DNA of 64,000 nt from Leifsonia sp. AG29 (lineage in GTDB: Bacteria > Actinomycetota > Actinomycetes > Actinomycetales > Microbacteriaceae): assembly GCF_009765225.1 (NCBI RefSeq), contig NZ_VMSF01000001.1, positions 3,286,001-3,350,000 of the forward strand. The letters are read 5' to 3'. The notes below the pieces were generated by a model. That model worked only from the letters and a program-made list of their open reading frames with translations. It searched no databases and was not told where the DNA came from. The translations under genes and the position numbers were made by a program. This document shows, piece after piece, positions 1-64,000 of this stretch; the stretch's first letter is position 1, and every line of letters begins with the position of its first letter.

Positions 1-348
1 GGACACGATCTTGACGCAGCGGTTCTCGATCGCGGCGGTCGCAGGGTACTCGTCCTTGTCGATCATGTTCTTGTCGAACGCCTCGGCCATCAGGAGCGCA
101 GCGGGCTCCTCCATCCACGTGGTGACGAACGTCGCCATGTTGAGCCGGGAGCTGCCGTCGAGGAGGAGCTCGTCGTGGATCAGCCGGTAGACGCTGCCCG
201 GGTCGGTCGGCTCGTCCGGGAGGCTGTCCGGCGGCCGGCGGCGGGAGAGCCTGCCGGTGTAGGCGGGGGCGTCGGGGGCCGGGAACGCGGACGCGCTTCG
301 GGCGGCGCCCGCGGCGGCGGGACCGGCGGTGTTCTCTGGGGTGGTCAT
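1..348 (-). CDS. gadB: Glutamate decarboxylase, N-terminal part (runs off window start)
   Basis: Reading the minus strand from an ATG at 348 gives about 116 residues that match the N-terminus of the PLP-dependent glutamate decarboxylase family: a variable tail, then a segment with IHDELLLDGSSRLNMATFV, TTWMEEPA, DKNMIDKDEYP and AIENRCV, all conserved before the PLP domain of GadB. The enzyme converts glutamate to GABA with consumption of a cytoplasmic proton, which supports acid tolerance. A good ribosome site (GGAGGAGC) lies 5 nt before the start. The PLP lysine and most of the protein are outside the window, so activity cannot be judged. Confidence 0.88.
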   Translation of the reverse strand, partial: MTTPENTAGPAAAGAARSASAFPAPDAPAYTGRLSRRRPPDSLPDEPTDPGSVYRLIHDELLLDGSSRLNMATFVTTWMEEPAALLMAEAFDKNMIDKDEYPATAAIENRCVKIVS

Positions 349-386
349 TCTCGCTCCTCCTCACCGGACCGCTGCGCGACCCGGGC

Positions 387-761
387 TCAGTTCGACTTCT
401 CGAGGGTGCCGATCTTGGTGCCCGAGCTGTCGGTCACCGTCATGGTCTTGCCGGAGACGGTCCCCGAAGCGGCCTTCCCCAGCCACTCGTCGACCCCCTC
501 GCAGGCCTTCAGCGTGGAGGCGATCGGTCCGAAGGTGATCACGTCGCCGTTGATCGATCCCTTGCCGCTCAGGCTGTTGCAGCCGTCGGAGCCCGAGAAG
601 GCGCCGTCGTTCTGGATGGTCAGGTGCGGCTGCCCCGTCGCCTGCGAGCCCCAGTCGCCGACGACCGCGGCACCGCTCGGTGTCCCGGCGCAGCCCCCGA
701 GGATCAGGACGACGGCCGCGAACGCGAGGGCGGTCGCCCCCGCACGAGACGTGGATCGCAT
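387..761 (-). CDS. META-domain (HslJ-like) lipoprotein
   Basis: This is a 124-residue exported lipoprotein. It has a basic N-terminus, a hydrophobic stretch and a lipobox LGGC around residue 22-25, followed by one META/HslJ-type domain with the usual features: a W near the start of the domain, LTIQNDGAFSGSDGCNSLSG in the middle and a late KACEGVDEW segment. Such domains occur in envelope proteins linked to stress and heat-shock responses; the exact role is unknown. The start is chosen at ATG 761 because the signal peptide begins there. A longer in-frame reading upstream has no signal and is unlikely. Confidence 0.8.
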   Translation of the reverse strand: MRSTSRAGATALAFAAVVLILGGCAGTPSGAAVVGDWGSQATGQPHLTIQNDGAFSGSDGCNSLSGKGSINGDVITFGPIASTLKACEGVDEWLGKAASGTVSGKTMTVTDSSGTKIGTLEKSN

Positions 762-886
762 GGCGCTCCCTTCCGCCCGGGCCCTGCCCGGGCCGTCGGG
801 CGACACAATAGCGACGGGCGCGGCTGCTGGGCAGTCCCGACCTGGCCGGTGGGAGGCGCGGAAGGGCGCGGAGGCGCGGTGCCGCC

Positions 887-1573
887 TCAGCGCTCCTCGG
901 CGATCGCCTCGTCCACGATGCGGAGCAGTTCCGGTCGGGCGAGGATCCGGAAGTGACCGCCCACGTCGAGCTCGATGTTGCGGGCTCCTTCGAGACGGCT
1001 GCCGCCCGGCACGTGCGGGTCGAACCACCCCCACACGGAGACGATCCGCGCGTTCGCCTCGCGGTTCAGGGCCATCGCCTGCAGGTCGGGAGCGCTCGGG
1101 GTCAGCGATCGGACGCTCGGGATGGGGATGAAAGTCGCGAGGCGCGAGCCGGCGAACGGCGTGCCCACGGTGACCGCACCGCGGATGCGCCCTGATGTCC
1201 GCGGGGAGGCGAGCAGCAGCTTCGCGATGAGTCCGCCCTTGCTGTGCGCGACGATGGTGACGTCGCTGAGGTCGTGCTCCTCGAGGTGGCGGGTCACGAG
1301 CTCCGTGCCGACGGCGAGCGTGAACTCGTTGCGCTCAAGGGCGGTGACCACGTGCACCGGATGCCCGAGCTCGTGGATGTGCTCGGCCAGCGGCCGGAGG
1401 AATCGCCAGGTCTCGAAGATCCCGGGCAGCACGACGACGGGCGACCCGGTGCCGTCGCCGGCGATGAGCGCGTCGGGCGAACTCCTGTCGAGAGCTGCCC
1501 GCAGCTGGTGGCGGATGACGTAGACGTAGTCGAGGGCCACCACGCCGATCCGCCGCGCCACCCCGCGCCTCAC
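887..1573 (-). CDS. Alpha/beta hydrolase (lipase-like)
   Basis: This is a 228-residue alpha/beta hydrolase. Visible features are the first strand and oxyanion region (VVVLPGIFETW), the nucleophile elbow AHSKGG with serine as nucleophile, and a C-terminal GGHFRI with the likely catalytic histidine. The nucleophile motif resembles lipases and acyl-transferring hydrolases; the substrate is unknown. The GTG start at 1573 overlaps the TGA of the upstream hydrolase by 4 nt (GTGA), so the two are translationally coupled and probably work together. Confidence 0.78.
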   Translation of the reverse strand: MRRGVARRIGVVALDYVYVIRHQLRAALDRSSPDALIAGDGTGSPVVVLPGIFETWRFLRPLAEHIHELGHPVHVVTALERNEFTLAVGTELVTRHLEEHDLSDVTIVAHSKGGLIAKLLLASPRTSGRIRGAVTVGTPFAGSRLATFIPIPSVRSLTPSAPDLQAMALNREANARIVSVWGWFDPHVPGGSRLEGARNIELDVGGHFRILARPELLRIVDEAIAEER

Positions 1574-2328
1574 CGGGCCGCCTCCGCCCGCGGGTCGGTC
1601 AGCACCGACGCGATCAGCTCGGCCGTGCGGTTCGGCGCTCGGTGCATGACGAGATGGGGCGCGCCGGCCACCGAGACCGCGCGGCCGCCGGACGATCCGG
1701 CCAGCGACGTCACCCACGGCGACCGCGCTATCGGGTCGCGGGCGCCGCGAACGACGACGGTGGGCACCTGGAGCTCGGCCGCATCCCGCTCGGTCCGATG
1801 GCCGAGCATCGCCGGGAGGACCCGGAGATACCAGCGCGGGCCGCAGCGGAGGTAGTCGCCGAACACCACGCTGTCGCCGCGCAGGCTCTCGCGCAGGGTG
1901 TCGAGGCCGAGGAGGCGCGCGGCCCGGAGCACCCGCCGGTCCTCCGGGTCCATGACGGGCCCGAGGAGGACGATCCCGGAGACGAGGTCGGGGCGGTCGA
2001 TCGCGAGACGGGTCGCGACCTGCGTGCCCATCGAGTGCCCGACGACGACCGCGCCCGCGACGCCGAGAGCGTCGAGCAGGGCGGCGACGGAGGCGGAGAA
2101 GTCGCCGATCGTCACGCGCCCGCGCCACCGTTCCTCCCGTGCGCGCCCGAAGCCCGGAAGATCGAGCGCGATGACGCGGCCGCGCTCCGCGAGCAGCGGG
2201 ATGACCCGCTCGAACGAGCGCGAGCTGACCCCGATGCCGTGCACGAGGACGAAGACGGGGCCTGCGGCCGTCCCGACGTCACGGGTCACGATCGAACGGG
2301 GAGGGATCCCGGGCACGCCAGTGGTCAC
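1570..2328 (-). CDS. Alpha/beta hydrolase
   Basis: This is a protein of about 252 residues with a canonical alpha/beta hydrolase fold: VLVHGIG (oxyanion strand), DLPGFG, nucleophile elbow GHSMG, a late acid segment VVRGARDPI and a C-terminal GAPHLVMH with the catalytic histidine. It is a cytoplasmic esterase, lipase or C-C hydrolase of unknown substrate. The start is uncertain: GTG 2328 begins just before the conserved domain, GTG 2337 is also in frame, and the open frame extends further over a segment with little coding character. It is coupled to the hydrolase downstream by a 4-nt overlap. Confidence 0.78.
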   Translation of the reverse strand: MTTGVPGIPPRSIVTRDVGTAAGPVFVLVHGIGVSSRSFERVIPLLAERGRVIALDLPGFGRAREERWRGRVTIGDFSASVAALLDALGVAGAVVVGHSMGTQVATRLAIDRPDLVSGIVLLGPVMDPEDRRVLRAARLLGLDTLRESLRGDSVVFGDYLRCGPRWYLRVLPAMLGHRTERDAAELQVPTVVVRGARDPIARSPWVTSLAGSSGGRAVSVAGAPHLVMHRAPNRTAELIASVLTDPRAEAAR

Positions 2329-2498
2329 CGTGCACACAGTACCGGGAGGCGCCCGGTCGCATCGTCGCCCGAAGCGCGTCCTGGTGGGTGCACCGGACGC
2401 GCGGAAGGGGTAAGACAGGACCAGGCTCGTCACGGAGTGCGGCGCGGCGAGCCGGCCGATCGGCGGGCGACGGCCGCTCGCCGGGAAAGGGACTGACC

Positions 2499-2669
2499 AT
2501 GGGCAGCGTCATCGCGTTCATCCTGTGCTTCCTGCTGATGCTGTTCGGCATCTTCCTCTTGGGCGTCGCCACGACCCTGCCGGCGTGGCAGGGGCTCGTC
2601 TTCTTCGGCGGGATCATCTGCATCGCCCTGTCGTTCGGCATCCCCGTGCACGTGCTGTCCAAGACCTGA
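2499..2669 (+). CDS. Small two-helix membrane protein
   Basis: This 56-residue protein is almost entirely two hydrophobic helices (about residues 4-25 and 31-50) separated by TLPAWQG. It starts at ATG 2499, eight bases after the purine-rich GGGAAAGGGA. It lies divergent from the hydrolase pair. I do not recognise a family; small integral membrane proteins of this kind are common in Microbacteriaceae. Confidence 0.6.
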   Translation: MGSVIAFILCFLLMLFGIFLLGVATTLPAWQGLVFFGGIICIALSFGIPVHVLSKT

Positions 2670-2721
2670 ACGCGCCCTGGGCGGCAGCCGGGCGCCGATG
2701 ACTTTCGCAGGCCCGCCCGCG

Positions 2722-2727
2722 TAGTGT
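2722..2727 (+). promoter_or_regulatory. -10 box TAGTGT of a leaderless promoter
   Basis: TAGTGT lies 7 nt before GTG 2735 of the AraC-family gene. The spacing places transcription start at or next to the start codon. There is no ribosome-binding site upstream. The same arrangement is seen before many genes in this window. Confidence 0.45.
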
Positions 2728-2734
2728 GAGCCCT

Positions 2735-3673
2735 GTGGATTACCTGACGCGCCTCAGCGGGCGCACGTCCGACCCGGGGGAGGCGGACGAGCTGCTCCTG
2801 GCGGCCGACGGTCATTTCGCGTTCGCGTCGGAGCCGGGAGACGGCTTTCTGTTCGACATGGAGCAGGAGGGCGACGCCGACCTGACGGTCGCCCAGTACT
2901 CGATCGGCGGGAGCTGGGAGAACGAGGGCGGCTTCGACACCTTCTGCGTCGCGACGGTGACCGCCGGGACGTACGGCTGGGAGATCGACGGGCAGCGCGG
3001 AGACGCCTACCACAGCCCCTTCATGCTCCGGCCCGGCCACGACTTCTCGTGCGTCGCCGCCGACATCGAGCTAACGAACTTCTACCTCTCGCAGCGCGCC
3101 CTGACCGAGGTCGCCCGGACCACCTACGCCGACGACAGGATCGAGGTCGCGTTCGACGACCCGACCCCGGTCAGCGCGAGGCACAGCGCCCACATCTTCT
3201 CGCTCGCCAATGTCGCCTCCGAGTACATGCGCACCGGCGCCCTCCGAAACCCGCTCATCCGGGCCAGCTTGTTCCACAGCCTCGCCGTGTCGACGCTCGA
3301 GTGCTTCCGGCTGAGCAGCGACGTGCGCGAGCGCCCCCTCCTGCCCGCGGAGCGCCAGCAGCGCTTCCGGCAAGCAACGGCCTTCATCGACGACTACGCC
3401 TCGCTGCCGATCACCCTCGGCGACGTCGCCTCCGCGGCGGGGACGACGCTGACGCAGCTCGACCGGATCTTCCGCGAGAACACCGGCGGCAGCGCGGCGG
3501 TCCGCCTGCAGCGGGTCCGGCTCGAGGGCGCACGCGACGAACTGGCGGCGCGTCCGGCCGCCTTCGACATGGGAGCACTGGCGGAGCGCTGGGGCTTCCG
3601 GGACGAGGGCAGGTTCACGCGACGCTACCGCGAGGTCTTCCGCGAGGGACCGGGAGAGAATCTGCGCGGCTGA
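2735..3673 (+). CDS. AraC-family transcriptional regulator
   Basis: The product of about 312 residues has an N-terminal cupin-like sensing region (about 20-190) and a C-terminal AraC-type double helix-turn-helix (about 215-310). The second HTH is marked by MGALAERWGFRDEGRFTRRYREVF, here quoted in parts: LAERWGF and FTRRYREVF. Resemblance is to regulators whose sensing domain binds small catabolic ligands. GTG 2735 is favoured over GTG 2726 because it sits 7 nt after a TAGTGT box, consistent with a leaderless mRNA. No catabolic target operon is adjacent. Confidence 0.82.
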   Translation: MDYLTRLSGRTSDPGEADELLLAADGHFAFASEPGDGFLFDMEQEGDADLTVAQYSIGGSWENEGGFDTFCVATVTAGTYGWEIDGQRGDAYHSPFMLRPGHDFSCVAADIELTNFYLSQRALTEVARTTYADDRIEVAFDDPTPVSARHSAHIFSLANVASEYMRTGALRNPLIRASLFHSLAVSTLECFRLSSDVRERPLLPAERQQRFRQATAFIDDYASLPITLGDVASAAGTTLTQLDRIFRENTGGSAAVRLQRVRLEGARDELAARPAAFDMGALAERWGFRDEGRFTRRYREVFREGPGENLRG

Positions 3674-3748
3674 GCGCCGATGGAGCTTCTCAGACGCGAA
3701 TGCTTCGTGCACTAAGGAGCGGAAACCCCGCGATCGAGGCCACCCCGG

Positions 3749-3837
3749 TTGACACGCTCCGACAATGTTCGTTTTCCGCACGTCCGTACTGGTATCGTTT
3801 GCACACGGTTCACCTCCCGCTGGGAGGATCGAACCGT
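3749..3837. other. Promoter-like TTGACA and strong hairpin between convergent genes
   Basis: The 228-base gap between the convergent AraC gene and the small protein at 3902 is less GC-rich than its surroundings. It carries a perfect TTGACA (3749-3754), AT-rich sequence including GGTATCGTTTG (3791-3801), and a long hairpin: ACGGTTC (3805-3811), inner arms CCTCCC (3813-3818) and GGGAGG (3822-3827), and GAACCGT (3831-3837). The hairpin could be a bidirectional terminator. With the upstream promoter-like box it could also be a short independent transcript. No T-tract follows. Confidence 0.5.
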
Positions 3838-3901
3838 CGTGCAAGGGCGCCCACCCTCCCCCGGTTCCGGGCGCCGCGCGCGGCCGATCGCCGTCAGGCG
3901 A

Positions 3902-4240
3902 TCAGGCGCGGCCCTGGTCTTCGGGTGACCAGGGCCGTGCCGCCATCAGGGCGAGACCCTCGCGCAACCGGCCCTCGATGAGCGACGCCGACAGTCCAAG
4001 AGGCGCGCCGGTGCCGAGCGAGAGCGCCATCGCCGACGAGGCCGCGGCCCCGACGATCCGGTGCACCTCCGGGTCGCGGGCCCTCTCGCCGAGCCGACCG
4101 AGCGCCTCCTCGACGGCCGCCCGCAACGACTCCGCCAGCCGCGCGCGGGCGTCGGCGTCGGGCTCGCCGCTCGCCAGCTCGTCGGCGGCCGCCTCCATCG
4201 CCGGCGCGACCACCTCGTTCAGCACCCGGTCGGCGCTCAC
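3902..4240 (-). CDS. Small helical protein coupled to the hybrid kinase
   Basis: This is a 112-residue, alanine- and arginine-rich, predicted all-helical protein with no membrane segment. Its GTG start overlaps the TGA of the hybrid histidine kinase by 4 nt, so the two are translationally coupled. I do not recognise the family. A phosphotransfer (HPt) role is an attractive idea from context, but no canonical HPt motif around a conserved histidine is visible. Confidence 0.6.
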   Translation of the reverse strand: MSADRVLNEVVAPAMEAAADELASGEPDADARARLAESLRAAVEEALGRLGERARDPEVHRIVGAAASSAMALSLGTGAPLGLSASLIEGRLREGLALMAARPWSPEDQGRA

Positions 4241-6849
4241 CCGCTCGCCCGATCGCCGAGGGCCGCATCGACCGCGTCGACCAGAGCCGCCGGCGTGAAC
4301 GGTTTCGGGAGGAAATGCGCCCCGTCGCGCTCCACCGCGGCGCGCGCGCCGGCGCCCGGCTGCATCCCGCTCATCAGGACGAGCGCGGTCGCCGGGCTCT
4401 CGGCGATGACCCGCTGAGCGAGCGCATCGCCCGAGACCCCGGGCATCATGAGGTCGCTGAGCACCACGTCGAAGGGATGACCCGCGTCCGCGACGAGGTC
4501 GAGCGCCGCCGCACCGGTCGCCACCTCCACGTCGTACCCGTGCGCCTCCAGGGTCTGCCGGACGAGGTCGCGGATCGCCGGCTCGTCGTCGACGACGAGA
4601 ACCCGGCGGCCGTCTCCGGGGCGCACCTGACGGGCCGGGAGGGGCGCGCCCGCGCCTCCAGCCGCGCCTGCGCCGGTCGCGCTCTCGCCTCGCGGGAGCA
4701 CGAGACCGAACGTCGTGCCGTCGCCGGGAGCGCTGACGACGTCGAACTCGCCGCCGTGCGCCTTCACGATGCCGGCCGATGTCGACAGGCCGAGGCCCGT
4801 CCCGGACTCCTTCGTCGTGAAGAAGGGCTCGAAGATGCTGCCGAGCAGGTCGACGCTCATGCCGTGACCCGTGTCGGCCACCTCCAGACGGATGCCCTCC
4901 GGCACCTCGCGCGCGCTGACGACGAGCCGCCCGCCGTCGGGCATCGCATCCCGGGCGTTCGTCACGAGGTTGACGAGGACCTGGAACAGCTCGGTGTCGT
5001 CTCCGACGACCGCCGGCAGGCGATCGGGATGGGTCACCTCGAGGTCGATCGCGCGCGGCAGCGCCTCCCGGCAGAACGCCTCCAGCTCGTCCAGCAACCG
5101 GACCACGTCGATCGGCTCGCGGCGGCCCTGCGACCCGCGAGCGAACGACAGCACCTGCTTGATCATCGCGGCGGCCCGCTGCGCGGCGCCGTCCATGGTG
5201 GCGAGCAGCTGGCGCTTGCGTTCGTCCGTCTCGTCCTGCGCCAGCAGCTGGACGGTCATCAGGATCGGCGTGAGCACGTTGTTGAGGTCGTGCGCGATGC
5301 CGCCCGCCAGGGTGCCGAGGCTCTCCATGCGCTGGGTGCGGTGGCGCGCCTCCTCCCGCCGGCGGTGCTCGGTGATGTCGGAGTTGACGGCGAGGACCGC
5401 TGCCGATCCGTCCATGCCGTCCCGGACGAGCTGCCAGCGGCAGTCGGCGATGATGACCGTGCCGTCCGCCCGGCGGTGCGTCAGCTCGCCGACCCAGAAG
5501 CCGTCGCGCTTCAGCTGCTCGGTCGCGGCGTCGAAGACGGCCGGGTCGGCGTACATGAGGTCGCGCACCGAGCGGCCGATCGCCTCCTCGGCCGAGATGC
5601 CGTAGATGGTCTCCGCGCCGCGGTTCCAGTACGACACCGTGCCGTCGAGGCCGCGCACGATGATCGCGTCGCGCGCGGCGTCCAGGAGCGCGGCCTGCGC
5701 CTCCACGCGCTCCGTGTACTCGTCGAGGCGGCGGCGCGCCTCCTCGTCCTCAGACACGTCGCGCACGATCACGGCGATCCCCTCGTCGGTCGGGTGCGCG
5801 CTCACCTCGAACCAGCACTGCCAGCGCTGCGTGAAGGCACGGGCGCGGCCGACGACGCCGCGCTCCATGGCGTCTCGGTAGATCTCCTCGAACTGCGTGC
5901 CGATGGCCGTCGGGAACACCTCCCACAGCGTGCTCCGCAGCATCTCCGCCTCGGATTTGGCGGCGAGCTTCAGCGCGGGGCTGTTGGCGAACGTGAACCG
6001 CCAGTCCCGGCCGACGAAGGCGATCGCGTCGTGCACCTGGTCGAGGGTGCTCCGGAGCAGCCGCGCCATCGCCCGCTGCTCCTGCCGGTGGAGGACCTGC
6101 GCCGTCACGTCGTGGAACGCCCCGTGCACCCGGACGACGGTCCCGGAGGCGTCGAGCTCCGGCTCGCCGACGAGGTGCGCGTGGATGCGCCTCCCGTCCG
6201 GCGTGACGATGGTGCCGAACACGTCCAGGGGCTCGCCCTCGCGCATCGTGCGCCGGTACGCCTCCGCGACGGCGGCGCGCTGCGCGGGCTCGAACAGGGC
6301 GAGGAGCTCGGCCGAGTCGGGGTGCGCCTCGCGCGGCCACGCGAGGAGATCGTAGAGGCCCTCGCTCCAGACGATGCGCCGTTCCGGAACCTCGACGAGC
6401 CACCCCGCGAACCGGGCCACGCGGGCACCCATCCGCATGAGCGCGTCATTCCCGTAGCCCGAGGCGGCCGCCCGCTCGACATCGCCGATGTCGCGTGCGA
6501 TCGCGAGGACGGCCACGACCGACCCGTCCTCGTCCCGCAGGGGGATGTTCGCCGCGTCGAGGGTGCGGATGCGGCCGTCCGGCATCACCGTCCGGGTGAT
6601 GTAGCGCGCGTTCTCCCCCGCGACCGCCGTGCGGAAGTTGCGCCAGGTGTGCTCGACCGACTCCGGATGCACGAGCCGATCGAACGGCATCCCCCGCAGC
6701 TCCGCGACGCTGAACCCCAGGAGGCGCGACATCGCCGAGTTCGACTCGACGAACGCGCCGTCGAGATCGACGACGCACACGCCGTCCGGATGACCGTGGA
6801 ACAGGGCGTCGACGCCGTTGCGCCGGAGCACCTCCGCCGGGGTGGTCAT
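4237..6849 (-). CDS. Hybrid sensor histidine kinase: four PAS domains, HisKA, HATPase, receiver
   Basis: This is a cytoplasmic hybrid kinase of about 870 residues with no transmembrane segment. In order it has PAS domains (about 15-125, 150-255, 270-370 and 385-500), an NtrB-type H box GGIAHDLNNVL with phospho-accepting His near 520, a HATPase_c domain (NLVTNARDAMPDGG, DTGHGM, TGLGLS) and a C-terminal receiver with VVDDEP, phospho-acceptor Asp near 799 (VVLSDLMMPG) and the KPF lysine motif. It should autophosphorylate in response to internal signals and pass phosphate to its own receiver and perhaps to the facing regulators. ATG 6849 is preferred; GTG 6858 is in frame. It is divergent from the response regulators at 6924. 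Confidence 0.9.
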   Translation of the reverse strand: MTTPAEVLRRNGVDALFHGHPDGVCVVDLDGAFVESNSAMSRLLGFSVAELRGMPFDRLVHPESVEHTWRNFRTAVAGENARYITRTVMPDGRIRTLDAANIPLRDEDGSVVAVLAIARDIGDVERAAASGYGNDALMRMGARVARFAGWLVEVPERRIVWSEGLYDLLAWPREAHPDSAELLALFEPAQRAAVAEAYRRTMREGEPLDVFGTIVTPDGRRIHAHLVGEPELDASGTVVRVHGAFHDVTAQVLHRQEQRAMARLLRSTLDQVHDAIAFVGRDWRFTFANSPALKLAAKSEAEMLRSTLWEVFPTAIGTQFEEIYRDAMERGVVGRARAFTQRWQCWFEVSAHPTDEGIAVIVRDVSEDEEARRRLDEYTERVEAQAALLDAARDAIIVRGLDGTVSYWNRGAETIYGISAEEAIGRSVRDLMYADPAVFDAATEQLKRDGFWVGELTHRRADGTVIIADCRWQLVRDGMDGSAAVLAVNSDITEHRRREEARHRTQRMESLGTLAGGIAHDLNNVLTPILMTVQLLAQDETDERKRQLLATMDGAAQRAAAMIKQVLSFARGSQGRREPIDVVRLLDELEAFCREALPRAIDLEVTHPDRLPAVVGDDTELFQVLVNLVTNARDAMPDGGRLVVSAREVPEGIRLEVADTGHGMSVDLLGSIFEPFFTTKESGTGLGLSTSAGIVKAHGGEFDVVSAPGDGTTFGLVLPRGESATGAGAAGGAGAPLPARQVRPGDGRRVLVVDDEPAIRDLVRQTLEAHGYDVEVATGAAALDLVADAGHPFDVVLSDLMMPGVSGDALAQRVIAESPATALVLMSGMQPGAGARAAVERDGAHFLPKPFTPAALVDAVDAALGDRASG

Positions 6850-6910
6850 CGGGACCACGGCCTTCTCGAACCGGTACGCATGGGGGGAATTGTAGGCTCG
6901 GTAGGAGGCC

Positions 6911-6916
6911 TACACT
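6911..6916 (+). promoter_or_regulatory. -10 box TACACT of a leaderless promoter
   Basis: TACACT ends 7 nt before ATG 6924 of the stand-alone receiver gene. The divergent kinase start at 6849 shares this short intergenic region. Confidence 0.5.
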
Positions 6917-6923
6917 GGCCCGC

Positions 6924-7331
6924 ATGCCTTCCGCCAGCAGTCCCCCCAGTGTGCTGATCGTCGACGACGATCCGCTCATCCGGGCCGTCCTCCAGGCGGC
7001 CCTGGAGGCGCACGGCCACCGCAGCGCCGCCGTCGCCGACCCGGACGAGCCTCACGGGCTCGCCGACCCGGACGCCGTGGTCCTCGACGCCACGCTCCCC
7101 GGACGTTCGCTGAGCGAATCCCTCGACCTGCTCGCTCACCGGGACGATGGCACCCCCCGCCCGATACTGGTGGTGAGCGGTGCGCTGACCCCGCCGGCCG
7201 AGCTCGCCGGCACGGGGGTCCGCTACCTCGCGAAACCTATTCCGCTCGCTGAGTTCGTCGCGGCCGTGGGGGCGCTGACCGGTTCCGGTTCGCGGGACGG
7301 GCCACGAGAGGCAGGGTACCGGGGCATATGA
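6924..7331 (+). CDS. Stand-alone receiver-domain response regulator
   Basis: This 135-residue protein is a single receiver domain: acidic cluster VDDDP near residues 13-17, phospho-acceptor Asp55 (VVLDATLPG), the conserved Ser (VVSG) and Lys (AKPI). There is no output domain. It probably relays or sinks phosphate, with the divergent hybrid kinase as the natural partner. Its TGA overlaps the ATG of the next gene by 4 nt (ATGA). Confidence 0.85.
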   Translation: MPSASSPPSVLIVDDDPLIRAVLQAALEAHGHRSAAVADPDEPHGLADPDAVVLDATLPGRSLSESLDLLAHRDDGTPRPILVVSGALTPPAELAGTGVRYLAKPIPLAEFVAAVGALTGSGSRDGPREAGYRGI

Positions 7332-7975
7332 GCGACACGGCAGCACGGCAGCGGACGCTCCGCGTCGTCGTCGCGGACGACGACGCGTTCACCGCGTCGA
7401 TGGTCGCGTCCGCGCTCCGGTCGCTCGGCTGGGACGCGGTGCAGACCACCGACGCGGACAGCGCCTGGGAGACGATCACCGGCTCCGACCCGAACGCCGT
7501 CGTGACCGACCTCGACTTCGGCACCGGCCACTCCGGAGGGGACCTGCTCTGGCGGGTGCACCGCGAGCTGCCGTGGGTCGGGCTCGTCGTGCTGACCTCG
7601 CACCTCTCCCCCGAGCTCGCCATCGGCGACGGCGCCCTCCCGCCGTCCGTCGTCTATCTCGTGAAGTCGCAGGTGCGGGACGTGGCCATGCTGGCCGAGG
7701 CCGTCGATGCGGCGATCATCGGAGGCGCGCACCCGCCCGCGGAGCCCGACGGCGACGTGCGGTCGGTCACCCGGTCGCAGGCGGAAGTGCTGCGGCTGGT
7801 GGCGGCAGGAGCCTCCACGCGGCGCATCGCGGCCGAGCGCGGAACCAGCGTGCGGGCCGTCGAGACGATGCTCGTACGGCTCTACTCGGCGCTGGGCGTC
7901 GACTCCGACGAGCTCGCCAACCCGCGCGTCGCTGCCGCGCGGCTGTGGCAGCAGGGGCGGGTACGGATCCGCTGA
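7328..7975 (+). CDS. Response regulator with LuxR/GerE-type HTH output
   Basis: This is a 215-residue protein with an N-terminal receiver (VADDDAF, phospho-acceptor Asp61 in VVTDLDFG, Lys in LVKSQ) and a C-terminal HTH of the LuxR/GerE type from about residue 148 (VTRSQAEVLRLVAAGAS followed by RRIAAERGTSVRAVETML). It should be a DNA-binding regulator. It is coupled to the preceding receiver and faces away from the hybrid kinase, so the three probably form one phosphorelay. Confidence 0.85.
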   Translation: MSDTAARQRTLRVVVADDDAFTASMVASALRSLGWDAVQTTDADSAWETITGSDPNAVVTDLDFGTGHSGGDLLWRVHRELPWVGLVVLTSHLSPELAIGDGALPPSVVYLVKSQVRDVAMLAEAVDAAIIGGAHPPAEPDGDVRSVTRSQAEVLRLVAAGASTRRIAAERGTSVRAVETMLVRLYSALGVDSDELANPRVAAARLWQQGRVRIR

Positions 7976-8020
7976 CCTGCCCCGCGCGCGCCAGCGTCAG
8001 CCGGTTGGGCGATTGAACAG

Positions 8021-8121
8021 TTGAACGGTCACTAAGTGCCCTTGCGCACGGCGTGTCGCGGGCCGTTGAGGGCCACTAGTGACGGTTCAGAGTTGCTACG
8101 AACCTCGGCCGTTGTGGATAA
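8021..8121 (+). repeat. DnaA-box hairpin element, copy 1
   Basis: This is one of three copies of a ~100-bp intergenic element. Imperfect inverted arms are TTGAACGGTCACTAAGTGCC (8021-8040) and GGGCCACTAGTGACGGTTCA (8070-8089), enclosing GGCGTGTC. A perfect DnaA box (TGTGGATAA at 8113-8121, TTATCCACA on the other strand) follows. The other copies are at 11367-11466 (+) and 45106-45204 (-), with 99-101 bp between the element start and the far end of the box in all three. Confidence 0.75.
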
Positions 8122-8130
8122 CCGGCGGCC

Positions 8131-8349
8131 CTACCGGCCGAACAGCGCGGCGATCCGCCCGCGCAGCCCTGAGCGCGCGACGGGAGGCGTCGCCGCCGGC
8201 GCGCTCTCGGTCTCGTTCTCGCGATAGCCCGAGTAGCCGCACGCCGCACAGTGCAGGAGCTCGACGTGCACCGCGAGTCCGGCGCCGTAGTACGGGTTCG
8301 GTTCGGTGCGCGCTTTGCCACCGCACTGGGGGCACCGGACCTGGGACAC
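8131..8349 (-). CDS. Small zinc-ribbon protein
   Basis: This 72-residue protein has two CxxC pairs, CPQC near residues 6-9 and CAAC near 34-37, which together form a zinc ribbon; the C-terminal half is basic and alanine-rich. Such proteins bind nucleic acid or act as structural adaptors; the role here is unknown. It starts at GTG 8349 and ends about 10 bp from the DnaA-box element. The 296-base region upstream (8350-8645) shows no gene. Confidence 0.65.
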   Translation of the reverse strand: MSQVRCPQCGGKARTEPNPYYGAGLAVHVELLHCAACGYSGYRENETESAPAATPPVARSGLRGRIAALFGR

Positions 8350-8645
8350 GCCTCCATTGTGCGCCGGTCGCGGGGAAAGGGAAGGGAGGCCCGGCCCCCG
8401 GTGCGGATGCGCTTCGTTCGCAGCGCGAAGAGCGGCCGATTCCCGCGCCCGACGTGCAGCACCCCTCCTGTGAGACCTCTCAGACCCGCGCGGAGGCGGC
8501 GCCCTGCTTGCCCCCCGTTCGGGGAGGAGGGCGTGACCGTCGCGTGAACTCCGGGTGACGCCGGGTCGGCGCGCCGGAGGCGGCTCTTAGGATCACAGTC
8601 GCCGGGCGATCGCCCGGCTTCGTCTCGCCACAGGAAGAAGGAAAC

Positions 8646-10349
8646 GTGTCCAGACCGTCACGTCCGCGCCGCAGGTCCGGCGCGGTCGCGGGCTTCGCGC
8701 TCCTCGGTGCCGCCGCCCTCGCAGGCGCCGGCATCCTCGCGGGGGCTCCCGCGCTCGCCGACACCGACGGCGGCCCCGACCACTCGTCGCACGGGGACCA
8801 CTCCAACCAGACCACCACGCCCATCAAGCACCTGGTCGTGATCTTCAACGAGAACGTCTCGTTCGACCACTACTTCGGGACCTACCCGAATGCGGCGAAC
8901 ACCGACGGCACCCCGTTCCACGCGGCGGCGGGCACCCCCTCCGCGAACACGCTCGTGACGAGCGGAACGCTCACCAGCAACCCCAACCTGTACGCGCCCC
9001 AGCGGCTGAGCCCGGCGCAGGCGCTGACCTGCGACCAGGACCACAACTACGCCGACGAGCAGGCCGCCGTGGACAACGGCAAGATGGACCTCTTCGTGCA
9101 GAAGACGAGCCGTGACGCGTGCACCGGCGCTTACGGGGCTCCCGGGCTCGTCATGGACTACTACGACGGCAACACGGTCACGGGACTCTGGAACTACGCC
9201 CAGAACTACGCGATGAGCGACAACAGCTGGGACACGACCTTCGGCCCCTCCACCCCCGGCGCGCTCAACCTCATCTCCGGCCAGACGCACGGAGGCACGG
9301 CCTACGACCCGAAGACGGGCGCCGTCCTCCCCGCCTCGACCGCCGTGCAGTCGCCTGACGCGGCCGGCGTCGGCACCGTGATCGGCGACCCCGACCCCGT
9401 CTACGACGACTGCTCGGACAACGACCACACCTCGACCTACCCGGTCGTCGGCATGTCCGGCAAGAACGTCGGTGACCTGCTGAACGCGCGTGGTGTGACC
9501 TGGGGCTGGTTCCAGGGAGGCTTCACGCCGACCACCGCCTGGGACGGCAAGGCGGGCGACTACGCCAAGTGCGACGCCACCACCGCCAACATCGGCGGCG
9601 CGACGCCGAAGGACTACTCGCCGCACCACTCGCCGTTCCAGTACTACAAGTCGACGTCGAACCCGCACCACCTTCCGCCGACCTCGGTGAAGGCGATCGG
9701 CCACACCGACCAGGCGAACCACCAGTACGACATCACGGCGTTCGACGCCGCGGTCAAGGCGGGCGACCTCCCCGCGGTCTCGTTCCTCAAGGCCCCGGAG
9801 GCGCAGGACGGTCACGCCGGCTACTCCGACCCGATCGACGAGCAGAAGTTCCTCGTGAACGAGATCAACGCCCTCCAGCAGTCGAAGGACTGGTCGAGCA
9901 CCGCCGTCGTGGTCGCCTACGACGACTCGGACGGCTGGTACGACCACGTCGCGCCGACCGTCACCAACGGCTCGAACGACTCGAAGGTCGACTCGGCGGT
10001 CTGCACGAGCGTCACGACGATCGCGGGAGGCTACGCCGACCGCTGCGGGCCGAGCCAGCGCCTCCCGCTGCTCGTCGTCTCGCCGTGGGCCGCTCAGAAC
10101 AAGATCGACCACACGAACACGAACCAGGCCAGCGTCCTGCGTTTCATCGAGAACAACTGGTTCACCGGCCGGATCGGGGACGCCTCCTTCGACGAGACCG
10201 CCGGCTCGCTCGCCGGCCTGTTCGACTGGGCGCACCCGCAGCAGCGCCAGGTCCTGCTCGACCCGGCGACCGGGGCCGTGGCGAAGGTCGTCCCGACCAA
10301 GCCGCACTGGCCCGAGCCCCCGCGAGACGGGTGGAAGTCGCAGCCGTAG
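8646..10349 (+). CDS. Secreted phosphoesterase (non-haemolytic phospholipase C family)
   Basis: This is a 567-residue exported enzyme. A basic N-terminus and a hydrophobic stretch end in a signal-peptidase site near residue 39 (APALA-D). The mature protein has the phosphoesterase-family signature NENVSFDHYFGTYP, a TTFGPSTPG segment and a late DDSDGWYDHV metal-binding motif, as in bacterial phospholipase C and acid phosphatase A. It should cleave phospholipid head groups outside the cell. GTG 8646 follows AGAAGG with good spacing. It is monocistronic, followed by a strong terminator. Confidence 0.88.
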   Translation: MSRPSRPRRRSGAVAGFALLGAAALAGAGILAGAPALADTDGGPDHSSHGDHSNQTTTPIKHLVVIFNENVSFDHYFGTYPNAANTDGTPFHAAAGTPSANTLVTSGTLTSNPNLYAPQRLSPAQALTCDQDHNYADEQAAVDNGKMDLFVQKTSRDACTGAYGAPGLVMDYYDGNTVTGLWNYAQNYAMSDNSWDTTFGPSTPGALNLISGQTHGGTAYDPKTGAVLPASTAVQSPDAAGVGTVIGDPDPVYDDCSDNDHTSTYPVVGMSGKNVGDLLNARGVTWGWFQGGFTPTTAWDGKAGDYAKCDATTANIGGATPKDYSPHHSPFQYYKSTSNPHHLPPTSVKAIGHTDQANHQYDITAFDAAVKAGDLPAVSFLKAPEAQDGHAGYSDPIDEQKFLVNEINALQQSKDWSSTAVVVAYDDSDGWYDHVAPTVTNGSNDSKVDSAVCTSVTTIAGGYADRCGPSQRLPLLVVSPWAAQNKIDHTNTNQASVLRFIENNWFTGRIGDASFDETAGSLAGLFDWAHPQQRQVLLDPATGAVAKVVPTKPHWPEPPRDGWKSQP

Positions 10350-10366
10350 GGGCGGCGCGCGACCAG

Positions 10367-10396
10367 AAGGGGGCGGTCCGGACGGACCGCCCCCTT
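10367..10396. terminator. Bidirectional terminator hairpin
   Basis: Perfect 14-bp inverted repeat, AAGGGGGCGGTCCG (10367-10380) and CGGACCGCCCCCTT (10383-10396), between the convergent phospholipase and NmrA-like genes. The arms carry A and T runs at their outer ends, so it can serve both directions. Confidence 0.85.
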
Positions 10397-10401
10397 CCGC
10401 G

Positions 10402-11286
10402 TCAGCGGAGGTGCGCCTCCAGGTACTCGGAGAGCGAGAGCGGACGCCGCCCCGTCACCCGCTCGACGTCGCCCGTGACCCCGGCCAGCTCACCCGCCGC
10501 GATCGCGGTGTAGGTCGAGACCCACGCGTCGTACTGCCACTGCGGCGCCCGCCAGCGCTTGCGCGACTCGTACGCCTCCGGGACGGTCTCGTCGTGGAAC
10601 GAGACGGCGCGACCGAGCCGGCTCGACAGCACCTCGGCGACCTCGGCCATCGTCAGTTCCTCCGGGCCGGTGAGGTTGTAGGTGATGTTCGCGTGGTCGC
10701 CCGGGTGCTGGAGGACCGCGGCCGCGACGCGCGCCACGTCGGCCCGCGCGACCATCGCGGCGCGCCCGTTGCCCGCGGGGCCCCGGATGACGCCGTCCTC
10801 GCCCACCATGTTCTCGACGAAGTCGAGGTAGAGGTTGTCGCGGAGGAACGTGAACGTCATCCCGGTCGAGCGGATCCGCTGCTCCGTCGCGTCGTGGTCG
10901 CGGGCGAGGGTGAACGTCGCGTCCGGGGCGGCCCCGAAGAACGACGTGTAGACGATGTGCCGGACTCCGGCGGCCGCGGCCGCGTCCACGAAGGCGTAGT
11001 GCTCGGCGAGACGGTCCGCGTTCTCGGCCGCTGAGACCATGAAGAGCACCTCGACGCCGGCCAGTGCGGCGCGGGCGGCGGGCGCATCGGCGTAGGACGC
11101 CTGCACCACCGCGCTCCCGGGGAAGTGCGGCGCGCGCTGCGGATCGCGGGCGAGCATACGGAACGGCACGCCCGCGTCGGCCAGAGCGTCCGCGGTCAGC
11201 CGGCCGACCATGCCGGTCACCCCGGTGACGGCGAGCGGGGGGAGGGAGGCGGCGCTGCCCGAGGGGCTGCCGGCTGCGGTTTCCAT
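10402..11286 (-). CDS. NmrA-like NAD(P)-binding protein
   Basis: This 294-residue atypical short-chain dehydrogenase has a dinucleotide-binding motif TGVTGMVG near residue 20 and a YTSFFGA segment in place of the usual catalytic Tyr-x-x-x-Lys. It resembles NmrA and quinone oxidoreductase 2 proteins, which sense redox state or reduce quinones with NAD(P)H. ATG 11286 is chosen because the Rossmann domain begins soon after. The open frame continues upstream through non-coding sequence including a repeat element. Confidence 0.8.
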   Translation of the reverse strand: METAAGSPSGSAASLPPLAVTGVTGMVGRLTADALADAGVPFRMLARDPQRAPHFPGSAVVQASYADAPAARAALAGVEVLFMVSAAENADRLAEHYAFVDAAAAAGVRHIVYTSFFGAAPDATFTLARDHDATEQRIRSTGMTFTFLRDNLYLDFVENMVGEDGVIRGPAGNGRAAMVARADVARVAAAVLQHPGDHANITYNLTGPEELTMAEVAEVLSSRLGRAVSFHDETVPEAYESRKRWRAPQWQYDAWVSTYTAIAAGELAGVTGDVERVTGRRPLSLSEYLEAHLR

Positions 11287-11366
11287 GACGGCATCCAACC
11301 GCGGGGAAGGGCGTCGGGCAAGGAGGCGCCTCCCGGGATGCACCGCCGCTCGACCACCTCCCGCCA

Positions 11367-11466
11367 TTGAGCGGTCGCTTGTGGCCCTGTACTGCGGCGT
11401 GTCCCGGCCGGTTACGGGCCACTGGTGACCGTTCAACCACTCGAGGGGGCGGACTGCTGTGGATAA
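11367..11466 (+). repeat. DnaA-box hairpin element, copy 2
   Basis: Arms TTGAGCGGTCGCTTGTGGCC (11367-11386) and GGGCCACTGGTGACCGTTCA (11416-11435) enclose TGCGGCGTGTC; a perfect DnaA box (TGTGGATAA, 11458-11466) follows. It lies between the divergent-end region of the NmrA-like gene and the 3' end of the Nudix gene. Same organisation as copies at 8021 and 45106. Confidence 0.75.
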
Positions 11467-11486
11467 GTCGGCCCAGGATGGCCGGA

Positions 11487-11891
11487 TCAGTCGATCAGCC
11501 CGCGCTCCTCCAGCTGCCGCAGCACCTCCCGGCCGGCGGGCGGGCATCGGTCTGCGTCCCCGGTGCCGACCCAGTGAACCGCACCGACTTCGCCCGCGGG
11601 TCGCGGCTCGGCGTCGGTCCGAGCGAGGAACATCCGCATGTGCGCTTCGCGTCCCTCGGGCTCGCCGTGCGCCTGCGTCCTCACGTCGAAGAGCTCCTCG
11701 AGGTGGTCCGGGTCGAGGCGCAGGGCGACCTCTTCGCGCGCCTCCCGGGCCGCCGCCTCCACGGCCGTCTCCCCCGGGTCGATCTTGCCTCCGGGCAGGT
11801 AGTACACGTCGCGGTCGCGGGCTGTCACCATGAGCACGCGACGGTCGCGCACGACGGCCACGGCGGCGACCAGGAGGGGCGGAAACGTCAC
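11487..11891 (-). CDS. Nudix hydrolase
   Basis: This 134-residue protein has a complete Nudix box of the form G-x5-E-x7-RE-x2-EE, running from GGKIDPGE through REAREEV (about residues 34-56). It should hydrolyse a nucleoside diphosphate linked to another moiety; MutT-type sanitation of oxidised nucleotides is possible, but substrate cannot be read from sequence. It starts at GTG 11891. Confidence 0.85.
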   Translation of the reverse strand: MTFPPLLVAAVAVVRDRRVLMVTARDRDVYYLPGGKIDPGETAVEAAAREAREEVALRLDPDHLEELFDVRTQAHGEPEGREAHMRMFLARTDAEPRPAGEVGAVHWVGTGDADRCPPAGREVLRQLEERGLID

Positions 11892-12088
11892 CCCCTCACG
11901 CTACCGGCCCGGCGCGTGGCGTCGAAGGGCAGGGAGGAGGACCGCCGGGACACGCCGGTCGGGGACGGGTCGGGGAGGCTCTTCCGGCCGAGAGCGGTCG
12001 CGGGATCCTCCGTTCGCTGCACGCACGACCGGCAACGCACCCTCGCGGAGACTGGCTGCCGCCGTGGTGCGCGTGACAGGATCGGCTC

Positions 12089-13021
12089 GTGACCGGACGG
12101 ACGATGCTGCTGGACAGCGCCTCCCTGTACTTCCGCGCGTTCTACGGCGTGCCCGACACGGTGACCGCGCCGGACGGCTCGCCCGTGAACGCCGTCCGCG
12201 GGTTCCTCGACATCATCGCGAAGCTCGTCACCGACTTCGCGCCCGACGAGCTCGTCGCGTGCTGGGACGACGACTGGCGCCCCCGCTGGCGCGTCGAGCT
12301 GATCCCGAGCTACAAGGCGCACCGGGTCGCCGAGCTCGTGCCGGGCGGAGTCGACGTCGAGGAGGTGCCCGCACCGCTCGTCGCGCAGGTGCCGCTGATC
12401 CGGGAGGTGCTGGACGCTCTGTCGGTTCCGGTCGTCGGTGCGGCCGAGCACGAGGCCGACGATGTCATCGGCACGCTCGCGGCCACCTCCCGCCGGCCCG
12501 TCGATGTCGTGACCGGCGACCGCGATCTGTTCCAGCTGGTGGATGACTCGCGCGACGTCCGGATCGTCTATACCGCCCGCGGCATGAGCAACCTCGAGGT
12601 CGTCACCGAGGCGACGGTGCGCAGCAAGTACGGCATCGGAGGCGCCCAGTACGCCGACTTCGCCACGATGCGCGGCGACACCTCCGACGGGCTGCCCGGA
12701 GTGGCCGGAGTCGGCGAGAAGACCGCGGCCGCGCTGCTCGCGGAGTACGGGGACCTCCCCGGCATCATCGCTGCCGCCGAGGACCCGGCGAGCGCGATGA
12801 AGCCCGCGATGCGCGCCCGTTTCGCGGCGGCCGCCGGTTATCTCGAGGTCGCCCCGCGCGTCGTCGAGGTCGCCAGAGACCTCGAGTTGGCGCCGTTCGA
12901 GGCGAGCATCCGCCGACTGCCGGAGGAACAGCGGGCCCGGCTGGGCGAACTCGGCGCGGCGTGGGGTCTCGGAGGCTCGCTCGACCGAGCCGTGGCCGCA
13001 CTGGAGAACGCGTCGGCCTGA
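12089..13021 (+). CDS. 5'-3' exonuclease (PolI N-terminal/FEN-like)
   Basis: This is a 310-residue stand-alone 5'-3' exonuclease with the fold of the N-terminal domain of DNA polymerase I. It has an N-terminal LLDSASLYFRAFYG, the metal-binding acidic residues in EHEADDVIGTLA and TGDRDLFQL, and a helix-hairpin-helix (LPGVAGVGEKTAAALL). It lacks polymerase domains, so it would act on RNA primers or flap structures beside PolI. GTG 12089 follows a CAGGAT -10-like box by 6 nt, suggesting a leaderless mRNA. Confidence 0.88.
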   Translation: MTGRTMLLDSASLYFRAFYGVPDTVTAPDGSPVNAVRGFLDIIAKLVTDFAPDELVACWDDDWRPRWRVELIPSYKAHRVAELVPGGVDVEEVPAPLVAQVPLIREVLDALSVPVVGAAEHEADDVIGTLAATSRRPVDVVTGDRDLFQLVDDSRDVRIVYTARGMSNLEVVTEATVRSKYGIGGAQYADFATMRGDTSDGLPGVAGVGEKTAAALLAEYGDLPGIIAAAEDPASAMKPAMRARFAAAAGYLEVAPRVVEVARDLELAPFEASIRRLPEEQRARLGELGAAWGLGGSLDRAVAALENASA

Positions 13022-13037
13022 GTCGGCCCGCGCCTCC

Positions 13038-14261
13038 CTACGAGTCGCCCCCGCCGGGTTGCCACTGCCAGAGCTCGCGCTGCGCCAGGAGAGCCAGCTC
13101 GCGCAGGACGTCGAGGTCGGCCTCCGCCTCCTGCTGGCTCCGCGGCTTGCGCGAGAAGACGCACACCGCTCCGATCCTGGTGCCGTCGGGAGCCTCGACC
13201 GGGTAGCCGGCGTAGTAGCGCAGCGCGGCGGGACCGGACGCCAGCGGGCTGCCGGCGAACCGCTCGTCGAGTTGAGCGTCGCACACGGCCATCCCGTCGC
13301 TGGTCTGGACGGTGTACAGGCACACGGACTGCTCGATCGGGAACTCGAGACGCGCTGCCCCCGATGCCGCGAGCGCCCACTCCCTGCGGTCGTCGAGCAC
13401 CGTGAACATCGCGATCTCGGTGCCGAGCGTCCGCTTCGCGGTGCCGACCAGGCCGCTCAGGCGTGGATCGTTCGTCCGCTCGGAGAGGCGCAGGCGGTCG
13501 ATCGCCTCCGCCCGGTCTGCGCTGTGCCACTGCACCGGCGCGGGCGCCGGAGGTCGCTCCTCCAGGGCCGGCGCCAAGGCGTCGGCGAGCGTCCGCGCCC
13601 AGAACAGGTAGTCGGCCGGCGAGCGGTGCCGCGCCGCGTCCACATGAGGAGGATCGGCGAGGGGGACGAACAGCGCCCCGGCATCCCGGCACTCGAGGCG
13701 TGCGACGAAGTTGAGCCGGTCGGCATGGGCTCGGATCGCCTCCTGGGCGCGGGCGTGCCGAGCGTCGAACCCGCGGATCGGCGGGGCGCCGAGCCACGCG
13801 ATGACAGCGCTGCTGTGCTGGCGAGTGCTGTGGAGGAGCGCCCCGACCCGGTGCGCCCAGCGCGCGGGAGGGACGAACCGCACTGCATCCTCGACCGCGG
13901 CGCTGAGCACGACGACGTCGTAGCGGGGGAGCCGCCGGGATCGCAGAATCCGGCGCAGCCGCCGCACACCCGCGGACGGCTGCGCCATGACGTCGACGAT
14001 GACCCCGCGCCCGGTCGTCGCCGCGAGCGCGCGCGCCAGCGCCCCCGGGAGGGCCAGGTCATGGCTGCCGACGCCCCAGCCGACGACCGGCCCGGATCCG
14101 GCCAGGAGCACGTGCAGCACGCGGCGCCCGGCGGCGAACGCCTGCGGCGCACCGGCCGGCCGGACCATGCCCCCGCGCGCGGCGGAGGCGCGGAGGCGCC
14201 AGAGGCCGGCCGCGGCACGCCCGCGCACCGCCGCTCCGAACGTCACCCTCGCCGACTGCAC
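13038..14261 (-). CDS. SGNH-like domain fused to a GAF domain
   Basis: About 407 residues from GTG 14261. The N-terminal half resembles an SGNH hydrolase fold: LLAGSGPVVGWGV where GDS is usual, LPGALARAL, a YDVVVLSAAVEDA strand and a late LFVPLADPPHVD near the position of the Asp-His block. The nucleophile motif is altered, so catalysis is doubtful. The C-terminal half (from ERTNDPRLSGLV) is a GAF domain with the usual sequence for one-component sensors (VDxRREW-like, CLYTVQ, YYAGYPVEAPDG). GTG 14261 is preferred because a TACGGT box lies 7 nt upstream; the open frame continues to ATG 14345. Confidence 0.72.
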   Translation of the reverse strand: MQSARVTFGAAVRGRAAAGLWRLRASAARGGMVRPAGAPQAFAAGRRVLHVLLAGSGPVVGWGVGSHDLALPGALARALAATTGRGVIVDVMAQPSAGVRRLRRILRSRRLPRYDVVVLSAAVEDAVRFVPPARWAHRVGALLHSTRQHSSAVIAWLGAPPIRGFDARHARAQEAIRAHADRLNFVARLECRDAGALFVPLADPPHVDAARHRSPADYLFWARTLADALAPALEERPPAPAPVQWHSADRAEAIDRLRLSERTNDPRLSGLVGTAKRTLGTEIAMFTVLDDRREWALAASGAARLEFPIEQSVCLYTVQTSDGMAVCDAQLDERFAGSPLASGPAALRYYAGYPVEAPDGTRIGAVCVFSRKPRSQQEAEADLDVLRELALLAQRELWQWQPGGGDS

Positions 14262-14363
14262 CGCTCCGACCGTATCCCCGAACGAGGGTGTCGGACCAGC
14301 GGACGCGCGCCCGGCGGCGCGCGCAGGTGTCGGTAGTGGGCGCATCCGAGCGCGGGAGGCGCG

Positions 14364-14876
14364 TCAGCGCGTCCGGGCGGCGTCCACCTCGCGCAGCCAT
14401 TCCGCGTTGCCGCGGATCGCGGCCTCATAGCGCAGCAGGTCGTCGCTGAGAACCCGGTCGGCGGCCAGCTCCATCAGCTCGCCGACCGCGGCGTCGCTGC
14501 GGCCCGCCGCGTGGAGGGACAACGCGTGCCACACCCGGAGCGAGTCCGACCAGGGGAACTGCTCCAGCCCGCGTTCCAGCACCGCCAACGACTCGTCGTA
14601 CCGCTCGAGGTTCCGGAGCGTGCTGCCGTACTGCACGAGGCACCGGCGCAGCGCGTCGCCCGAGAGCCCCGCCTCCAGGGCGCGCTCGTAGTAGCCGGCG
14701 GCGGTCTCCTCCTCGCCCGCGGTGTCGTACGAGCCGCCGACCTCGTACAGCACGTGCGGGTCGTCCGGGTGGTCGGCGAGCACGGCGAGGAACGCGTCGA
14801 TGGTCGGCTGCATGCGCTCGCGATCGCGGGCGTCGAAGATGGCCCGGAGGCGCTCGAGCAGGTCTGGTGAGGTCAC
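14364..14876 (-). CDS. Tetratricopeptide-repeat protein
   Basis: This 170-residue soluble protein has three to four TPR-like helical pairs between about residues 35 and 145, for example a repeat centred on AAGYYERALEAGLSGD and another on YDESLAVLERGLEQFPWSD. It is probably a protein-interaction scaffold. GTG 14876 lies 8 nt after TAGGCT, again suggesting a leaderless mRNA. No partner is obvious nearby. Confidence 0.75.
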   Translation of the reverse strand: MTSPDLLERLRAIFDARDRERMQPTIDAFLAVLADHPDDPHVLYEVGGSYDTAGEEETAAGYYERALEAGLSGDALRRCLVQYGSTLRNLERYDESLAVLERGLEQFPWSDSLRVWHALSLHAAGRSDAAVGELMELAADRVLSDDLLRYEAAIRGNAEWLREVDAARTR

Positions 14877-14951
14877 GACCGGTCAGCCTAGCGACGAACA
14901 CGGTCGGGACGCGGCGCGCCCGCGCCCCTGGAGGGGGCGCCGAGGCGCGCG

Positions 14952-14957
14952 TAGGGT
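14952..14957 (+). promoter_or_regulatory. -10 box TAGGGT of a leaderless promoter
   Basis: TAGGGT ends 7 nt before ATG 14965 of the YtxH-like gene, with no Shine-Dalgarno sequence between them. Confidence 0.5.
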
Positions 14958-14964
14958 GCCTGCC

Positions 14965-15246
14965 ATGAAGCTCATCATCTTTCTTACAGGTGCCGCCGTC
15001 GGGTTCGTCATCGGGTCGCGGGCCGGGCGCGGGACATACGAGGACATGCGTCGCAAGTGGCGCGGATTCACCGAGTCGGACACGGTCCAGCAGGTGAAGG
15101 GTCAGGTCTCCGACCTCGCCGGGAAGGCCGCATCCGAGGTCGGGGACAAGGTCAGCGGCGCCGTCAACAAGGCCACCGACAAGGCGTCGGCGAAGATCGA
15201 CGAGGTCACCGGGCAGGGCTCGGCCACGCCGTCCACCGCCTCCTGA
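14965..15246 (+). CDS. YtxH-like small membrane-anchored protein
   Basis: This 93-residue protein begins with one transmembrane helix carrying a glycine-rich GAAVGFVIGSRAGRG motif and continues as a charged amphipathic helix (DKVSGAVNKATDKASAKID), as in YtxH-type stress proteins. A shorter relative with the same N-terminal architecture lies at 43291-43479. Confidence 0.7.
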   Translation: MKLIIFLTGAAVGFVIGSRAGRGTYEDMRRKWRGFTESDTVQQVKGQVSDLAGKAASEVGDKVSGAVNKATDKASAKIDEVTGQGSATPSTAS

Positions 15247-15288
15247 ACGAAGGCAGCGGCGACGCGAACGCGACCGCGGGCGGCTCGC

Positions 15289-15828
15289 TCACGCTCCCTC
15301 CGGAGGGTGGGCCAGCAGCTCGACCCGCTCCGCGAGGTACGGAACGAACTCGCGCGCGTTCGCGTCGCCGGCCGCGGCGCTCCAGCGGACCAGGAGGCGT
15401 CCCTCCCGGAGGAAGACCGGCCCGCGGGAGGCGCGCAGGGCGTCGCTGCTGAGCTCGATCGGCCGGGCGTCGAAATCGACCGTTTCCCCGGGCGCGAAGT
15501 GTCCGCGCTCGGCGGCGGCGCGCAGCGCCCGGCGGGCCTCGGCCGTGCCGGACAGGTTCTGCGGGCGGCCCACGGGCGTGGCGCGGATCAGGGAGCCGGT
15601 CGCGTAGAGGGTGCCGTCGGGGCCCAGCAGGACGACGCCGAGCCGCCAGACGCGCCCGAGCGGCCGCAACACCGGCTCGCGAGGAATGCCCAGGGTGCGG
15701 CGGCGGGGAACGTATTCGGCGAGGGCCTCGTCGCGGGCCCCGGCCGTGGTGAGCGTCCGAACTGCGTCGGCGACCGCCGCGCGCGCCGCGGCCACGGCTG
15801 CCTCGTCGCGTTCATCGGTGTCGGCCAC
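15289..15828 (-). CDS. Conserved hypothetical protein
   Basis: The 179-residue protein has no signal or membrane segment. It contains a possible beta-rich core (WRLGVVLLGPDGTLYATGSLIR, here described in two parts WRLGVVLLGPDG and LYATGSLIR) and an arginine-rich N-terminus. I do not recognise a family. GTG 15828 is chosen because TATTCT lies 7 nt upstream; the longer open frame would run antisense through the aldo/keto reductase. It is followed on the same strand direction by nothing conserved. Confidence 0.6.
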   Translation of the reverse strand: MADTDERDEAAVAAARAAVADAVRTLTTAGARDEALAEYVPRRRTLGIPREPVLRPLGRVWRLGVVLLGPDGTLYATGSLIRATPVGRPQNLSGTAEARRALRAAAERGHFAPGETVDFDARPIELSSDALRASRGPVFLREGRLLVRWSAAAGDANAREFVPYLAERVELLAHPPEGA

Positions 15829-15842
15829 GAGGCCGAGAATAC

Positions 15843-16148
15843 CTACTCCGCTACCGCGGCGTCGGCGCTGTCCGTGCCGTCGGCCAGTCGGACCGAGAAC
15901 GAGTTGTCGTCGGTGACCATGAGCAGTTCGACGCCGTGCTCGTGGCGCAGCACCACGAGTGCGGAGGCGTCGGTCTCGAGCACGCGCTCGACCTGGCGCA
16001 GGAAGATCTGCACCATCTCCTCGGTCACCCGGAAATCGCGCCCGAGCGCGTTGACGACGTAGGCGGGCTGCCTGACCGCCCGCCGGACCCGGGCGGTCTC
16101 CTCGCGGAACCCCTCCACGGCGCCTCGGAACTCCGGTGTCATGGTCAT
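15843..16148 (-). CDS. Conserved hypothetical protein
   Basis: This is a 101-residue soluble protein with a helical N-terminal half (EFRGAVEGFREETARVRRAV) and a C-terminal half of probable beta strands (SALVVLRHEHGVELLMVTDD). No family recognised. ATG 16148 or 16142 is preceded by GGAGGC. It lies 14 bp upstream of the gene at 15289-15828 and may be co-transcribed. Confidence 0.55.
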   Translation of the reverse strand: MTMTPEFRGAVEGFREETARVRRAVRQPAYVVNALGRDFRVTEEMVQIFLRQVERVLETDASALVVLRHEHGVELLMVTDDNSFSVRLADGTDSADAAVAE

Positions 16149-16257
16149 GGGTGCCTCCGTTCCTCCCGGCGACCCGTTTCGCAGCCCTCCGGATCACAAA
16201 CGTTAGGCCGATCCGTGTTTTTCGGCAGGGGGTTGACGAAGGGGTTAGATGGGAGGC

Positions 16258-17187
16258 ATGAGATCGTTCCCCCTCCCGCAGACCGGCATCGAAGCCTCCA
16301 ACGTCATCCTCGGCCTGATGCGGATCTCCTCCCTCACCGACGAGGAGATCCGCACCCTGGTGAGCACCGCCCGCGACGCCGGGATCACCATGTTCGACCA
16401 CGCCGACATCTACGGCGACGAGCGGCACGGCTGCGAGCGCCGCTTCGGCGAGGCCGGTGCGGTGCCCGCGTCGGAGCGCGACCAGGTCGTCATCCAGTCG
16501 AAGGTCGGCATCCGCTCCGGGTTCTTCGACTTCTCGCGCGAGCACATCCTCTCGACCGTCGACGAGTCGCTCGCCGCTCTCCGCACCGACTACCTCGACA
16601 TCCTGCTGCTCCACCGCCCCGACACGCTCGTCGAGCCCGAGGAGGTGGCAGCCGCGTTCGACGAGCTGCACGAGGCGGGCAAGGTCCGGTCCTTCGGCGT
16701 CTCCAACCACACGCCAGGCCAGATCGAGCTGCTCAAGAAGTCGGTGCGGCAGCCGCTCGCGGTCAACCAGCTGCAGCTCAGCATCACGCACGCGCCGATC
16801 ATCGCTCAGGGCGTTGCCGCCAACATGGCGGGTCTCGACCAGTCGATCTCGCGCGACAACGGGATCCTCGACTACAGCCGCCTCCACGACATGACGATCC
16901 AGGCGTGGTCGCCGTTCCAGAAGGGCTTCTTCGACGGCGTCTTCGTCGGCGACCGCGAGGCCTACGCCGAGCTCAACGAACTCCTCGACGAGCTGGCGAA
17001 GAAGTACGACGTCACCCCGACCGGCATCGCCGTGGCCTGGATCACGCGGCATCCCGCGAACATGCAGGTCGTGCTCGGCACCACGAACCCGCAGCGCGTG
17101 CGCGACTCGGCGGACGGTTCCGACATCCCGCTGACGCGGCAGGAGTGGTACGGGCTGTTCCGGGCCGCGGGGCACACCCTCCCCTGA
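16258..17187 (+). CDS. Aldo/keto reductase (YdhF-like)
   Basis: This 309-residue TIM-barrel oxidoreductase has the family hallmarks: MFDHADIYG with catalytic Asp and Tyr, VIQSKVGIR with the catalytic Lys, YLDILLLHRPD with the His, and a C-terminal NADPH-binding segment (MQVVLGTTNPQRV). It should reduce an aldehyde or ketone with NADPH. ATG 16258 is preferred to 16249 because GGGAGG lies immediately upstream and the conserved N-terminus starts there. Confidence 0.9.
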   Translation: MRSFPLPQTGIEASNVILGLMRISSLTDEEIRTLVSTARDAGITMFDHADIYGDERHGCERRFGEAGAVPASERDQVVIQSKVGIRSGFFDFSREHILSTVDESLAALRTDYLDILLLHRPDTLVEPEEVAAAFDELHEAGKVRSFGVSNHTPGQIELLKKSVRQPLAVNQLQLSITHAPIIAQGVAANMAGLDQSISRDNGILDYSRLHDMTIQAWSPFQKGFFDGVFVGDREAYAELNELLDELAKKYDVTPTGIAVAWITRHPANMQVVLGTTNPQRVRDSADGSDIPLTRQEWYGLFRAAGHTLP

Positions 17188-17205
17188 GCGGCGACGGAGG
17201 CGCGT

Positions 17206-17275
17206 CTGCGGCGCGTCGGGACGACTGCGCCTGCGCGCGCGGGCGCACTCGTCCCGAGCGTGCGCAGACGCGCGC
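17206..17275 (+). repeat. CTGCGG/GGGAC palindromic repeat, solo copy A
   Basis: Intergenic copy of a dispersed ~80-bp palindromic element: it begins CTGCGGCGCGTCGGGACGA, has a GC-rich CTGCGCGCGC core and a closing CGTCCC, so GGGAC (17218-17222) pairs with GTCCC (17251-17255). It lies between the convergent aldo/keto reductase and AEC transporter genes and could terminate both. Relatives: 22281-22359, 36775-36868 and the array at 29781-30434. Confidence 0.65.
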
Positions 17276-17301
17276 TGCAGGGCCGCCTGCGCCCGAGCCC
17301 G

Positions 17302-18219
17302 CTACGCCAGCAGCGCCGCGATGACCAGCAAAGCCGGCACCGCGAAGAGCGTTGTCAGCAGCACGACGTCGCGGGCCACCGGCATTCCCCGCTCGTACCG
17401 AGCCGCGAAGTTGTAGACATTCTGGGCGGTCGGCAGCGCGGCGAGCGCCACGGCAGCGAACAGGGCGTGCCCCTCCAGGCCGAACAGCCGGGCGACGAAG
17501 AACGCGACGATCGGCATCACCGCCGACTTCAGCGCGACGGCGGTCGCGATCTCGGCCCGGCCGTGCCCGGCGCGGAGCGGGCGCGACCCCACCAGCGACA
17601 TCCCGAAGGCCATGAGGACGAGCGGGACGGCCGCGCCTCCCAGCAGCTCGAACGGCTTCAGGACGGCGGCCGGGATCGCGACGCCGGAGACGTCGACGAG
17701 GATCCCGAGCACCGACGCGATGATCATCGGGTTGCGGATCGGCTGCGTGAGGATAGACCGCACCGAGACCGACCCGCGGCTCGTCACGTCGAGCACGGTC
17801 AGGGCGATCGGTGCGAAGACGATGAGCTGGAGGAGCAGCACCGGCGCCACGAAGGAGGCGCTCCCCAGCACGTACACCGCCACGGGGAGCCCGATGTTGT
17901 TGGCGTTCACGTATCCCGAGCCGAGCGCGCCGATCGTCGTCTCGGCCGCCGGCCTCCGGAAGAACAGCCGCGACAGCGCGACGAACACGCCGGCGGAGAA
18001 GATCGCGGCGATCGCCGCGACGACGAGCTGCGTCGAGAAGACGACGTGGAGGTCCGCCTTCGCCAGCGTCACGAAGAGCAGCGCCGGATTCGTGACGAAG
18101 AAGGCGATCCGGTTGAGCACGAAGGGGGCGGTGGGGCCGCCGATCCGGAGCCTTCCGGCGATGTAGCCGACGAGGATGACGAAGGCGATGATCCCGAACC
18201 CCGTCAGCACTCCGCCCAC
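17302..18219 (-). CDS. AEC-family (auxin efflux carrier-like) transporter
   Basis: The 305-residue integral membrane protein has about ten transmembrane helices in two halves. It carries the family's broken-helix asparagine motifs, visible as YVNANNIGLPV in the first half and ALPTAQNVYNFA in the second. Members export or import organic acids by a cation-driven mechanism; the substrate is unknown. Confidence 0.85.
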   Translation of the reverse strand: MGGVLTGFGIIAFVILVGYIAGRLRIGGPTAPFVLNRIAFFVTNPALLFVTLAKADLHVVFSTQLVVAAIAAIFSAGVFVALSRLFFRRPAAETTIGALGSGYVNANNIGLPVAVYVLGSASFVAPVLLLQLIVFAPIALTVLDVTSRGSVSVRSILTQPIRNPMIIASVLGILVDVSGVAIPAAVLKPFELLGGAAVPLVLMAFGMSLVGSRPLRAGHGRAEIATAVALKSAVMPIVAFFVARLFGLEGHALFAAVALAALPTAQNVYNFAARYERGMPVARDVVLLTTLFAVPALLVIAALLA

Positions 18220-18254
18220 GGAGCAAGCCTAGTTACGGGCTCGCGCCCCTCCCG

Positions 18255-19070
18255 TCACCCCCGCCGCTGCGGTGACCGAGTGATGCGCACAGCGACAGTG
18301 ACGAGCAGCACCAGCGCGGCAGCGGCGAACGCGGTGACGGCGACGGGAGGCGACGCCAGCGAACCCGCGAGCCGTGACACCCCGATCCACGCGAGTCCCC
18401 ACGCCGCGGCGACCGCGGGGGCGAGCCTCCCCCTGTCCCAGAACGCGAGGGCGCACGCGATGACGGTGAAGACGCAGAGCAGCGCGATCGCCCACGCGTG
18501 CGCGCTCAAGCCGAAGCCCCGGAAGCCGGCCGCCTGCAGGGCCGCCGCGATGTTCGCGACCGTGGCCACCATGACCCAGCCCAGATACAAGCCGAAGGTC
18601 CCGTCGAGCAGCACGGCATCGGCCGTGGAGGCCCCGGGGTCGGCGCGGAGGACGCCGAAGGTCGCGATGAGCTCCACGAGAAGCGCCACGATCACCACGA
18701 CGCTCAGCGCCAGGAGACCGGCCTGCACAGAGAGGATCCATGCCGCGTTCAGCAGCAGGGAGGCGAGCACCCAGTACCCGGCCCGGCGCTGGCGCTCGCG
18801 CGCGGCCTGCGAGGGGAGTGCCTGCCAGACGGCGTAGCAGATGAGGCCCGCGTAGATCACCGACCAGATGGCGAAGGCGGGGCCGGCGGGCGCCAGGAGG
18901 GTCGCGTCGGGCCCGAGCGCTCCTCCCGCGACCTCGGGGATCGGCGTCCCGCCGACGAAGCCGGAGCCGACGACCGCCCCGACGAGCATCACCACCGCTC
19001 CGACGATCACTGCGACCTGGCGGACGCGATCGGCGGGGATGGGCCGGGAGGCGGACGCGATGCTGCTCAC
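18255..19070 (-). CDS. TspO/MBR-like tryptophan-rich membrane protein
   Basis: This protein of about 271 residues has seven to eight hydrophobic helices. The middle part resembles TspO/MBR proteins: FAIWSVIYAGL, LLLNAAWILSV and a LDGTFGLYLGWVMVATVAN helix. It is longer than canonical five-helix TspO (about 160 residues), as is common for actinobacterial relatives. Ligand unknown. GTG 19070 lies 7 nt after TAGCGT, indicating a leaderless mRNA; the longer frame runs antisense through the gene at 19091. Confidence 0.72.
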   Translation of the reverse strand: MSSIASASRPIPADRVRQVAVIVGAVVMLVGAVVGSGFVGGTPIPEVAGGALGPDATLLAPAGPAFAIWSVIYAGLICYAVWQALPSQAARERQRRAGYWVLASLLLNAAWILSVQAGLLALSVVVIVALLVELIATFGVLRADPGASTADAVLLDGTFGLYLGWVMVATVANIAAALQAAGFRGFGLSAHAWAIALLCVFTVIACALAFWDRGRLAPAVAAAWGLAWIGVSRLAGSLASPPVAVTAFAAAALVLLVTVAVRITRSPQRRG

Positions 19071-19090
19071 GAAGAGCACGCTAGACCGTC

Positions 19091-19861
19091 TCAGCGCGCC
19101 TTCAAAGCGATGACGACGCTCGTGCGCAGCTCCGGATCGGTTTCGGTACGCGTGTCGAGCCCTGACGCGGCGAAGAGCGCGGCGGAGGTGTCCGCCTGCG
19201 CTTCGGCGGCCTCGATCAGCAGGACGCCCGCCGGAGCGAGCCATCCGGACGCCTCGGCCGCGATCCTCCGATGCACGTCGAGACCGTCGGCGCCGCCGTC
19301 GAGGGCGACAGAAGGCTCGTGGTCGCGCGCCTCGGGAGGCATACCGGAGATCGCCGAGCTGGGGATGTACGGCGCGTTGACCGCGAGCACGTCGACTGTG
19401 CCCCGCAGCGATGACGGCAGCGCGCCGAACAGGTCGCCCTCGAATACGCGGTCCGCCGGGAGATTGAGCCGCGCACACCGAACGGCGGCGGGATCGACGT
19501 CGGCCGCGTAGACCTCGGCGCCCGGTACGCGCGCAGCGACGACGGCGCCGATCGCTCCGGCGCCGCAGCACAGATCGACGACGGTCGAGCCCCGGTGCGC
19601 GAGCATGGCCGCCCGCTCTGCGAGGAGGGACGTCCGCTGGCGGGGCACGAACACACCGGGCTCGATCCGGAGGCGCAGCCCGCAGAACTCCACCCAGCCG
19701 AGCAGCGGCTCGAGAGGCTCGCCGGCGACCCGTCGCGCGACCAGCGCCTCCAGCTCAGCGGCCGAGGAGGCCGCCTCGGCGAGCAGCACCGCCTCCTCTT
19801 CGGCGAACACGCAGCCGGCGGCGCGCAGCCGCGCGACGATGGACGGGTCCGGCTCGCTCAC
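19091..19861 (-). CDS. PrmC/HemK-related glutamine-N5 methyltransferase paralogue
   Basis: This is a 256-residue SAM-dependent methyltransferase with an N-terminal helical domain, motif I VVDLCCGAGAIGA, YAADVDPAAV and the catalytic loop VNAPYIP. True PrmC has NPPY; here the loop reads NAPY, the form found in a separate PrmC-related family of unknown substrate. It may methylate a glutamine in a protein other than release factors. Confidence 0.8.
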   Translation of the reverse strand: MSEPDPSIVARLRAAGCVFAEEEAVLLAEAASSAAELEALVARRVAGEPLEPLLGWVEFCGLRLRIEPGVFVPRQRTSLLAERAAMLAHRGSTVVDLCCGAGAIGAVVAARVPGAEVYAADVDPAAVRCARLNLPADRVFEGDLFGALPSSLRGTVDVLAVNAPYIPSSAISGMPPEARDHEPSVALDGGADGLDVHRRIAAEASGWLAPAGVLLIEAAEAQADTSAALFAASGLDTRTETDPELRTSVVIALKAR

Positions 19862-19964
19862 CCGGCCATGCTAACGGCGATCAGCGACCGGCGAAGGCGG
19901 TCAGCACGGCCGCTGGGCGGGGGTAAGCGCGGGCGGCCGCATCGATCCGGGCGAGGGCCAGCCC

Positions 19965-19992
19965 TTGACCCGGCCCTGTCGAGGCGTATGCA
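19965..19992 (+). promoter_or_regulatory. Promoter TTGACC-16-TATGCA for the gene at 19999
   Basis: TTGACC (19965-19970) and TATGCA (19987-19992) are 16 bp apart, close to the housekeeping sigma consensus, and ATG 19999 is 6 nt after the -10 box, so the transcript is probably leaderless. Confidence 0.55.
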
Positions 19993-19998
19993 TGTTCC

Positions 19999-20337
19999 AT
20001 GAAGCGCATACACTACGCAGGCGGCTCGCTGCTCACCGGAGACGACATCGCCGACGTTCTCGTGCGCCTCGCCGAGGCTCTGGCCCTCAATAATCGCGCA
20101 GCGGACATCCACGCACCCGCGGTCACCGACCGGGGCACCGTCTCCGATGTGACCCTCCTCATCGGGCCGGCCAGCCAGATGCTGGCCGAGGTCGAGCTGT
20201 ACGACGGGGACGAGCTGGAGGATCGGCCGTTCGTGGAGGAGATGGAGGCGCGCGTCCGCGAACTCGCGCCCCAGCGAGCAGGCTTCGTGCGGAACGGCAC
20301 CGACGGTCTCGACGACGTCGACATCGACATGCTCTGA
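19999..20337 (+). CDS. Conserved hypothetical protein
   Basis: This is a 112-residue acidic soluble protein with alternating strands and helices (TVSDVTLLIGPASQMLAEVE). No family recognised. The start at ATG 19999 is supported by the promoter spacing. The acidic C-terminus (DGLDDVDIDML) is notable. Confidence 0.6.
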   Translation: MKRIHYAGGSLLTGDDIADVLVRLAEALALNNRAADIHAPAVTDRGTVSDVTLLIGPASQMLAEVELYDGDELEDRPFVEEMEARVRELAPQRAGFVRNGTDGLDDVDIDML

Positions 20338-20447
20338 GGCGTTCGCTCGCACCCATCGGGCGACCGCGACGGTCTCACTGGAAATGCCCGGCGTGCCGCG
20401 TACTATCGGCCGAGAGGTCCCCGGCCGGACAACGGGGGAAATCACTT

Positions 20448-20735
20448 ATGCAGGTGTTCCACGTCTATATCGACGAGCTGCGCTTCACTTTCGTCGACCG
20501 CCGCCCGGTCGACGATCTGAAGGCCGCCGTGGTGCAGGCGAGCCGGAACGCCGGCGACTTCGTGGCGGTGACCCAGTCCAGCCGGCCGCCGACCGAGATC
20601 TTCGTCACCAGCCAGACGCGGATCCGGATAGAGACGGCGACCATCCCGCGCGACAACATGGGCGCCGCGGCGGGCGATGCCGGGGGCGAGGACGACGATG
20701 ACGCCTTCTGGTTCGATTTCGACTCGCTGAGCTGA
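20448..20735 (+). CDS. Conserved hypothetical protein with acidic C-terminus
   Basis: This 95-residue protein has a compact beta/alpha N-terminal part (VFHVYIDELRFTFVDRRPV) and an extremely acidic, aromatic C-terminus (EDDDDAFWFDFDSL). It is preceded by a TACTAT box (20401-20406) and a GGGGGAAA ribosome site. Only 6 nt separate it from the Rieske oxidoreductase gene, so they probably form an operon. Confidence 0.6.
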   Translation: MQVFHVYIDELRFTFVDRRPVDDLKAAVVQASRNAGDFVAVTQSSRPPTEIFVTSQTRIRIETATIPRDNMGAAAGDAGGEDDDDAFWFDFDSLS

Positions 20736-20741
20736 GGCCCG

Positions 20742-22277
20742 ATGACCTCCTTCTGGATCGACACGGCACCGCCCGTTCCCACCGACCGCTTCGACTGGGA
20801 CGGCTCCTACGACGTCGTGATCGTGGGAGCCGGCCTGACGGGGCTCGCGACCGCGGTCATGCTCGCGCGCACCGGCATGCGGGTGACCGTGCTGGAGGCG
20901 CGGACGGTCGGCGCGGTGACGACCGGCAACACGACCGCGAAGGTGAGCCTGCTGCAGGGCACGACGCTCTCCTCCATCCGTCGGCACTCCTCCGACCGCG
21001 TGATGTCCGCCTATGTCGACGGCAACGTCGCCGGTCAGGGCTGGCTGCTGAACTTCCTCGACGACCACGGCGTCGGCTACGACGTGCGCGACGCGGTCAC
21101 CTATGCCAGCACCGAGGAGGGACGGCAGGCGATCGACGCCGAGCTGGAGGCTGCGCGCGCCGCGGGCCTGCCCGTGTCGCCGGGCGGCGCCTCCGAACTG
21201 CCGTTCCCCGTGGAGGGAGCGATCACCCTGGCGGCGCAGGCCCAGATCCACCCGATGCGCGCGCTCGCCGCGCTCGCCGGGGAGTTCCGGAGGCTCGGCG
21301 GCCGCATCGTCGAGGGCGAGCGCGTGACCGACGTGTCGGCGTCCAAGCCGGCAACGGTCACGAGCACCTCGGGGACGACCACGGCCGACGCCGTCATCCT
21401 CGCGACCGGTACGCCCATCCTCGATCGCGGCCTGTATTTCGCGAAGACGGAGCCGGCCCGGTCCTACGCCGCCGCCTTCCGCGTCCCGGGCCCGATCCCC
21501 CACGGCATGTACCTCTCGGCCGACGCCCCGACACGGTCGCTCCGCACCGCCTCCGACGACGAGGGCGAGCTGCTGCTCGTTGGCGGCAACGGACATGTCG
21601 CCGGGCGTGCGGACTCGCCTGCGGCGCTCCTCGCCGACCTGACGGAGTGGACGGAGCAGCACTTCCCCGGCGCCGAGCGCACGCACTGGTGGTCCGCCCA
21701 GGATTACCTGTCGGCCAACCGTGTCCCGTTCGTCGGGTGGCTCCCGCGCGGCCGGGGCCGCATCTACCTGGCGACCGGCTACGGCAAGTGGGGCATGACG
21801 AACGCCGTCGCAGCGGCGCTCAGCCTCACCGCTGACCTGACCGGCGAGGACCTCGACTGGGCCCGCGTCCTCCACCACCGGGTGACCCGGCCGGCCGATC
21901 TCGCCTCCGGCGTCGCCTTCAACGCGGGCGTCGGCGCCGAGGCCGTCACGCGGTGGACGGCCGCGGAGACCGGACCCGAGCTGAGCGACGAGCCCCCAGC
22001 CGAAGGAACCGGCGTCGTCGGGAGGCGCGGGCGCGTGCCCACGGCGGTATCGACCGTCGACGGCGTCACCTGCGCCGTCGCGGCGGTCTGCACCCACCTG
22101 GGAGGCGTGGTCCGCTGGAACGACGCGGAACTCTCGTGGGACTGCCCCCTCCACGGCTCCCGGTTCGCCCCCGACGGGACCGTGCTCGAGGGCCCGGCCA
22201 CCGAGCCGCTGCCGCCGCCCCGCGAGCGGGGCCCGGCGACGGCTCCCGAGCCCGAGGCGCTCCCCGAACCGGGCTAG
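20742..22277 (+). CDS. FAD-dependent oxidoreductase with C-terminal Rieske domain
   Basis: This 511-residue protein starts with a DAO-type FAD-binding domain (VVIVGAGLTGLATAVMLA, about residues 24-41; ATG closing motif VILATGTP; GYGKWGMTNA near 350). At the C-terminus it has a Rieske [2Fe-2S] domain with both ligand pairs, Cys450/His452 (CTHLGG) and Cys468/His471 (CPLHGSRF). This architecture is known in bacilli and actinobacteria; the substrate is unknown. Confidence 0.88.
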   Translation: MTSFWIDTAPPVPTDRFDWDGSYDVVIVGAGLTGLATAVMLARTGMRVTVLEARTVGAVTTGNTTAKVSLLQGTTLSSIRRHSSDRVMSAYVDGNVAGQGWLLNFLDDHGVGYDVRDAVTYASTEEGRQAIDAELEAARAAGLPVSPGGASELPFPVEGAITLAAQAQIHPMRALAALAGEFRRLGGRIVEGERVTDVSASKPATVTSTSGTTTADAVILATGTPILDRGLYFAKTEPARSYAAAFRVPGPIPHGMYLSADAPTRSLRTASDDEGELLLVGGNGHVAGRADSPAALLADLTEWTEQHFPGAERTHWWSAQDYLSANRVPFVGWLPRGRGRIYLATGYGKWGMTNAVAAALSLTADLTGEDLDWARVLHHRVTRPADLASGVAFNAGVGAEAVTRWTAAETGPELSDEPPAEGTGVVGRRGRVPTAVSTVDGVTCAVAAVCTHLGGVVRWNDAELSWDCPLHGSRFAPDGTVLEGPATEPLPPPRERGPATAPEPEALPEPG

Positions 22278-22280
22278 GCG

Positions 22281-22359
22281 CGGCGCTCCGCCGCTGAGTG
22301 CGCCCGCTTGGGACGCTCGCGCCTGCGCGCGCCGCCGCAGATGTCCCAGGGGGCCGCAG
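22281..22359 (-). repeat. CTGCGG/GGGAC palindromic repeat, solo copy B
   Basis: Read on the minus strand it starts CTGCGGCCCCCTGGGACAT, then CTGCGGCGGCGCGCGCAGGC, CGTCCC and GCGCACTCAGCG. This matches the unit of the tandem array at 29781-30434 almost position for position. It lies just after the Rieske oxidoreductase stop codon. Confidence 0.7.
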
Positions 22360-22419
22360 AAGCGGCCCGCGCCCGCGACCCGCCGGGCTCGCGACCTATA
22401 CCGGACGTTCAGCCCGCGC

Positions 22420-22425
22420 TAAGGT
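22420..22425 (+). promoter_or_regulatory. -10 box TAAGGT of a leaderless promoter
   Basis: TAAGGT ends 6 nt before ATG 22432. Confidence 0.5.
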
Positions 22426-22431
22426 CGCGTC

Positions 22432-23103
22432 ATGACGATTCCCGGCGACGAGAGCAACCCCGAGCAGCCCGGCGGCACCCCCGCCCAGCCGCCGACGCCC
22501 GCGGAGCCCGCGGCCGGCGGCGTTCCCGCGACCCCTCCCCCCGCCGGCGGCGACCTCCCTCCAGCACCCCCGGCCTACGCCGCGCCTCCGGCGCAGGACG
22601 GGTTCTCCGCGTACCCGTCGTCGGCGCCGGCTCCCGCGCCCGTGGCTCCGGCGGCCCCGCCGCGCACCGTCAACATCGCCTTCTGGCTGTACATCGCTTC
22701 GGCGGTGCTGAGCGTGATCAGCGGGATCCTCACGATCATCCTGATCTCCAGCCAGCGCGACCAGCAGTTGCGAGTGCTCCAGGATCAGGGCAACCTGCAG
22801 GGCGCGAACCCGAACACGCTCGTGGACGCCATCCAGGCCACAGTGATCACCCTGTCGATCGTGACGCTCATCTTCTGGGCCGTCACTTTCGTCCTCTTCG
22901 CCTTCTTCGCGCGGCGCGGAGCAGGCTGGGCCCGCATCGTGCTCACCGTCCTGACCGTTCTCTCGCTGCTCAACCTGCTCGCCGGTTACGGCGTGGGCGC
23001 GCTGCAGGTCATCGCCTCCATCGTCGCGATCGTGCTGCTCTGGCTGCGACCCTCGAGCGAGTACTTCGCGGCCGTCAAGGCCTCTAAGGCGCCTCGCGCC
23101 TGA
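22432..23103 (+). CDS. Membrane protein with proline-rich cytoplasmic N-terminus
   Basis: The 223-residue protein has a disordered proline/alanine-rich N-terminal third (about residues 1-75) followed by four predicted transmembrane helices (near 82-105, 140-165, 172-190 and 192-212). No enzymatic motif. Proteins of this layout are common in actinobacteria, and the N-terminal part may mediate interactions. The gene ends at a strong terminator. Confidence 0.65.
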   Translation: MTIPGDESNPEQPGGTPAQPPTPAEPAAGGVPATPPPAGGDLPPAPPAYAAPPAQDGFSAYPSSAPAPAPVAPAAPPRTVNIAFWLYIASAVLSVISGILTIILISSQRDQQLRVLQDQGNLQGANPNTLVDAIQATVITLSIVTLIFWAVTFVLFAFFARRGAGWARIVLTVLTVLSLLNLLAGYGVGALQVIASIVAIVLLWLRPSSEYFAAVKASKAPRA

Positions 23104-23120
23104 CCCGCTCCAGCCGTCCT

Positions 23121-23157
23121 GGCAAGGGCCCCCGGGATCATCCCGGGGGCCCTTGCC
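23121..23157. terminator. Terminator hairpin with 17-bp perfect stem
   Basis: GGCAAGGGCCCCCGGGA (23121-23137) pairs perfectly with TCCCGGGGGCCCTTGCC (23141-23157) across a 3-nt loop, immediately after the proline-rich membrane protein gene. Confidence 0.88.
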
Positions 23158-23221
23158 CGTTCCCGGGGCGGGCGTACTCTCCGTGCGTGAAGGACGAAAT
23201 TGGAGAGGGAGGCGCGCGACG

Positions 23222-23485
23222 ATGCCGGCACGCGAACCGCAGCTCAAGGACCAGAAGCTGTACGAGGAGCTCCGCAAGGAGGGCAACTCGAAAGAGAAGG
23301 CCGCACGGATCTCCAACGCGGCAGCGGCGAGAGGCCGCAAGTCGGTGGCCAGCAAGGGAGGCAAGTCCGGCTCGTACGACGACTGGACGGTGCCCGAGTT
23401 GAAGAAGCGGGCCAAGGAGCTCGGCCTGAGCGGGTATTCGAAGAAGAACAAGGGCGAGCTGGTCGAGGAGCTCCGGAACCACTGA
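23222..23485 (+). CDS. Rho-N/SAP-like DNA-binding small protein (DUF7218 type)
   Basis: This 87-residue basic protein has a helical N-terminal half rich in Lys/Arg (KEKAARISNAAAARGRK) and a C-terminal Rho-termination-factor N-terminal-like fold (WTVPELKKRAKELGLSGYSK). It probably binds nucleic acid. ATG 23222 is preceded by a GGAGAGGGAGG purine run. Confidence 0.75.
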   Translation: MPAREPQLKDQKLYEELRKEGNSKEKAARISNAAAARGRKSVASKGGKSGSYDDWTVPELKKRAKELGLSGYSKKNKGELVEELRNH

Positions 23486-23495
23486 CCCCCGCGCG

Positions 23496-23501
23496 TACAC
23501 T
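23496..23501 (+). promoter_or_regulatory. -10 box TACACT of a leaderless promoter
   Basis: TACACT ends 6 nt before ATG 23508. Confidence 0.45.
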
Positions 23502-23507
23502 CGCCGC

Positions 23508-24392
23508 ATGGATCTTCGGGAGGCGGCGGAGGAGCTGTACGCGACCGACCCCTCCGACTTCGTCGCCCGCCGGTCGGCTGCTGCGGCGGGGGCCGACCGC
23601 GACGTAGCAAAGGAGATCCGCAAGCTGCGGAAGCCCTCGGCGGCCGCTGCGGCGATCAATGCGCTCGTGCGGGAGCACCCCGACCTCGTCGGGGATGTGC
23701 TCGAGGTCGGTGACCGCATGCGCGAGGCGTTCGCTGCGCGCGACCGCGAGAAGATCCGCGCGTTGACGCAGGAGCGGCAGCGCCTCCTCCAGCGCGCGAC
23801 AGCCGATCTCGGGCTCAGTCCCGCGGTGCAGCGCGAGGTCGAGGAGACGCTGCAGGCGGCCGTCATCGATGCCGCGGCCGCGGCGGCCGTGCGGAGCGGG
23901 ATGCTCGTCCGAGGCCTCGAGTCGACCGGTGTGGACCAGGTGGACGTGACCGATGCGGTTGCGCTCCCCGTCGAGGTCCCGGAGGCGCGACCGGTCGCGG
24001 CCGAGGGAGACCAGACCGAGGAAGACGGGTCCCAGGCACCCGACGTCGAGGAAGAGGGGCCCGAAGCATCCGAGGCCGAGGAGGCCGCAGAAGCAGGGTC
24101 GGAAGAGTCGCCGAGCGCGCGTCGCGAGCGTCAGCGTCGCCTCCGCGCGGCCGAGCGCGCCGTCGAACGGGCGCGCGCCGACGCCGAGTCGCTCGACGAC
24201 GAACTGGACGAGGAGCTCGAGCGACGGGGCGACCTGGAGGCGGAGCGCTCGCGCCTCCAGCGCCGGCTGCAGCGGGTCGCCGACGACCTCGCCGAGTCGC
24301 GCCCCGCCGAGCGCGACCTGCGGGCCCGCATCCGGGAGGCGCAGCGCGCCGTGAGAGACGCCGAGCGCGACCTGCGCTCCGAGCAGGAGTGA
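23508..24392 (+). CDS. Coiled-coil protein of unknown function
   Basis: This 294-residue soluble protein has a helical N-terminal domain (about 1-140), an acidic linker (about 150-205) and a long C-terminal coiled coil rich in Arg, Glu and Asp (about 205-290; LDEELERRGDLEAERSRLQ). No enzymatic motif. The linker charge and coiled coil suggest a scaffold or nucleoid-associated role; this is inference. Confidence 0.7.
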   Translation: MDLREAAEELYATDPSDFVARRSAAAAGADRDVAKEIRKLRKPSAAAAAINALVREHPDLVGDVLEVGDRMREAFAARDREKIRALTQERQRLLQRATADLGLSPAVQREVEETLQAAVIDAAAAAAVRSGMLVRGLESTGVDQVDVTDAVALPVEVPEARPVAAEGDQTEEDGSQAPDVEEEGPEASEAEEAAEAGSEESPSARRERQRRLRAAERAVERARADAESLDDELDEELERRGDLEAERSRLQRRLQRVADDLAESRPAERDLRARIREAQRAVRDAERDLRSEQE

Positions 24393-24401
24393 TCCGCGGC
24401 C

Positions 24402-24719
24402 TCAACGGGGAAGGTGCCGGGCCACCTCATCTTCGGACATGACGACCATTCCGCCGGTGCGCTGGGAGGTGTGCATCAGCGCCTCCAGCCACTGCTGGTT
24501 GATGGCCGGAGGGCGGCTGCCGGAGAACGCGAAGGCGAGCGGCACCTCCCGGCTGATCCAGAGCGAGACGCGGCCGGAGCCCTGCTCGACGGGCACGTCC
24601 CAGTTGAGGAGGAAGCTCTCGTGACGGCGCAGCTTTGCGACGATCGCGAGCTTGACGTGACTCAGGACCCGATCGTCGAGCTCGTACTCCTGCCCCGCGC
24701 CGTAGACGAGTTTTCCCAT
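24402..24719 (-). CDS. DUF7882-type small protein
   Basis: This 105-residue protein begins MGKLVYGAG, continues with ELDDRVLSHVKLAIVAKLRR and has a WISREVPLAF segment, the pattern of the DUF7882 family found widely in Microbacteriaceae. Function unknown. ATG 24719 is chosen because family members begin MGKL. A TTGACG box lies upstream in a locally AT-richer stretch. Confidence 0.75.
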   Translation of the reverse strand: MGKLVYGAGQEYELDDRVLSHVKLAIVAKLRRHESFLLNWDVPVEQGSGRVSLWISREVPLAFAFSGSRPPAINQQWLEALMHTSQRTGGMVVMSEDEVARHLPR

Positions 24720-24811
24720 GTGCTCATAGTGCACTACGCCACGCTTGGGCGCCCGTCAATGCCAGGGGATTGACACGGCACGAATTCCTGGTTACGCCGC
24801 CGCGCTACCGA

Positions 24812-25846
24812 TCAGAGGATCCGCGGTCCCGCGGTCGACCTTCGCACGCGCAACTCGGCCTCCATGACAGTAGTGCGCGGTGGCGCCTTCGGGGTCGCGA
24901 GCCTCTCGAGCAGCCGGTCGACCGCCGTCTCGCCGAGCGCGACCGCATCCTGCGCGATCGCCGTGAGTCCGGGCTTGACCATGCTCATCCACTCGGAGTC
25001 GTCGAACGCGACGACGCTGACGTCCTCGGGGATCCGCAAGCCGAGATCCTCGATGGCGCGCCACACACCCTCCGCGAGAACGTTGTTCGCCGCGAAGACG
25101 GCGGTCGGACGGTCACGGCGGTCGAGGAGGTCGACCGCCGACGCGCGGGCCTCCTCGACGTTCCACCCGCCGACGACGAAGAGATCCGGGTCTGCGGGGA
25201 GACCCCGCTGCTGCAATGCAGCACGGTAACCGGCGGCGCGTTCGACACCGGTCGTCCAGGTGGTCTCGGCGACGAGCAGTGCAATCCGGCGGTGCCCGAG
25301 GTCGATCAGATGGTCGACCGTCCGCCGGGCGACTCCCGCGTTGTCGACGATGACGGCGTCGCAGAGCTCGGCGGAGAATTGGCGGTCCGCCTCGACTACC
25401 GGGACGTACTGGCTGACCAGGTATTCGCTGACCGCGCTCGACACCGGCGTGACCACGACGCCGGCGACACGGGTCGCGACGAAAGCGCGCGCTGCATCCA
25501 TCTCCGCTTCGGTGGAGCGCTGGTCGTCGACGAGAATCATCCGGTAGCCGTGACGCCGCGCACGGGCGGCGATTCCCGCGGCAAGGTCGGCATAGAACGC
25601 GTTGCGCAGGTCCGACACCAGCACGCCGATCGTGCGGCTGTCCTGCCTTCGGAGGCTCCGTGCCATCTCATGCGGCACGTACCCCAGCGTGTCGGCCGCC
25701 GCGAGCACTCGTTCCCGGACCGCTGCGGCGACGTAGCCCTCCCCGCTCAGAGCGCGAGAGGTCGTCGACTGAGACACACCAGCGGCGCGCGCCACATCCT
25801 TCAGGGTCGCACGCCGCGGGATGCCGTCCGGCTCGCTGTGGATCAT
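24812..25846 (-). CDS. LacI-family transcriptional regulator
   Basis: This protein of about 344 residues has an N-terminal LacI-type HTH (TLKDVARAAGVSQSTTSRAL, about residues 14-33), a hinge helix and a periplasmic-binding-protein-like sugar-sensing domain (IGVLVSDLRNAFYADL; VAFDDSEW). It should repress or activate a carbohydrate operon, but none is adjacent. ATG 25846 is preceded by GGAGGGTG. Confidence 0.9.
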   Translation of the reverse strand: MIHSEPDGIPRRATLKDVARAAGVSQSTTSRALSGEGYVAAAVRERVLAAADTLGYVPHEMARSLRRQDSRTIGVLVSDLRNAFYADLAAGIAARARRHGYRMILVDDQRSTEAEMDAARAFVATRVAGVVVTPVSSAVSEYLVSQYVPVVEADRQFSAELCDAVIVDNAGVARRTVDHLIDLGHRRIALLVAETTWTTGVERAAGYRAALQQRGLPADPDLFVVGGWNVEEARASAVDLLDRRDRPTAVFAANNVLAEGVWRAIEDLGLRIPEDVSVVAFDDSEWMSMVKPGLTAIAQDAVALGETAVDRLLERLATPKAPPRTTVMEAELRVRRSTAGPRIL

Positions 25847-26012
25847 GACACCCTCCGACAAGCCGATCGGGCCCCGGCCGCCAGGGTCCACCCTAGCGGT
25901 GGCGAGGCAGACGCCGCGGGCAGATGACGCACCCCGTAGTCGGACGTGCCGCCGCGGACTGGTGACGGACCCGGGACTGCGGGAGCGCGGCGCGGCTTAG
26001 AGTAGGGAGCGT

Positions 26013-27605
26013 ATGGCTGAACATCCTCCCGCTTCCCTCTCCGTCCAGCCCGAACCCGTCGTCGTCACCCACGACCACGGCGTCGGCGCGCCCCGGTTCG
26101 CCCGCGACGACATCGTGCAGCGCAAGGGGCTCTACACGCTCGTATCCGGGCCGTTCACGCCGCGGGAGTCGATGATCGAGGACCTCCTGGCCGTGCACGA
26201 CGCCCTCGCGGCCGCCGGGATCGAGTTCCTCCTCGTCCGCAACGAGGGCCGCCTCATCATCGCGCTGGACCGCCGGCGCCGCAAGGAGGTGGAAGCGGTG
26301 CTCGCCGCCGCCTTCGCCGACGAGCCGTTCTACGCACGCGCCGTCGACGCGGACGGCGAGCCGGAGGGGCCCGACCTCCTCATCGCCGACGGCCGGCTCT
26401 CGCGCCGGAAGGCCGACGTGCTGCGCGTGTACCGCCCGCGCGTCGAGCCGATCGGGCGGCTCCGGTACGGCGCCGACACCGCGTTCCAGCTCGAGCTGTG
26501 GAGGTTCGGCGACGACGACATCGAGGCGCCGCGGCCGAACGCCCTCATGCGCACGCGCCTCCCCCGCAGCGAAGCGGTGGAGGCGGAGGTCGAGCTGCAC
26601 GGCCGGCGCTGGCGGACCCTCCAGCACATGTTCGACCCGCTGGCCAGCGATGTCGCCTTCGACATCGACATCGTGTTCTCGTGGGTCGACGGCTCCAGCG
26701 CCGAGTACCAGCGCCAGCGCGCCGCCCGGATGAAGGCCTACGTCGTGGGTGACGGCGACGACAGCGAGGCCCGGTACCGGCAGATCGACGAGCTGAAGTA
26801 CGCCCTGCGGAGCGTCCACATGTTCGCGCCCTGGATCCGCAACATCTACATCGCGACCGACTCGCCCGTGCCCCCGTGGCTCGACGAGAACCACCCGCGC
26901 ATCCACATCATGCGCAGCGAGCAGTTCTTCAGCGACCCGTCGACCCTCCCGACCCACAACTCGCACGCGGTCGAGAGCCAGCTGCACAACATCCCGGGCC
27001 TCGCGGAGCACTTCCTCTACTCCAACGACGACATGTTCATCGGGCGGCCGCTGTCGCCCGACATCTTCTTCTCGCCCGGCGGCATCACGAAGTTCGTCGA
27101 GGCGGGCACGCGCATCGGTCTCGGCGAGACCGACCCGGCACGCAGCGGGTTCGAGAACGCGGCCCGCGTCAACCGCCGCCTGCTCTGGGAGCGTTTCGGC
27201 GCGGTCACGACCCGGCACCTCGAGCACTGCGCAGCGCCGCTCCGCATCAGCGTGCTGCGGCAGCTCGAGAGCGAGTTCCCGGAGGAGTTCCGGCGCACCG
27301 CCGCGAGCCCGTTCCGCTCGGCGACCGACATCTCGGTCACCAACTCGCTGTATCACTACTACGCACTGATGACCGGCCGCGCCGTGACGCAGCCGCAGGC
27401 GAAGGTGATGTACATCGAGACGACGCTGAAGCAGGCGCCGGGCATGATGCGCCGCCTCCTGAAGCGCCGCGACCAGGACATGTTCTGCCTCAACGACGGC
27501 TCGAAGCCGGAGCTCGGCGCCGAGGAGCGGACGCGCATCGTCACCGAGTTCCTCGAGCGCTACTTCCCGTTCCCGGCCCCCTGGGAGCGTCCCTCCACCG
27601 ACTGA
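26013..27605 (+). CDS. Stealth-family sugar-phosphate transferase
   Basis: The 530-residue protein contains the conserved regions of the Stealth family: CR1 DIDIVFSWVDGS (near residue 219), CR2 with LKYALRSVHMFAPWIRNIYI, the HIMRSEQFF segment, CR3 LYSNDDMFIG and a C-terminal CR4. These enzymes transfer sugar-1-phosphate onto surface glycans and are known from capsule synthesis. It is monocistronic and not in a glycan cluster. ATG 26013 follows a TAGAGT box by 9 nt. Confidence 0.88.
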   Translation: MAEHPPASLSVQPEPVVVTHDHGVGAPRFARDDIVQRKGLYTLVSGPFTPRESMIEDLLAVHDALAAAGIEFLLVRNEGRLIIALDRRRRKEVEAVLAAAFADEPFYARAVDADGEPEGPDLLIADGRLSRRKADVLRVYRPRVEPIGRLRYGADTAFQLELWRFGDDDIEAPRPNALMRTRLPRSEAVEAEVELHGRRWRTLQHMFDPLASDVAFDIDIVFSWVDGSSAEYQRQRAARMKAYVVGDGDDSEARYRQIDELKYALRSVHMFAPWIRNIYIATDSPVPPWLDENHPRIHIMRSEQFFSDPSTLPTHNSHAVESQLHNIPGLAEHFLYSNDDMFIGRPLSPDIFFSPGGITKFVEAGTRIGLGETDPARSGFENAARVNRRLLWERFGAVTTRHLEHCAAPLRISVLRQLESEFPEEFRRTAASPFRSATDISVTNSLYHYYALMTGRAVTQPQAKVMYIETTLKQAPGMMRRLLKRRDQDMFCLNDGSKPELGAEERTRIVTEFLERYFPFPAPWERPSTD

Positions 27606-27710
27606 CGCCTCGGAGGCGGAGGCCGGCTCCCTCCCCCGCGATTGTCAGAGGCGTGTAAAGAGCGCGCGACGGACGGGCGAAACGGGTCGCGGAGCGGCGA
27701 AGATGAGACG

Positions 27711-28400
27711 GTGGGCGAAGACAAGGGCCTGGTGCTGATCGCCGAGGACGAGACCGCGATCCTCGAGCTCGAGCGCATGTACCTCGCGGCGGCGGGCTTC
27801 GGCGTGCACGTCGAACGCGACGGCGGCCGCGCCCTGGAGGCTGTCGACCGGCTGCGCCCCGCTGCGATCGTCCTCGACATCGGCCTGCCGGGCCTCGACG
27901 GCATCGAGGTGTGCCGCACCCTCCGCGCGCGCGGCGACTGGACGCCCGTGATCTTCGTCACCGCGCGCGACGACGAGATCGACCGCATCCTGGGGCTCGA
28001 GCTCGGCGCGGACGACTACGTCACCAAGCCGTTCTCTCCTCGCGAGCTGGTCGCGCGGGTCCGCGGGCTCGTGCGGCGCGCCTCCGGGGCGGCCTCACTC
28101 GCACCGGTCGCGGTCGGGCCTGTGACGCTCGACCCGGCGCGGCGGCGCGTGGAGGCGTCGGGCGCTCGCATCGACCTGACCGCCACCGAGTTCGATCTGC
28201 TGGCGCACCTCATGTCGCAACCCGGCCGGGTCTTCACGCGCGAGCAGCTCCTCTCCTCCGTCTGGGGCGTCGCCGATTACAGCAGCAGCCGCACCGTCGA
28301 TGTGCACGTGGCCCAGCTCCGGCTGAAGCTCGGCGACGCGGCGCGCATCATCCGCACGGCCCGAGGGGTCGGCTACAGCGTGTCGGGCGACGATGACTGA
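27711..28400 (+). CDS. OmpR/PhoB-family response regulator
   Basis: This protein of about 229 residues has a receiver (AEDET, phospho-acceptor Asp in VLDIGLPGLDG, conserved Lys in YVTKPFSP) and a winged-helix output (LTATEFDLLAHLMSQPGRVF; SRTVDVHVAQLRLKLG). It is followed by its sensor kinase with an 8-nt overlap. Targets unknown. Confidence 0.92.
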   Translation: MGEDKGLVLIAEDETAILELERMYLAAAGFGVHVERDGGRALEAVDRLRPAAIVLDIGLPGLDGIEVCRTLRARGDWTPVIFVTARDDEIDRILGLELGADDYVTKPFSPRELVARVRGLVRRASGAASLAPVAVGPVTLDPARRRVEASGARIDLTATEFDLLAHLMSQPGRVFTREQLLSSVWGVADYSSSRTVDVHVAQLRLKLGDAARIIRTARGVGYSVSGDDD

Positions 28401-29763
28401 TCGTGCGGCGACTGCGCCCGCGGTCCGGCGACGCCCCTCCCTGACCTGGCAGATCGTGCTCGTGACGTTCGCGGTCAGCCTGGTGGCGGTGCTCGTCACG
28501 GCCTTGGTCTCCGTCCAGGTGGTTCAGCGGGTGGAGGAGGACCAGGCCCGGCAGCAGCTCAAGACGCAGGCCGCTGCACTCGTCGCCTCAGGCCGGACGG
28601 GTGGGCGCCTCGCAGTGCTCGGCGACCGTTTCGCAGTGGTCGGCCCCGACGGCTCGGTGGCCGGACCCGCGTCCGCGAGCGTGTCCCGCGAGGTCGTCCG
28701 CGAGCTGCGGGCGGGCCGCACCGTTTCGACGACCACCACCCTCGGCGGCAAGGAGGCGGTCCTCGTCGCCATCCCCGGGGCCGACGGCGGCGGCATCGTC
28801 GGCGTGCGCAGGGTGGCCGACATCGCCGCCGGCAACGCGCAACTGCTGCGGGGCATCCTGCTCGCCCTGGCGATCGGCCTCGTCGTCGCGACACTCGCGG
28901 GCCTCCTGCTCGCACGCCTCATCGCGCGGCCGCTGCGGGGCATGGCGGACCGCGCGCGGGCCATCGCCGCCGGAAGGCGCGGCGTGCCCATCCCGCCGCA
29001 GCCGGGGGAGGTGGAGGACATCGCGCGAGCGCTGCGGACGCTCGACGAGGCTCTGTCTACCAGCGAGGAGCGGCAGCGCGAGTTCCTCCTGTCGGTCTCC
29101 CACGAGATCCGAACGCCCCTGACCGCCATACGCGGTTACGCGGAGGCGCTCGCGGACGGGGTCGTGCCCTCGAGCGAGGTGGCCGCCGCGGGGCGCACCC
29201 TGACCGCGGAGTCCGACCGCCTGCGCCGCTTCCTGGACGACCTGCTCGAACTGGCTCGGCTCGAGGCGGACGACTTCGCGATCGTGCCCCAGAGCTTCGA
29301 CGCTCGCGACACGGTCCAGGCGGTCGCGGAGGCATGGGCCGGAGCCTTCGCGCGCGCCGGCGTGGTCTTGCGCACCGCGGCCGAGACACCGCTGCCCGTC
29401 CACACGGACGAGATGCGGTTGCGGCAGGTGGTCGACGGCCTCATCGAGAACGCTCTGCGGGTGGCGCCGATGGGCACGGAGATCGTCGTCCGAGGAACCG
29501 CCTCCCCGGGCAGAGTCGACCTGGAGGTGCGCGACAGCGGGCCGGGACTGAGCGGCACCGACCCCGAGGTGGCGTTCGACCGCGGGGCGCTGCACGAGCG
29601 CTACCGCGGCGCGCGGCCGGTCGGCACGGGCCTCGGGCTGTCGATCGCGCACCGCCTGGTCGGTCGACTCGGAGGCACCATCACAGCCGCTCCGGCGGAC
29701 GGTGGAGGCGCGGTCTTCCGAGTGTCGTTACCGTCCTCCGACATTCCCCGAGCAGAACCCTGA
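28393..29763 (+). CDS. Sensor histidine kinase partner of the OmpR-type regulator
   Basis: This 456-residue membrane kinase has a transmembrane helix at about residues 18-43, a short extracytoplasmic domain, a second helix at about 150-175, a HAMP domain, an H box (LSVSHEIRTPLTAIRGYAE) and an ATPase domain (NALRVA, DSGPG, GTGLGLSIAHRLV). It overlaps the regulator gene, so the two form one unit. Its stop codon is only 17 bp from the start of the repeat array. Confidence 0.92.
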   Translation: MTDRAATAPAVRRRPSLTWQIVLVTFAVSLVAVLVTALVSVQVVQRVEEDQARQQLKTQAAALVASGRTGGRLAVLGDRFAVVGPDGSVAGPASASVSREVVRELRAGRTVSTTTTLGGKEAVLVAIPGADGGGIVGVRRVADIAAGNAQLLRGILLALAIGLVVATLAGLLLARLIARPLRGMADRARAIAAGRRGVPIPPQPGEVEDIARALRTLDEALSTSEERQREFLLSVSHEIRTPLTAIRGYAEALADGVVPSSEVAAAGRTLTAESDRLRRFLDDLLELARLEADDFAIVPQSFDARDTVQAVAEAWAGAFARAGVVLRTAAETPLPVHTDEMRLRQVVDGLIENALRVAPMGTEIVVRGTASPGRVDLEVRDSGPGLSGTDPEVAFDRGALHERYRGARPVGTGLGLSIAHRLVGRLGGTITAAPADGGGAVFRVSLPSSDIPRAEP

Positions 29764-29780
29764 CGCGCACCTGCGACCGC

Positions 29781-30434
29781 GCGACTGCGGTCGCCCGGGC
29801 CAGCTGCGGCTGCGCGCGCAGGCGCAGCCGTCCCCCGCCAGCGCACTCACCGCCGCGGCACCCCGCACCGGCGCCACCCCCACCGCGACTGCGGCCCCCC
29901 GGGACACCCGCGGCTGCGCGCGCACGCGCAGACGTCCCCCGCCAGCGCACTCAGCGCCGCGGCACCCCGCACCGGCGCCTCCGCCACCGCGACTGCGGCC
30001 CCCCGGGACAGCTGCGGCTGCGCGCGCACGCGCAGACGTCCCCCGCCAGCGCACTCAGCGCCGCGGCACCCCGCACCGGCGCCTCCGCCACCGCAACTGC
30101 GGCCCCCCGGGACACCCGCGGCTGCGCGCGCACGCGCAGACGTCCCCCGCGAGCGCACTCGGCATCAGCGAGCGCACTCAGCGCCGCGAAGCCCCGGGCT
30201 GACGCCTCCCCCCACCGCAACTGCGGCCCCCCGGGACACCCGCGGCTGCGCGCGCACGCGCAGACGTCCCCCGCGAGCGCACTCAGCGGCAGCGAGCGCA
30301 CTCAGCGCCGCGAAGCCCCGCACCGGCGCCTCCGCCACCGCGACTGCGGCCCCCGGGACACCCGCGGCTGCGCGCGCACGCGCAGACGTCCCCCGCGAGC
30401 GCGCTCAGCGGCAGCGAGCGCAGCGGCACCCGCC
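29781..30434 (+). repeat. Tandem array of six ~104-124-bp palindromic repeat units
   Basis: Units begin with GCGACTGCGG or GCAACTGCGG at 29781, 29885, 29989, 30093, 30217 and 30340. The first three periods are exactly 104 bp; the later two are 124 and 123 bp because a ~20-bp segment containing GAGCGCACTC is duplicated within the unit. Each unit holds the hairpin CTGCGCG-CGCA-CGCGCAG (one arm differs in unit 1) and a GGGAC/GTCCC pair. The array fills the whole gap between the sensor kinase and the stop codon of the phosphoesterase. 104 is not a multiple of three, so this is not a coding repeat. Confidence 0.9.
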
Positions 30435-31358
30435 CTACAGCAGAACCCCGATCGGCTCCGTCGGAGCCTCCCGGCGCACGGCCGGTGGGATCCGGATCCC
30501 GTCGGCGGCGAGGCGGCGCGCGCTCTCTTCCGGGTCGATGTAGTCCAGGGTCGGGTAGTGGCCGAGGGGGACGACGGAGTGCAGCACGGTGGTCGGGTAC
30601 ACGTGCACGAGATTGAAGGCGATGGCGCCGTCGCGGCCGCGCGTGCCTCCCACCGGGACGTTGAGGTCCTGCGTGTAGCAGCTCGCCGAGGCGACCGACA
30701 CGGGGATGCCCGCGAACGTCGCCGTCGACGAGTAGTGGAGGTGGCCGGCGAGGATGCTCCGCACGTCGCTGCCCTCGAGCACCTCGCGCAGCTGGGCCTG
30801 GTCGCGCAGCTCCACGGACACGGCGAGGTCGAGCACGCTCGGGATGGGCGGGTGGTGCATGGCCAGGATCGTGCCCTCGGGCGCCGGCGAGGCGAGCTCG
30901 GCGGCGAGCCAGTCGAGCTGCGACTCGCTGACGTCGCCGTAGTGGTGCCCGGGCACCGTCGAGTCGAGGACGATCACCCGCAGGCCGCCGATCCACACGA
31001 CGTCGTCGATCGGGGAGGCGTCCCCCAGCTCGTCACGGAGCCCCTGCCGGAAGGCGGCGCGGTCGTCGTGGTTGCCCATCACCCAGATGATCCGGGCGCG
31101 CATGCGTTCCGCGGCGGGCTCGACGAGCGCGCGGAGCCGGCCGTAGGCGCCGGGCTGGCCGCGGTCGGCCAGGTCTCCGGTGAAGACGATGGCGTCGGGA
31201 CGGCCCCCGGACGCCTCGACCTCGGCGAGCAGGGCCCGGAGGTGCTGCTCGCTGTCGACACTGCCGTAGAGCCTCTCGCCGCCGGCGAGGAGGTGCGTGT
31301 CGCTGATGTGCAGGAGGAAGTGGTCCGGCCGCGGGTATTCCGCGATTCGCGTCTTCAC
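30435..31358 (-). CDS. Calcineurin-like phosphoesterase (CpdA type)
   Basis: This protein of about 307 residues has the complete metallophosphoesterase motif set: HISDTHLL (Asp and His), [16 protein letters not shown], a histidine in AMHHPPIP and AGHLHYS. The pattern fits class III cyclic-nucleotide phosphodiesterases such as CpdA, so 3',5'-cAMP hydrolysis is a reasonable guess. GTG 31358 begins just before the conserved domain; the frame stays open further upstream through sequence with TATAGC. Confidence 0.85.
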
Positions 31359-31597
31359 GGGGCTATAACACCACTTCCGTCTGAACACGTCGTGAACGCG
31401 CGCCGTGCGCGTCCTACACGTCACCCCGAAGGGGGACGGCGTCAGCATTCCACACCTCGACGGTCACCGGGACCCCCTTTGACGACCCTGGGAACGATCT
31501 CACGGCTGGCCCCACCGAGGGTGCCCCGGGCGAGGAGCAGTGGTTAGGGTGGGGTCGTTCGCGCGCATCGATCCCAGGCAAGGAGGCCTTCCCCGGC

Positions 31598-32608
31598 ATG
31601 TCCCACCCACTCGCCATCGCAGCGATCGGCTTCTGGCACGTCCACGCGGGCGACTACGCGCGGGCCGCGCAGCGGCATCCCGGCACGCGGCTCGTCGCCC
31701 TCTGGGACGACGACGACCAGCGCGGAACCGACGCCGCCGCGGAGTTCGGCGTCGAGTTCGTGCGCGATCTCGACGAGCTGCTCGCGCGCCCCGACCTCGA
31801 CGGCGTGACGATCACGACCGCCACCACCGAGCACACCGACGTCATCGCGCGGGCGATCCGCGCCGGCAAGCACGTCTTCACCGAGAAGATCCTCGCGCCC
31901 ACGGTGGAGGAGTCGGAGCGGCTGGTGGCGCTGGCCAGGGAGGCGGGCGTCGCGCTGGTCGTGTCCCTCCCCCGGCTCTACGACCCGTACACCGCGGCCA
32001 TCGAGCGGATCCTCGACGAGGGCACGCTCGGTGAGCTGGCGTACTCGCGGGTCCGGCTCGCGCACGACGGCTGGGTCAAGGGCTGGCTGCCGGAGCGGTT
32101 CGGCGACCCGGCCGAGGCCGTGGGCGGCGCGCTCACCGACCTCGGGTGCCACCCCGCGTACCTCACGCGACTGTTCCACCGGGCTGAACCCCGGTCGGTG
32201 AGCGCGTGTTATGGGAACGTTTCCGGACACCCTGTCGAGGACAACGCGGTCGTCACCGCGGAGTTCCCGGGAGGTCGCCTCGGCGTGTTCGAAGCGAGCG
32301 TCGTCAGCACGCCCGGTGCGTTCACCGCGGAGTTGCGCGGCACGGAGGCCAGCCTCCTGTTCGGCTTCGGCGGCGAGCGCCTCCTGGCAAAGGGCGGCAC
32401 CTTCGGCGACGACTGGACCGAGCTGCCCCTTCCCGAGCCGGGTCCGGGCGCGTTCGACCTGTGGGTGACGTGCATCGCAGACGGCACGACCGCTGACGAC
32501 AACCTGGCACATGCGGTGGCCCTCACGAGGACGGTCGTCGCGGCCAACGACTCGGCGGCGAGCGGCCGCGTCGTCTCCCTCGGGGCCGCCGAGCTGCTCG
32601 CCGGCTGA
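31598..32608 (+). CDS. Gfo/Idh/MocA-family oxidoreductase
   Basis: This 336-residue NAD(P)-dependent sugar or inositol dehydrogenase has an N-terminal Rossmann domain (IAAIGFWHVHAGDY), a TTEH segment and TEKILAP where most members have EKP. The catalytic-region DLGCHPAYL is intact. It probably oxidises a sugar derivative together with its downstream paralogue. ATG 31598 follows AAGGAGG; a TAGGGT box is at about 31545. Confidence 0.88.
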   Translation: MSHPLAIAAIGFWHVHAGDYARAAQRHPGTRLVALWDDDDQRGTDAAAEFGVEFVRDLDELLARPDLDGVTITTATTEHTDVIARAIRAGKHVFTEKILAPTVEESERLVALAREAGVALVVSLPRLYDPYTAAIERILDEGTLGELAYSRVRLAHDGWVKGWLPERFGDPAEAVGGALTDLGCHPAYLTRLFHRAEPRSVSACYGNVSGHPVEDNAVVTAEFPGGRLGVFEASVVSTPGAFTAELRGTEASLLFGFGGERLLAKGGTFGDDWTELPLPEPGPGAFDLWVTCIADGTTADDNLAHAVALTRTVVAANDSAASGRVVSLGAAELLAG

Positions 32609-32694
32609 CGCCGCCGCGACCCGCCTCATCTCTCCCATCCCTCCCCTTTCGTCGCGTGCTCGCGCACGCCCTCACACCCTGGAGCGACTCCCCC

Positions 32695-33720
32695 ATGACC
32701 AGCACCACCGTCCGCATCGGCCTCATCGGAGCCGGCGGCATCGCCGGAGCGCACGTCGCCGGCTACAAGCGGAACCCCGAGACGATCACGTTCGCCGCCG
32801 TCGCCGACCCGGTCCGGGCGAATGCCGAAGCGCGGGCCGAGGGCACCGCCGCGGCGATCTACGCCGACTACGCGACGATGCTCGCCGAAGCGGACATCGA
32901 CGCGGTCGACATCTGCCTGCCCCACCACCTCCACAAGGACGCCATCGTCGCCGCGGCCCGCGCCGGCAAGCACATCCTGTGCGAGAAGCCGCTGTGCGTG
33001 ACCCGCGAGGAGGCCGACGAGGTCTCGGCCGCCGTGGCCGAGTCGGGCGTCACGCTCATGTGCGCGCACAACCAGCTGTTCCTCCCCGCGGTCGCGAAGG
33101 CGAAGGAGCTCATCGACTCCGGCGCGCTCGGGCGCCTCTACGAGGTCCGCACGACCGACAGCTTCTTCAACGACTTCGACGCGTCGACCATGGGCTGGCG
33201 CGCGCACACGGCGACGAGTGGAGGCGGCGAGCTGATCGACACGGGGTACCACCCCACGTACCTCCTGCTGCACCTCGCGGGAGCCGCCCCGGTCGAGGTC
33301 GTCGCGATGCTCGCCACGCACCGCCTCTCCTTCATGGAGGGGGAGGACTCGGCGAATGTGATGGTCCGCTTCGACAACGGCGTCATCGGCACGCTCGCGA
33401 CGAGCTGGGCGTACCAGCCGGCGGACGGCACCGAGAAGTTCTCCGCGGTCGGGGAACGGGGCGCCCTCACGTCGGACGGCACCACGCTGACCTTCCGTCG
33501 GCGCGGCGAGGCGGAGGCGACCGTCTTCGATCTCGAGCCGGTGCACGAGTTCGGGGAGGAGCTGGCCCACTTCGCCCGCAGCATCCTCGACGGGACGCGC
33601 CCGCTGCACACCGAGAAGGAGGGCATCGCGGTGCTCGGCATCATCCTCGGCGCCTACGAGTCGGCGCGGACGGGCACCGTCGCCGCCGTGGCCCGTCCCG
33701 CGGTCGCGACGGCGGGCTGA
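32695..33720 (+). CDS. Gfo/Idh/MocA-family oxidoreductase (second copy)
   Basis: This 341-residue protein has a Rossmann motif GLIGAGGIAGAH, the canonical CEKPL lysine motif and a GYHPTYLL segment for substrate binding. It lies 86 bp downstream of a similar gene, so the two probably act on successive intermediates or interconvert epimers through an oxo-sugar. No transporter or regulator for a sugar is adjacent. ATG 32695 has a GGAGCGAC upstream. Confidence 0.88.
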   Translation: MTSTTVRIGLIGAGGIAGAHVAGYKRNPETITFAAVADPVRANAEARAEGTAAAIYADYATMLAEADIDAVDICLPHHLHKDAIVAAARAGKHILCEKPLCVTREEADEVSAAVAESGVTLMCAHNQLFLPAVAKAKELIDSGALGRLYEVRTTDSFFNDFDASTMGWRAHTATSGGGELIDTGYHPTYLLLHLAGAAPVEVVAMLATHRLSFMEGEDSANVMVRFDNGVIGTLATSWAYQPADGTEKFSAVGERGALTSDGTTLTFRRRGEAEATVFDLEPVHEFGEELAHFARSILDGTRPLHTEKEGIAVLGIILGAYESARTGTVAAVARPAVATAG

Positions 33721-33765
33721 GCGCGCGGGTCGGCTGCGCCGCCCGGCCGCGCCGCGTCCTTCCGT

Positions 33766-33823
33766 CGAGGTGCTCGTACATGCGGCCGACACGCCGCACG
33801 GCGCAGCACCTGCGAGCACCTCG
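33766..33823. repeat. 58-bp palindromic repeat, copy 1
   Basis: Terminal inverted repeats CGAGGTGCTCG (33766-33776) and CGAGCACCTCG (33813-33823) flank a core reading GACACGCCGCACGGCG. The second copy (33850-33907) is nearly identical. Confidence 0.8.
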
Positions 33824-33849
33824 ACGGGGCGGGCGCCCGTCGCCAAGCA

Positions 33850-33907
33850 CGAGGTGCTCGTACATGCGCGCGACACGCCGCACGGCGCAGCACCTGCGAG
33901 CACCTCG
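33850..33907. repeat. 58-bp palindromic repeat, copy 2
   Basis: Same 11-bp terminal inverted repeats and the same length as copy 1, in direct orientation, separated from it by 26 bp. The only clear difference is GCGCGC for GCGGCC next to the left arm. It sits between the second Gfo/Idh/MocA gene and a GNAT gene. Confidence 0.8.
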
Positions 33908-33946
33908 AGGGGAGGGACATCCGCCCCCCGAGCCCGCCGCGCCCGC

Positions 33947-33952
33947 TAGGGT
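33947..33952 (+). promoter_or_regulatory. -10 box TAGGGT of a leaderless promoter
   Basis: TAGGGT ends 6 nt before ATG 33959. Confidence 0.5.
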
Positions 33953-33958
33953 GCGGGA

Positions 33959-34486
33959 ATGGACCCCTTCCCCGCAACGCTCCCGGTCGCCGGGCGGCCG
34001 GCCGCGCGCCTCCGCTGGCTGCAGCCGGACGACTGGCGGCTCGAACACGAGCTGGCGCGGGTCCCCGACGTCCCGCAGTGGACCATGTACCCGGCCGACC
34101 TCGACGAGGCCGGCGCGCGCCTCCGGGTGATGCGGATGACGGAGGCGGCACGCGCCGGTCGCGGCATCCGCTACGCCGTGGAGGAGGACGGCGTCGCGCT
34201 CGGCACCGCCGGGTTCGGCGCCTCCGATCAGGGGTTCGAGGTCTTCTACGCCCTGAAGCCGGTGGGACGCGGCCGCGGGCTAGCGACCGGTTCGGTCCTG
34301 GCGCTCGTCCACTGGCTGGCTTCCCAGGGCCAGCGGGCGGTCCGGCTCAGCACTCTCGACGGCAACACCGCGAGCGAGGCTGTTGCCCGCCGGGCCGGAT
34401 TCCGGAGGGAGCGGAAGGGCACGCACATCGACGGTCGGCCGCTCACGGTGTGGCTCCGCGTGGAGGCGCCGGCCACCCCCGAGTGA
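33959..34486 (+). CDS. GNAT-family N-acetyltransferase (RimJ/RimL-like)
   Basis: This 175-residue protein has the GNAT core with an acetyl-CoA loop of the type VGRGRGLATG and a late NTASEAVARRAGFRRE helix, as in RimJ/RimL-type acetyltransferases. Substrate unknown. It is leaderless by promoter spacing. Confidence 0.85.
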   Translation: MDPFPATLPVAGRPAARLRWLQPDDWRLEHELARVPDVPQWTMYPADLDEAGARLRVMRMTEAARAGRGIRYAVEEDGVALGTAGFGASDQGFEVFYALKPVGRGRGLATGSVLALVHWLASQGQRAVRLSTLDGNTASEAVARRAGFRRERKGTHIDGRPLTVWLRVEAPATPE

Positions 34487-34546
34487 GTGACGGACTTTGA
34501 CATACCAGTCGTTCCCAAAGCGATACAGGCGGGGTTAGAGTGCAGC

Positions 34547-34795
34547 ATGAGCACTCCCCGGACGGGTCACCGAGCGGGCGCGTCGGAACCGCATCACAAC
34601 GACGACTTCGTCGCGGTGCCCTACCTGCGCCAGGGGCAGCTCATCTCGCTCATCCACTGGTCGAACGTGGGAGGCGAGTGGAAGTACACGACGATCCTCG
34701 CCGAATACCTGCACCGCGACGAGGAGTCCTGGTACCTCGTCATCAACGGTCAGCGCGCGCGCCTCGACCGCTCGGAGTGGGCGATCTTCAACTGA
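34547..34795 (+). CDS. Small conserved hypothetical protein
   Basis: This 82-residue protein has a disordered N-terminus (1-20) and a compact aromatic-rich beta domain (HWSNVGGEWKYTTILAEYLH; ESWYLVINGQRARLDRSEW). No family name recalled. ATG 34547 lies 5 nt after TAGAGT (34536-34541). It ends 7 bp from the convergent SDR gene. Confidence 0.6.
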   Translation: MSTPRTGHRAGASEPHHNDDFVAVPYLRQGQLISLIHWSNVGGEWKYTTILAEYLHRDEESWYLVINGQRARLDRSEWAIFN

Positions 34796-34802
34796 GGCCG
34801 AG

Positions 34803-35621
34803 TCACAGCCGGCGCCAGTCGTCCGACGCGAGGTGCGATCCCGCCTGCGGGCCCATCTGCAGCATGCCGCCGTCGACGACCCACGAGGCGCCGGTGACGT
34901 AGGAGGCTCCGGGCGAGGCGAGGAACTCGATCACCGCGGCGATCTCGCGGGCGTCACCGGGTCTCCCGAGCGGAACACCGGGGCGGTGGGTGTCGTGCGG
35001 GTCCTCGTCCTCGGCGTTGTTCATGGGTGTCGAGATCTCGCCGGGCGCGACCGCGTTGCAGGTGATGCCGTACTCGCCCAGCTCCAGGGCCAGCGTCTTC
35101 AGGAGGCCGCCGAGCCCGTGCTTCGCTGCGTCGTAGGCGGCCGAGCCGACCCGGGGCTGGTGCTCGTGCACGCTCGTGACGCCGATGATCCGCCCGCCGC
35201 GGCCCGCGTCGACCATGCGCCTCGCGATCCGCTGGATGCACGCGAAGGGTCCGTCGAGGTCCGCTGCCACGGTCTTCCGCCAGGTCTCCCAGTCGGTCTC
35301 GAAGAAGGGCGTGCCCCCGTTGAGCCCGGCGTTGTTGACGAAGACGTCGCACCCTCCGAGTTCGTCGGCCAGGCGGTCGACCACGTCCGCGCAGGCGGGG
35401 GCGTCGGTGGTGTCGAGGCGCGTGACGGCGGCCTTCCGTCCCTCCTCGCGGACCAGGCGGGCCGTCTCCTCCGCTCCCTCCTCGTCGGAGTGCCAGGTGA
35501 TGCCGACGTCCATCCCGGCCCGGGCGAGCGCGACCGCCGTGGCACGGCCGATCCCGGAGTCGGAGCCGGTGACGATCGCGGTCCGCGGTTCGGTCAGTTC
35601 GGGATACGAGTGATCAGCCAT
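34803..35621 (-). CDS. Short-chain dehydrogenase/reductase
   Basis: This 272-residue classical SDR has the cofactor motif TGSDSGIGRA, structural NNAG, active-site Ser (GVTSVHEH), YDAAK with catalytic Tyr and Lys, and a C-terminal SWVVDGGML. It is an NAD(P)-dependent dehydrogenase related to glucose dehydrogenase-type enzymes. ATG 35621 starts shortly before the Rossmann domain; the open frame continues upstream over the divergent HAD gene's promoter. Confidence 0.88.
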   Translation of the reverse strand: MADHSYPELTEPRTAIVTGSDSGIGRATAVALARAGMDVGITWHSDEEGAEETARLVREEGRKAAVTRLDTTDAPACADVVDRLADELGGCDVFVNNAGLNGGTPFFETDWETWRKTVAADLDGPFACIQRIARRMVDAGRGGRIIGVTSVHEHQPRVGSAAYDAAKHGLGGLLKTLALELGEYGITCNAVAPGEISTPMNNAEDEDPHDTHRPGVPLGRPGDAREIAAVIEFLASPGASYVTGASWVVDGGMLQMGPQAGSHLASDDWRRL

Positions 35622-35697
35622 GGCGGGCACGGTGCACCCGGATGCGTGGCCGCGCAAGGGGCACCCGCGCCCAGCACGCGGTGGTACTCCTGGACGC

Positions 35698-36363
35698 ATG
35701 ACCCTCTCCGCGGTGCTCTTCGATGTCGACGGGACGCTCGTCGACTCCAACTTCCTGCATGTCGACGCCTGGCATCGCGCTCTGGCCGAGTGCGGCGCCC
35801 CCACGGACGCGTGGCGGATCCATCGCGGCATCGGCCAGGACTCCGCTCGCCTGCTGCGCGCGCTCGTCGGCGAGCGGGACGAGGAGTGGACGAAGCACGC
35901 CAAGGAGCTCCACTCGCGCTATTACGTGGAGCAGGCGCATCGACTGCGCGCGTTCGAGGGTGCGGCCGATCTGCTGCGGGAGCTCGCGGGCCGCGGGCTC
36001 CGGGTCGTGCTCGCGACCTCCGCGCCCTCCGACGAGCTGGACCTCCTCAGGAAGGCGCTGGACGCCGACGACGCGATTCACGCGACCACGAACGCGGACG
36101 ACGTCGCGACCGCCAAGCCCGAGCCGGGCATCCTGGAGGTGGCGCTCCAGCGGGCGGGAGCCGGCCCCTCCGACGCCCTCATGGTCGGCGACTCGACATT
36201 CGACATCGTCGCCGCGGCCCGCGCACGCGTCCGCGCTGTCGGCCTGCTCTCCGGAGGCGTGGGCCCCTCGGAGTTGCTCGAAGCAGGCGCAGTGGCCGTC
36301 TACGACGACCCGGCCGAGCTCCGGCGCCGCATCGACGAGGTGGTCATCTCACCGGAGGGGTGA
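35698..36363 (+). CDS. HAD-superfamily phosphatase
   Basis: This 221-residue hydrolase carries all four HAD motifs: DVDGTLVDS (nucleophile and acid/base Asp), a Thr/Ser in ATSAPS, Lys in TAKPEPG and GDSTFD. It resembles beta-phosphoglucomutase or phosphoglycolate phosphatase-like enzymes. It is divergent from the SDR gene with a 76-bp gap. Confidence 0.88.
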   Translation: MTLSAVLFDVDGTLVDSNFLHVDAWHRALAECGAPTDAWRIHRGIGQDSARLLRALVGERDEEWTKHAKELHSRYYVEQAHRLRAFEGAADLLRELAGRGLRVVLATSAPSDELDLLRKALDADDAIHATTNADDVATAKPEPGILEVALQRAGAGPSDALMVGDSTFDIVAAARARVRAVGLLSGGVGPSELLEAGAVAVYDDPAELRRRIDEVVISPEG

Positions 36364-36457
36364 CCCCGTCGGTGCGGCGCCGCGGGGCAGAGGACTCTTG
36401 CGCAGCAGCCCCAGGCGGCGTTGGATTCTCCCTGAAGGTCCGTCGTGAGGAGGCGCC

Positions 36458-36760
36458 ATGTCGGCGAGCGAGCTCGAGATGTCCAGCGTCCGGTATCCGT
36501 ACCGGGAACGCATCTTCCACATCGAGAAGCGGTCACCCGGGGTGTGGGTGGTCCTCGACGAGTCGCACGCCGAGCTGGGCTCGCTGATCCGCGTCTCGAC
36601 CGAGGGGGAGGAGCACGAGCCCGTGTTCGGCGCCGTCCCGCCCGGGTGGGTGGAGACGTTGCACGAGGGCTCCGACTGGAGGCAGCTGGTCGCCTCCCTC
36701 ATCAACGAGGCGCTCGACGCCGACGTGCCCGCGGCGACGGGCAACCAGGGCGAGGCCTGA
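36458..36760 (+). CDS. Small conserved hypothetical protein
   Basis: This 100-residue soluble protein contains WVVLDESHAELGSL and VPPGWVETLHEGSDWRQLV segments; no family recognised. ATG 36458 is preceded by GAGGAGG. It is probably read from its own promoter after the HAD gene. Confidence 0.55.
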   Translation: MSASELEMSSVRYPYRERIFHIEKRSPGVWVVLDESHAELGSLIRVSTEGEEHEPVFGAVPPGWVETLHEGSDWRQLVASLINEALDADVPAATGNQGEA

Positions 36761-36774
36761 GGCGCCGGCCGCAT

Positions 36775-36868
36775 CTGCGGCCTCGCGGGACGTCTGCGGC
36801 CTCGCGGGACGTCTGCGGCGGCGCGCGCCCGCGCCAACGTCCCACAACGGCGCACTCCGCCGCCGAGG
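36775..36868 (+). repeat. CTGCGG/GGGAC palindromic repeat, solo copy C
   Basis: A copy of the dispersed element with an internal duplication: the segment CTGCGGCCTCGCGGGACGT is present twice in tandem (36775-36793 and 36794-36812), followed by CTGCGGCGGCGCGCGCC, AACGTCCC and GCGCACTCCGCCGCC. It lies between two small genes. Confidence 0.7.
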
Positions 36869-36921
36869 CGCTGACCCTGGGCCCATACCGCGTCGCGGTG
36901 CCCGCGCCACGAGCGGACGCG

Positions 36922-36927
36922 TACTCT
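36922..36927 (+). promoter_or_regulatory. -10 box TACTCT of a leaderless promoter
   Basis: TACTCT ends 6 nt before ATG 36934. Confidence 0.45.
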
Positions 36928-36933
36928 TCGAAG

Positions 36934-37125
36934 ATGAACGCGACGCTGCGTACCGCTCTGGGCTGGGTCGCGGCCGTTCTGCTCAACGTCGGAGCGGTGC
37001 TCTTCGTCGTCGGCATCCTGCTGCCCCGGGTCGACGGCGTGTCCCTCCTCGCGGTCGGGCTCGTCCTGTGCGCCGCCGGCCTGGCCTTCGGCGGCTTCTG
37101 GCTCGCCGCCTCCCGCCGCGGCTGA
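36934..37125 (+). CDS. Small two-helix membrane protein
   Basis: This 63-residue protein consists of two transmembrane helices (about 8-29 and 36-58) with short loops. The start is supported by a -10 box 6 nt upstream. Function unknown. Confidence 0.55.
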   Translation: MNATLRTALGWVAAVLLNVGAVLFVVGILLPRVDGVSLLAVGLVLCAAGLAFGGFWLAASRRG

Positions 37126-37196
37126 CGACGGCTTGCCGCCGAGCTCGGCGGGCCTGCGTACCGCCGGCCGCGGCGGGAGGGAGGCGCGACCGCGGC

Positions 37197-37517
37197 TCAG
37201 TCCGGCGGTTCGGTGTTCTTCACCAGGTCGGGGTTCGACGGCTGCTGCGCGGGGTCGAAGTCGGCAGGCGGAGGCTCGGCCGCTTGGGTACCGGAGTTGG
37301 CCGCGGTCGTCACGTCCTCCGCGCCCTCCGGGGCGACGCCGGTCTCGCCGGGCTCGGAGACCCCGGCCTCGTCCTGGCCGGCTTCGCGCTCCGACGGCTC
37401 CGCCGCCTGCGCGTCCCGGCCCTCGTCGGGTTCGTTGCCGGACTCGAAGCGCTCCGGGCGCTCCTCGGCGGGCACCCCCTCGGCGTCGGTGTTCGGCAGT
37501 CCGCTGGTGTCGCTCAT
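37197..37517 (-). CDS. Acidic disordered protein
   Basis: This 106-residue protein is very rich in Glu, Asp, Pro, Ala and Gly, with no hydrophobic core, so it is intrinsically disordered. ATG 37517 is preceded by GGGAGGGAGA. Function unknown; similar acidic proteins occur widely in Microbacteriaceae. Confidence 0.55.
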   Translation of the reverse strand: MSDTSGLPNTDAEGVPAEERPERFESGNEPDEGRDAQAAEPSEREAGQDEAGVSEPGETGVAPEGAEDVTTAANSGTQAAEPPPADFDPAQQPSNPDLVKNTEPPD

Positions 37518-37588
37518 GCTTCTCCCTCCCGGCCTACGGCCGGCCCTCTCCGTGTCTCGCATCGCTCATGGCCGACACGAAACGCCGA

Positions 37589-37620
37589 ACCCCCCGCTCG
37601 CGCAAGGGGGAGCAGGGGGT
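37589..37620 (-). terminator. Terminator hairpin after the GH3 gene
   Basis: ACCCCCCGCTC (37589-37599) pairs with GAGCAGGGGGT (37610-37620) with one mismatch. It lies 40 bp beyond the stop codon of the beta-glucosidase gene. Confidence 0.65.
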
Positions 37621-37659
37621 CGGGTGCGGGGTCGGCCCGGCGGGCCTGCGGCGGCGCGG

Positions 37660-39930
37660 TCAGCGTGCGTTCGCCGCGGCCACGAGCTGGTCGAGCTGCT
37701 CGTCGGTGACCGGGCTGCCCGGGAAGCGGGCGGCGCGGATGAGCGGGATCGACTCGGCCATGCGCCGCAGACCCGGGTCGGAGAGCATCGCCCCGATGCC
37801 TTCCGCCCCGGCCGCCTGGGCCAGCGCGCCTCCCAGCAGCGGGCCCCCGACCGGGTGGTTCAGCCATTCGCCCAGGGTCGACTCCACCGTGAGCGGCGCG
37901 GCAACGCCGTCGCCGGGGAGGGTCACGGTCGCGGAGCCGCGGAGGTCGCGGGAGGAGGAGCCCACGGTCACCACGTACTCGCCGCCCTCGAGGGTCCAGG
38001 CCTGCCGGTCGATGTCGTAGTAGGCGAGGTCCTCCGCCGCCAGCTCGACCGTCACCGTCTGGGAGGCGCCGGCCGCGACGGCGACGTTGGCGAAGCCCTT
38101 CAGCTCGCGCACGGGCCGCTGCACCGCCGACGCGGGAACGGACACGTAGACCTGGACGACCTCCCGGCCGTCGCGGTCGCCGGTGTTCCGCACCTCCACG
38201 GTCACGCGGATGCCGCCGTCGTCGCCGGCGACCGCCTCCACCTCCCCGTACTCGAACGTGGTGTACGACAGGCCGTGCCCGAACGGGAAGCTGACCGCCG
38301 CGCCTCGCGCATCGAAGTCCCGGTAGCCGACGAACAGGCCCTCGCCGTAGCGCACGTGGCCCTTCTCGCCCGGGAAATTGAGGTAGGAGGCGGTGTCTTC
38401 GATGCGCAGCGGGATCGTCTCCGCGAGGCGCCCCGACGGGTTCACGACGCCGAACAGCACGTCGGCGATGGCACCGCCGCCCGCCTGTCCGAGGAGCCAC
38501 CCTTCGACGAGGGCGGCCGCCCGGTCGGCCCAGCCCGACACTCGCACCACGCCGCCGTTCGACAGCACGACCGTGACGCGCGGGTTCGCCGCGAGGACCG
38601 CCTCCAGCAGGTCGACCTGCGCGGCGGGGAGCTCGATGTGCTCCCGGTCGAAGCCTTCGGACTCGTCGGCCGCGGGAAGGCCCAGGAAGACGACCACGTC
38701 GTCGGCGGCTTCGGCGACCGAGACCGCCTCGCTCGTGAGTGCTTCGGCATCGCCGTCGCCGTCGATCACGTACCCCGCGGCGAACGACAGTTCGGCGTCT
38801 CCGGCGAGCGCCCGGAGCTCGTCGAGGGCGTTGTCGAGACGGGTCGGGACGATCTGGGACGACCCCGCGCCCTGGTAGCGCGGGGTGCGGGCGAACTCGC
38901 CGATCACGGCGATCCGGCGGCCGGCCTCCGCACGCAGTGGGAGGACTCCGTCGTTCTTGAGGAGGACCACGCTCCGGCCGGCGACCTCTCGGGCCAGGGC
39001 GTGGTGCGCGTCGGCGTCGTACGAGGCGGAGGCGTCCGCTCCGTCGACGGCCTTCTGGACGAGGTCGATGACCCGGTCTGCCGCGCGGTCGAGCACGGCC
39101 TCGTCGAGGGAGCCGTCCGCCACGGCGGCGACCAGCTGGGCATCGGTGACGCCGCCCGAGGACGGCATCTCGAGGTCGAGTCCGGCCACGAGGGCCTGCA
39201 CCCGGTCGTTCACCGCGCCCCAGTCGGAGACCACGAGCCCCTCGAAGCCCCACTCGTCGCGGAGCACCGAGGTCAGGAGCCACGGGTTCTCACTCGCGTA
39301 GACGCCGTTGATGCGGTTGTAGGAGCACATGACGGTCCACGGCTGGGCGTGCTCGACGACGTGCTGGAAGCCGCGGAGGTAGATCTCGCGGAGCGGGCGC
39401 TCGTCGACGTCCGCGCTGACCCGCAGGCGGTCCGTCTCCTGGTTGTTCGCCGCGAAGTGCTTGAGGGAGGCGCCCACCCCCTGCGACTGGAGGCCGCGAA
39501 CGAGGGCCGCGCCGAGCCTCCCGCTGATGATCGGGTCCTCCGAGAGGTATTCGAAGTTGCGCCCGCACAGCGGGGACCGCTTGATGTTGATGCCCGGGCC
39601 GAGGAGCACGCCGACCCCTTCCGCCTTCGCCTCCTGGCCGAGCGCGACGCCGACCCGCTCGAGGAGCTCGGGATCCCACGACGAGCCGAGCGCGACAGCG
39701 GGCGGGAAGCAGGTAGCCGGGACGCTGTCGCCGATGCCGAGGTGGTCCCCTCCCTCCCGCTGCTTGCGCACGCCGTGCGGGCCGTCGGTCAGGTAGATGG
39801 AGGGGATGCCGACGCGATCGACGGCCTGGGACTCCCAGAAGCTCGCGCCGCTCGTGAGCGACGCCTTCTCTTCGGTGGTGAGCTCGGCGGCTCGGGCGAG
39901 CCGGGCTGCGCGGGCGGAGCTGTCGACCAT
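37660..39930 (-). CDS. Glycoside hydrolase family 3 beta-glucosidase
   Basis: This protein of about 756 residues is a GH3 enzyme: TIM-barrel domain with KHFAANNQET and the nucleophile Asp236 (VVSDWGAV), an alpha/beta sandwich with DESEGFDR that carries the acid/base Glu, and a C-terminal fibronectin-like domain (TVEVRNTGDRDGREVVQVY). No signal peptide, so it works in the cytoplasm on imported beta-glycosides. ATG 39930 follows AAGGAG. The upstream region is locally AT-richer and carries TAAGGT. Confidence 0.93.
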   Translation of the reverse strand: MVDSSARAARLARAAELTTEEKASLTSGASFWESQAVDRVGIPSIYLTDGPHGVRKQREGGDHLGIGDSVPATCFPPAVALGSSWDPELLERVGVALGQEAKAEGVGVLLGPGINIKRSPLCGRNFEYLSEDPIISGRLGAALVRGLQSQGVGASLKHFAANNQETDRLRVSADVDERPLREIYLRGFQHVVEHAQPWTVMCSYNRINGVYASENPWLLTSVLRDEWGFEGLVVSDWGAVNDRVQALVAGLDLEMPSSGGVTDAQLVAAVADGSLDEAVLDRAADRVIDLVQKAVDGADASASYDADAHHALAREVAGRSVVLLKNDGVLPLRAEAGRRIAVIGEFARTPRYQGAGSSQIVPTRLDNALDELRALAGDAELSFAAGYVIDGDGDAEALTSEAVSVAEAADDVVVFLGLPAADESEGFDREHIELPAAQVDLLEAVLAANPRVTVVLSNGGVVRVSGWADRAAALVEGWLLGQAGGGAIADVLFGVVNPSGRLAETIPLRIEDTASYLNFPGEKGHVRYGEGLFVGYRDFDARGAAVSFPFGHGLSYTTFEYGEVEAVAGDDGGIRVTVEVRNTGDRDGREVVQVYVSVPASAVQRPVRELKGFANVAVAAGASQTVTVELAAEDLAYYDIDRQAWTLEGGEYVVTVGSSSRDLRGSATVTLPGDGVAAPLTVESTLGEWLNHPVGGPLLGGALAQAAGAEGIGAMLSDPGLRRMAESIPLIRAARFPGSPVTDEQLDQLVAAANAR

Positions 39931-39983
39931 GGTTCTCCTTCGATACGGCCGGTGCGGTGGGCAATACCTTACACCACTCGGTT

Positions 39984-42869
39984 TTAAGCGCGCAGACGGT
40001 CGGCGAGCTCGCGGAGGGCGGTCATGTACTGCGCCGACGACTGGTAGCCGGGATGACTGGCGATCTGCACCAGATAGCGCGCCGGGCCGAACTCGTCGGC
40101 TCCGCGGTCGATGCGGTTGTGGCCGTAGCTGAAGTCCGGGAAGCCGAGGTAGTCGGTGCGCCGCCAGAGATTCACCCAGGCCACGGTCACCCCGTCGGGC
40201 TGCGTGAGCAGTTCGCGCAGGGTGGGCTTCGAGCCCGACGGCGGGAGCTCGTCCGGGGTGCGCTGCTGGTCCATCACCACCTGGCTCAGCCACGGGTCGC
40301 GGGCGCGCAGCGACGGCCCCCGGGTCGGGAAGACACCGAGCGCCTCCGGGCCGAACAGCTCCGGGAAGAACCGGCCGAAGTACGCGCGGAGCTGAGTGCC
40401 GTACGTCAGGAGCCCGACGTTCCGGAGCCTCTCCTGCGTGTCCGAGGCCAGCGTGAAGATGCACGACACGGCCAGCACGCCGCCCAGGCTGTGGGCGCTC
40501 AGGATGACCTTCCGGCGCTGCGGCGTCGTCAGCGCCGTGTGCTCGTCCCGAGCGCGTTCCTCCGGCGAGCGCCGGTCGCCTCCCCGGATCGCCGACTGGT
40601 CGACGATGTCGGCCTCGAGCCAGTCGACCACCCGGTCGCGCAGCTCGGGGATGACGCGCTCGGCGTAGCAGGGAGGCGCGAACGGGTGCCCGGCGCGCGG
40701 CAGGAAGCACATGAGGTCCCACATCACGCTGATCGGCCTCTCCTGCGCGGTCGCGCTGTTCTGCGCGATGGCGATCACGGCGACGACGGCGATGAGGCCG
40801 AGCGCCGGGAGCGCGAGATCGAGCGCGGGCGCATGGAGGGAGGACGGCAGCACGACCGTGTACACGATGCCGAGCGCGAGCAGGAACGCGAGCAGCCCGA
40901 GGATCGGTTCGCCCCGGTGGACGAGGCCGGCCGTCCGGCGTGCGTGAAGGATGCGTACCGCGAGTTTGTCCTCGGCGCCGGCGTTCTGGACGACGCCGTT
41001 CTCGTACCGGGCGACGGGGAGGATCAGCGGCCGGCCTCCCCGGGTCGGCGGGGTGGTCAGCAGCGGCGTCGACGCCAGGCGGGCAGCGGCGACCGCAGCG
41101 ACCACCAGCACCAGGATGATCGCGAGCACCGGCACCGTCCCTCCGAAGTTCGCGAAGGCCTGGGGTGTCGCGATCGGCGCATCGCCTCCGTTCAGGGGGC
41201 AGACGGGCACCGGGCCCGTCGAAGCCAACCAGCACTGCGTGCCGAGGACGAGGAACGTCGACAGGAGGATGCCCGCGCCCAGTGCGAGCATCATGAGGAC
41301 GGCCGGCCCGGTGCCCGACCACCCCTCGGTCGCGAACGCATCCGTCGTCTCGCCGCCGCCCGCCTCCTGCCGGATCCTCTCCGCCGCCCGGCGCGGCGCG
41401 AGCCACACGATCAGGAGGAACGCCCCGAGGCTGACCGCTGCCAGCACGTAGAACGCCATCGAGACCGGCCCCGGCAGCGCGCCGTGCGGGACGATGACCA
41501 CGGCCAGGAGGATCGCGACCCCCGCGAGCGGGACCAGGATCCACGTCCACAGTCTGAGCTGCGCCTGCGCTCGGGGCGTGAAGAGGCCGGGGTGGGTGAG
41601 GCGCCGCCAGCCGAGCGCCGCGATCGCGATCGCGACGAGGGCGCCGAGCACGATGGACGGCGCGAGGATCAAGCCGATGAACGGCGTCCGGATGTAGTTC
41701 ACGCTGCGGTCGGGCGCTGCGACGACGATCCCCGCGTAGCCGAACAGCAGCGCGCTCGCCGCCAGCACGAGACCGGCGACGACGTTGCGCCGGTGCCGAT
41801 CGATGGCCAGCGCCCGGTCGGCCCGCTCGGGTTCGGAGGCATCGCCGAGCGCGCGGCTCGAATCGGTGTCGAGGATGATCCGCACGACCACCACCACGAG
41901 CCCGACCAGCCCGGCGGGGACGGCGAGAGCGATCCACCACTTGCCCGCGAGCGGGCTGCCCGGCAGCTCGAAGCACCGGAGCGGAACGAGCCCGTCGCCC
42001 GGGTCGGCGCAGGCGGCGAAGACATCGTCCCAGGCGATCAGCACCGACAGGAGGAAGAGGGTCGCGGCGACGTGGTAGAGCTCGGACGGGAGGCGCACCC
42101 GCGCGAAGTCCCAGAAGCCGCCCGTCGACAGCGGCCGCCGCGGCTTCTCGTCGTTGATGCGGCGCCGCGCGTTCCGGATCTTGTCAACCGTTCCGAAGAT
42201 CGCGGCCTCGTACCGGGTGCGGCCGCGATGCGAGACGACGAACAGCAGCAGGACCCCGGCGAGCGGAACGAGAGCCAGTACGACCATCCGGACGCCCCGC
42301 CGGTCGAACTCGGGCAGAGCGAAGAACTCGGTGACCCACCCCGGGAGTCCAGGACAGGAGGCGGTACCTGCGAGGCACTGCGCGCCCACCATCGACAGGC
42401 TCACCGACGCGAGCGCGCACACGTACAGCAGGGTGAGGCCGAGCGCGAACACGCGAAGCGCGGGGGCACCCCTCCCGGAGGACCATCGGCCGCGACCGGT
42501 CTGGTCGGGGATGCGCCTGGTCCAGTAGGCCGTGTTGCTGAGACCGAACGGCAGGATCAGCAACCACGCCAGCTGGATGAAGAACTGCCCGATGACGAGC
42601 CAGGCGCCGCTGCCGAGCCGCGACAGCCGGCCCCAGGAGTACCCCTCCCGCCGGATGTCGGTCGGCGGCCGTGCGGGATCGTCCGGATCGGGAGGGTCGA
42701 CGGTCGGCACGTAGAAGCCGCCGTCCTCGTCGGCCTGGTCGGCCCGCACCTCCCCCGGCTGCACGCCGAGCATCTCGGCCGGCGGGGTGTTCTTGATCCC
42801 GTGGATGCGCAGTTCGAGGACCGTCGGTCCCATCCCGGACCCGTCCGCCGTGGACTCCGTCGGCGTCAT
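39984..42869 (-). CDS. Large polytopic membrane protein with a split alpha/beta-hydrolase domain
   Basis: This 961-residue protein starts with a short cytoplasmic segment ELRIHGIKNTPPAEMLG, the kind of HG motif that opens an alpha/beta hydrolase. A membrane region of about 12-14 helices (about residues 80-700) follows. The C-terminus has a hydrolase nucleophile elbow SAHSLGG (Ser about 794), a likely acid in WRRTDYLG (Asp about 906) and a likely base in ASHPGYQ (His about 939). It may be a membrane-embedded lipase or lipid-remodelling hydrolase; substrate unknown. It lies upstream of the GH3 gene with 53 bp between them. Confidence 0.75.
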   Translation of the reverse strand: MTPTESTADGSGMGPTVLELRIHGIKNTPPAEMLGVQPGEVRADQADEDGGFYVPTVDPPDPDDPARPPTDIRREGYSWGRLSRLGSGAWLVIGQFFIQLAWLLILPFGLSNTAYWTRRIPDQTGRGRWSSGRGAPALRVFALGLTLLYVCALASVSLSMVGAQCLAGTASCPGLPGWVTEFFALPEFDRRGVRMVVLALVPLAGVLLLFVVSHRGRTRYEAAIFGTVDKIRNARRRINDEKPRRPLSTGGFWDFARVRLPSELYHVAATLFLLSVLIAWDDVFAACADPGDGLVPLRCFELPGSPLAGKWWIALAVPAGLVGLVVVVVRIILDTDSSRALGDASEPERADRALAIDRHRRNVVAGLVLAASALLFGYAGIVVAAPDRSVNYIRTPFIGLILAPSIVLGALVAIAIAALGWRRLTHPGLFTPRAQAQLRLWTWILVPLAGVAILLAVVIVPHGALPGPVSMAFYVLAAVSLGAFLLIVWLAPRRAAERIRQEAGGGETTDAFATEGWSGTGPAVLMMLALGAGILLSTFLVLGTQCWLASTGPVPVCPLNGGDAPIATPQAFANFGGTVPVLAIILVLVVAAVAAARLASTPLLTTPPTRGGRPLILPVARYENGVVQNAGAEDKLAVRILHARRTAGLVHRGEPILGLLAFLLALGIVYTVVLPSSLHAPALDLALPALGLIAVVAVIAIAQNSATAQERPISVMWDLMCFLPRAGHPFAPPCYAERVIPELRDRVVDWLEADIVDQSAIRGGDRRSPEERARDEHTALTTPQRRKVILSAHSLGGVLAVSCIFTLASDTQERLRNVGLLTYGTQLRAYFGRFFPELFGPEALGVFPTRGPSLRARDPWLSQVVMDQQRTPDELPPSGSKPTLRELLTQPDGVTVAWVNLWRRTDYLGFPDFSYGHNRIDRGADEFGPARYLVQIASHPGYQSSAQYMTALRELADRLRA

Positions 42870-42985
42870 GACGCCTCCCCCTGCCGGCGGCCGGCGCCGG
42901 CCTGCGGGCAGGATAGCGCCGGGCCCGCATCAGCGTCTACGAGGAGGCTCGCCGCAGGCGCTAGCCGGAACGGGGGAGCCGGGCG

Positions 42986-42991
42986 TAGTGT
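42986..42991 (+). promoter_or_regulatory. -10 box TAGTGT of a leaderless promoter
   Basis: TAGTGT ends 7 nt before ATG 42999. Confidence 0.45.
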
Positions 42992-42998
42992 CCGTCGT

Positions 42999-43253
42999 AT
43001 GAGCACCCCAGACGAGCCCATCGGCGACGAGCGCGCCGAGCACGAGCCCCTCGCCGAGCCGAGGGAAACCCTCGAAGGCGGTTACACCGAGGCGGACGAC
43101 GAAGGGCCCCACGAGCGCACGGTCCACGGCCAGTACACCGAGACGGAGGGTGTCGGCCCGGAGCCCGCCGTCGAGGGCAGTTACACCGACGTCGACGAGC
43201 CGACGGCCGCGCCCGAGGGCGAGTACACCGAGGGCGAAGTCCCCGAACCCTGA
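42999..43253 (+). CDS. Small acidic protein with four GxYT(E/D) repeats
   Basis: This 84-residue, highly acidic, disordered protein contains four spaced motifs GGYTEAD, GQYTETE, GSYTDVD and GEYTEGE, each about 16-22 residues apart. Each repeat offers a Tyr-Thr in acidic context, a possible phosphorylation or binding site. No family recognised. Confidence 0.6.
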   Translation: MSTPDEPIGDERAEHEPLAEPRETLEGGYTEADDEGPHERTVHGQYTETEGVGPEPAVEGSYTDVDEPTAAPEGEYTEGEVPEP

Positions 43254-43290
43254 GCGCGGGGGCCGTCAGCCGGCCACGGTCAGGCGGCGA

Positions 43291-43479
43291 TCAGGAGAAG
43301 CGCTTGCGCGCGCGCTGCGCCTCCTTCTTGGCCTTCTTGCGCGCCTTCTGCATCTCGGGGTCGTTCCAGAACGACGTGAGCGCACCGGCGATCTGCTCGT
43401 AGCGCTCGCGGCCGGCGCGCGCGCCGAGGACGTACGCCACGGCGATCACGGCGAGCACGATGAGGGTCTTGAAACGCAT
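43291..43479 (-). CDS. Small membrane-anchored basic protein
   Basis: This 62-residue protein has one N-terminal transmembrane helix with a GARAGRERYE junction and a strongly basic C-terminus (KARKKAKKEAQRARKRF). It resembles the YtxH-like protein at 14965-15246 in its first half. It may anchor to membrane and bind nucleic acid or acidic lipid; this is inference. Confidence 0.6.
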   Translation of the reverse strand: MRFKTLIVLAVIAVAYVLGARAGRERYEQIAGALTSFWNDPEMQKARKKAKKEAQRARKRFS

Positions 43480-43517
43480 GCGGGGTCTCCTGCCTTGTCT
43501 GCGCCCGACGGTATCCC

Positions 43518-44147
43518 TCAGCGCGCGTCGACGGAAGACCTGCTGAACAGGCGCCTCAGTGCGCGGTGCAGGGGGTCGGCGAGGAAGAGCAGGAAGAGCC
43601 AGAACATCCCTACGGCGGGGACCGTGACGGCCAGCGCGAGCGCGAGGGCCATGAGGACGACCTCGGCGATGCCGCGCGTGCGGTCGATGTCCGAGCGCGC
43701 CTCCTCGCTCATGAGCTCCGGATTGCGCCAGAGGGAGATGGCGATCAGCTGCGAGGCCACCGTGGCCAGCAGCAGATTGCCGATGTAGAGCCCATAGATG
43801 TCCGGCCGCTCCCCCTGGCCGTTCGACAGCAGATTCGCCGTGAACGGGATCGCCACGATGGCGAACAGCCAGAGGAAGTTCGACCAGACGACCGGCACGG
43901 AGTAGCTGCGGACGGATTCGAAGATGCGATGGTGCACCACCCAGAACCGGGCGATCACCGCGAACGAGACGACGAACGCGAAGACCTGCCACCAGTCGTC
44001 CTGGAGGAACTTCTGCAGCGAGCGGTCACCGATGTGGGCGGCCGCGTCGACGAGCGGCAGGATCAGCAGCGTGATCGCGATGGCGACCGTCGCGTCCGAG
44101 AAGTTGACGAGCCGGTCGAGCCCCCGTTCGGTCCTGATCTGCGCCAT
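43518..44147 (-). CDS. TMEM175-family (DUF1211) potassium channel-like protein
   Basis: This 209-residue protein has six predicted helices and the characteristic RLVNFSDATVAIAITLLILP of the first helix, the FSD motif of bacterial TMEM175. Bacterial TMEM175 forms tetrameric K+-permeable channels. ATG 44147. Confidence 0.82.
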   Translation of the reverse strand: MAQIRTERGLDRLVNFSDATVAIAITLLILPLVDAAAHIGDRSLQKFLQDDWWQVFAFVVSFAVIARFWVVHHRIFESVRSYSVPVVWSNFLWLFAIVAIPFTANLLSNGQGERPDIYGLYIGNLLLATVASQLIAISLWRNPELMSEEARSDIDRTRGIAEVVLMALALALAVTVPAVGMFWLFLLFLADPLHRALRRLFSRSSVDAR

Positions 44148-44186
44148 TCCGACATTCTGCCCGCAAGCGCGGTCCGGGAGGGAGGC

Positions 44187-44762
44187 TCAGCCCAGCGCGC
44201 CCAGGAACTCCTCGACCGTCGTGACGGTCGCGCCTCCTCGGGGGAACACCTTCTCGGTCAGCACGCGGTGCACCTCGGGGTCCGAGTCCCAGCAGCCGTC
44301 CTCCAGAACCACGATCCGGTAGTCCATGTCGGAGGCGTCGCGAACGGTGGTGAGGACCACGCCGGAGGTCGCGACACCGGCGAGAACGAGGGTGTCGATC
44401 CCGCGGGCGTCCAGCTGGGCCTTGAGGTCGGTGGTGCCGAACGGGCCGACGCGCTTCTTGCGGACGACGATGTCTCCCTCGGCAGGCGCGATGGCGTCGA
44501 TGATCTGCGTCCCGGGGCCGGCGGCGTTCAGCCGCTCGGCCGCGCCCGCGAAGCGCGACGTGGGCGGGATCGTCGACGCCTCCTCCGCGGTGAGCGCGAC
44601 CCGGACGTAGCCGACCGTGAGGCCGGCAGCGCGGGCCGCGTCGCGCGCTCGGACCAGCGGGGACACGAAGCCGTCGACGTCCGGGTGACGGGAGACGATC
44701 CCGTTCTGGAGGTCCATCAGGAGGAGCGCCGTGGTCGCGGGGGTCGGGAGGAGATCGTTCAT
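44187..44762 (-). CDS. Isochorismatase-fold protein lacking the catalytic cysteine
   Basis: This 191-residue protein has the isochorismatase/nicotinamidase fold with the usual Asp (LLLMDLQNG) and Lys (RKKRVGPF), but the cysteine position reads GVATSGVVLTT instead of a cysteine-containing loop such as TSGCV. It is therefore either a non-cysteine hydrolase like PhzD or a binding protein. Confidence 0.8.
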   Translation of the reverse strand: MNDLLPTPATTALLLMDLQNGIVSRHPDVDGFVSPLVRARDAARAAGLTVGYVRVALTAEEASTIPPTSRFAGAAERLNAAGPGTQIIDAIAPAEGDIVVRKKRVGPFGTTDLKAQLDARGIDTLVLAGVATSGVVLTTVRDASDMDYRIVVLEDGCWDSDPEVHRVLTEKVFPRGGATVTTVEEFLGALG

Positions 44763-44829
44763 ATACCTAAAGTACCCGCGGGCCGGGTCGGCGCGGCTCG
44801 AGCGGGCTCGCGCTCGGGCACCTGCGTGG

Positions 44830-45066
44830 CTAGAGGCCGAGCGACTTCTTGATGAGCGCCTCCGCGTCGGACGTGCCCGCCGCCTGCTCGGTCGCCTCCT
44901 GGTTGGCCGCGGTGACCGCCTTCACGACCTCGTCCCGCTGGATGCGGATGCCGCGCGGCGCGTCGATGCCGATCCGGATGCCGTCCCCTCGCGCATCGAG
45001 GATCGTCACGACGATGTCGTCACCGATCAGCACCCGCTCACCGGGCTTCCGCGTCAGAACCAGCAC
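44830..45066 (-). CDS. csrA: Carbon storage regulator CsrA
   Basis: This 78-residue protein has the typical CsrA sequence: MLVLTRKPGERVLIGDDI at the N-terminus and GIDAPRGIRIQRDEV with the RNA-binding arginine. CsrA blocks translation by binding GGA hairpins and in Gram-positive bacteria controls flagellin together with FliW. It is the last gene of the fliO-to-csrA unit and overlaps the end of the preceding gene by 29 nt. Confidence 0.93.
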   Translation of the reverse strand: MLVLTRKPGERVLIGDDIVVTILDARGDGIRIGIDAPRGIRIQRDEVVKAVTAANQEATEQAAGTSDAEALIKKSLGL

Positions 45067-45994
45067 GGCCCCAGCCTATCCGGCGCGGTTGCTCCTGGGC
45101 GGCGGTTATCCACAGGCGCGCGCCTCCGCGCCGCCCTGAGCCGTCACGTGTGGCCCTCTCGGCCGCCGGATCTCGTACTGAGGGGGCCACAAGCGACTGT
45201 TCAACGGGTGAGGGGGAGGGGGGCGCGTCGAGCCACAGCACCGGGAGGCCGAGCTGGTGCACCGTTTCCGGGGTCTGCGTAGCGGCGGCACCGCTGGCTG
45301 CGACGGCATCCACGGCGAGCACCTCGTCGAGGGCTCGGACCCAGACCGTGGTGTCGTCGTGCTTCCGCGACACGTCGACCGCCGCCCAGACCTGGTCGGG
45401 AGCGATCGCCGCGAGATCGGCTGCCGCGGCGGCGATCCCGTTCGGCGCCTCCAGCGCGAAGACGCCCACCACGGGGATTTCACGTCGCACACCGTCGGCG
45501 CGCGCCGCCAGCGCCCCGCGGCGGTCGCCGACCGGCTGGACCTCGGCCCCCGCGCCGGCCGACATCGCGAGCACGGCCGCCGCCGCCGAGGCCTCGTGGC
45601 CGAGCCCGACGACCAGCGTCAGATCGCCCCGTCCGCGCAACCGGTCCGGCGGAGGACCCGCCGTCGGACGAAGCTCGGTCTGCGATTCCGGCCCCGCAGA
45701 TGTCGTCGACCCCGCCCTCACGTCCGCGCCGGCTGACGCCGGCAGCCCACCCACGTCCGCGCCGGCTGACGCCGGCAACCCACCCGCGTCCCCCGGAGCC
45801 GTCGACGCAGCCTCCGCTGACCCCGCGCCACCGGGCACGACCGACCCCGCACCCGGCGCCACCCCACCCGGCGCATCCACCGCCCGCACCAGATCATCCA
45901 GGATCGCCGCGAACGCCGCCGACGACGTCGAGACCGCGGGGAGCACCTCCTCGTCGCCGGGCGAGACCCACTCAGGCCGCGATCGACTCCGCAC
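45038..45994 (-). CDS. FlhF-like protein without a P-loop, with repeat-derived C-terminus
   Basis: This protein of about 318 residues lies directly after flhA, the position of flhF in many flagellar clusters. It has a Pro/Gly/Ala-rich linker with a duplicated ~12-residue segment (GGLPASAGADV), then a domain with strands like LTLVVGLGHEASAAAAVLA, WAAVDVSRKHDDTTVWV and AVAASGAAATQTPETVHQLG, reminiscent of the end of FlhF, but no GxxxxGKT P-loop. The last ~55 residues are read through a copy of the DnaA-box repeat. The start is GTG 45994, overlapping flhA by 23 nt; GTGs further in are possible. Confidence 0.6.
   Translation of the reverse strand: MRSRSRPEWVSPGDEEVLPAVSTSSAAFAAILDDLVRAVDAPGGVAPGAGSVVPGGAGSAEAASTAPGDAGGLPASAGADVGGLPASAGADVRAGSTTSAGPESQTELRPTAGPPPDRLRGRGDLTLVVGLGHEASAAAAVLAMSAGAGAEVQPVGDRRGALAARADGVRREIPVVGVFALEAPNGIAAAAADLAAIAPDQVWAAVDVSRKHDDTTVWVRALDEVLAVDAVAASGAAATQTPETVHQLGLPVLWLDAPPSPSPVEQSLVAPSVRDPAAERATRDGSGRRGGARLWITAAQEQPRRIGWGRAGSDAEAR
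45106..45204 (-). repeat. DnaA-box hairpin element, copy 3 (inverted)
   Basis: A perfect TTATCCACA (45106-45114), then arms TGAGCCGTCACGTGTGGCCC (45137-45156) and GGGCCACAAGCGACTGTTCA (45184-45203). Reverse orientation relative to the copies at 8021 and 11367. It lies within the 3' part of the FlhF-like reading frame. Confidence 0.75.
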
Positions 45995-48029
45995 CGCGGA
46001 TCACCCCCACCGTCTCGATCGTCGCCGCGACCGCGGTGACCTCCTGGTACGACAGCACGGCGAGGCCGGAGACCTGCCCGGCCGCGAGCCGGCGGATCGC
46101 GGGGCGGAGGGCGGGCGCGCACACGAGCACCGCTGACACGCCGGCATCGTCGAGCTGGGCGGCGGTCTGCTTGACCGAGCCGAGCACCTGCTCGAGCCGG
46201 AACGGGTCGAGCACGATCTGGGTCCCGGACTCGGAGGGGCGCAGCCCTTCGAGCATGGCCTGCTCGAGGCCCGGGTCGATCATGATGACGCGCAGCGTCC
46301 CGTCTTCGAGGTGCGGCGCCACGATCGCCGGACCCAGGGCCGAGCGCGCCGCCTCCACGAGCCCCTCCGGGTCGTTCGAGACCTTGGCGCGCAGGGCGAG
46401 CGCCTCCAGGATCCGCGGCAGGTCGTTGATCGGGACCTGCTCGGCGAGGAGGCCCTGCAGCACCCGCTGGATCTCCGCGAGCGACAGCAGATTCGGGATG
46501 AGCTCCTCCACCGCCGGGGCGTTCACCTGCTTGACGCCCTCGGTCAGCAGGCGCACGTCCTCGCGGGTCAGCAGCCGGGCCGCGTTGGAGGTGATGATCG
46601 CCGAGAGGTGCGTGATGAGCACGGAGACGCGGTCGATGACCGTCGCACCGCCGAGCTCCGCGCTGTGCCGCATCTCGGAGGGCGTCCACTTGGCCGGGAG
46701 GCCGAACACGGGCTCGATCGTCGGCGTGCCGGGGAGTCCCTCCAGGTTGTCGCCGAGGGCGAGCACGCGGCCGGCCGGAGCCTGCCCGCGCCCCGCCTCC
46801 ACCCCGGCGATCTTGATGACGTACGTCGCGGGCGGGAGCTCGGCGGAGTCGCGCGTCCGCACGGGAGGCACGATGAGGCCGAGCTCGAGGGCGATCTTGC
46901 GGCGGAGCGCGCGGATCCGGGCGAGCAGGTCGTCGGAGGCGCCGCTCACGATGTCGACGAGGTCGGGCGCGAGGGTGATCTCGAGCGCGTGGACGCGCAT
47001 CTGCTCGATCAGGTCCTCCGGCGTCTCCGGGCGGGTCGCCGACGCGGCGGCCGTCTGCTGCGCCTGCGCCTTCTTCTTGACCGCTTCGGCCGTCTTGAGG
47101 CGCTGGGCGGCGAAGATCAGCAGAGCTCCGACCAGGACGAACGGGATCGGCGGCATCCCCGGGATAAGCGCCAGGACGACCGCCGCGCAGCCCGCGATCA
47201 TGAGGGCGTTGCGCGACTGGCTGAGCTGGCCGCTCGCCGTCGTGCCCATGTCGCTCTCGGCGTTCGAGCGCGTCACGATCATGCCCGTCGACACCGCCAT
47301 GAGGAGGGCCGGGATCTGGGTGACGAGGCCGTCGCCGATGGTGAGGAGGGTGTACGAGTTGACGGCGTCGCCGATCTGCATGCCGCGCTGGATCATCCCG
47401 ATGGCGATCCCGCCGACCACGTTGATGACGATGATCAGGATGCCCGCGATCGCGTCGCCCTTGACGAACTTGGAGGCGCCGTCCATGGCGCCGTAGAAGT
47501 CCGCCTCGGCCGACACCTCCGCCCGCCGGGCCCGCGCCTGCTCCTCCGTGATGAGGCCAGCGTTGAGGTCGGCGTCGATCGCCATCTGCTTGCCGGGCAT
47601 GGCGTCGAGGGTGAAGCGGGCGCCGACCTCGGCGACCCGCTCGGCGCCCTTCGTGACGACGATGAACTGGATCACGATCAGGATCAGGAACACCACCGCG
47701 CCGATGATGACCGACCCGCCGACGGCGACGTGCCCGAACGCCTGGATCACCTGCCCGGCGAAGCCCTCGCCGAGCACGAGACGCGTCGACGCCACGTTCA
47801 GGCCCAGCCGGAACAGGGTGGCGACCAGCAGGAGGGACGGGAACACCGAGAAGTCGAGCGGCTTCTTGACGAACATCGTCGTCAGGAGGATCACCAGCGC
47901 CAGCATGATGTTGACGATGATCAGCGTGTCGAGCAGCCACGCGGGCACCGGCACGACGAGGAGCATGACGATCCCCACCACGCCGATCGGAACGGCCACC
48001 CGGGCCGCGAGGCCCCTGTCCGGTTTCAT
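45972..48029 (-). CDS. flhA: Flagellar export-gate protein FlhA
   Basis: This 685-residue protein has the FHIPEP-family layout: about eight N-terminal transmembrane helices, the signature RLGLNVASTRLVLGEGFAG (about residues 66-84) and a soluble C-terminal docking domain. It forms the nonameric cytoplasmic ring of the flagellar export gate. ATG 48029 overlaps the flhB stop codon by 4 nt. Confidence 0.95.
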   Translation of the reverse strand: MKPDRGLAARVAVPIGVVGIVMLLVVPVPAWLLDTLIIVNIMLALVILLTTMFVKKPLDFSVFPSLLLVATLFRLGLNVASTRLVLGEGFAGQVIQAFGHVAVGGSVIIGAVVFLILIVIQFIVVTKGAERVAEVGARFTLDAMPGKQMAIDADLNAGLITEEQARARRAEVSAEADFYGAMDGASKFVKGDAIAGILIIVINVVGGIAIGMIQRGMQIGDAVNSYTLLTIGDGLVTQIPALLMAVSTGMIVTRSNAESDMGTTASGQLSQSRNALMIAGCAAVVLALIPGMPPIPFVLVGALLIFAAQRLKTAEAVKKKAQAQQTAAASATRPETPEDLIEQMRVHALEITLAPDLVDIVSGASDDLLARIRALRRKIALELGLIVPPVRTRDSAELPPATYVIKIAGVEAGRGQAPAGRVLALGDNLEGLPGTPTIEPVFGLPAKWTPSEMRHSAELGGATVIDRVSVLITHLSAIITSNAARLLTREDVRLLTEGVKQVNAPAVEELIPNLLSLAEIQRVLQGLLAEQVPINDLPRILEALALRAKVSNDPEGLVEAARSALGPAIVAPHLEDGTLRVIMIDPGLEQAMLEGLRPSESGTQIVLDPFRLEQVLGSVKQTAAQLDDAGVSAVLVCAPALRPAIRRLAAGQVSGLAVLSYQEVTAVAATIETVGVIRGAESIAA

Positions 48030-49153
48030 GTGAGCCCCTCTCGCACCTGCGGTGCCCTCCTCGTCGGCGCGGGCGGCGCCTCCGGTGTCATCGTGTGGAA
48101 TCCGGCTGCCGACCCGCGCTGCTTCAGCGCCATCACGAACGCGAGCACCCGGGCGACGGCGTTGTAGAGCTCGACCGGGATCTCGTCTCCGAGGCCGCAC
48201 CCCGCGTGCAGGGCCCGGGCCAGCGGGACGTCCTTCACGATCGGCACCCGCTCCTCCTCGGCCTTCTCACGGATGCGCAGCGCGATCGCACCCGCGCCCT
48301 TGGCGACGACCCGCGGTGCGGACCGGCCCGGTTCGTAGCTGATGGCGACGGCGATGTGCGTCGGGTTCACGAGCACGACGTCCGACCCGCCGATCGCGGC
48401 GATCATGCGGTTGCGGCTCATCGCGAGCTGACGCGAGCGGCGGTGGGAGCGCACGAGCGGGTCGCCCTCGGTGTTCTTGTTCTCGTCGCGCACCTCCTGC
48501 TTGCTCATGCGCGTGTGCTTGCGGTTGCGGCGCATGACGACGAACACGTCCATCGCCGCGAGGACGAGACTCGCCCCGACCGCCGCCTGGAGGAGTCCGC
48601 CCGCGCCTCCCGAGGCGGCCGAGAGGAGGGACGCGAGCGGCATCGAGCCCGCCGTGAGCAGCACCGGCATGAGGCCCTGGACCACCAGGAACAGCCCGAT
48701 CGCGACGACGCCGGACTTGAGGAGGGTCTTCGCCCCCTCCCAGAGGGAGCGCATGCCGAAGATCCGCCCGAGGCCCGCGACGAGGTTGAAGTGCTCGACG
48801 CTGCCGGTGAGCCGGCGGAAGTGGATGCCGCCCTGGACGGCGGCGGCCCCGACCACGGCGAGCGCCCCGACCGCGAGCAGAGGGCCGATCGTCGCCATGA
48901 TGCTCCCGAGACCGTCGCCCAGAGCGGCGAGGGCCTTGCCCGGGTCGGGCGCCTCGATCACCGACCGCACGGAGAAGAGCTGGTCGACGGCCGCGTCGCT
49001 CCCGCGCTGGAGGGTGAACGGGAGCATGAGCGCGGTCGCGCCGACGCCGACCCAGGCGGTCAGGTCGCTGGACTTCGACAGGCGCCCCTTGGAGCGCGCC
49101 TCCTTCATCCGCTTGTCGGTGGCCTTCTCGGTGCGTTCCTGCGCGTCGCTCAC
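48026..49153 (-). CDS. flhB: Flagellar export switch FlhB
   Basis: This 375-residue protein has four N-terminal transmembrane helices and a C-terminal cytoplasmic domain with the autocleavage motif NPTH in VLVNPTHIAVAISY. Cleavage between Asn and Pro switches export from rod/hook to filament substrates. It is coupled to fliR (upstream) and flhA (downstream) by 4-nt overlaps. Confidence 0.95.
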   Translation of the reverse strand: MSDAQERTEKATDKRMKEARSKGRLSKSSDLTAWVGVGATALMLPFTLQRGSDAAVDQLFSVRSVIEAPDPGKALAALGDGLGSIMATIGPLLAVGALAVVGAAAVQGGIHFRRLTGSVEHFNLVAGLGRIFGMRSLWEGAKTLLKSGVVAIGLFLVVQGLMPVLLTAGSMPLASLLSAASGGAGGLLQAAVGASLVLAAMDVFVVMRRNRKHTRMSKQEVRDENKNTEGDPLVRSHRRSRQLAMSRNRMIAAIGGSDVVLVNPTHIAVAISYEPGRSAPRVVAKGAGAIALRIREKAEEERVPIVKDVPLARALHAGCGLGDEIPVELYNAVARVLAFVMALKQRGSAAGFHTMTPEAPPAPTRRAPQVREGLT

Positions 49154-49911
49154 CGGCCCACCCCCAGCATGGTCTTGACGGCGGTGTCGGTCAGGCCCGA
49201 GACGACGCCCGGCAGCGCGACGAAGACGATCGCCGCGAGCACGACGGTGAGCATGATCTTGAGCGGGAAGCTGAGCGAGAACGCGTTGAGCGCGGGCGCC
49301 ACGCGGGTCAGCAGCCCGAGGCCGACGTCGGCGAGGAACAGCACGACGATCAGCGGACCGGCGATCTGCAGCGCCGAGACGAACATCTGCGTCACCCCGC
49401 CGACCATCGCCTTCACCGGGTCGGCCAGATCGATCCCCGACGCCAGCGGAACCGCGTCGAACGACCGCACGAGTCCGCCGATGATCAGCTGGTAGCCGCC
49501 CGAGGTGAAGAGGAGGGCCAGCGCCGTCACCTGGAACATCCGCGTGAACTGGGCGCCGTTCACCATCGACTGCGGGTCGAACGCCTGCGCGAGCTGGAAT
49601 CCGCCGAACAGGTCGACGAGGCTCCCGGCGGACTGGATCGCGGCGAAGACGAGGAAGACGAGGAACCCGAGCGTGGCGCCGACGGCCAGCTCGCGCACCA
49701 GGTCGAGGAGGAAGACCCCGATGTCGCCCGTGTGGTAGCCGGCGCCGACGCGCGGGGCCACGGCGACCGCGAGCCCGATCGCGAGCATGCCCTTCACCTG
49801 GGCGGGGAACCCGTTGTACGAGAAGGGAGGCGCGATCACGAGGAAGGCGACCATGCGCAGCGAGGCCAGCGCGATCGCCTCGATGGCCGAGAGGTCGATG
49901 GGGATGCTCAT
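49150..49911 (-). CDS. fliR: Flagellar export-gate protein FliR
   Basis: This 253-residue integral membrane protein has six to seven helices and the FliR-type segments PFSYNGFPAQVKGMLAIG and FGGFQLAQAFDPQ. It joins FliP and FliQ in the export channel. ATG 49911 overlaps the fliQ stop by ATGA. Confidence 0.94.
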   Translation of the reverse strand: MSIPIDLSAIEAIALASLRMVAFLVIAPPFSYNGFPAQVKGMLAIGLAVAVAPRVGAGYHTGDIGVFLLDLVRELAVGATLGFLVFLVFAAIQSAGSLVDLFGGFQLAQAFDPQSMVNGAQFTRMFQVTALALLFTSGGYQLIIGGLVRSFDAVPLASGIDLADPVKAMVGGVTQMFVSALQIAGPLIVVLFLADVGLGLLTRVAPALNAFSLSFPLKIMLTVVLAAIVFVALPGVVSGLTDTAVKTMLGVGR

Positions 49912-50186
49912 CAGCCGCCGCCGAGGAGGGACGGGATCTGCTGGAACAGCACGTGCGTGAACGAGACCAGCTCGCTGATCATCCACTGTCCGCAGATGAT
50001 GAGCGCCACGGCGACCGCCGCCGCCTTCGGGACGAACGAGAGCGTCACCTCCTGGATCTGGGTGATCGACTGCACGAGCGAGATGGCGAAGCCGACGACC
50101 AGCGCGGTGATGACGATCGGCGCGGCCAGCTTCGCCGTGACCATGAGGCCCTGGAGGGCGATGTCGAGGACGGCGTTCGGGTTCAT
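49911..50186 (-). CDS. fliQ: Flagellar export-gate protein FliQ
   Basis: This 91-residue protein has two transmembrane helices and the conserved VGFAISLVQSITQIQEVTL segment. It is coupled to fliP and fliR by 4-nt overlaps. Confidence 0.94.
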   Translation of the reverse strand: MNPNAVLDIALQGLMVTAKLAAPIVITALVVGFAISLVQSITQIQEVTLSFVPKAAAVAVALIICGQWMISELVSFTHVLFQQIPSLLGGG

Positions 50187-51043
50187 CCGCCGCCCCGGTA
50201 GCTGGTGATCAGGCTCGTGATGATGAGCCCCCACCCGTCGACGAGCACGAACAGGAGGATCTTGAACGGCAGCGAGATCATGACCGGCGGGAGCATCATC
50301 ATGCCCATCGACATGAGCGCCGCCGAGACCACCATGTCGATGACGAGGAACGGCACGAAGATGACGAAGCCGATGATGAACGCGGCGCGCAGCTCCGAGA
50401 TCATGAACGCGGGCACGAGGGTGAGCATCGGCACGGCGGAGGCGTTCTGCGGGTTGGGGCGCCCGGCCGCGCGCGTCATGAGGGCGATGTCCTCCTCGCG
50501 GGTGTGTGCGCCCATGAAGGAGCGGAGCGGCGCCTCCGCCGCGTGGACGGCCGCGGTGAAGTCGATGTGCCCCGCGAGGTACGGCTGAACCGCGCCGTTG
50601 TTGATGTCGACGAGCACCGGGCTCATGATGAACAGGCTCAGGAACAGCGCGAGCCCGGCCAGCACCTGGTTCGGGGGGATGCTCGGGAGCGCAAGCGCAT
50701 TCCGGGTGAGGGCGAGCACCACGAAGATCTTCGTGAACGACGACATCATGAGGAGGAGCGCGGGGGCCACCGAGAGGACGGTGATGCCCACGAGCGTGAG
50801 GATCGCCGCGTTCGGGGTTCCGTTGGGGCCGTTGATGTCGAGCGTCACCCCGGAACCGCCCGTCGCGCCTCCCGGGCCGCCCGGACCCGACGGCGTCGGG
50901 ACGGGCGTCGGCACCGCGTGCGCCGCCGCGGCCGAGACGAGCACCAGCGCTCCGGCGATCAGAACGACGAGGGCGCCGGCCACGGCCAGACGCGGGAGGG
51001 ACGGGACGATGCGGGAGACGGCCCCCGGCATCCGCGCCGTCAC
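50183..51043 (-). CDS. fliP: Flagellar export-gate protein FliP
   Basis: This protein of about 286 residues has an N-terminal signal-like helix, a Pro/Gly-rich linker, then the FliP core: SSFTKIFVVLALTRNALAL, PPNQVLAGLALFLSLFIM and a C-terminal LPFKILLFVLVDGW. It forms the pentameric pore of the export gate. GTG 51043 overlaps the fliO stop by 4 nt (GTGA). Confidence 0.94.
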   Translation of the reverse strand: MTARMPGAVSRIVPSLPRLAVAGALVVLIAGALVLVSAAAAHAVPTPVPTPSGPGGPGGATGGSGVTLDINGPNGTPNAAILTLVGITVLSVAPALLLMMSSFTKIFVVLALTRNALALPSIPPNQVLAGLALFLSLFIMSPVLVDINNGAVQPYLAGHIDFTAAVHAAEAPLRSFMGAHTREEDIALMTRAAGRPNPQNASAVPMLTLVPAFMISELRAAFIIGFVIFVPFLVIDMVVSAALMSMGMMMLPPVMISLPFKILLFVLVDGWGLIITSLITSYRGGG

Positions 51044-51471
51044 CGCTTGACGCGCACCGCCGAACCCGCCTGACGCCACGTTGCCGGGGACAGGATCGAG
51101 CCTTTGAGTGCCTCGTCGAAGAGCGAGGCGCGTCCCTGCGCCGTGAGGAAGTCGGCATCCTGCCTGGGGGGTGTGGAGAGCGGTGTGACCGTCGCGGTCT
51201 TCTCGGCGTCCGCCTCCTGCGGACGCGGGCCGCTCTGCAGCACGCTGACCTGCCGCTCGGTGACGCCGAGAACGAAGCGGTCACCGTCGACGTCCACGAC
51301 GACCACGGAGGCCTTCGGTCCGATGCCCTGCCGGCCGACGACCGACACGGCGTTGCCGCGGCGCGACCGGCCGGAGCGCCCCTTCGTCAGCCTGCGCTGC
51401 ACGAACCACAGCACCCCGACGATCACGCCGAGGACGACGAGCACCCGGAGGGCGACGAACAGGGTGTCCAC
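51040..51471 (-). CDS. fliO: Flagellar assembly protein FliO
   Basis: This 143-residue protein has one N-terminal transmembrane helix (about 4-20) and a cytoplasmic domain with GRQGIGPKASVVVVDVDGDRF, typical of FliO, which helps assemble FliP. GTG 51471 is 7 nt after the GCCGATAGT box, implying a leaderless start; it heads the unit fliO-fliP-fliQ-fliR-flhB-flhA-FlhF-like-csrA. Confidence 0.88.
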   Translation of the reverse strand: MDTLFVALRVLVVLGVIVGVLWFVQRRLTKGRSGRSRRGNAVSVVGRQGIGPKASVVVVDVDGDRFVLGVTERQVSVLQSGPRPQEADAEKTATVTPLSTPPRQDADFLTAQGRASLFDEALKGSILSPATWRQAGSAVRVKR

Positions 51472-51478
51472 GGGCTCG

Positions 51479-51506
51479 ACTATCGGCCGCTCCGGGCGCA
51501 CCGTTA
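51479..51506 (-). promoter_or_regulatory. Flagellar-type promoter before fliO
   Basis: On the minus strand TAACGG (51501-51506) is followed after 13 nt by GCCGATAGT (51479-51487), 7 nt before the fliO GTG. Same signature as before fliM and flbD. Confidence 0.7.
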
Positions 51507-51534
51507 GCGCCGGCCGGCGTGGGATGCTCTGACC

Positions 51535-52275
51535 GTGGACATCGAGATGGCGTACATCCCCGCCGGCACGGTCACCCTGCACGATGCCCGGCTGAAGCGG
51601 CGCTGGAGCGTGGACCTGGAGTCGTTCGAACTGGGCGTCTTCCCGGTCACCGAGGAGCTGGTGGCCGAGCTCATCGGCGAGCCCTCGGCGCACCCGCGCC
51701 GGCCCGCGACGGGTGTCAGCTGGCTCCGCGCCACCCGGATCTGCAACGCCGCCTCCGAGTGGGAGGGGGTGGACCCCGCCTACAGCTTCGACGGCGAGGA
51801 GGTCAACTGGCACGTCGACGCCGACGGCTACCGTCTCCCGACCGAGGCGGAGTGGGAGCACGCCTGCCGCGCCGGCTCGACGGCCCCGCACTACGGTCCG
51901 CTCACCGAGGTCGCCTGGACCAGCGCCGACGGCCTCACCGCTCCCTCCGATGTCGGCCACAAGCTCCCGAACCTCAACGGGCTGTTCGACACGCTCGGCA
52001 ACGTCTGGGAGTGGTGCTGGGACCACCTCGACCCGGCCCGCTACGGCGACTACCGGGTGTTCCGCGGCGGAGGCTTCGCCGACGACGCCTGGAGCGTCCG
52101 CGCCTCCGTCCGCCGGGGCGGGTCGCCCCGCACGACGCACGAGGACCTCGGGTTCCGCCTCGCGCGCGGCGGCTTCGACGCCGTGGACGCCGCTCAGGGC
52201 TGGTCTGCGCAGGCCGACCTCGAGCGCGCGGCGATGGAGGGACCCCTCCCGCCCGGCTGGACGCCGCGGCGCTGA
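51535..52275 (+). CDS. SUMF1 (formylglycine-generating enzyme-like) domain protein
   Basis: This 246-residue protein has the SUMF1/FGE-sulfatase fold: YIPAGTVTLHD, FPVTEELV, GVSWLRATRICN, YRLPTEAEWEHACRAG, NGLFDTLGNVWEWCWDHL, FRGGGFAD and a late GFRLAR. The catalytic cysteine pair of true formylglycine-generating enzymes is not evident, so it is probably a carbohydrate- or ligand-binding relative. It lies on the opposite strand between fliN and fliO. GTG 51535 follows GATGCT by 6 nt. Confidence 0.82.
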   Translation: MDIEMAYIPAGTVTLHDARLKRRWSVDLESFELGVFPVTEELVAELIGEPSAHPRRPATGVSWLRATRICNAASEWEGVDPAYSFDGEEVNWHVDADGYRLPTEAEWEHACRAGSTAPHYGPLTEVAWTSADGLTAPSDVGHKLPNLNGLFDTLGNVWEWCWDHLDPARYGDYRVFRGGGFADDAWSVRASVRRGGSPRTTHEDLGFRLARGGFDAVDAAQGWSAQADLERAAMEGPLPPGWTPRR

Positions 52276-52311
52276 CCGCCGGTCAGCGGTCCGGCCCGTG
52301 CTGCTTCGCGT

Positions 52312-53034
52312 TCAGTCGAGCTCTTCGGCCGCGTCGAGGATCTTCGTGATGCGGACCGCGTAGTCCTGGTCCACGACGACGATCTCGCCGTGCGCGATGA
52401 GGCGGCCGTTGAGGAGCACGTCGGCGGGTGAGCCGGCGGAGCGGTCGAGCTCGATCACGGCGCCCGGCTCCATGGCGAGCACGTCGCGCACGGGCATCCG
52501 GGTGCGGCCGATCTCGACGGTCAACGCCATCTCGACGTTGCTGATGCGCGCGAGCTTGCCGCTGAGGGCGCCTCCCGAGCCCGGCCGGCCGGCGACGACC
52601 GCGCGGCCGCGGACGGCGAACCATCCGGCGGTGCCCGCCGGTCCCGTGAGTGCGAAGACCGTCGTGGCCGGGTCGGCGAAGAGCTGACCCGCGTCCTCGA
52701 TGCGGGCATCGTCGAGCACGCCCGCCCCGAACGTGTCGCTCGCCGCCTCCAGGGCGGGCTGCAGCACATCCTGGAGGCTGACCACCGGCGACCCCTCGGC
52801 GCCGTCGTCCACGAGCGTCGGCGGCTCGAGGAGGATCACCGCGAGGTCGGCGGACACGGCGCCGACGAAGCTGGCCACGACCGCCGATGCGGCCGCCGGG
52901 CCGACGGCCGAACCGTTCTCGAGCAGCGGTGCGAGCGGAGCGCCCGTCGGCAGAACCGCGACGAGCGCCTCCGCGGCGGCCTGGGCCTGTCCGAGCGAGA
53001 GGCCGGAGGCGGGTGCGGTGCTGGTCATGCTCAT
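52312..53034 (-). CDS. fliN: Flagellar switch protein FliN/FliY
   Basis: This 240-residue protein is longer than canonical FliN. The C-terminal SpoA domain is complete: ISNVEMALTVEIGRTRMPVR, EPGAVIELDRSAGSPADVLL and NGRLIAHGEIVVVDQDYAVR. The N-terminal ~130 residues form an extra domain, as in FliY. It builds the C-ring with FliM. It follows fliM by 3 bp. Confidence 0.9.
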   Translation of the reverse strand: MSMTSTAPASGLSLGQAQAAAEALVAVLPTGAPLAPLLENGSAVGPAAASAVVASFVGAVSADLAVILLEPPTLVDDGAEGSPVVSLQDVLQPALEAASDTFGAGVLDDARIEDAGQLFADPATTVFALTGPAGTAGWFAVRGRAVVAGRPGSGGALSGKLARISNVEMALTVEIGRTRMPVRDVLAMEPGAVIELDRSAGSPADVLLNGRLIAHGEIVVVDQDYAVRITKILDAAEELD

Positions 53035-53037
53035 CGT

Positions 53038-53919
53038 TCAGTCCTCTGTCTTGACGATCACGCAGGCGAGACGCGAGCCGCTGGAGCCCAGCGCCGCGCC
53101 GGCGACGGGGACGCCCCCGACCGTGAGGTCGAAGGGGCGGTGGTCGGGGTGCGGGAAACGCAGCAGGTCGCCGACGGCCAGCCCGAGCACGGTGCTCGGC
53201 CGGACGGTGGCGGGGGCGAGGCGCAACGCGACCTCGACGGGCACGCGCGCCAACTGCGCATCGATCAGCTCCCGGGCGTTCTCGGTGCTGTGGGTCGGGT
53301 TCGTCTCGCCCAGCTGAGGGAGCAGGACGGCGGCCGGGAGGGCGACCGTCGCCCGCGCCGAGCTCTCACCGACGCGGAGCTCGAAGCCGGCGACGATCAT
53401 CAGCTCCGCCGTGGCGGCGGCCTGCGCGAACTGCGAGTTGTACTGGATCGCGTCCACCTCGATGGGCGCGACGAGGATCCCGCCGAGCGAATAGCTGAGG
53501 TCCTCGAGGGCGTCGTCCATCAGCCGCCGGACCAGCGCGTGCTCGATCTGGGTGAAGGTGCGCTCGCCCACCTCCGGGAGCCCGTGGCCGCCGAGCATCG
53601 CGTGGACCCACGAGAGGGCCGCGACCGTCGGGAACTGGATCACGGCCTTCGGCGCGAAACCGCCCAGTTCGCACAGCACCATGGCCGTGGTGGCCGGGAG
53701 GGAGGCGGCGTACTCGTCGTAGGTCTGGAGCTGCACGGAGAGGCACTCCACCTGGCTGAGGACCCGGACCTTGGCCGTCAGCTGGGTTCCCCACTGGCGG
53801 GCGAAGGTCTCGAAGGCGAGCTCGAGCACGCGCGAGTGCTCGCGCGCGAGCGTCGTCGGCCGCCGGAAGTCGTAGACCGGTGCCTCGGTGGTGTCCGCGG
53901 AGGCGTCGAGCAGGGTCAC
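53038..53919 (-). CDS. fliM: Flagellar switch protein FliM
   Basis: This protein of about 293 residues has the FliM core (YDFRRPTTLAREHSRVLE; IEHALVRRLMDDAL) and a C-terminal SpoA domain. The N-terminal CheY-P-binding peptide of other FliM proteins (EIDALL-type) is absent. The track-like longer start at 53937 is rejected because the GCCGATAGT promoter box overlaps it; GTG 53919 is 7 nt after that box. Confidence 0.9.
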   Translation of the reverse strand: MTLLDASADTTEAPVYDFRRPTTLAREHSRVLELAFETFARQWGTQLTAKVRVLSQVECLSVQLQTYDEYAASLPATTAMVLCELGGFAPKAVIQFPTVAALSWVHAMLGGHGLPEVGERTFTQIEHALVRRLMDDALEDLSYSLGGILVAPIEVDAIQYNSQFAQAAATAELMIVAGFELRVGESSARATVALPAAVLLPQLGETNPTHSTENARELIDAQLARVPVEVALRLAPATVRPSTVLGLAVGDLLRFPHPDHRPFDLTVGGVPVAGAALGSSGSRLACVIVKTED

Positions 53920-53926
53920 GAACGGC

Positions 53927-53954
53927 ACTATCGGCACGAGACGCGCACCCGTAA
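53927..53954 (-). promoter_or_regulatory. Flagellar-type promoter before fliM
   Basis: On the minus strand TTACGG (53949-53954) is followed after exactly 13 nt by GCCGATAGT (53927-53935), 7 nt before the fliM GTG. It lies in the 51-bp gap between the TPP-enzyme stop codon and fliM. Confidence 0.72.
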
Positions 53955-53970
53955 GCGATGGAGACGACCC

Positions 53971-55623
53971 CTACGAGTTCACCCGGATGATCTCGTGCTG
54001 GTAGGGCGCGATCACCGAGCCTGACACCCGCAGGTCGAGGACGAGGAACGCCCGCTCGTCGACCGGCCGCGCGGTCCAGGCGGCGAGCGCCTCCAGGTCC
54101 TCGGGCGTGCGCACGACCACGCCTTCCGCCCCCACCGCACCCGCGAACGCCGCGAAGTCGACCTCCGGGATCAGCATCGGCTCCTCGGCGAGCCCCTTGA
54201 GTCCGTACAGGTTCACCTCCGCGCCGTACGCCGCGTCGTTCCAGACCACGGCCATGCCGCGTCCGGCCGCCACGCGGACCGCCGACTCGAGGTCGGACAG
54301 CGCCATCAGGCCGCCGCCGTCGCCGGTGGTGAGCACGATCGTCGACTCCGGCCGGGCGAGCGCGGCGCCCGGGACGCTCGGCCAGCCGAGACCGATGGAC
54401 TGGTACGCGGTGCCGACCATGATCATCCGGTCCGGGGAGGCGACCGGCCAGAACATGTTGGCCCAGCCGATGAAGTGACCGCCGTCGGAGACCACGACGC
54501 GATCCTCGGGCAGCAGGTCGGCGATGCGGGAGGCCGCGGTCCGGGGGTCGAGCCGGCCGTCGGCCGCGAGGCCCTCGCCGCGGTCGTAGTCGCGGACGTG
54601 GCCGAGCTCGACGCGCGAGCGCCACCCGGAGGGGACGGACCCGCGCCCGCGCAGGTCCGCGACCAGCGCTTCCGCGACCACGCGCGCGTCGCCCCGCAGG
54701 TAGGTGCCCACGTGGGGATGCGTCGCCGCGGGCGCCACATCGACTTGGATCACGCGGGTTCCGGGCGCGAACAGCTCGCCGAAGCGCATCGTGAACTGGT
54801 TGAGGGAGGCGCCGAAGACGACGGCGACGTCCGCCTCCCTGACGAGCGCCATGGCCCCCTCCGCGCCGAAGCCGCCCGTCACACCCAGGTCGTACCGCTC
54901 GTCGGGGAACACGCCGCGGCCCAGCGCGGTGGAGGCGGTCAGCGCGCCCGTGACCTCGGCGAGCTCGCCGAGCGCCTCCCCCGCCCCCGCCAGCCAAGCG
55001 CCGCGTCCCGCGAGGAGGAAGGGGCGCTCCGCCTCGGCGAGCATCCCCGCGGCCGCGCGCACGGCGCCTTCGGCGAACGCCCCCGCGGGGGCCAGCGGCC
55101 CGGGCACGACCGGCCGCGGCGCCTCGGGGACCGGTCCCGCCTCCCGGGTGGCCACGTCGTACGGGATGGCGATCACGGTCGGCACCCGATACGTCAGCGC
55201 GTGCTCGACGGCGATCGCGGTGGTGGCGGCCGCGTCCGCTCGGCCCACCGTGTACGTCCGCGCGCCGACGGCCGCCGCGAGGGCGATCTGGTCGACGTCC
55301 CACGGACGGGGACCGGAGGTCGGCTCGTCCCCGACGACGAGGATCAGGGGCACGTGGGCCTGCACGGCTTCGGCGAGCGCCGTGAGCGTGTTCGTGAACC
55401 CGGCACCGTACGTCGCGGTGGCGGCGGCCAGCCTCCCGGAGGCCCGGAAGTAGGCGTCGGCGGCGACGACCGCGCCTCCCTCGTGCCGCATGGCGCAGTA
55501 CTCGACGCCGCTCTGGCGCTCGAGGGCGTCGAGGAAGTAGGCATTGCCGTTCCCCATCACCCCGAAGACGTGCGTGATGTGGGAGGCGATCGTCGCGGCG
55601 ACGTGAGCGGAGACACTCGGCAT
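53971..55623 (-). CDS. Thiamine-diphosphate-dependent enzyme (acetolactate synthase large-subunit-like)
   Basis: This protein of about 550 residues has three domains: N-terminal PYR domain with the catalytic Glu48 (CAMRHEGGAV), a central domain and a C-terminal PP domain with the TPP motif starting GDGGGLMALSDLESA at residue 434 and closing with N463 (WNDAAYG). It should act on a 2-oxo acid, but reaction is unknown. It interrupts the flagellar locus between flbD and fliM. ATG 55623 follows AAAGG. Confidence 0.88.
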   Translation of the reverse strand: MPSVSAHVAATIASHITHVFGVMGNGNAYFLDALERQSGVEYCAMRHEGGAVVAADAYFRASGRLAAATATYGAGFTNTLTALAEAVQAHVPLILVVGDEPTSGPRPWDVDQIALAAAVGARTYTVGRADAAATTAIAVEHALTYRVPTVIAIPYDVATREAGPVPEAPRPVVPGPLAPAGAFAEGAVRAAAGMLAEAERPFLLAGRGAWLAGAGEALGELAEVTGALTASTALGRGVFPDERYDLGVTGGFGAEGAMALVREADVAVVFGASLNQFTMRFGELFAPGTRVIQVDVAPAATHPHVGTYLRGDARVVAEALVADLRGRGSVPSGWRSRVELGHVRDYDRGEGLAADGRLDPRTAASRIADLLPEDRVVVSDGGHFIGWANMFWPVASPDRMIMVGTAYQSIGLGWPSVPGAALARPESTIVLTTGDGGGLMALSDLESAVRVAAGRGMAVVWNDAAYGAEVNLYGLKGLAEEPMLIPEVDFAAFAGAVGAEGVVVRTPEDLEALAAWTARPVDERAFLVLDLRVSGSVIAPYQHEIIRVNS

Positions 55624-55767
55624 GGCGGGGCCTTTCGAGACAGACGGAGGGGGCGGTTTCCGTATGTGTCTCGCCCACCGCGCTGACGCGGGCGGCTTCG
55701 TGCCCATTTTTCGAGCACCGGCGGTGCGGCTTGGCGGCCGGACGCGCCCATCCTAGCGCGGTCCCCC

Positions 55768-55795
55768 TTACGGCGGACCGGTCGGGGCCGATAGT
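55768..55795 (+). promoter_or_regulatory. Flagellar-type promoter before flbD-motA-motB
   Basis: TTACGG (55768-55773) followed after 13 nt by GCCGATAGT (55787-55795). Unlike the fliO and fliM copies it is about 43 nt from the start codon, leaving a short 5' leader with an AGGA ribosome site. Most of the 215-bp gap before flbD has no other recognisable feature. Confidence 0.72.
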
Positions 55796-55838
55796 GCCCC
55801 GGTGACGGCTCACCCGGAGCCGAGACCAGGATTCGCCC

Positions 55839-56159
55839 ATGATCGTCGTCACCCGATTGAACGACACCCAGTTCGCGGTCAACCCGGACCTCATCGAACG
55901 CATCCACGCGAGTCCGGACACCACCCTCGTCATGGTCGACGGTGCGAAGTTCATCGTCACCGAGTCGATGGCGGAGGTGATCGAGAAGATCGCCGCATAC
56001 CGGGCGCGCGTGATCTCCCTCGCGCACGACCTCCCGGCGTCGGGCCCCCGTCCGCTCGCCGCACCGCAGCTGGGGCTCGTCGCCCCGGTCGGGGCGGGAG
56101 GCGCGGACGCGCCCCACCAGGAGGCTCGCGCCGTCCCCCTGCGAGCACGGAAGAAGTAG
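55839..56159 (+). CDS. flbD: Flagellar protein FlbD
   Basis: This 106-residue protein has the FlbD core in its first 65 residues (IVVTRLNDTQFAVNPDLIER, ASPDTTLVMVDGAKFIV) and a longer disordered Ala/Pro-rich tail than usual. FlbD is a small protein of unclear function that always accompanies motility genes. It starts the unit flbD-motA-motB on the plus strand. Confidence 0.88.
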   Translation: MIVVTRLNDTQFAVNPDLIERIHASPDTTLVMVDGAKFIVTESMAEVIEKIAAYRARVISLAHDLPASGPRPLAAPQLGLVAPVGAGGADAPHQEARAVPLRARKK

Positions 56160-56161
56160 AC

Positions 56162-56968
56162 ATGGACCCGGCAACGATCATCGGCATCGTCCTCGCCTTC
56201 GGCTCCGTCGTGGCGATGGTGACGATGGAGGGCGCGAAGCTCAGCGCGCTGCTCATCCCCGCCCCGATGGTGCTCGTCTTCGGCGCCACGATCGCCGTGG
56301 GGATCGCGAGCGGCACGGTGAAGGACTTCCTCGTCGCCGTGAAGTCGCTGCCGCGAGCGTTCCGCGGCAAGACGCAGGCGCCCGGTCAGGTGATCGACCA
56401 GGTGGTCGGCCTTGCCGAGAAGGCGCGGGCGAACGGCCTGCTCGCCATGGAGCAGGAGGCGGACGCCGTGGACGACCCGTTCCTCAAGCGAGCGCTCCAG
56501 AACATCGCCGACGGGACCGACGGCGATGAGCTGCGCGTGCTGCTCGAGGATGAGATCGCCACCCGCTCGCGAACCGACCGGGTCGCGGCGAAGTTCTTCT
56601 CGGGCATGGGCGGCTACGCCCCGACGATCGGGATCATCGGCACGGTCGTCTCGCTCACGCACGTGCTCGAGAACCTGGCGAAGCCGTCGGAGCTCGGCCC
56701 GATGATCGCGAGCGCCTTCGTCGCCACGCTCTGGGGCCTCCTGTCGGCGAACTTCCTGTGGCTCCCGATCGGGGCGCGCCTGCGCCGGCTGTCCGAGCTC
56801 GAGGTCGAGCGCATGACGCTCCTCATGGAGGGGGTGCTCGCCGTCCAGGCGGGCAGCCAGCCGCGACTGCTCGGCGAGCGGCTGCGGGCCATGATCCCCG
56901 ACAGCGGCGAGGCGAAGCCGGCCAAGACCCTCAAGGCGGCCAAGCCTCCCGTCGAAGAAGCGGCCTGA
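56162..56968 (+). CDS. motA: Flagellar stator protein MotA
   Basis: This 268-residue protein has four transmembrane helices and the MotA signature (YAPTIGIIGTVVSLTHVLEN; ATLWGLLSANFLWLPI) with the proline in the cytoplasmic loop. It conducts protons with MotB to power the motor. ATG 56162 is 2 nt after the flbD stop; motB follows 1 nt later. Confidence 0.94.
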   Translation: MDPATIIGIVLAFGSVVAMVTMEGAKLSALLIPAPMVLVFGATIAVGIASGTVKDFLVAVKSLPRAFRGKTQAPGQVIDQVVGLAEKARANGLLAMEQEADAVDDPFLKRALQNIADGTDGDELRVLLEDEIATRSRTDRVAAKFFSGMGGYAPTIGIIGTVVSLTHVLENLAKPSELGPMIASAFVATLWGLLSANFLWLPIGARLRRLSELEVERMTLLMEGVLAVQAGSQPRLLGERLRAMIPDSGEAKPAKTLKAAKPPVEEAA

Positions 56969-56969
56969 C

Positions 56970-57812
56970 GTGTCCGCCCGTCGGCGCCGGAGGCACGAGG
57001 AGCCGGAGGAGCACGAGAACGAGGAGCGCTGGATGGCCTCCTACATGGACATGGTCACCGTGCTCATGTGCATGTTCATCGTGCTCTTCGCGATGTCGAC
57101 GGTCGACGCGAAGAAGTTCGAGCAGCTGAAGAACTCGCTCGCGACGGGCTTCGGCGAGGTGAAGACGCAGAAGATCGACACGGCGACGGGCGTCGTCGTC
57201 CCTCCCGCTCACGTCGAGGATCAGTCGAACACCACGGACTTCGCGCTGGCCCAGCAGGAGGCGCAGAACCTGCAGCACCTGAAGGACCAGATCCAAGCGG
57301 CGCTCACGCACGACGGCCTGCAGGACGCCGTCCAGCTCCGCATCGACGAGCGCGGCCTCACGATCGGCCTGGTCGGCAACTCGACCTTCTTCGACTCGAA
57401 CCGCGCCGAGCTCAGCGCCCAGGCCGTCGCGGTGCTCAACGACATCGGCCCGGTGATCGCCCCGTTGGGCTATCAGGTCTCCGTGGAGGGACACGCCGAC
57501 TTCCGCCAGCCCGGAGCGCCGTATCCGACGAACTGGGAGCTCTCCGCCGGCCGCGCGACCAGCGTGCTGCGGCACCTGGTGGAGGCGAACGGGTTCCCTC
57601 AGGAGCGCATCGCCGCCGTCAGCTACGGGGCCGCCCGCCCGATCGCGGGCCACACGGGCGCGACCGACGCCGACCTCGCCCAGAACCGGCGCGTGGACGT
57701 CGTGGTGCTGTCCGCGCAACCCGACCAGGTGCGGAAGCTCATCCCGGACGCCCTCAACGCACCGCCCGCCGCGCCGTCGGCGCCCGCCGCCGCGGGCGCC
57801 GCGGGGCGCTGA
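56970..57812 (+). CDS. motB: Flagellar stator protein MotB
   Basis: This 280-residue protein has one transmembrane helix bearing the proton-binding Asp27 (SYMDMVTVLMCMFIVLFAM) and a C-terminal OmpA-like domain (FFDSNRAEL; VEGHADFRQPG; LSAGRATSVLRHLVEANGF) that binds peptidoglycan. GTG 56970. Confidence 0.94.
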   Translation: MSARRRRRHEEPEEHENEERWMASYMDMVTVLMCMFIVLFAMSTVDAKKFEQLKNSLATGFGEVKTQKIDTATGVVVPPAHVEDQSNTTDFALAQQEAQNLQHLKDQIQAALTHDGLQDAVQLRIDERGLTIGLVGNSTFFDSNRAELSAQAVAVLNDIGPVIAPLGYQVSVEGHADFRQPGAPYPTNWELSAGRATSVLRHLVEANGFPQERIAAVSYGAARPIAGHTGATDADLAQNRRVDVVVLSAQPDQVRKLIPDALNAPPAAPSAPAAAGAAGR

Positions 57813-57822
57813 CCCGAGGTCC

Positions 57823-58023
57823 TCACAAGCGCCTCCAGTACAGCTCCAGGCTGTCCCCGCCCTCCCAGTAGTCCGGCACCGACGCGACCGAGGCGAAGCC
57901 GCAACGCTCGTAGAAGGCCCGCGCGGCAGCGAAGCTCGGCGTCCCCGAGGTCTCCACCGTGAGCGCGGCCGCTACCGCCAGGTCTACGATCCCCTGCGAG
58001 TCACCCGGTTCCGCTTCACGCAT
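57823..58023 (-). pseudogene. GNAT acetyltransferase reduced by internal deletion
   Basis: The 66-residue product joins a normal GNAT N-terminus (MREAEPGDSQGIVDLAVA) directly to a normal GNAT C-terminus (VETSGTPSFAAARAFYERCGF then SVPDYWEGGDSLELYW). The acetyl-CoA-binding core of about 85-90 residues is missing, so it cannot be active. A TAGGAG ribosome site precedes ATG 58023. Confidence 0.7.
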
Positions 58024-58073
58024 GAGGACGGACTCCTAGCTATTCGCCCCAGCACACTTTCGGCGGGTTGTCC

Positions 58074-58418
58074 TCAAGCGCTCCGGAGGTAGGTGTCGAG
58101 AGCTTCGCGGATGATCTCACTCCTCCTGCGATGTTCCGCTTGTGCCCGTGCTGTGAGAAGGTCATCGAGTTCGCGAGACAATCGCACCTGCCGAACAGGT
58201 GAGTGGCCTGCCGACATGCTCCCATCCACACTCGGTCGGCCCATGGCGCGTTCCACCGCCTCCGGTGACCCAAGCAGGTCCTCCATCAGGCGTCGCCCGT
58301 CTTGGTTGACCGTCGCGTCGACCACGTTCGCGTCGGCGGGAATCTCCTCGATGCTCTCCGCCCACTCGGCCGCGCGAGCGTACCGCTCTTCGTCGGCCTT
58401 GCTCAGTTTCGGGTTCAC
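58074..58418 (-). CDS. Ribbon-helix-helix (CopG/antitoxin-like) protein
   Basis: This 114-residue protein has a C-terminal ribbon-helix-helix DNA-binding unit (VRLSRELDDLLTARAQAEH then RRSEIIREALDTYL). GTG 58418 has a strong AAAGGAGG upstream. It overlaps the TGA of a short upstream frame that reads ...MMWLKILNEAKRRLGE, which could be the tail of a lost toxin. The region is AT-richer than its neighbours, suggesting transfer. No intact toxin gene is present. Confidence 0.75.
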   Translation of the reverse strand: MNPKLSKADEERYARAAEWAESIEEIPADANVVDATVNQDGRRLMEDLLGSPEAVERAMGRPSVDGSMSAGHSPVRQVRLSRELDDLLTARAQAEHRRRSEIIREALDTYLRSA

Positions 58419-58511
58419 TCGCCCAACCTCCTTTTCGCCTCGTTGAGAATCTTGAGCCACATCATGTTTGTCTGCGCTTCGGGCCCAGGCGATCGGCTAC
58501 ATGATTCACTA

Positions 58512-58542
58512 GTGTAGTACACAACTCCCTAATGGACTACAC
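58512..58542 (-). promoter_or_regulatory. Probable operator of the RHH gene
   Basis: Inverted repeat GTGTAGT (58512-58518) and ACTACAC (58536-58542) with a 17-bp spacer; both halves are followed by ACAA-type sequence (TAGTACACAA, ACTACACAA). The segment is AT-rich and lies upstream of the RHH gene, consistent with autoregulation. Confidence 0.45.
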
Positions 58543-58690
58543 AAGTCTCTTCTCGCCTCCACATTGATGCCCACCCTCAGCAAGAGGCCCATGAGGAACG
58601 CGGGGTATCGGATAGCCCGCTCCGGCCAAACCTGCGCAGTACGCTCACATCATCGGCGGGACGGGCCCGCCGCGTGCCTGGAGCAGATCG

Positions 58691-59242
58691 ATGTCGCAGC
58701 CGTCTTCCCCTTCCGGAGCGTCCGGAGCCCCGACCCCGCAACGCACAGGTGCCGCGGTCACCGCCTCCGCGCCTGCACCGGCGCCCCGCCGCCCGTTCCT
58801 CAGGCCCAGCCGCCTGCTCGCCAACGCCCCGCACGAGAAGCTGCACCCGGCGGTCCTCTCGGAGGCCGAGCGCCGCGCCGCGAGCCTCCAGCTACGAATC
58901 GCGGACGCGATCACGGCTTTCGCCGGGTCGATGATGTTCGTCTACCTCCACATCGCGCTCTTCGCGGTGTGGATGCTCGTCTTCGAGAAGAGCCCCTGGC
59001 CGACGCTGACACTGATCGTCTCGCTCGAGGCGATCTTCCTTTCGACGTTCGTGATGATCGGGCAGAACCGCCAGGCGGCATTCCAGCAAGCCAAGGCCGA
59101 CCATGACTACACCGTCCAGCAGAAGCTGCTCGAAGAGAACACCGAGCTCACGCGCACCATCCACCGACTCACCCAGGAGATGCACGCCCGGATGCTTCCG
59201 GCCGGCTCCTCGTCGGACGGTGCGCCCGACACCGCCGTCTAG
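58691..59242 (+). CDS. DUF1003 membrane protein
   Basis: This 183-residue protein has a disordered N-terminus, two transmembrane helices (about 78-98 and 103-123; FAGSMMFVYLHIALFAVWM) and a C-terminal coiled-coil segment with the DUF1003-type RQAAFQQAKADHDYTVQQKL. Function unknown. ATG 58691. Confidence 0.85.
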   Translation: MSQPSSPSGASGAPTPQRTGAAVTASAPAPAPRRPFLRPSRLLANAPHEKLHPAVLSEAERRAASLQLRIADAITAFAGSMMFVYLHIALFAVWMLVFEKSPWPTLTLIVSLEAIFLSTFVMIGQNRQAAFQQAKADHDYTVQQKLLEENTELTRTIHRLTQEMHARMLPAGSSSDGAPDTAV

Positions 59243-59296
59243 CACGCGCTTCAGCGCACGGATGCCCAGATCCACCCGGCGGATGAGGTCGGCGGC

Positions 59297-60046
59297 TCAG
59301 CGCAGCCGCGCCGGTCGCACCCGGACCGGCGCCAGCCAGCTCGCCACGATGACGGCGGTGATCGACCCCGCAGCCATGATGGCCGCCAGCACCACGACTT
59401 GGAACCGCCCTGCCTCCAGCGGCGAGACCCCGCCGAAGATCGCCCCGACGAAGGCGCCCGGGAGCGTCACCAATCCCGTCGTCTTCGTCTGGTCGACGGA
59501 GGGGATGAGCGCCGAGTAGACCGCGGTGCGGGCCTGTTCGATGGTCGACTGGCGCGGGGTGGCGCCGAGGGCGAGCCAGCCCTCCACCTCCTCCCAGTGG
59601 TCGTCGACCGCCTCCACGAAGCGCCGGCCGGCGAGGGTGGCGATGCTCATGGAGTTGCCGATGACGATGCCGCCGATGGCCAGCGCGTAGCGGGCCGAGA
59701 ACTGGATCGCGCCCGTCAAGAAGACGACCGAGAAGGCCACGACGACGCCCGTGCTCATGGCCGTAGCCATCATGAGGGCGTGGTCGCGCGACCAGCCGAT
59801 GCGGTGCGTCGCCGTCGCTGCGGCGACGCTGAACATCACGAGCAGCGCGAGGGCGACCCAGACCGGGTTCGTGATGACGCCGGCGAGCACGACGCTGATG
59901 ACGGCGAGCTGGGCCGCGCCCCGCAGGATCGCGAGCGCGGGCGCCCACCGGTGCGGCACGCGGTAGGCCGCCAGCACGGCGGTCGCCACGAGCGCGAGCA
60001 CAGCCACGCCGAGCACGGTCGGCGCCAGCTCACGGAGGATCGGCAC
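59297..60046 (-). CDS. UPF0014/FetB-type ABC-exporter permease
   Basis: This 249-residue integral membrane protein has about seven helices and the family signature EGWLALGATPRQS plus ALIPSVDQTKTTGLVTLPGA, quoted here as KTTGLVTLPGA. FetB exports iron with an ATPase FetA, but no ATPase gene is present in the window. Confidence 0.85.
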   Translation of the reverse strand: MPILRELAPTVLGVAVLALVATAVLAAYRVPHRWAPALAILRGAAQLAVISVVLAGVITNPVWVALALLVMFSVAAATATHRIGWSRDHALMMATAMSTGVVVAFSVVFLTGAIQFSARYALAIGGIVIGNSMSIATLAGRRFVEAVDDHWEEVEGWLALGATPRQSTIEQARTAVYSALIPSVDQTKTTGLVTLPGAFVGAIFGGVSPLEAGRFQVVVLAAIMAAGSITAVIVASWLAPVRVRPARLR

Positions 60047-60168
60047 CCTCCGACCCTATGCCGCCCCGGCTCGGCGGCCACGCCTCCCGCACATGCCGCC
60101 GCCGGCCTGTCGCTAAAGGAGGAACGATCAGCACATACCTCGCGTCCGCACCTCCGCTCCCCGACGAC

Positions 60169-60270
60169 TCACGGCGCGTCGGGCAAACCCTCCTCCCCTA
60201 CCGCCGCGTACACCGGAGCGAGGAACGGCGCAGCATCGAGCCACGCAGGACGCCCCTCCTCAGCCGCCGC
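60169..60270 (-). pseudogene. 33-codon open segment in frame after the arsR stop
   Basis: Directly after the TAG of arsR (60271-60273), the same frame continues for 33 sense codons to a TGA at 60169-60171. It has a coding-like composition with RPAWLDAAPFLAPVYAAV. It may be the remains of a longer ArsR tail or of another gene. The rest of 60047-60168 shows no gene. Confidence 0.4.
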
Positions 60271-60639
60271 CTAAACGGACCCCAGGAACGACGACGCAGC
60301 ATCCAGCGACCCCGGGACGAGCCGGTAGTACGCCCAGGTCCCGCGCTTGGAGCGACTGAGGAAACCGGCCTCGACCAGGATCTTCAGGTGATGGGACACG
60401 GTCGGCTGCGAGAGCCCGAGCGGCTCGGTGAGGTCGCAGACGCAGGCCTCCCCGTCGTCGTGGGCGGCGACCATCGAGAGGAGGCGCAGCCGGGCCGGGT
60501 CGGCGAGGGCCTTCATCGCCCGCGCGACGGACACCGCGTTCTCCTCGCTGATCACTTCCTTCGTGATCGGGGCGCAGCAGGCCTGGAGGTCGCGCAACGG
60601 GAGGAGCTCGGTGATCGCCACCTCCCGATTCTCGCCCAT
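60271..60639 (-). CDS. arsR: Arsenic-responsive repressor ArsR
   Basis: This 122-residue winged-helix repressor has an N-terminal Cys21-Cys22 pair (LQACCAPI), Cys66 and Cys68 (EACVCDL) and the HTH PLGLSQPTVSHHLKILVEAG. The Cys-Cys plus third Cys arrangement matches the Corynebacterium glutamicum type of As(III) site (Cys15, Cys16, Cys55 there). Two inverted repeats lie between it and the divergent arsC unit. ATG 60639 is 2 nt from the nearer operator. Confidence 0.92.
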   Translation of the reverse strand: MGENREVAITELLPLRDLQACCAPITKEVISEENAVSVARAMKALADPARLRLLSMVAAHDDGEACVCDLTEPLGLSQPTVSHHLKILVEAGFLSRSKRGTWAYYRLVPGSLDAASSFLGSV

Positions 60640-60641
60640 AT

Positions 60642-60657
60642 ATTGACAACCGTCAAT
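60642..60657. promoter_or_regulatory. ArsR operator 1
   Basis: Perfect inverted repeat ATTGAC-AACC-GTCAAT. It begins 2 bp upstream of the arsR ATG and overlaps a TTGACA box (60643-60648) that reads toward arsC. Confidence 0.7.
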
Positions 60658-60677
60658 GTATGCGTTCACGATGTGTT

Positions 60678-60695
60678 CATCGACAAGCGTCGATG
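60678..60695. promoter_or_regulatory. ArsR operator 2
   Basis: Perfect inverted repeat CATCGAC-AAGC-GTCGATG, of the same design as operator 1 (TGAC/TCGAC arms, 4-bp centre). It lies about 18 bp upstream of the small cysteine-rich ORF. Confidence 0.6.
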
Positions 60696-60712
60696 GAGAA
60701 GGGAGAATGATC

Positions 60713-60781
60713 ATGGGATGCTGCGACAGCGACGACTGCCAGGTGCTGCCCGACGGTTCGTGCTCGCCCGAGTGCTGCTGA
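60713..60781 (+). CDS. 22-residue six-cysteine peptide in the arsenic cassette
   Basis: ATG 60713 (or ATG 60707, two codons earlier) opens a 22-residue frame with cysteines at positions 3, 4, 9, 17, 21 and 22: a CC pair at each end, GCC and ECC. The remaining residues are mainly acidic or small. GGGAGA precedes by 7 nt. It is the first gene after the ArsR operators and 129 bp before arsC. It is not a known family to me; a thiolate metalloid ligand or metallochaperone is the obvious hypothesis. Confidence 0.6.
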   Translation: MGCCDSDDCQVLPDGSCSPECC

Positions 60782-60910
60782 CGGCGACGAGGCCGTCGTC
60801 CGCCCCCGGGCGGCGGCCCCGCGTCGCCGGCGCTGCGGCAGCAGGCCCGGCCCCCGAGCTCCAGATCCGAGTCCCGAGACCCAACACCCCCGACCCAGCC
60901 CCGGAGAACA

Positions 60911-61318
60911 ATGACCGACACCGCCCGCCCCACCGTCCTCTTCGTCTGCGTCCACAACGCCGGCCGATCGCAGATGGCCGCCGGTTTCATGCGAGAACTC
61001 TCCGGCGGCCGTGTCGAGGTCCTCTCCGCCGGCTCCGAGCCGAAGGACCGGATCAACCCGGTGGCGATCGAGGCCATGGCCGAGGAGGGGATCGACATCG
61101 CCGGCAGCACGCCCAAGATCCTGACCACCGAGGCGGTCAAGGAGTCCGACGTCGTCATCACCATGGGCTGCGGCGACACCTGCCCGGTCTTCCCGGGCAA
61201 GCGCTACGAGGACTGGGAGCTCACCGACCCGGCCGGCCGCCCGATCGACGAGGTGCGCCCCATCCGCGACGAGATCAAGCGCCGCGTGGAGGCGCTCCTC
61301 GGCGAGCTCATCGCTTGA
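60911..61318 (+). CDS. arsC: Arsenate reductase ArsC (mycothiol-dependent type)
   Basis: This 135-residue low-molecular-weight phosphatase-fold enzyme has the arsenate-binding loop starting at the nucleophile Cys13 (VCVHNAGRSQMA) and Cys87 and Cys91 (MGCGDTCPVFPG), the arrangement of the mycothiol/mycoredoxin-coupled ArsC of actinobacteria. It reduces arsenate to arsenite. ATG 60911 follows GGAG. The 129-bp gap from the small peptide gene holds a long GC hairpin (GGCGACG with CGTCGCC). Its stop codon region overlaps the end of flgE by 11 nt. Confidence 0.92.
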   Translation: MTDTARPTVLFVCVHNAGRSQMAAGFMRELSGGRVEVLSAGSEPKDRINPVAIEAMAEEGIDIAGSTPKILTTEAVKESDVVITMGCGDTCPVFPGKRYEDWELTDPAGRPIDEVRPIRDEIKRRVEALLGELIA

Positions 61319-62486
61319 GGTTCGTCAGCTCCTGAAGCACCTCGTCCGACGTCGTGATGATGCGGGCGTTCGCCTGGAAGCCGCGCTGAGCGACGATCAG
61401 GTTGGTGAACTCCTGCGACAGGTCGACGTTCGACATCTCGAGCGAGCCGCCCTGCAGCGAGCCGAGGCCGTCCTCGCCGGGGCCCCCGAGCTGCGCGGTG
61501 CCCGAGTTGACGGTGGCGCGGTAGGTCGAGCCTCCCGCCTTCTCGAGCCCGCCGGGGTTGACGAACGTCGCGAGGGCGATGCGGCCGACCGCCTGCTTGT
61601 CCCCGTTCGAGAACAGGCCCGTGATGGTGCCGTCCTTGTCGAGGGTGAACGACTCGAGGGTTCCCGCCGCCTTGCCGTTCTGATCCTTGAACGCGACGGA
61701 GGTGACGCCGGAGTAGCCGGTGAGGGTGGAGAGGTCGACCGCGACGCCGCCCACGGAGAGGACGGGCGCGGGAGGCGCCAACGTTCCGTTCGACTGGAAC
61801 GTCACCGCCGAGGTCCCCGTCTGACCGAGCGAATCCGCGCCCGCGACGTTCCAGGTGCTCCCCGCCTTCGTGAAGGTGAGGGTCAGCTTGCGGGAGGCGC
61901 CGGTCGCGTCGAACACCGAGACGTCGCGCACGAGCTGGTCGCCGTCTGCCGCGTCGGCCGGCAGGTTGCCCGCGACGGTCGCCGCGGTGGTCTGGGTGGC
62001 AGGGGTGACGGACTTCAGCGGGATGGTGATGTCGCTGAGCGCGCCTCCCTGCTGCACGACCCCGTTGACCGCGTTCCAGCCCTGGAGGATCGCCCCGCCC
62101 GGGCCGACCAGTCGGCCGAGCGCGTCCGGGTCGAGCGAGCCGGCGCGGCTGTAGACAGTCTCCCCGCCCGACTTCATGACGAAGAAGCCGTCGCCGTTGA
62201 TCATCATGTCGGTGGCGCGGCCGGTGGACTGCGCGGCACCCTGGGTGAAGTTGGTCGAGATGCCCGCGACGAGCACGCCGAGTCCGATCTGAGCCGGGTT
62301 GGTGCCCCCGGTGCCCGTCTGCGGCGCGCCGGCGCCCTTGACGAGCTGCGAGAGCGTGTCCTCGAACTGCACGGCCGACGCCTTGAAGCCCGTGGTGTTG
62401 ACGTTGGCGATGTTGTTGCCGGTGACGTCGAGCATGGTCTGGTGCGAGCGGAGGCCCGAGATGCCGGAGTAGAGGGAGCGGAGCAT
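61308..62486 (-). CDS. flgE: Flagellar hook protein FlgE
   Basis: This 392-residue protein begins MLRSLYSGISGLRSHQTMLD and carries GNNIANVNTTGFKAS, the D0/D1 rod-hook signature, and ends with NLIVAQRGFQANARIITTSD, the conserved C-terminal helix. It builds the flexible hook. ATG 62486; it follows flgD by 31 nt. Confidence 0.95.
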   Translation of the reverse strand: MLRSLYSGISGLRSHQTMLDVTGNNIANVNTTGFKASAVQFEDTLSQLVKGAGAPQTGTGGTNPAQIGLGVLVAGISTNFTQGAAQSTGRATDMMINGDGFFVMKSGGETVYSRAGSLDPDALGRLVGPGGAILQGWNAVNGVVQQGGALSDITIPLKSVTPATQTTAATVAGNLPADAADGDQLVRDVSVFDATGASRKLTLTFTKAGSTWNVAGADSLGQTGTSAVTFQSNGTLAPPAPVLSVGGVAVDLSTLTGYSGVTSVAFKDQNGKAAGTLESFTLDKDGTITGLFSNGDKQAVGRIALATFVNPGGLEKAGGSTYRATVNSGTAQLGGPGEDGLGSLQGGSLEMSNVDLSQEFTNLIVAQRGFQANARIITTSDEVLQELTNLKR

Positions 62487-62517
62487 GGTGACTGCCTTTC
62501 GGTGAGGGTGGTGCAGG

Positions 62518-62967
62518 TCAGGAGGCCGCGGGGACGGTCGCGGCTGCGGACACGACGCCGAGCACGGAGTCGAGGGCGATCTTCTGGTCGCCGACCGTGA
62601 CGACGGGAACGGACCCGGCGTACGAGACGGAAGTGGCGGCGCCGGTCTGCGTGGCGCCGTTCTTGTCGAGGTAGCTCACGGTGTGGCCGACGAGCGCGGC
62701 CGCGGCCTGCCGCATCTGCAGGGCGAACCCCTCCTGGTTGGTGGTGTCCATGCTCGTGAGCTTCTCCATCATCGCCAGCTGCGTGGTCTGCGCGATCATC
62801 TGGTTGGTGTCCATGGGCGAGCTGGGGTCCTGGTTGCGCAGCTGCGTCACGAGGAGCTGCATGAAGGCCTCGCTGTCGAGCGACTGCTTCGGCGTGCGGG
62901 TCGGAGGGGTCGAGTAGATCCCTCCGGTGGAGGCGGAATCCGTCCCGGTGACGGGGTCGACGGCCAC
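62518..62967 (-). CDS. flgD: Flagellar hook-capping protein FlgD
   Basis: This 149-residue protein has the FlgD N-terminal helix FMQLLVTQLRNQDPSSPMD and NQMIAQTTQLAMMEKL. It lacks the C-terminal Ig-like domain of larger FlgD proteins. It is needed to cap hook assembly. GTG 62967, 13 bp after fliK. Confidence 0.93.
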   Translation of the reverse strand: MAVDPVTGTDSASTGGIYSTPPTRTPKQSLDSEAFMQLLVTQLRNQDPSSPMDTNQMIAQTTQLAMMEKLTSMDTTNQEGFALQMRQAAAALVGHTVSYLDKNGATQTGAATSVSYAGSVPVVTVGDQKIALDSVLGVVSAAATVPAAS

Positions 62968-62980
62968 GGCGGGCTCCCTT

Positions 62981-64000
62981 CTAGACGATGAGGTCGATGG
63001 TGCGGGCGATCCCGTCCGCGGAAGCGGCGGGCCTGGTCGGTTCTGCGGGCGGCGCGGGGAGGGAGCGCTTCTCGGGCGCCGGCTCGGCTGCCGCCCAGGA
63101 GTCCGGGCGGCGCTCTCCGGGCGCCTGCTGCTCCGCTCCCGGGTGGCTCTGCGATGACAGGTCGAGCGTGCCGCTGAGCCCGGCGCCGCCGAGATCGCGT
63201 CGGAGTTCCGGGAGGATCGACCGGAGGGCGTCCCTCCCGGCGTCGGTCGGCGCGAACAGCTCCACCCGGACGCCTTCGCCTCCGACGTGCGCGCGGACGG
63301 TCACCGGGCCCAGGTTGTCGGGCGTGACGTGCACGGTCATCACGTGCTCGCCCCGGCCCGCGGCGGCGAGCGTGAAGAGAGGGCGCGCGAGCTGCGACGG
63401 GAGGCTCGGCGATGCGGTCGGGGTGTTCGACGGCGCTGTGTGGGTGGCTGGGCTCGTCGGCGCCGACGGCGCGGCCGGGGGTACGGCGACAGCGGGAGGG
63501 ATCGACGCGGCCGCGGGCTCGGGCACAGCCGAGGGGGAGGCGGCAGTCGCCGCGCGGTCGGAACGCGAGGCCGCGTCGGACTCTGATGCGGCGAGTGTCG
63601 GGTTGCCGGGCGAGGAGACTCCCGGTTCGAAAGCTCCAATCGGCGATGCTGCAGGATTCGCGGCCGAGGGGGTGGAAGTTGCGGCAGCTGCAGGCGCGGT
63701 GCCCAAGGGCGTTTGGGCCGGCGCGGACTCGGTGAGCACGGTCGAGGCGGCCCCGGCAGGCGCTCCGTTTGTCGAAGCAGCGACAGCCGACGCTGCGCTC
63801 GTCGACGCGGCCGCGACGGGCACCGTGCTGGGCGCGGCGGCGACGGCTGACGCGACCGTCGACATCGGGCCGCTCGGCGCGGTTGCGGAACGGGCCGCCG
63901 CCGGCGCGGCACCCGTCCTGGCGGCGGGAAGGCCCTGCGCATCCGCGCCGGCTGTCGCGTCAGCACGCCCGACCGCGGCCGCCGACGCTGCCACATCTCT
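62981..64000 (-). CDS. fliK: Flagellar hook-length control protein FliK, C-terminal part (partial)
   Basis: The frame is open from the window end to a TAG at 62981. It contains a long Ala/Pro/Ser-rich disordered segment, then the conserved FliK C-terminal domain (LFTLAAAGRGEHVMTVHVTP, LGPVTVRAHVGGEGVRVELF, LRRDLGGAGLSGTLD). It measures hook length and triggers the FlhB switch. The N-terminus is outside the window. Confidence 0.88.
   Translation of the reverse strand, partial: RDVAASAAAVGRADATAGADAQGLPAARTGAAPAAARSATAPSGPMSTVASAVAAAPSTVPVAAASTSAASAVAASTNGAPAGAASTVLTESAPAQTPLGTAPAAAATSTPSAANPAASPIGAFEPGVSSPGNPTLAASESDAASRSDRAATAASPSAVPEPAAASIPPAVAVPPAAPSAPTSPATHTAPSNTPTASPSLPSQLARPLFTLAAAGRGEHVMTVHVTPDNLGPVTVRAHVGGEGVRVELFAPTDAGRDALRSILPELRRDLGGAGLSGTLDLSSQSHPGAEQQAPGERRPDSWAAAEPAPEKRSLPAPPAEPTRPAASADGIARTIDLIV

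Follow-up and report, generated by a model that had tools for sequence, protein, structure and literature searches.

A conserved cysteine-rich micropeptide gene beside arsR in Leifsonia and a candidate family of micro-metallothioneins in Microbacteriaceae

Architecture of the locus

The window, a stretch of 64,000 nucleotides from Leifsonia sp. AG29 (contig NZ_VMSF01000001.1, positions 3,286,001 to 3,350,000), contains a compact ars locus in which a 22-codon, cysteine-rich frame lies divergent from the repressor gene arsR. Its features are listed below in window coordinates.

60271–60639, minus strand: arsR, 122 residues if the start is at 60639, an ArsR/SmtB-family repressor (Pfam HTH_5, 62 bits)
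60642–60657, no strand: candidate operator 1, perfect palindrome ATTGAC-N4-GTCAAT, read from the sequence, putatively bound by ArsR
60678–60695, no strand: candidate operator 2, perfect palindrome CATCGAC-N4-GTCGATG, read from the sequence, putatively bound by ArsR
60700–60705, plus strand: Shine–Dalgarno sequence AGGGAG, 7 nt 5′ of the micropeptide ATG
60713–60781, plus strand: micropeptide gene, MGCCDSDDCQVLPDGSCSPECC followed by a stop codon, 22 residues, six cysteines at positions 3, 4, 9, 17, 21 and 22
60782–60829, plus strand: GC-rich hairpin, found by folding, directly 3′ of the micropeptide stop codon, terminator- or processing-like, with no T-run
60911–61318, plus strand: arsC, 135 residues, arsenate reductase of the low-molecular-weight phosphatase family, an optional member of the unit

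A preliminary description had reported the 22-codon frame with its Shine–Dalgarno sequence, the two ArsR-type palindromes upstream, the six cysteine positions and arsR and arsC as the flanking genes; all of these were recovered on re-reading, with the same coordinates for the frame. An alternative in-frame ATG at 60707 is spaced too closely to the Shine–Dalgarno sequence. A Shine–Dalgarno-like stretch also precedes most of the micropeptides listed from the first set of loci described below. A promoter scan gave two weak candidates on the plus strand, one of which (60680–60708) would leave no leader. The arsC product scores 84.6 bits against Pfam LMWPc and 101.9 bits against NCBIfam ars_reduc_gluta, the latter under the cut-off of 157.6. 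No T-tailed terminator was found in the window. Near the ars locus lies a UPF0014 membrane protein gene (59297–60046, minus strand), and a flagellar-hook-like gene, named by eye (61308–62486, minus strand), is convergent with arsC and overlaps it at the 3′ end.

The repressor carries a CC pair near its N terminus (in LQACCAPI) and a CVC motif (in GEACVCDL). Its best sequence match in the PDB is 6j0e, ‘Arsenic responsive repressor ArsR’ (E = 6e-18), with the CC pairs of the two proteins aligned; SmtB (1r1t, E = 1.7e-11) is also among the matches. In CgArsR, the As(III) site consists of Cys15, Cys16 and Cys55 (excerpt of PMC11868830). The CC pair of 6j0e is at 15–16; by hand count, the Cys55 column holds Asp in the Leifsonia ArsR and the two CVC cysteines lie four and six residues past it, so that the third ligand of the Leifsonia protein is uncertain. 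All 16 Leifsonia loci that have an orthologous arsR show operator 1 as a perfect palindrome; in other genera it is mostly imperfect. Of the 40 peptide loci described below, 37 have a palindrome with perfect 6-bp arms at the position of operator 1, of operator 2 or of both, a count made with no shuffled baseline; L121, L142 and L154 have one at neither. We infer that ArsR binds the two palindromes.

Conservation of the micropeptide gene in Leifsonia

A search for ArsR in 28 Leifsonia genomes yielded 16 loci in 15 genomes, with ArsR proteins at least 79% identical. The micropeptide is present at all 16 loci, and it is likewise missing from the 13 genomes without an orthologous arsR. One of the 16 loci (L195) has a stop codon within the arsR match. 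The 13 distinct Leifsonia-type 22-codon DNA sequences (78 pairs) give a pS of 0.358 and a pN of 0.097, and thus a pN/pS of 0.27. Across 18 loci (the 16 from Leifsonia and two from a sister genus), mean pairwise identity is 0.83 within the ORF and 0.78 across the operator region, and falls to 0.40 over the 60 nt 3′ of the ORF. In an alignment of 11 rows, the invariant residues are C3, C4, C9, Q10, L12, P13, D14, G15, C17, C21 and C22. The frame at 60713–60781 is a conserved gene rather than a chance ORF.

The preliminary description had named absence of the frame from relatives as the observation that would speak against it; the frame is kept at 16 of 16 Leifsonia loci, and related or analogous frames are present in 14 more genera. 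The spacing CC-x4-C-x7-C-x3-CC, proposed there as a search pattern, fared differently: it holds in Leifsonia and the sister genus, to which the exact form is limited (two members are one or two residues shorter), and is not kept in other genera.

Cysteine-rich frames beside arsR in other genera

The micropeptide sequence is so short and variable that the wider family was recognised only through position and composition. As the micropeptides of other genera are too divergent for homology search, we used the arsR orthologue as bait in 249 genomes of the family, 347 of the order and 394 of the class, sampling the best-ranked loci rather than all matches. Cysteine-rich mini-ORFs were defined as frames of 10–45 residues with at least 4 Cys and at least 22% Cys. 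The first 70 sampled loci (233,572 bp, both strands) contained 29 of these: on the divergent side of arsR, 22 lie 65–126 nt from its start and 4, at 497–528 nt, immediately follow a divergently transcribed arsC; the other 3 are elsewhere. In all, 198 arsR loci were sampled (654,984 bp, both strands), giving 45 mini-ORFs, of which 39 fall in two narrow slots: 34 lie on the divergent side of arsR at +50 to +150 nt and 5 follow arsC, with 6 elsewhere. These 198 loci comprise 142 from Microbacteriaceae and 56 from other families, and Leifsonia is over-represented among the 34. No cysteine-rich mini-ORF is present in the 56 arsR loci sampled outside Microbacteriaceae, elsewhere in the order and class.

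The resulting 40 loci encode 33 distinct micropeptides under 15 genus codes (Leifsonia and 14 further Microbacteriaceae genera). This locus count includes redundancy, with 16 loci from Leifsonia and with L131 and L133 as duplicates. Examples from other genera are MNGCCDPEEGCCEPGCC, MNECCDPTVCPPGSEEYCGPGCC, MADGCCGTDASCCEGCCENGCCETSCC and MTECCDTSCCTENCADGCICC. The micropeptides of the 14 other genera are related or analogous to that of Leifsonia. One of the 6 mini-ORFs outside the slots, MECCDPTVCDPSACEDCC of L190 (L287:10252–10308), looks genuine; in a Leifsonia ars island with arsC, it comes immediately after a gene for an ArsO-like flavoprotein (52.8 bits, cut-off 425). When the cysteine threshold was lowered for family loci without a micropeptide, 12 loci gave frames unlike the family members. 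L143 has an ArsR nearly identical to that of the peptide locus L118 but no peptide; its arsR–arsC junction has lost the sequence between the genes together with the adjoining end of each, through either deletion or misassembly.

The 33 distinct micropeptides are 12–27 residues long, contain 4–10 Cys (31% of residues after the first) and are net acidic. They include no Lys, Phe or Trp, a single Tyr, and His at only 4 of 661 residues. All 33 end in CC. A strict CC-[not C]4-C motif is present in 20 of the 33 (9 of the 20 that are not of the Leifsonia type), and a C-[not C]3-CC end in 28 (15 of the same 20). The other genera keep the high cysteine content, the terminal CC and, mostly, the C-x3-CC end. 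Three micropeptides have only four Cys, too few for two three-thiol sites. Metallothioneins as a class are small, contain about 20% Cys or more and have few or no aromatic residues; the 33 micropeptides share this composition in size, cysteine content and near absence of aromatics.

Searches by sequence add little at this length. The Leifsonia micropeptide has no match in Pfam or NCBIfam, in which such short queries could hardly score, and 8 of the 33 micropeptides searched against Pfam-A and NCBIfam at E ≤ 1 returned no family, short queries again scoring poorly. A profile search of the PDB gave only unrelated viral envelope chains (E = 0.53 or worse), which we regard as chance. The spacing pattern, run over 84,980 genomes, matched 31 stretches, with such a micropeptide in only four Leifsonia and one Diaminobutyricibacter; the remaining stretches were set aside by frame alone, as low-complexity, long, or without a nearby start or stop. 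Two stretches from Opitutaceae (L085 and L092) are the cysteine-rich ends of longer frames. Viral contigs gave two stretches with the pattern, also regarded as chance, and plasmids gave no micropeptide match. Among 25 plasmid records listed, four Microbacteriaceae arsR loci other than that of Herbiconiux (a genus of this family as well) have no cysteine-rich mini-ORF; in the slot they carry either acr3-arsC or a gene for an oxidoreductase.

In a quickly built tree of 179 ArsR rows, 39 rows are peptide-labelled; 33 of these fall in a single group, itself of 39 rows, and six lie outside it. The group has a support of 89 and is not starred (18 of 168 inner branches are).

Gene order around the micropeptide

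The constant partner of the micropeptide is arsR, not arsC. The arsR–arsC setting of the preliminary description therefore stands for arsR, and arsC is only optional. A peptide profile search found the micropeptide also in genomes away from any close arsC. In Leifsonia, arsC lies behind the micropeptide at 12 of 16 loci and is absent from the fetched stretch at 4 of 16; among the deduplicated peptide loci of the family, it is near 30 of 38 and absent from the fetched stretch in 8. At L061, L062, L063 and L064, the micropeptide is divergent from arsR and the next downstream gene (called with a simple ORF caller) is on the opposite strand. Stand-alone arsR–peptide loci have no adjoining arsC, acr3 or aquaporin gene. 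The order can also be reversed, with the micropeptide behind arsC (L117, L151, L154, L176 and L227); in L291, L301, L302 and L303, arsC precedes the micropeptide, which closes the unit and is followed by a convergent gene. An aquaporin gene is present in 8 of the deduplicated peptide loci, and the micropeptide lies 5′ of it in L142 and in L227 (there behind arsC).

On the arsR strand, an aquaporin-family gene lies directly behind arsR in L115, L117, L123, L124, L131, L135, L139, L140, L225 and others, at roughly −368 to −478 relative to the start of arsR, whether the micropeptide is present or absent. It is possibly an arsenite channel.

Hairpins are common behind the peptide gene. A stem of at least 9 bp occurs within 50 nt 3′ of 34 of 39 peptide genes, compared with 56 of 206 other gene ends (one of the 40 peptide loci was dropped because it had too little downstream sequence). 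The five without such a stem are L117, L131, L133, L183 and L184; in L183, a strong hairpin lies a little further downstream. Most stand-alone loci have the hairpin too, as do most arsC–peptide pairs after the peptide. A putative role, and a possible one, is that of a partial terminator raising the peptide:ArsC ratio.

Relation to arsenite efflux

The preliminary description saw a missing arsenite efflux gene as a gap that a peptide binding As(III) or another soft metal might fill. The gap is borne out at the locus itself, in which no arsenite efflux gene lies beside arsR and arsC. Genome-wide, the picture is less clear, owing to matches to the ArsB/CitMHS superfamily and to Acr3. The Acr3 model has no match in the 28 Leifsonia genomes, that of AG29 included. 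The ArsB model (PF02040) has a match away from the locus in all 28, to a protein of the ArsB/CitMHS transporter superfamily that could be an arsenite pump. In another species (L308), the ArsB-type match scores 140.7 bits against an NCBIfam ArsB cut-off of 457, and CitMHS is the better match in Pfam. As the substrate of these superfamily proteins is uncertain, the statement that efflux is missing is valid for the locus only.

Among 134 family arsR loci (140 less 6 duplicates), 38 have the peptide only, 16 have acr3 only, none has both and 80 have neither; L190 counts here as peptide-less because its micropeptide is 1.4 kb from arsR. The exclusion has a one-sided Fisher p of 0.003, calculated with shared ancestry ignored and for loci spanning about 1.5 kb on each side. 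In the 16 acr3 loci, the match begins 145–190 nt divergent from arsR, which is the slot of the micropeptide. At the level of whole genomes, there is no anticorrelation between peptide and Acr3: Acr3 scores above its cut-off in 3 of 25 peptide genomes and in 34 of 224 others, the two sets being regarded as one draw of 249 family genomes. The 80 loci with neither gene indicate that the micropeptide is not required.

Proposed function

We propose that the micropeptide is a cytosolic, metallothionein-like As(III) sink under the control of ArsR, and give this reading a probability of about 0.65. In this model, As(III), whether taken up by the cell or produced when ArsC reduces arsenate, would free ArsR from both palindromes. 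This release would turn on the micropeptide gene, which is probably translated from its Shine–Dalgarno sequence, together with arsC where it lies behind. The thiols of the micropeptide would in turn hold As(III) or Sb(III) in thiolate complexes and thereby buffer it. As the Leifsonia peptide has two three-thiol sets, C3-C4-C9 and C17-C21-C22, it is predicted to bind two As(III). We put at slightly better than even the odds of a broader proposal, that ars operons of Microbacteriaceae carry a family of arsenic-sequestering micro-metallothioneins (12–27 residues) that replace the Acr3 pump, and in which selection between genera holds only the cysteines and the terminal CC. Selection limited in this way would leave such genes to be missed by homology searches and gene callers.

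The ArsD domain is about 100 residues long, and the micropeptide has about one-fifth of the length of ArsD. To our knowledge, all known metallothioneins are far longer than the micropeptide. Three known systems nevertheless resemble parts of this locus. In Synechococcus, smtB and smtA are divergent genes 100 bp apart with inverted-repeat operators (PMC8790569, in the portion available). The arrangement here is similar, with an ArsR/SmtB repressor divergent from a cysteine-rich gene and palindromes in between to which ArsR would bind. It differs in that the repressor is of the arsenic type, the peptide has only 12–27 residues and the unit may additionally include arsC or an aquaporin gene. The As(III) triad of ArsD, formed by Cys12, Cys13 and Cys18, has the spacing CC-x4-C (extract of PMC4562236), which recurs in C3-C4-C9 of the micropeptide; unlike ArsD, the micropeptide has no ArsD domain match in Pfam, no adjoining arsA or arsB, and a second, C-x3-CC set. 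Finally, divergent arsR and acr3-arsC loci of related genera have an ArsR of the same family and use the same slot, with an efflux pump in place of the micropeptide.

A search of titles and abstract openings of open-licence papers, which is weak evidence, found no such peptide described for an ars locus. We would rate as new the link to arsenic, the extreme shortness and the lack of a match in family libraries, and as known the metallothionein-like composition and layout. According to the available part of a 2025 paper, no specific intracellular arsenic sequestration gene has been found within an ars operon (PMC12093948). If our proposal is correct, the micropeptides would represent this missing gene and would be among the smallest bacterial metallothioneins. 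Binding of As(III) by them would fill the sequestration gap in one bacterial family, make sequestration and efflux comparable at the same regulatory site, and provide very short, genetically encoded arsenic binders for sensors and remediation.

Alternative explanations

Sites made of cysteine only bind many soft metals, and the micropeptide might mainly be a sink for one of these (Zn, Cd, Cu(I) or Pb) under an ArsR that senses that metal. The presence of SmtB among the ArsR matches agrees with this, as does the smtB/smtA pair itself, which has the same layout of a repressor divergent from a cysteine-rich protein and serves zinc (PMC8790569, in the same portion). However, the best match of ArsR is an arsenic repressor whose CC pair aligns with its own, 30 of 38 peptide loci have arsC nearby, acr3 fills the slot in related loci and His is almost absent, all of which make another metal an unlikely main ligand. 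We consider it equally unlikely that the micropeptide is a metallochaperone or thiol partner that, instead of storing As(III), acts as a reductant of ArsC or delivers As(III) to an aquaporin or a transporter. The CC-x4-C match to the triad of the ArsD metallochaperone (PMC4562236, same extract) and the frequent proximity of arsC, with an aquaporin gene in 8 loci, would fit such a role. Against it, stand-alone loci offer no adjoining arsC, acr3 or aquaporin partner, 12–27 residues cannot hold an ArsD-like fold, and the free variation outside the cysteines between genera is unusual for a docking partner.

At the AG29 locus, a short cysteine-rich frame upstream of arsC with a hairpin in between also recalls the polycysteine attenuators of mycobacteria, likewise actinobacterial (Canestrari et al., cited in PMC9031893, as excerpted), in which case ribosome pausing on Cys codons would control arsC. 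This regulatory leader reading was rejected on the gene order given by the simple ORF caller, since a micropeptide that stands alone (L061–L064, with the next downstream gene on the opposite strand) or comes last in its unit (L291, L301, L302 and L303) argues against a leader. In addition, the hairpin is kept at most stand-alone loci and behind most arsC–peptide pairs, the non-cysteine residues of LPDGSC are conserved within Leifsonia under a pN/pS of 0.27, and the frame has a Shine–Dalgarno sequence, whereas the known attenuators are leaderless (PMC9031893, as excerpted). We therefore regard a leader peptide as very improbable. Lower still, at close to nil, is the probability of an untranslated chance frame in GC-rich DNA. 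The frame is very short and belongs to no database family, and a pattern of Shine–Dalgarno sequence, ATG, 10–20 codons, CC and TGA has the micropeptide gene as its sole match in the AG29 genome; the reversed control pattern has two, so this single match carries no weight as to significance. But chance explains neither the concentration of 39 of 45 mini-ORFs in two narrow slots nor the purifying selection, nor an ORF far better conserved than the stretch 3′ of it.

Cysteine tails of longer frames

Cysteine-bearing frame tails were also seen further from arsR, at about +1240 to +1340 on the divergent side, in L169, L236, L240, L242, L257, L264 and L265. Most have LPxTGVC followed by CC at or near the end. 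These tails may be the C-terminal end of a flavoprotein resembling ArsO, and possibly a fused counterpart of the micropeptide.
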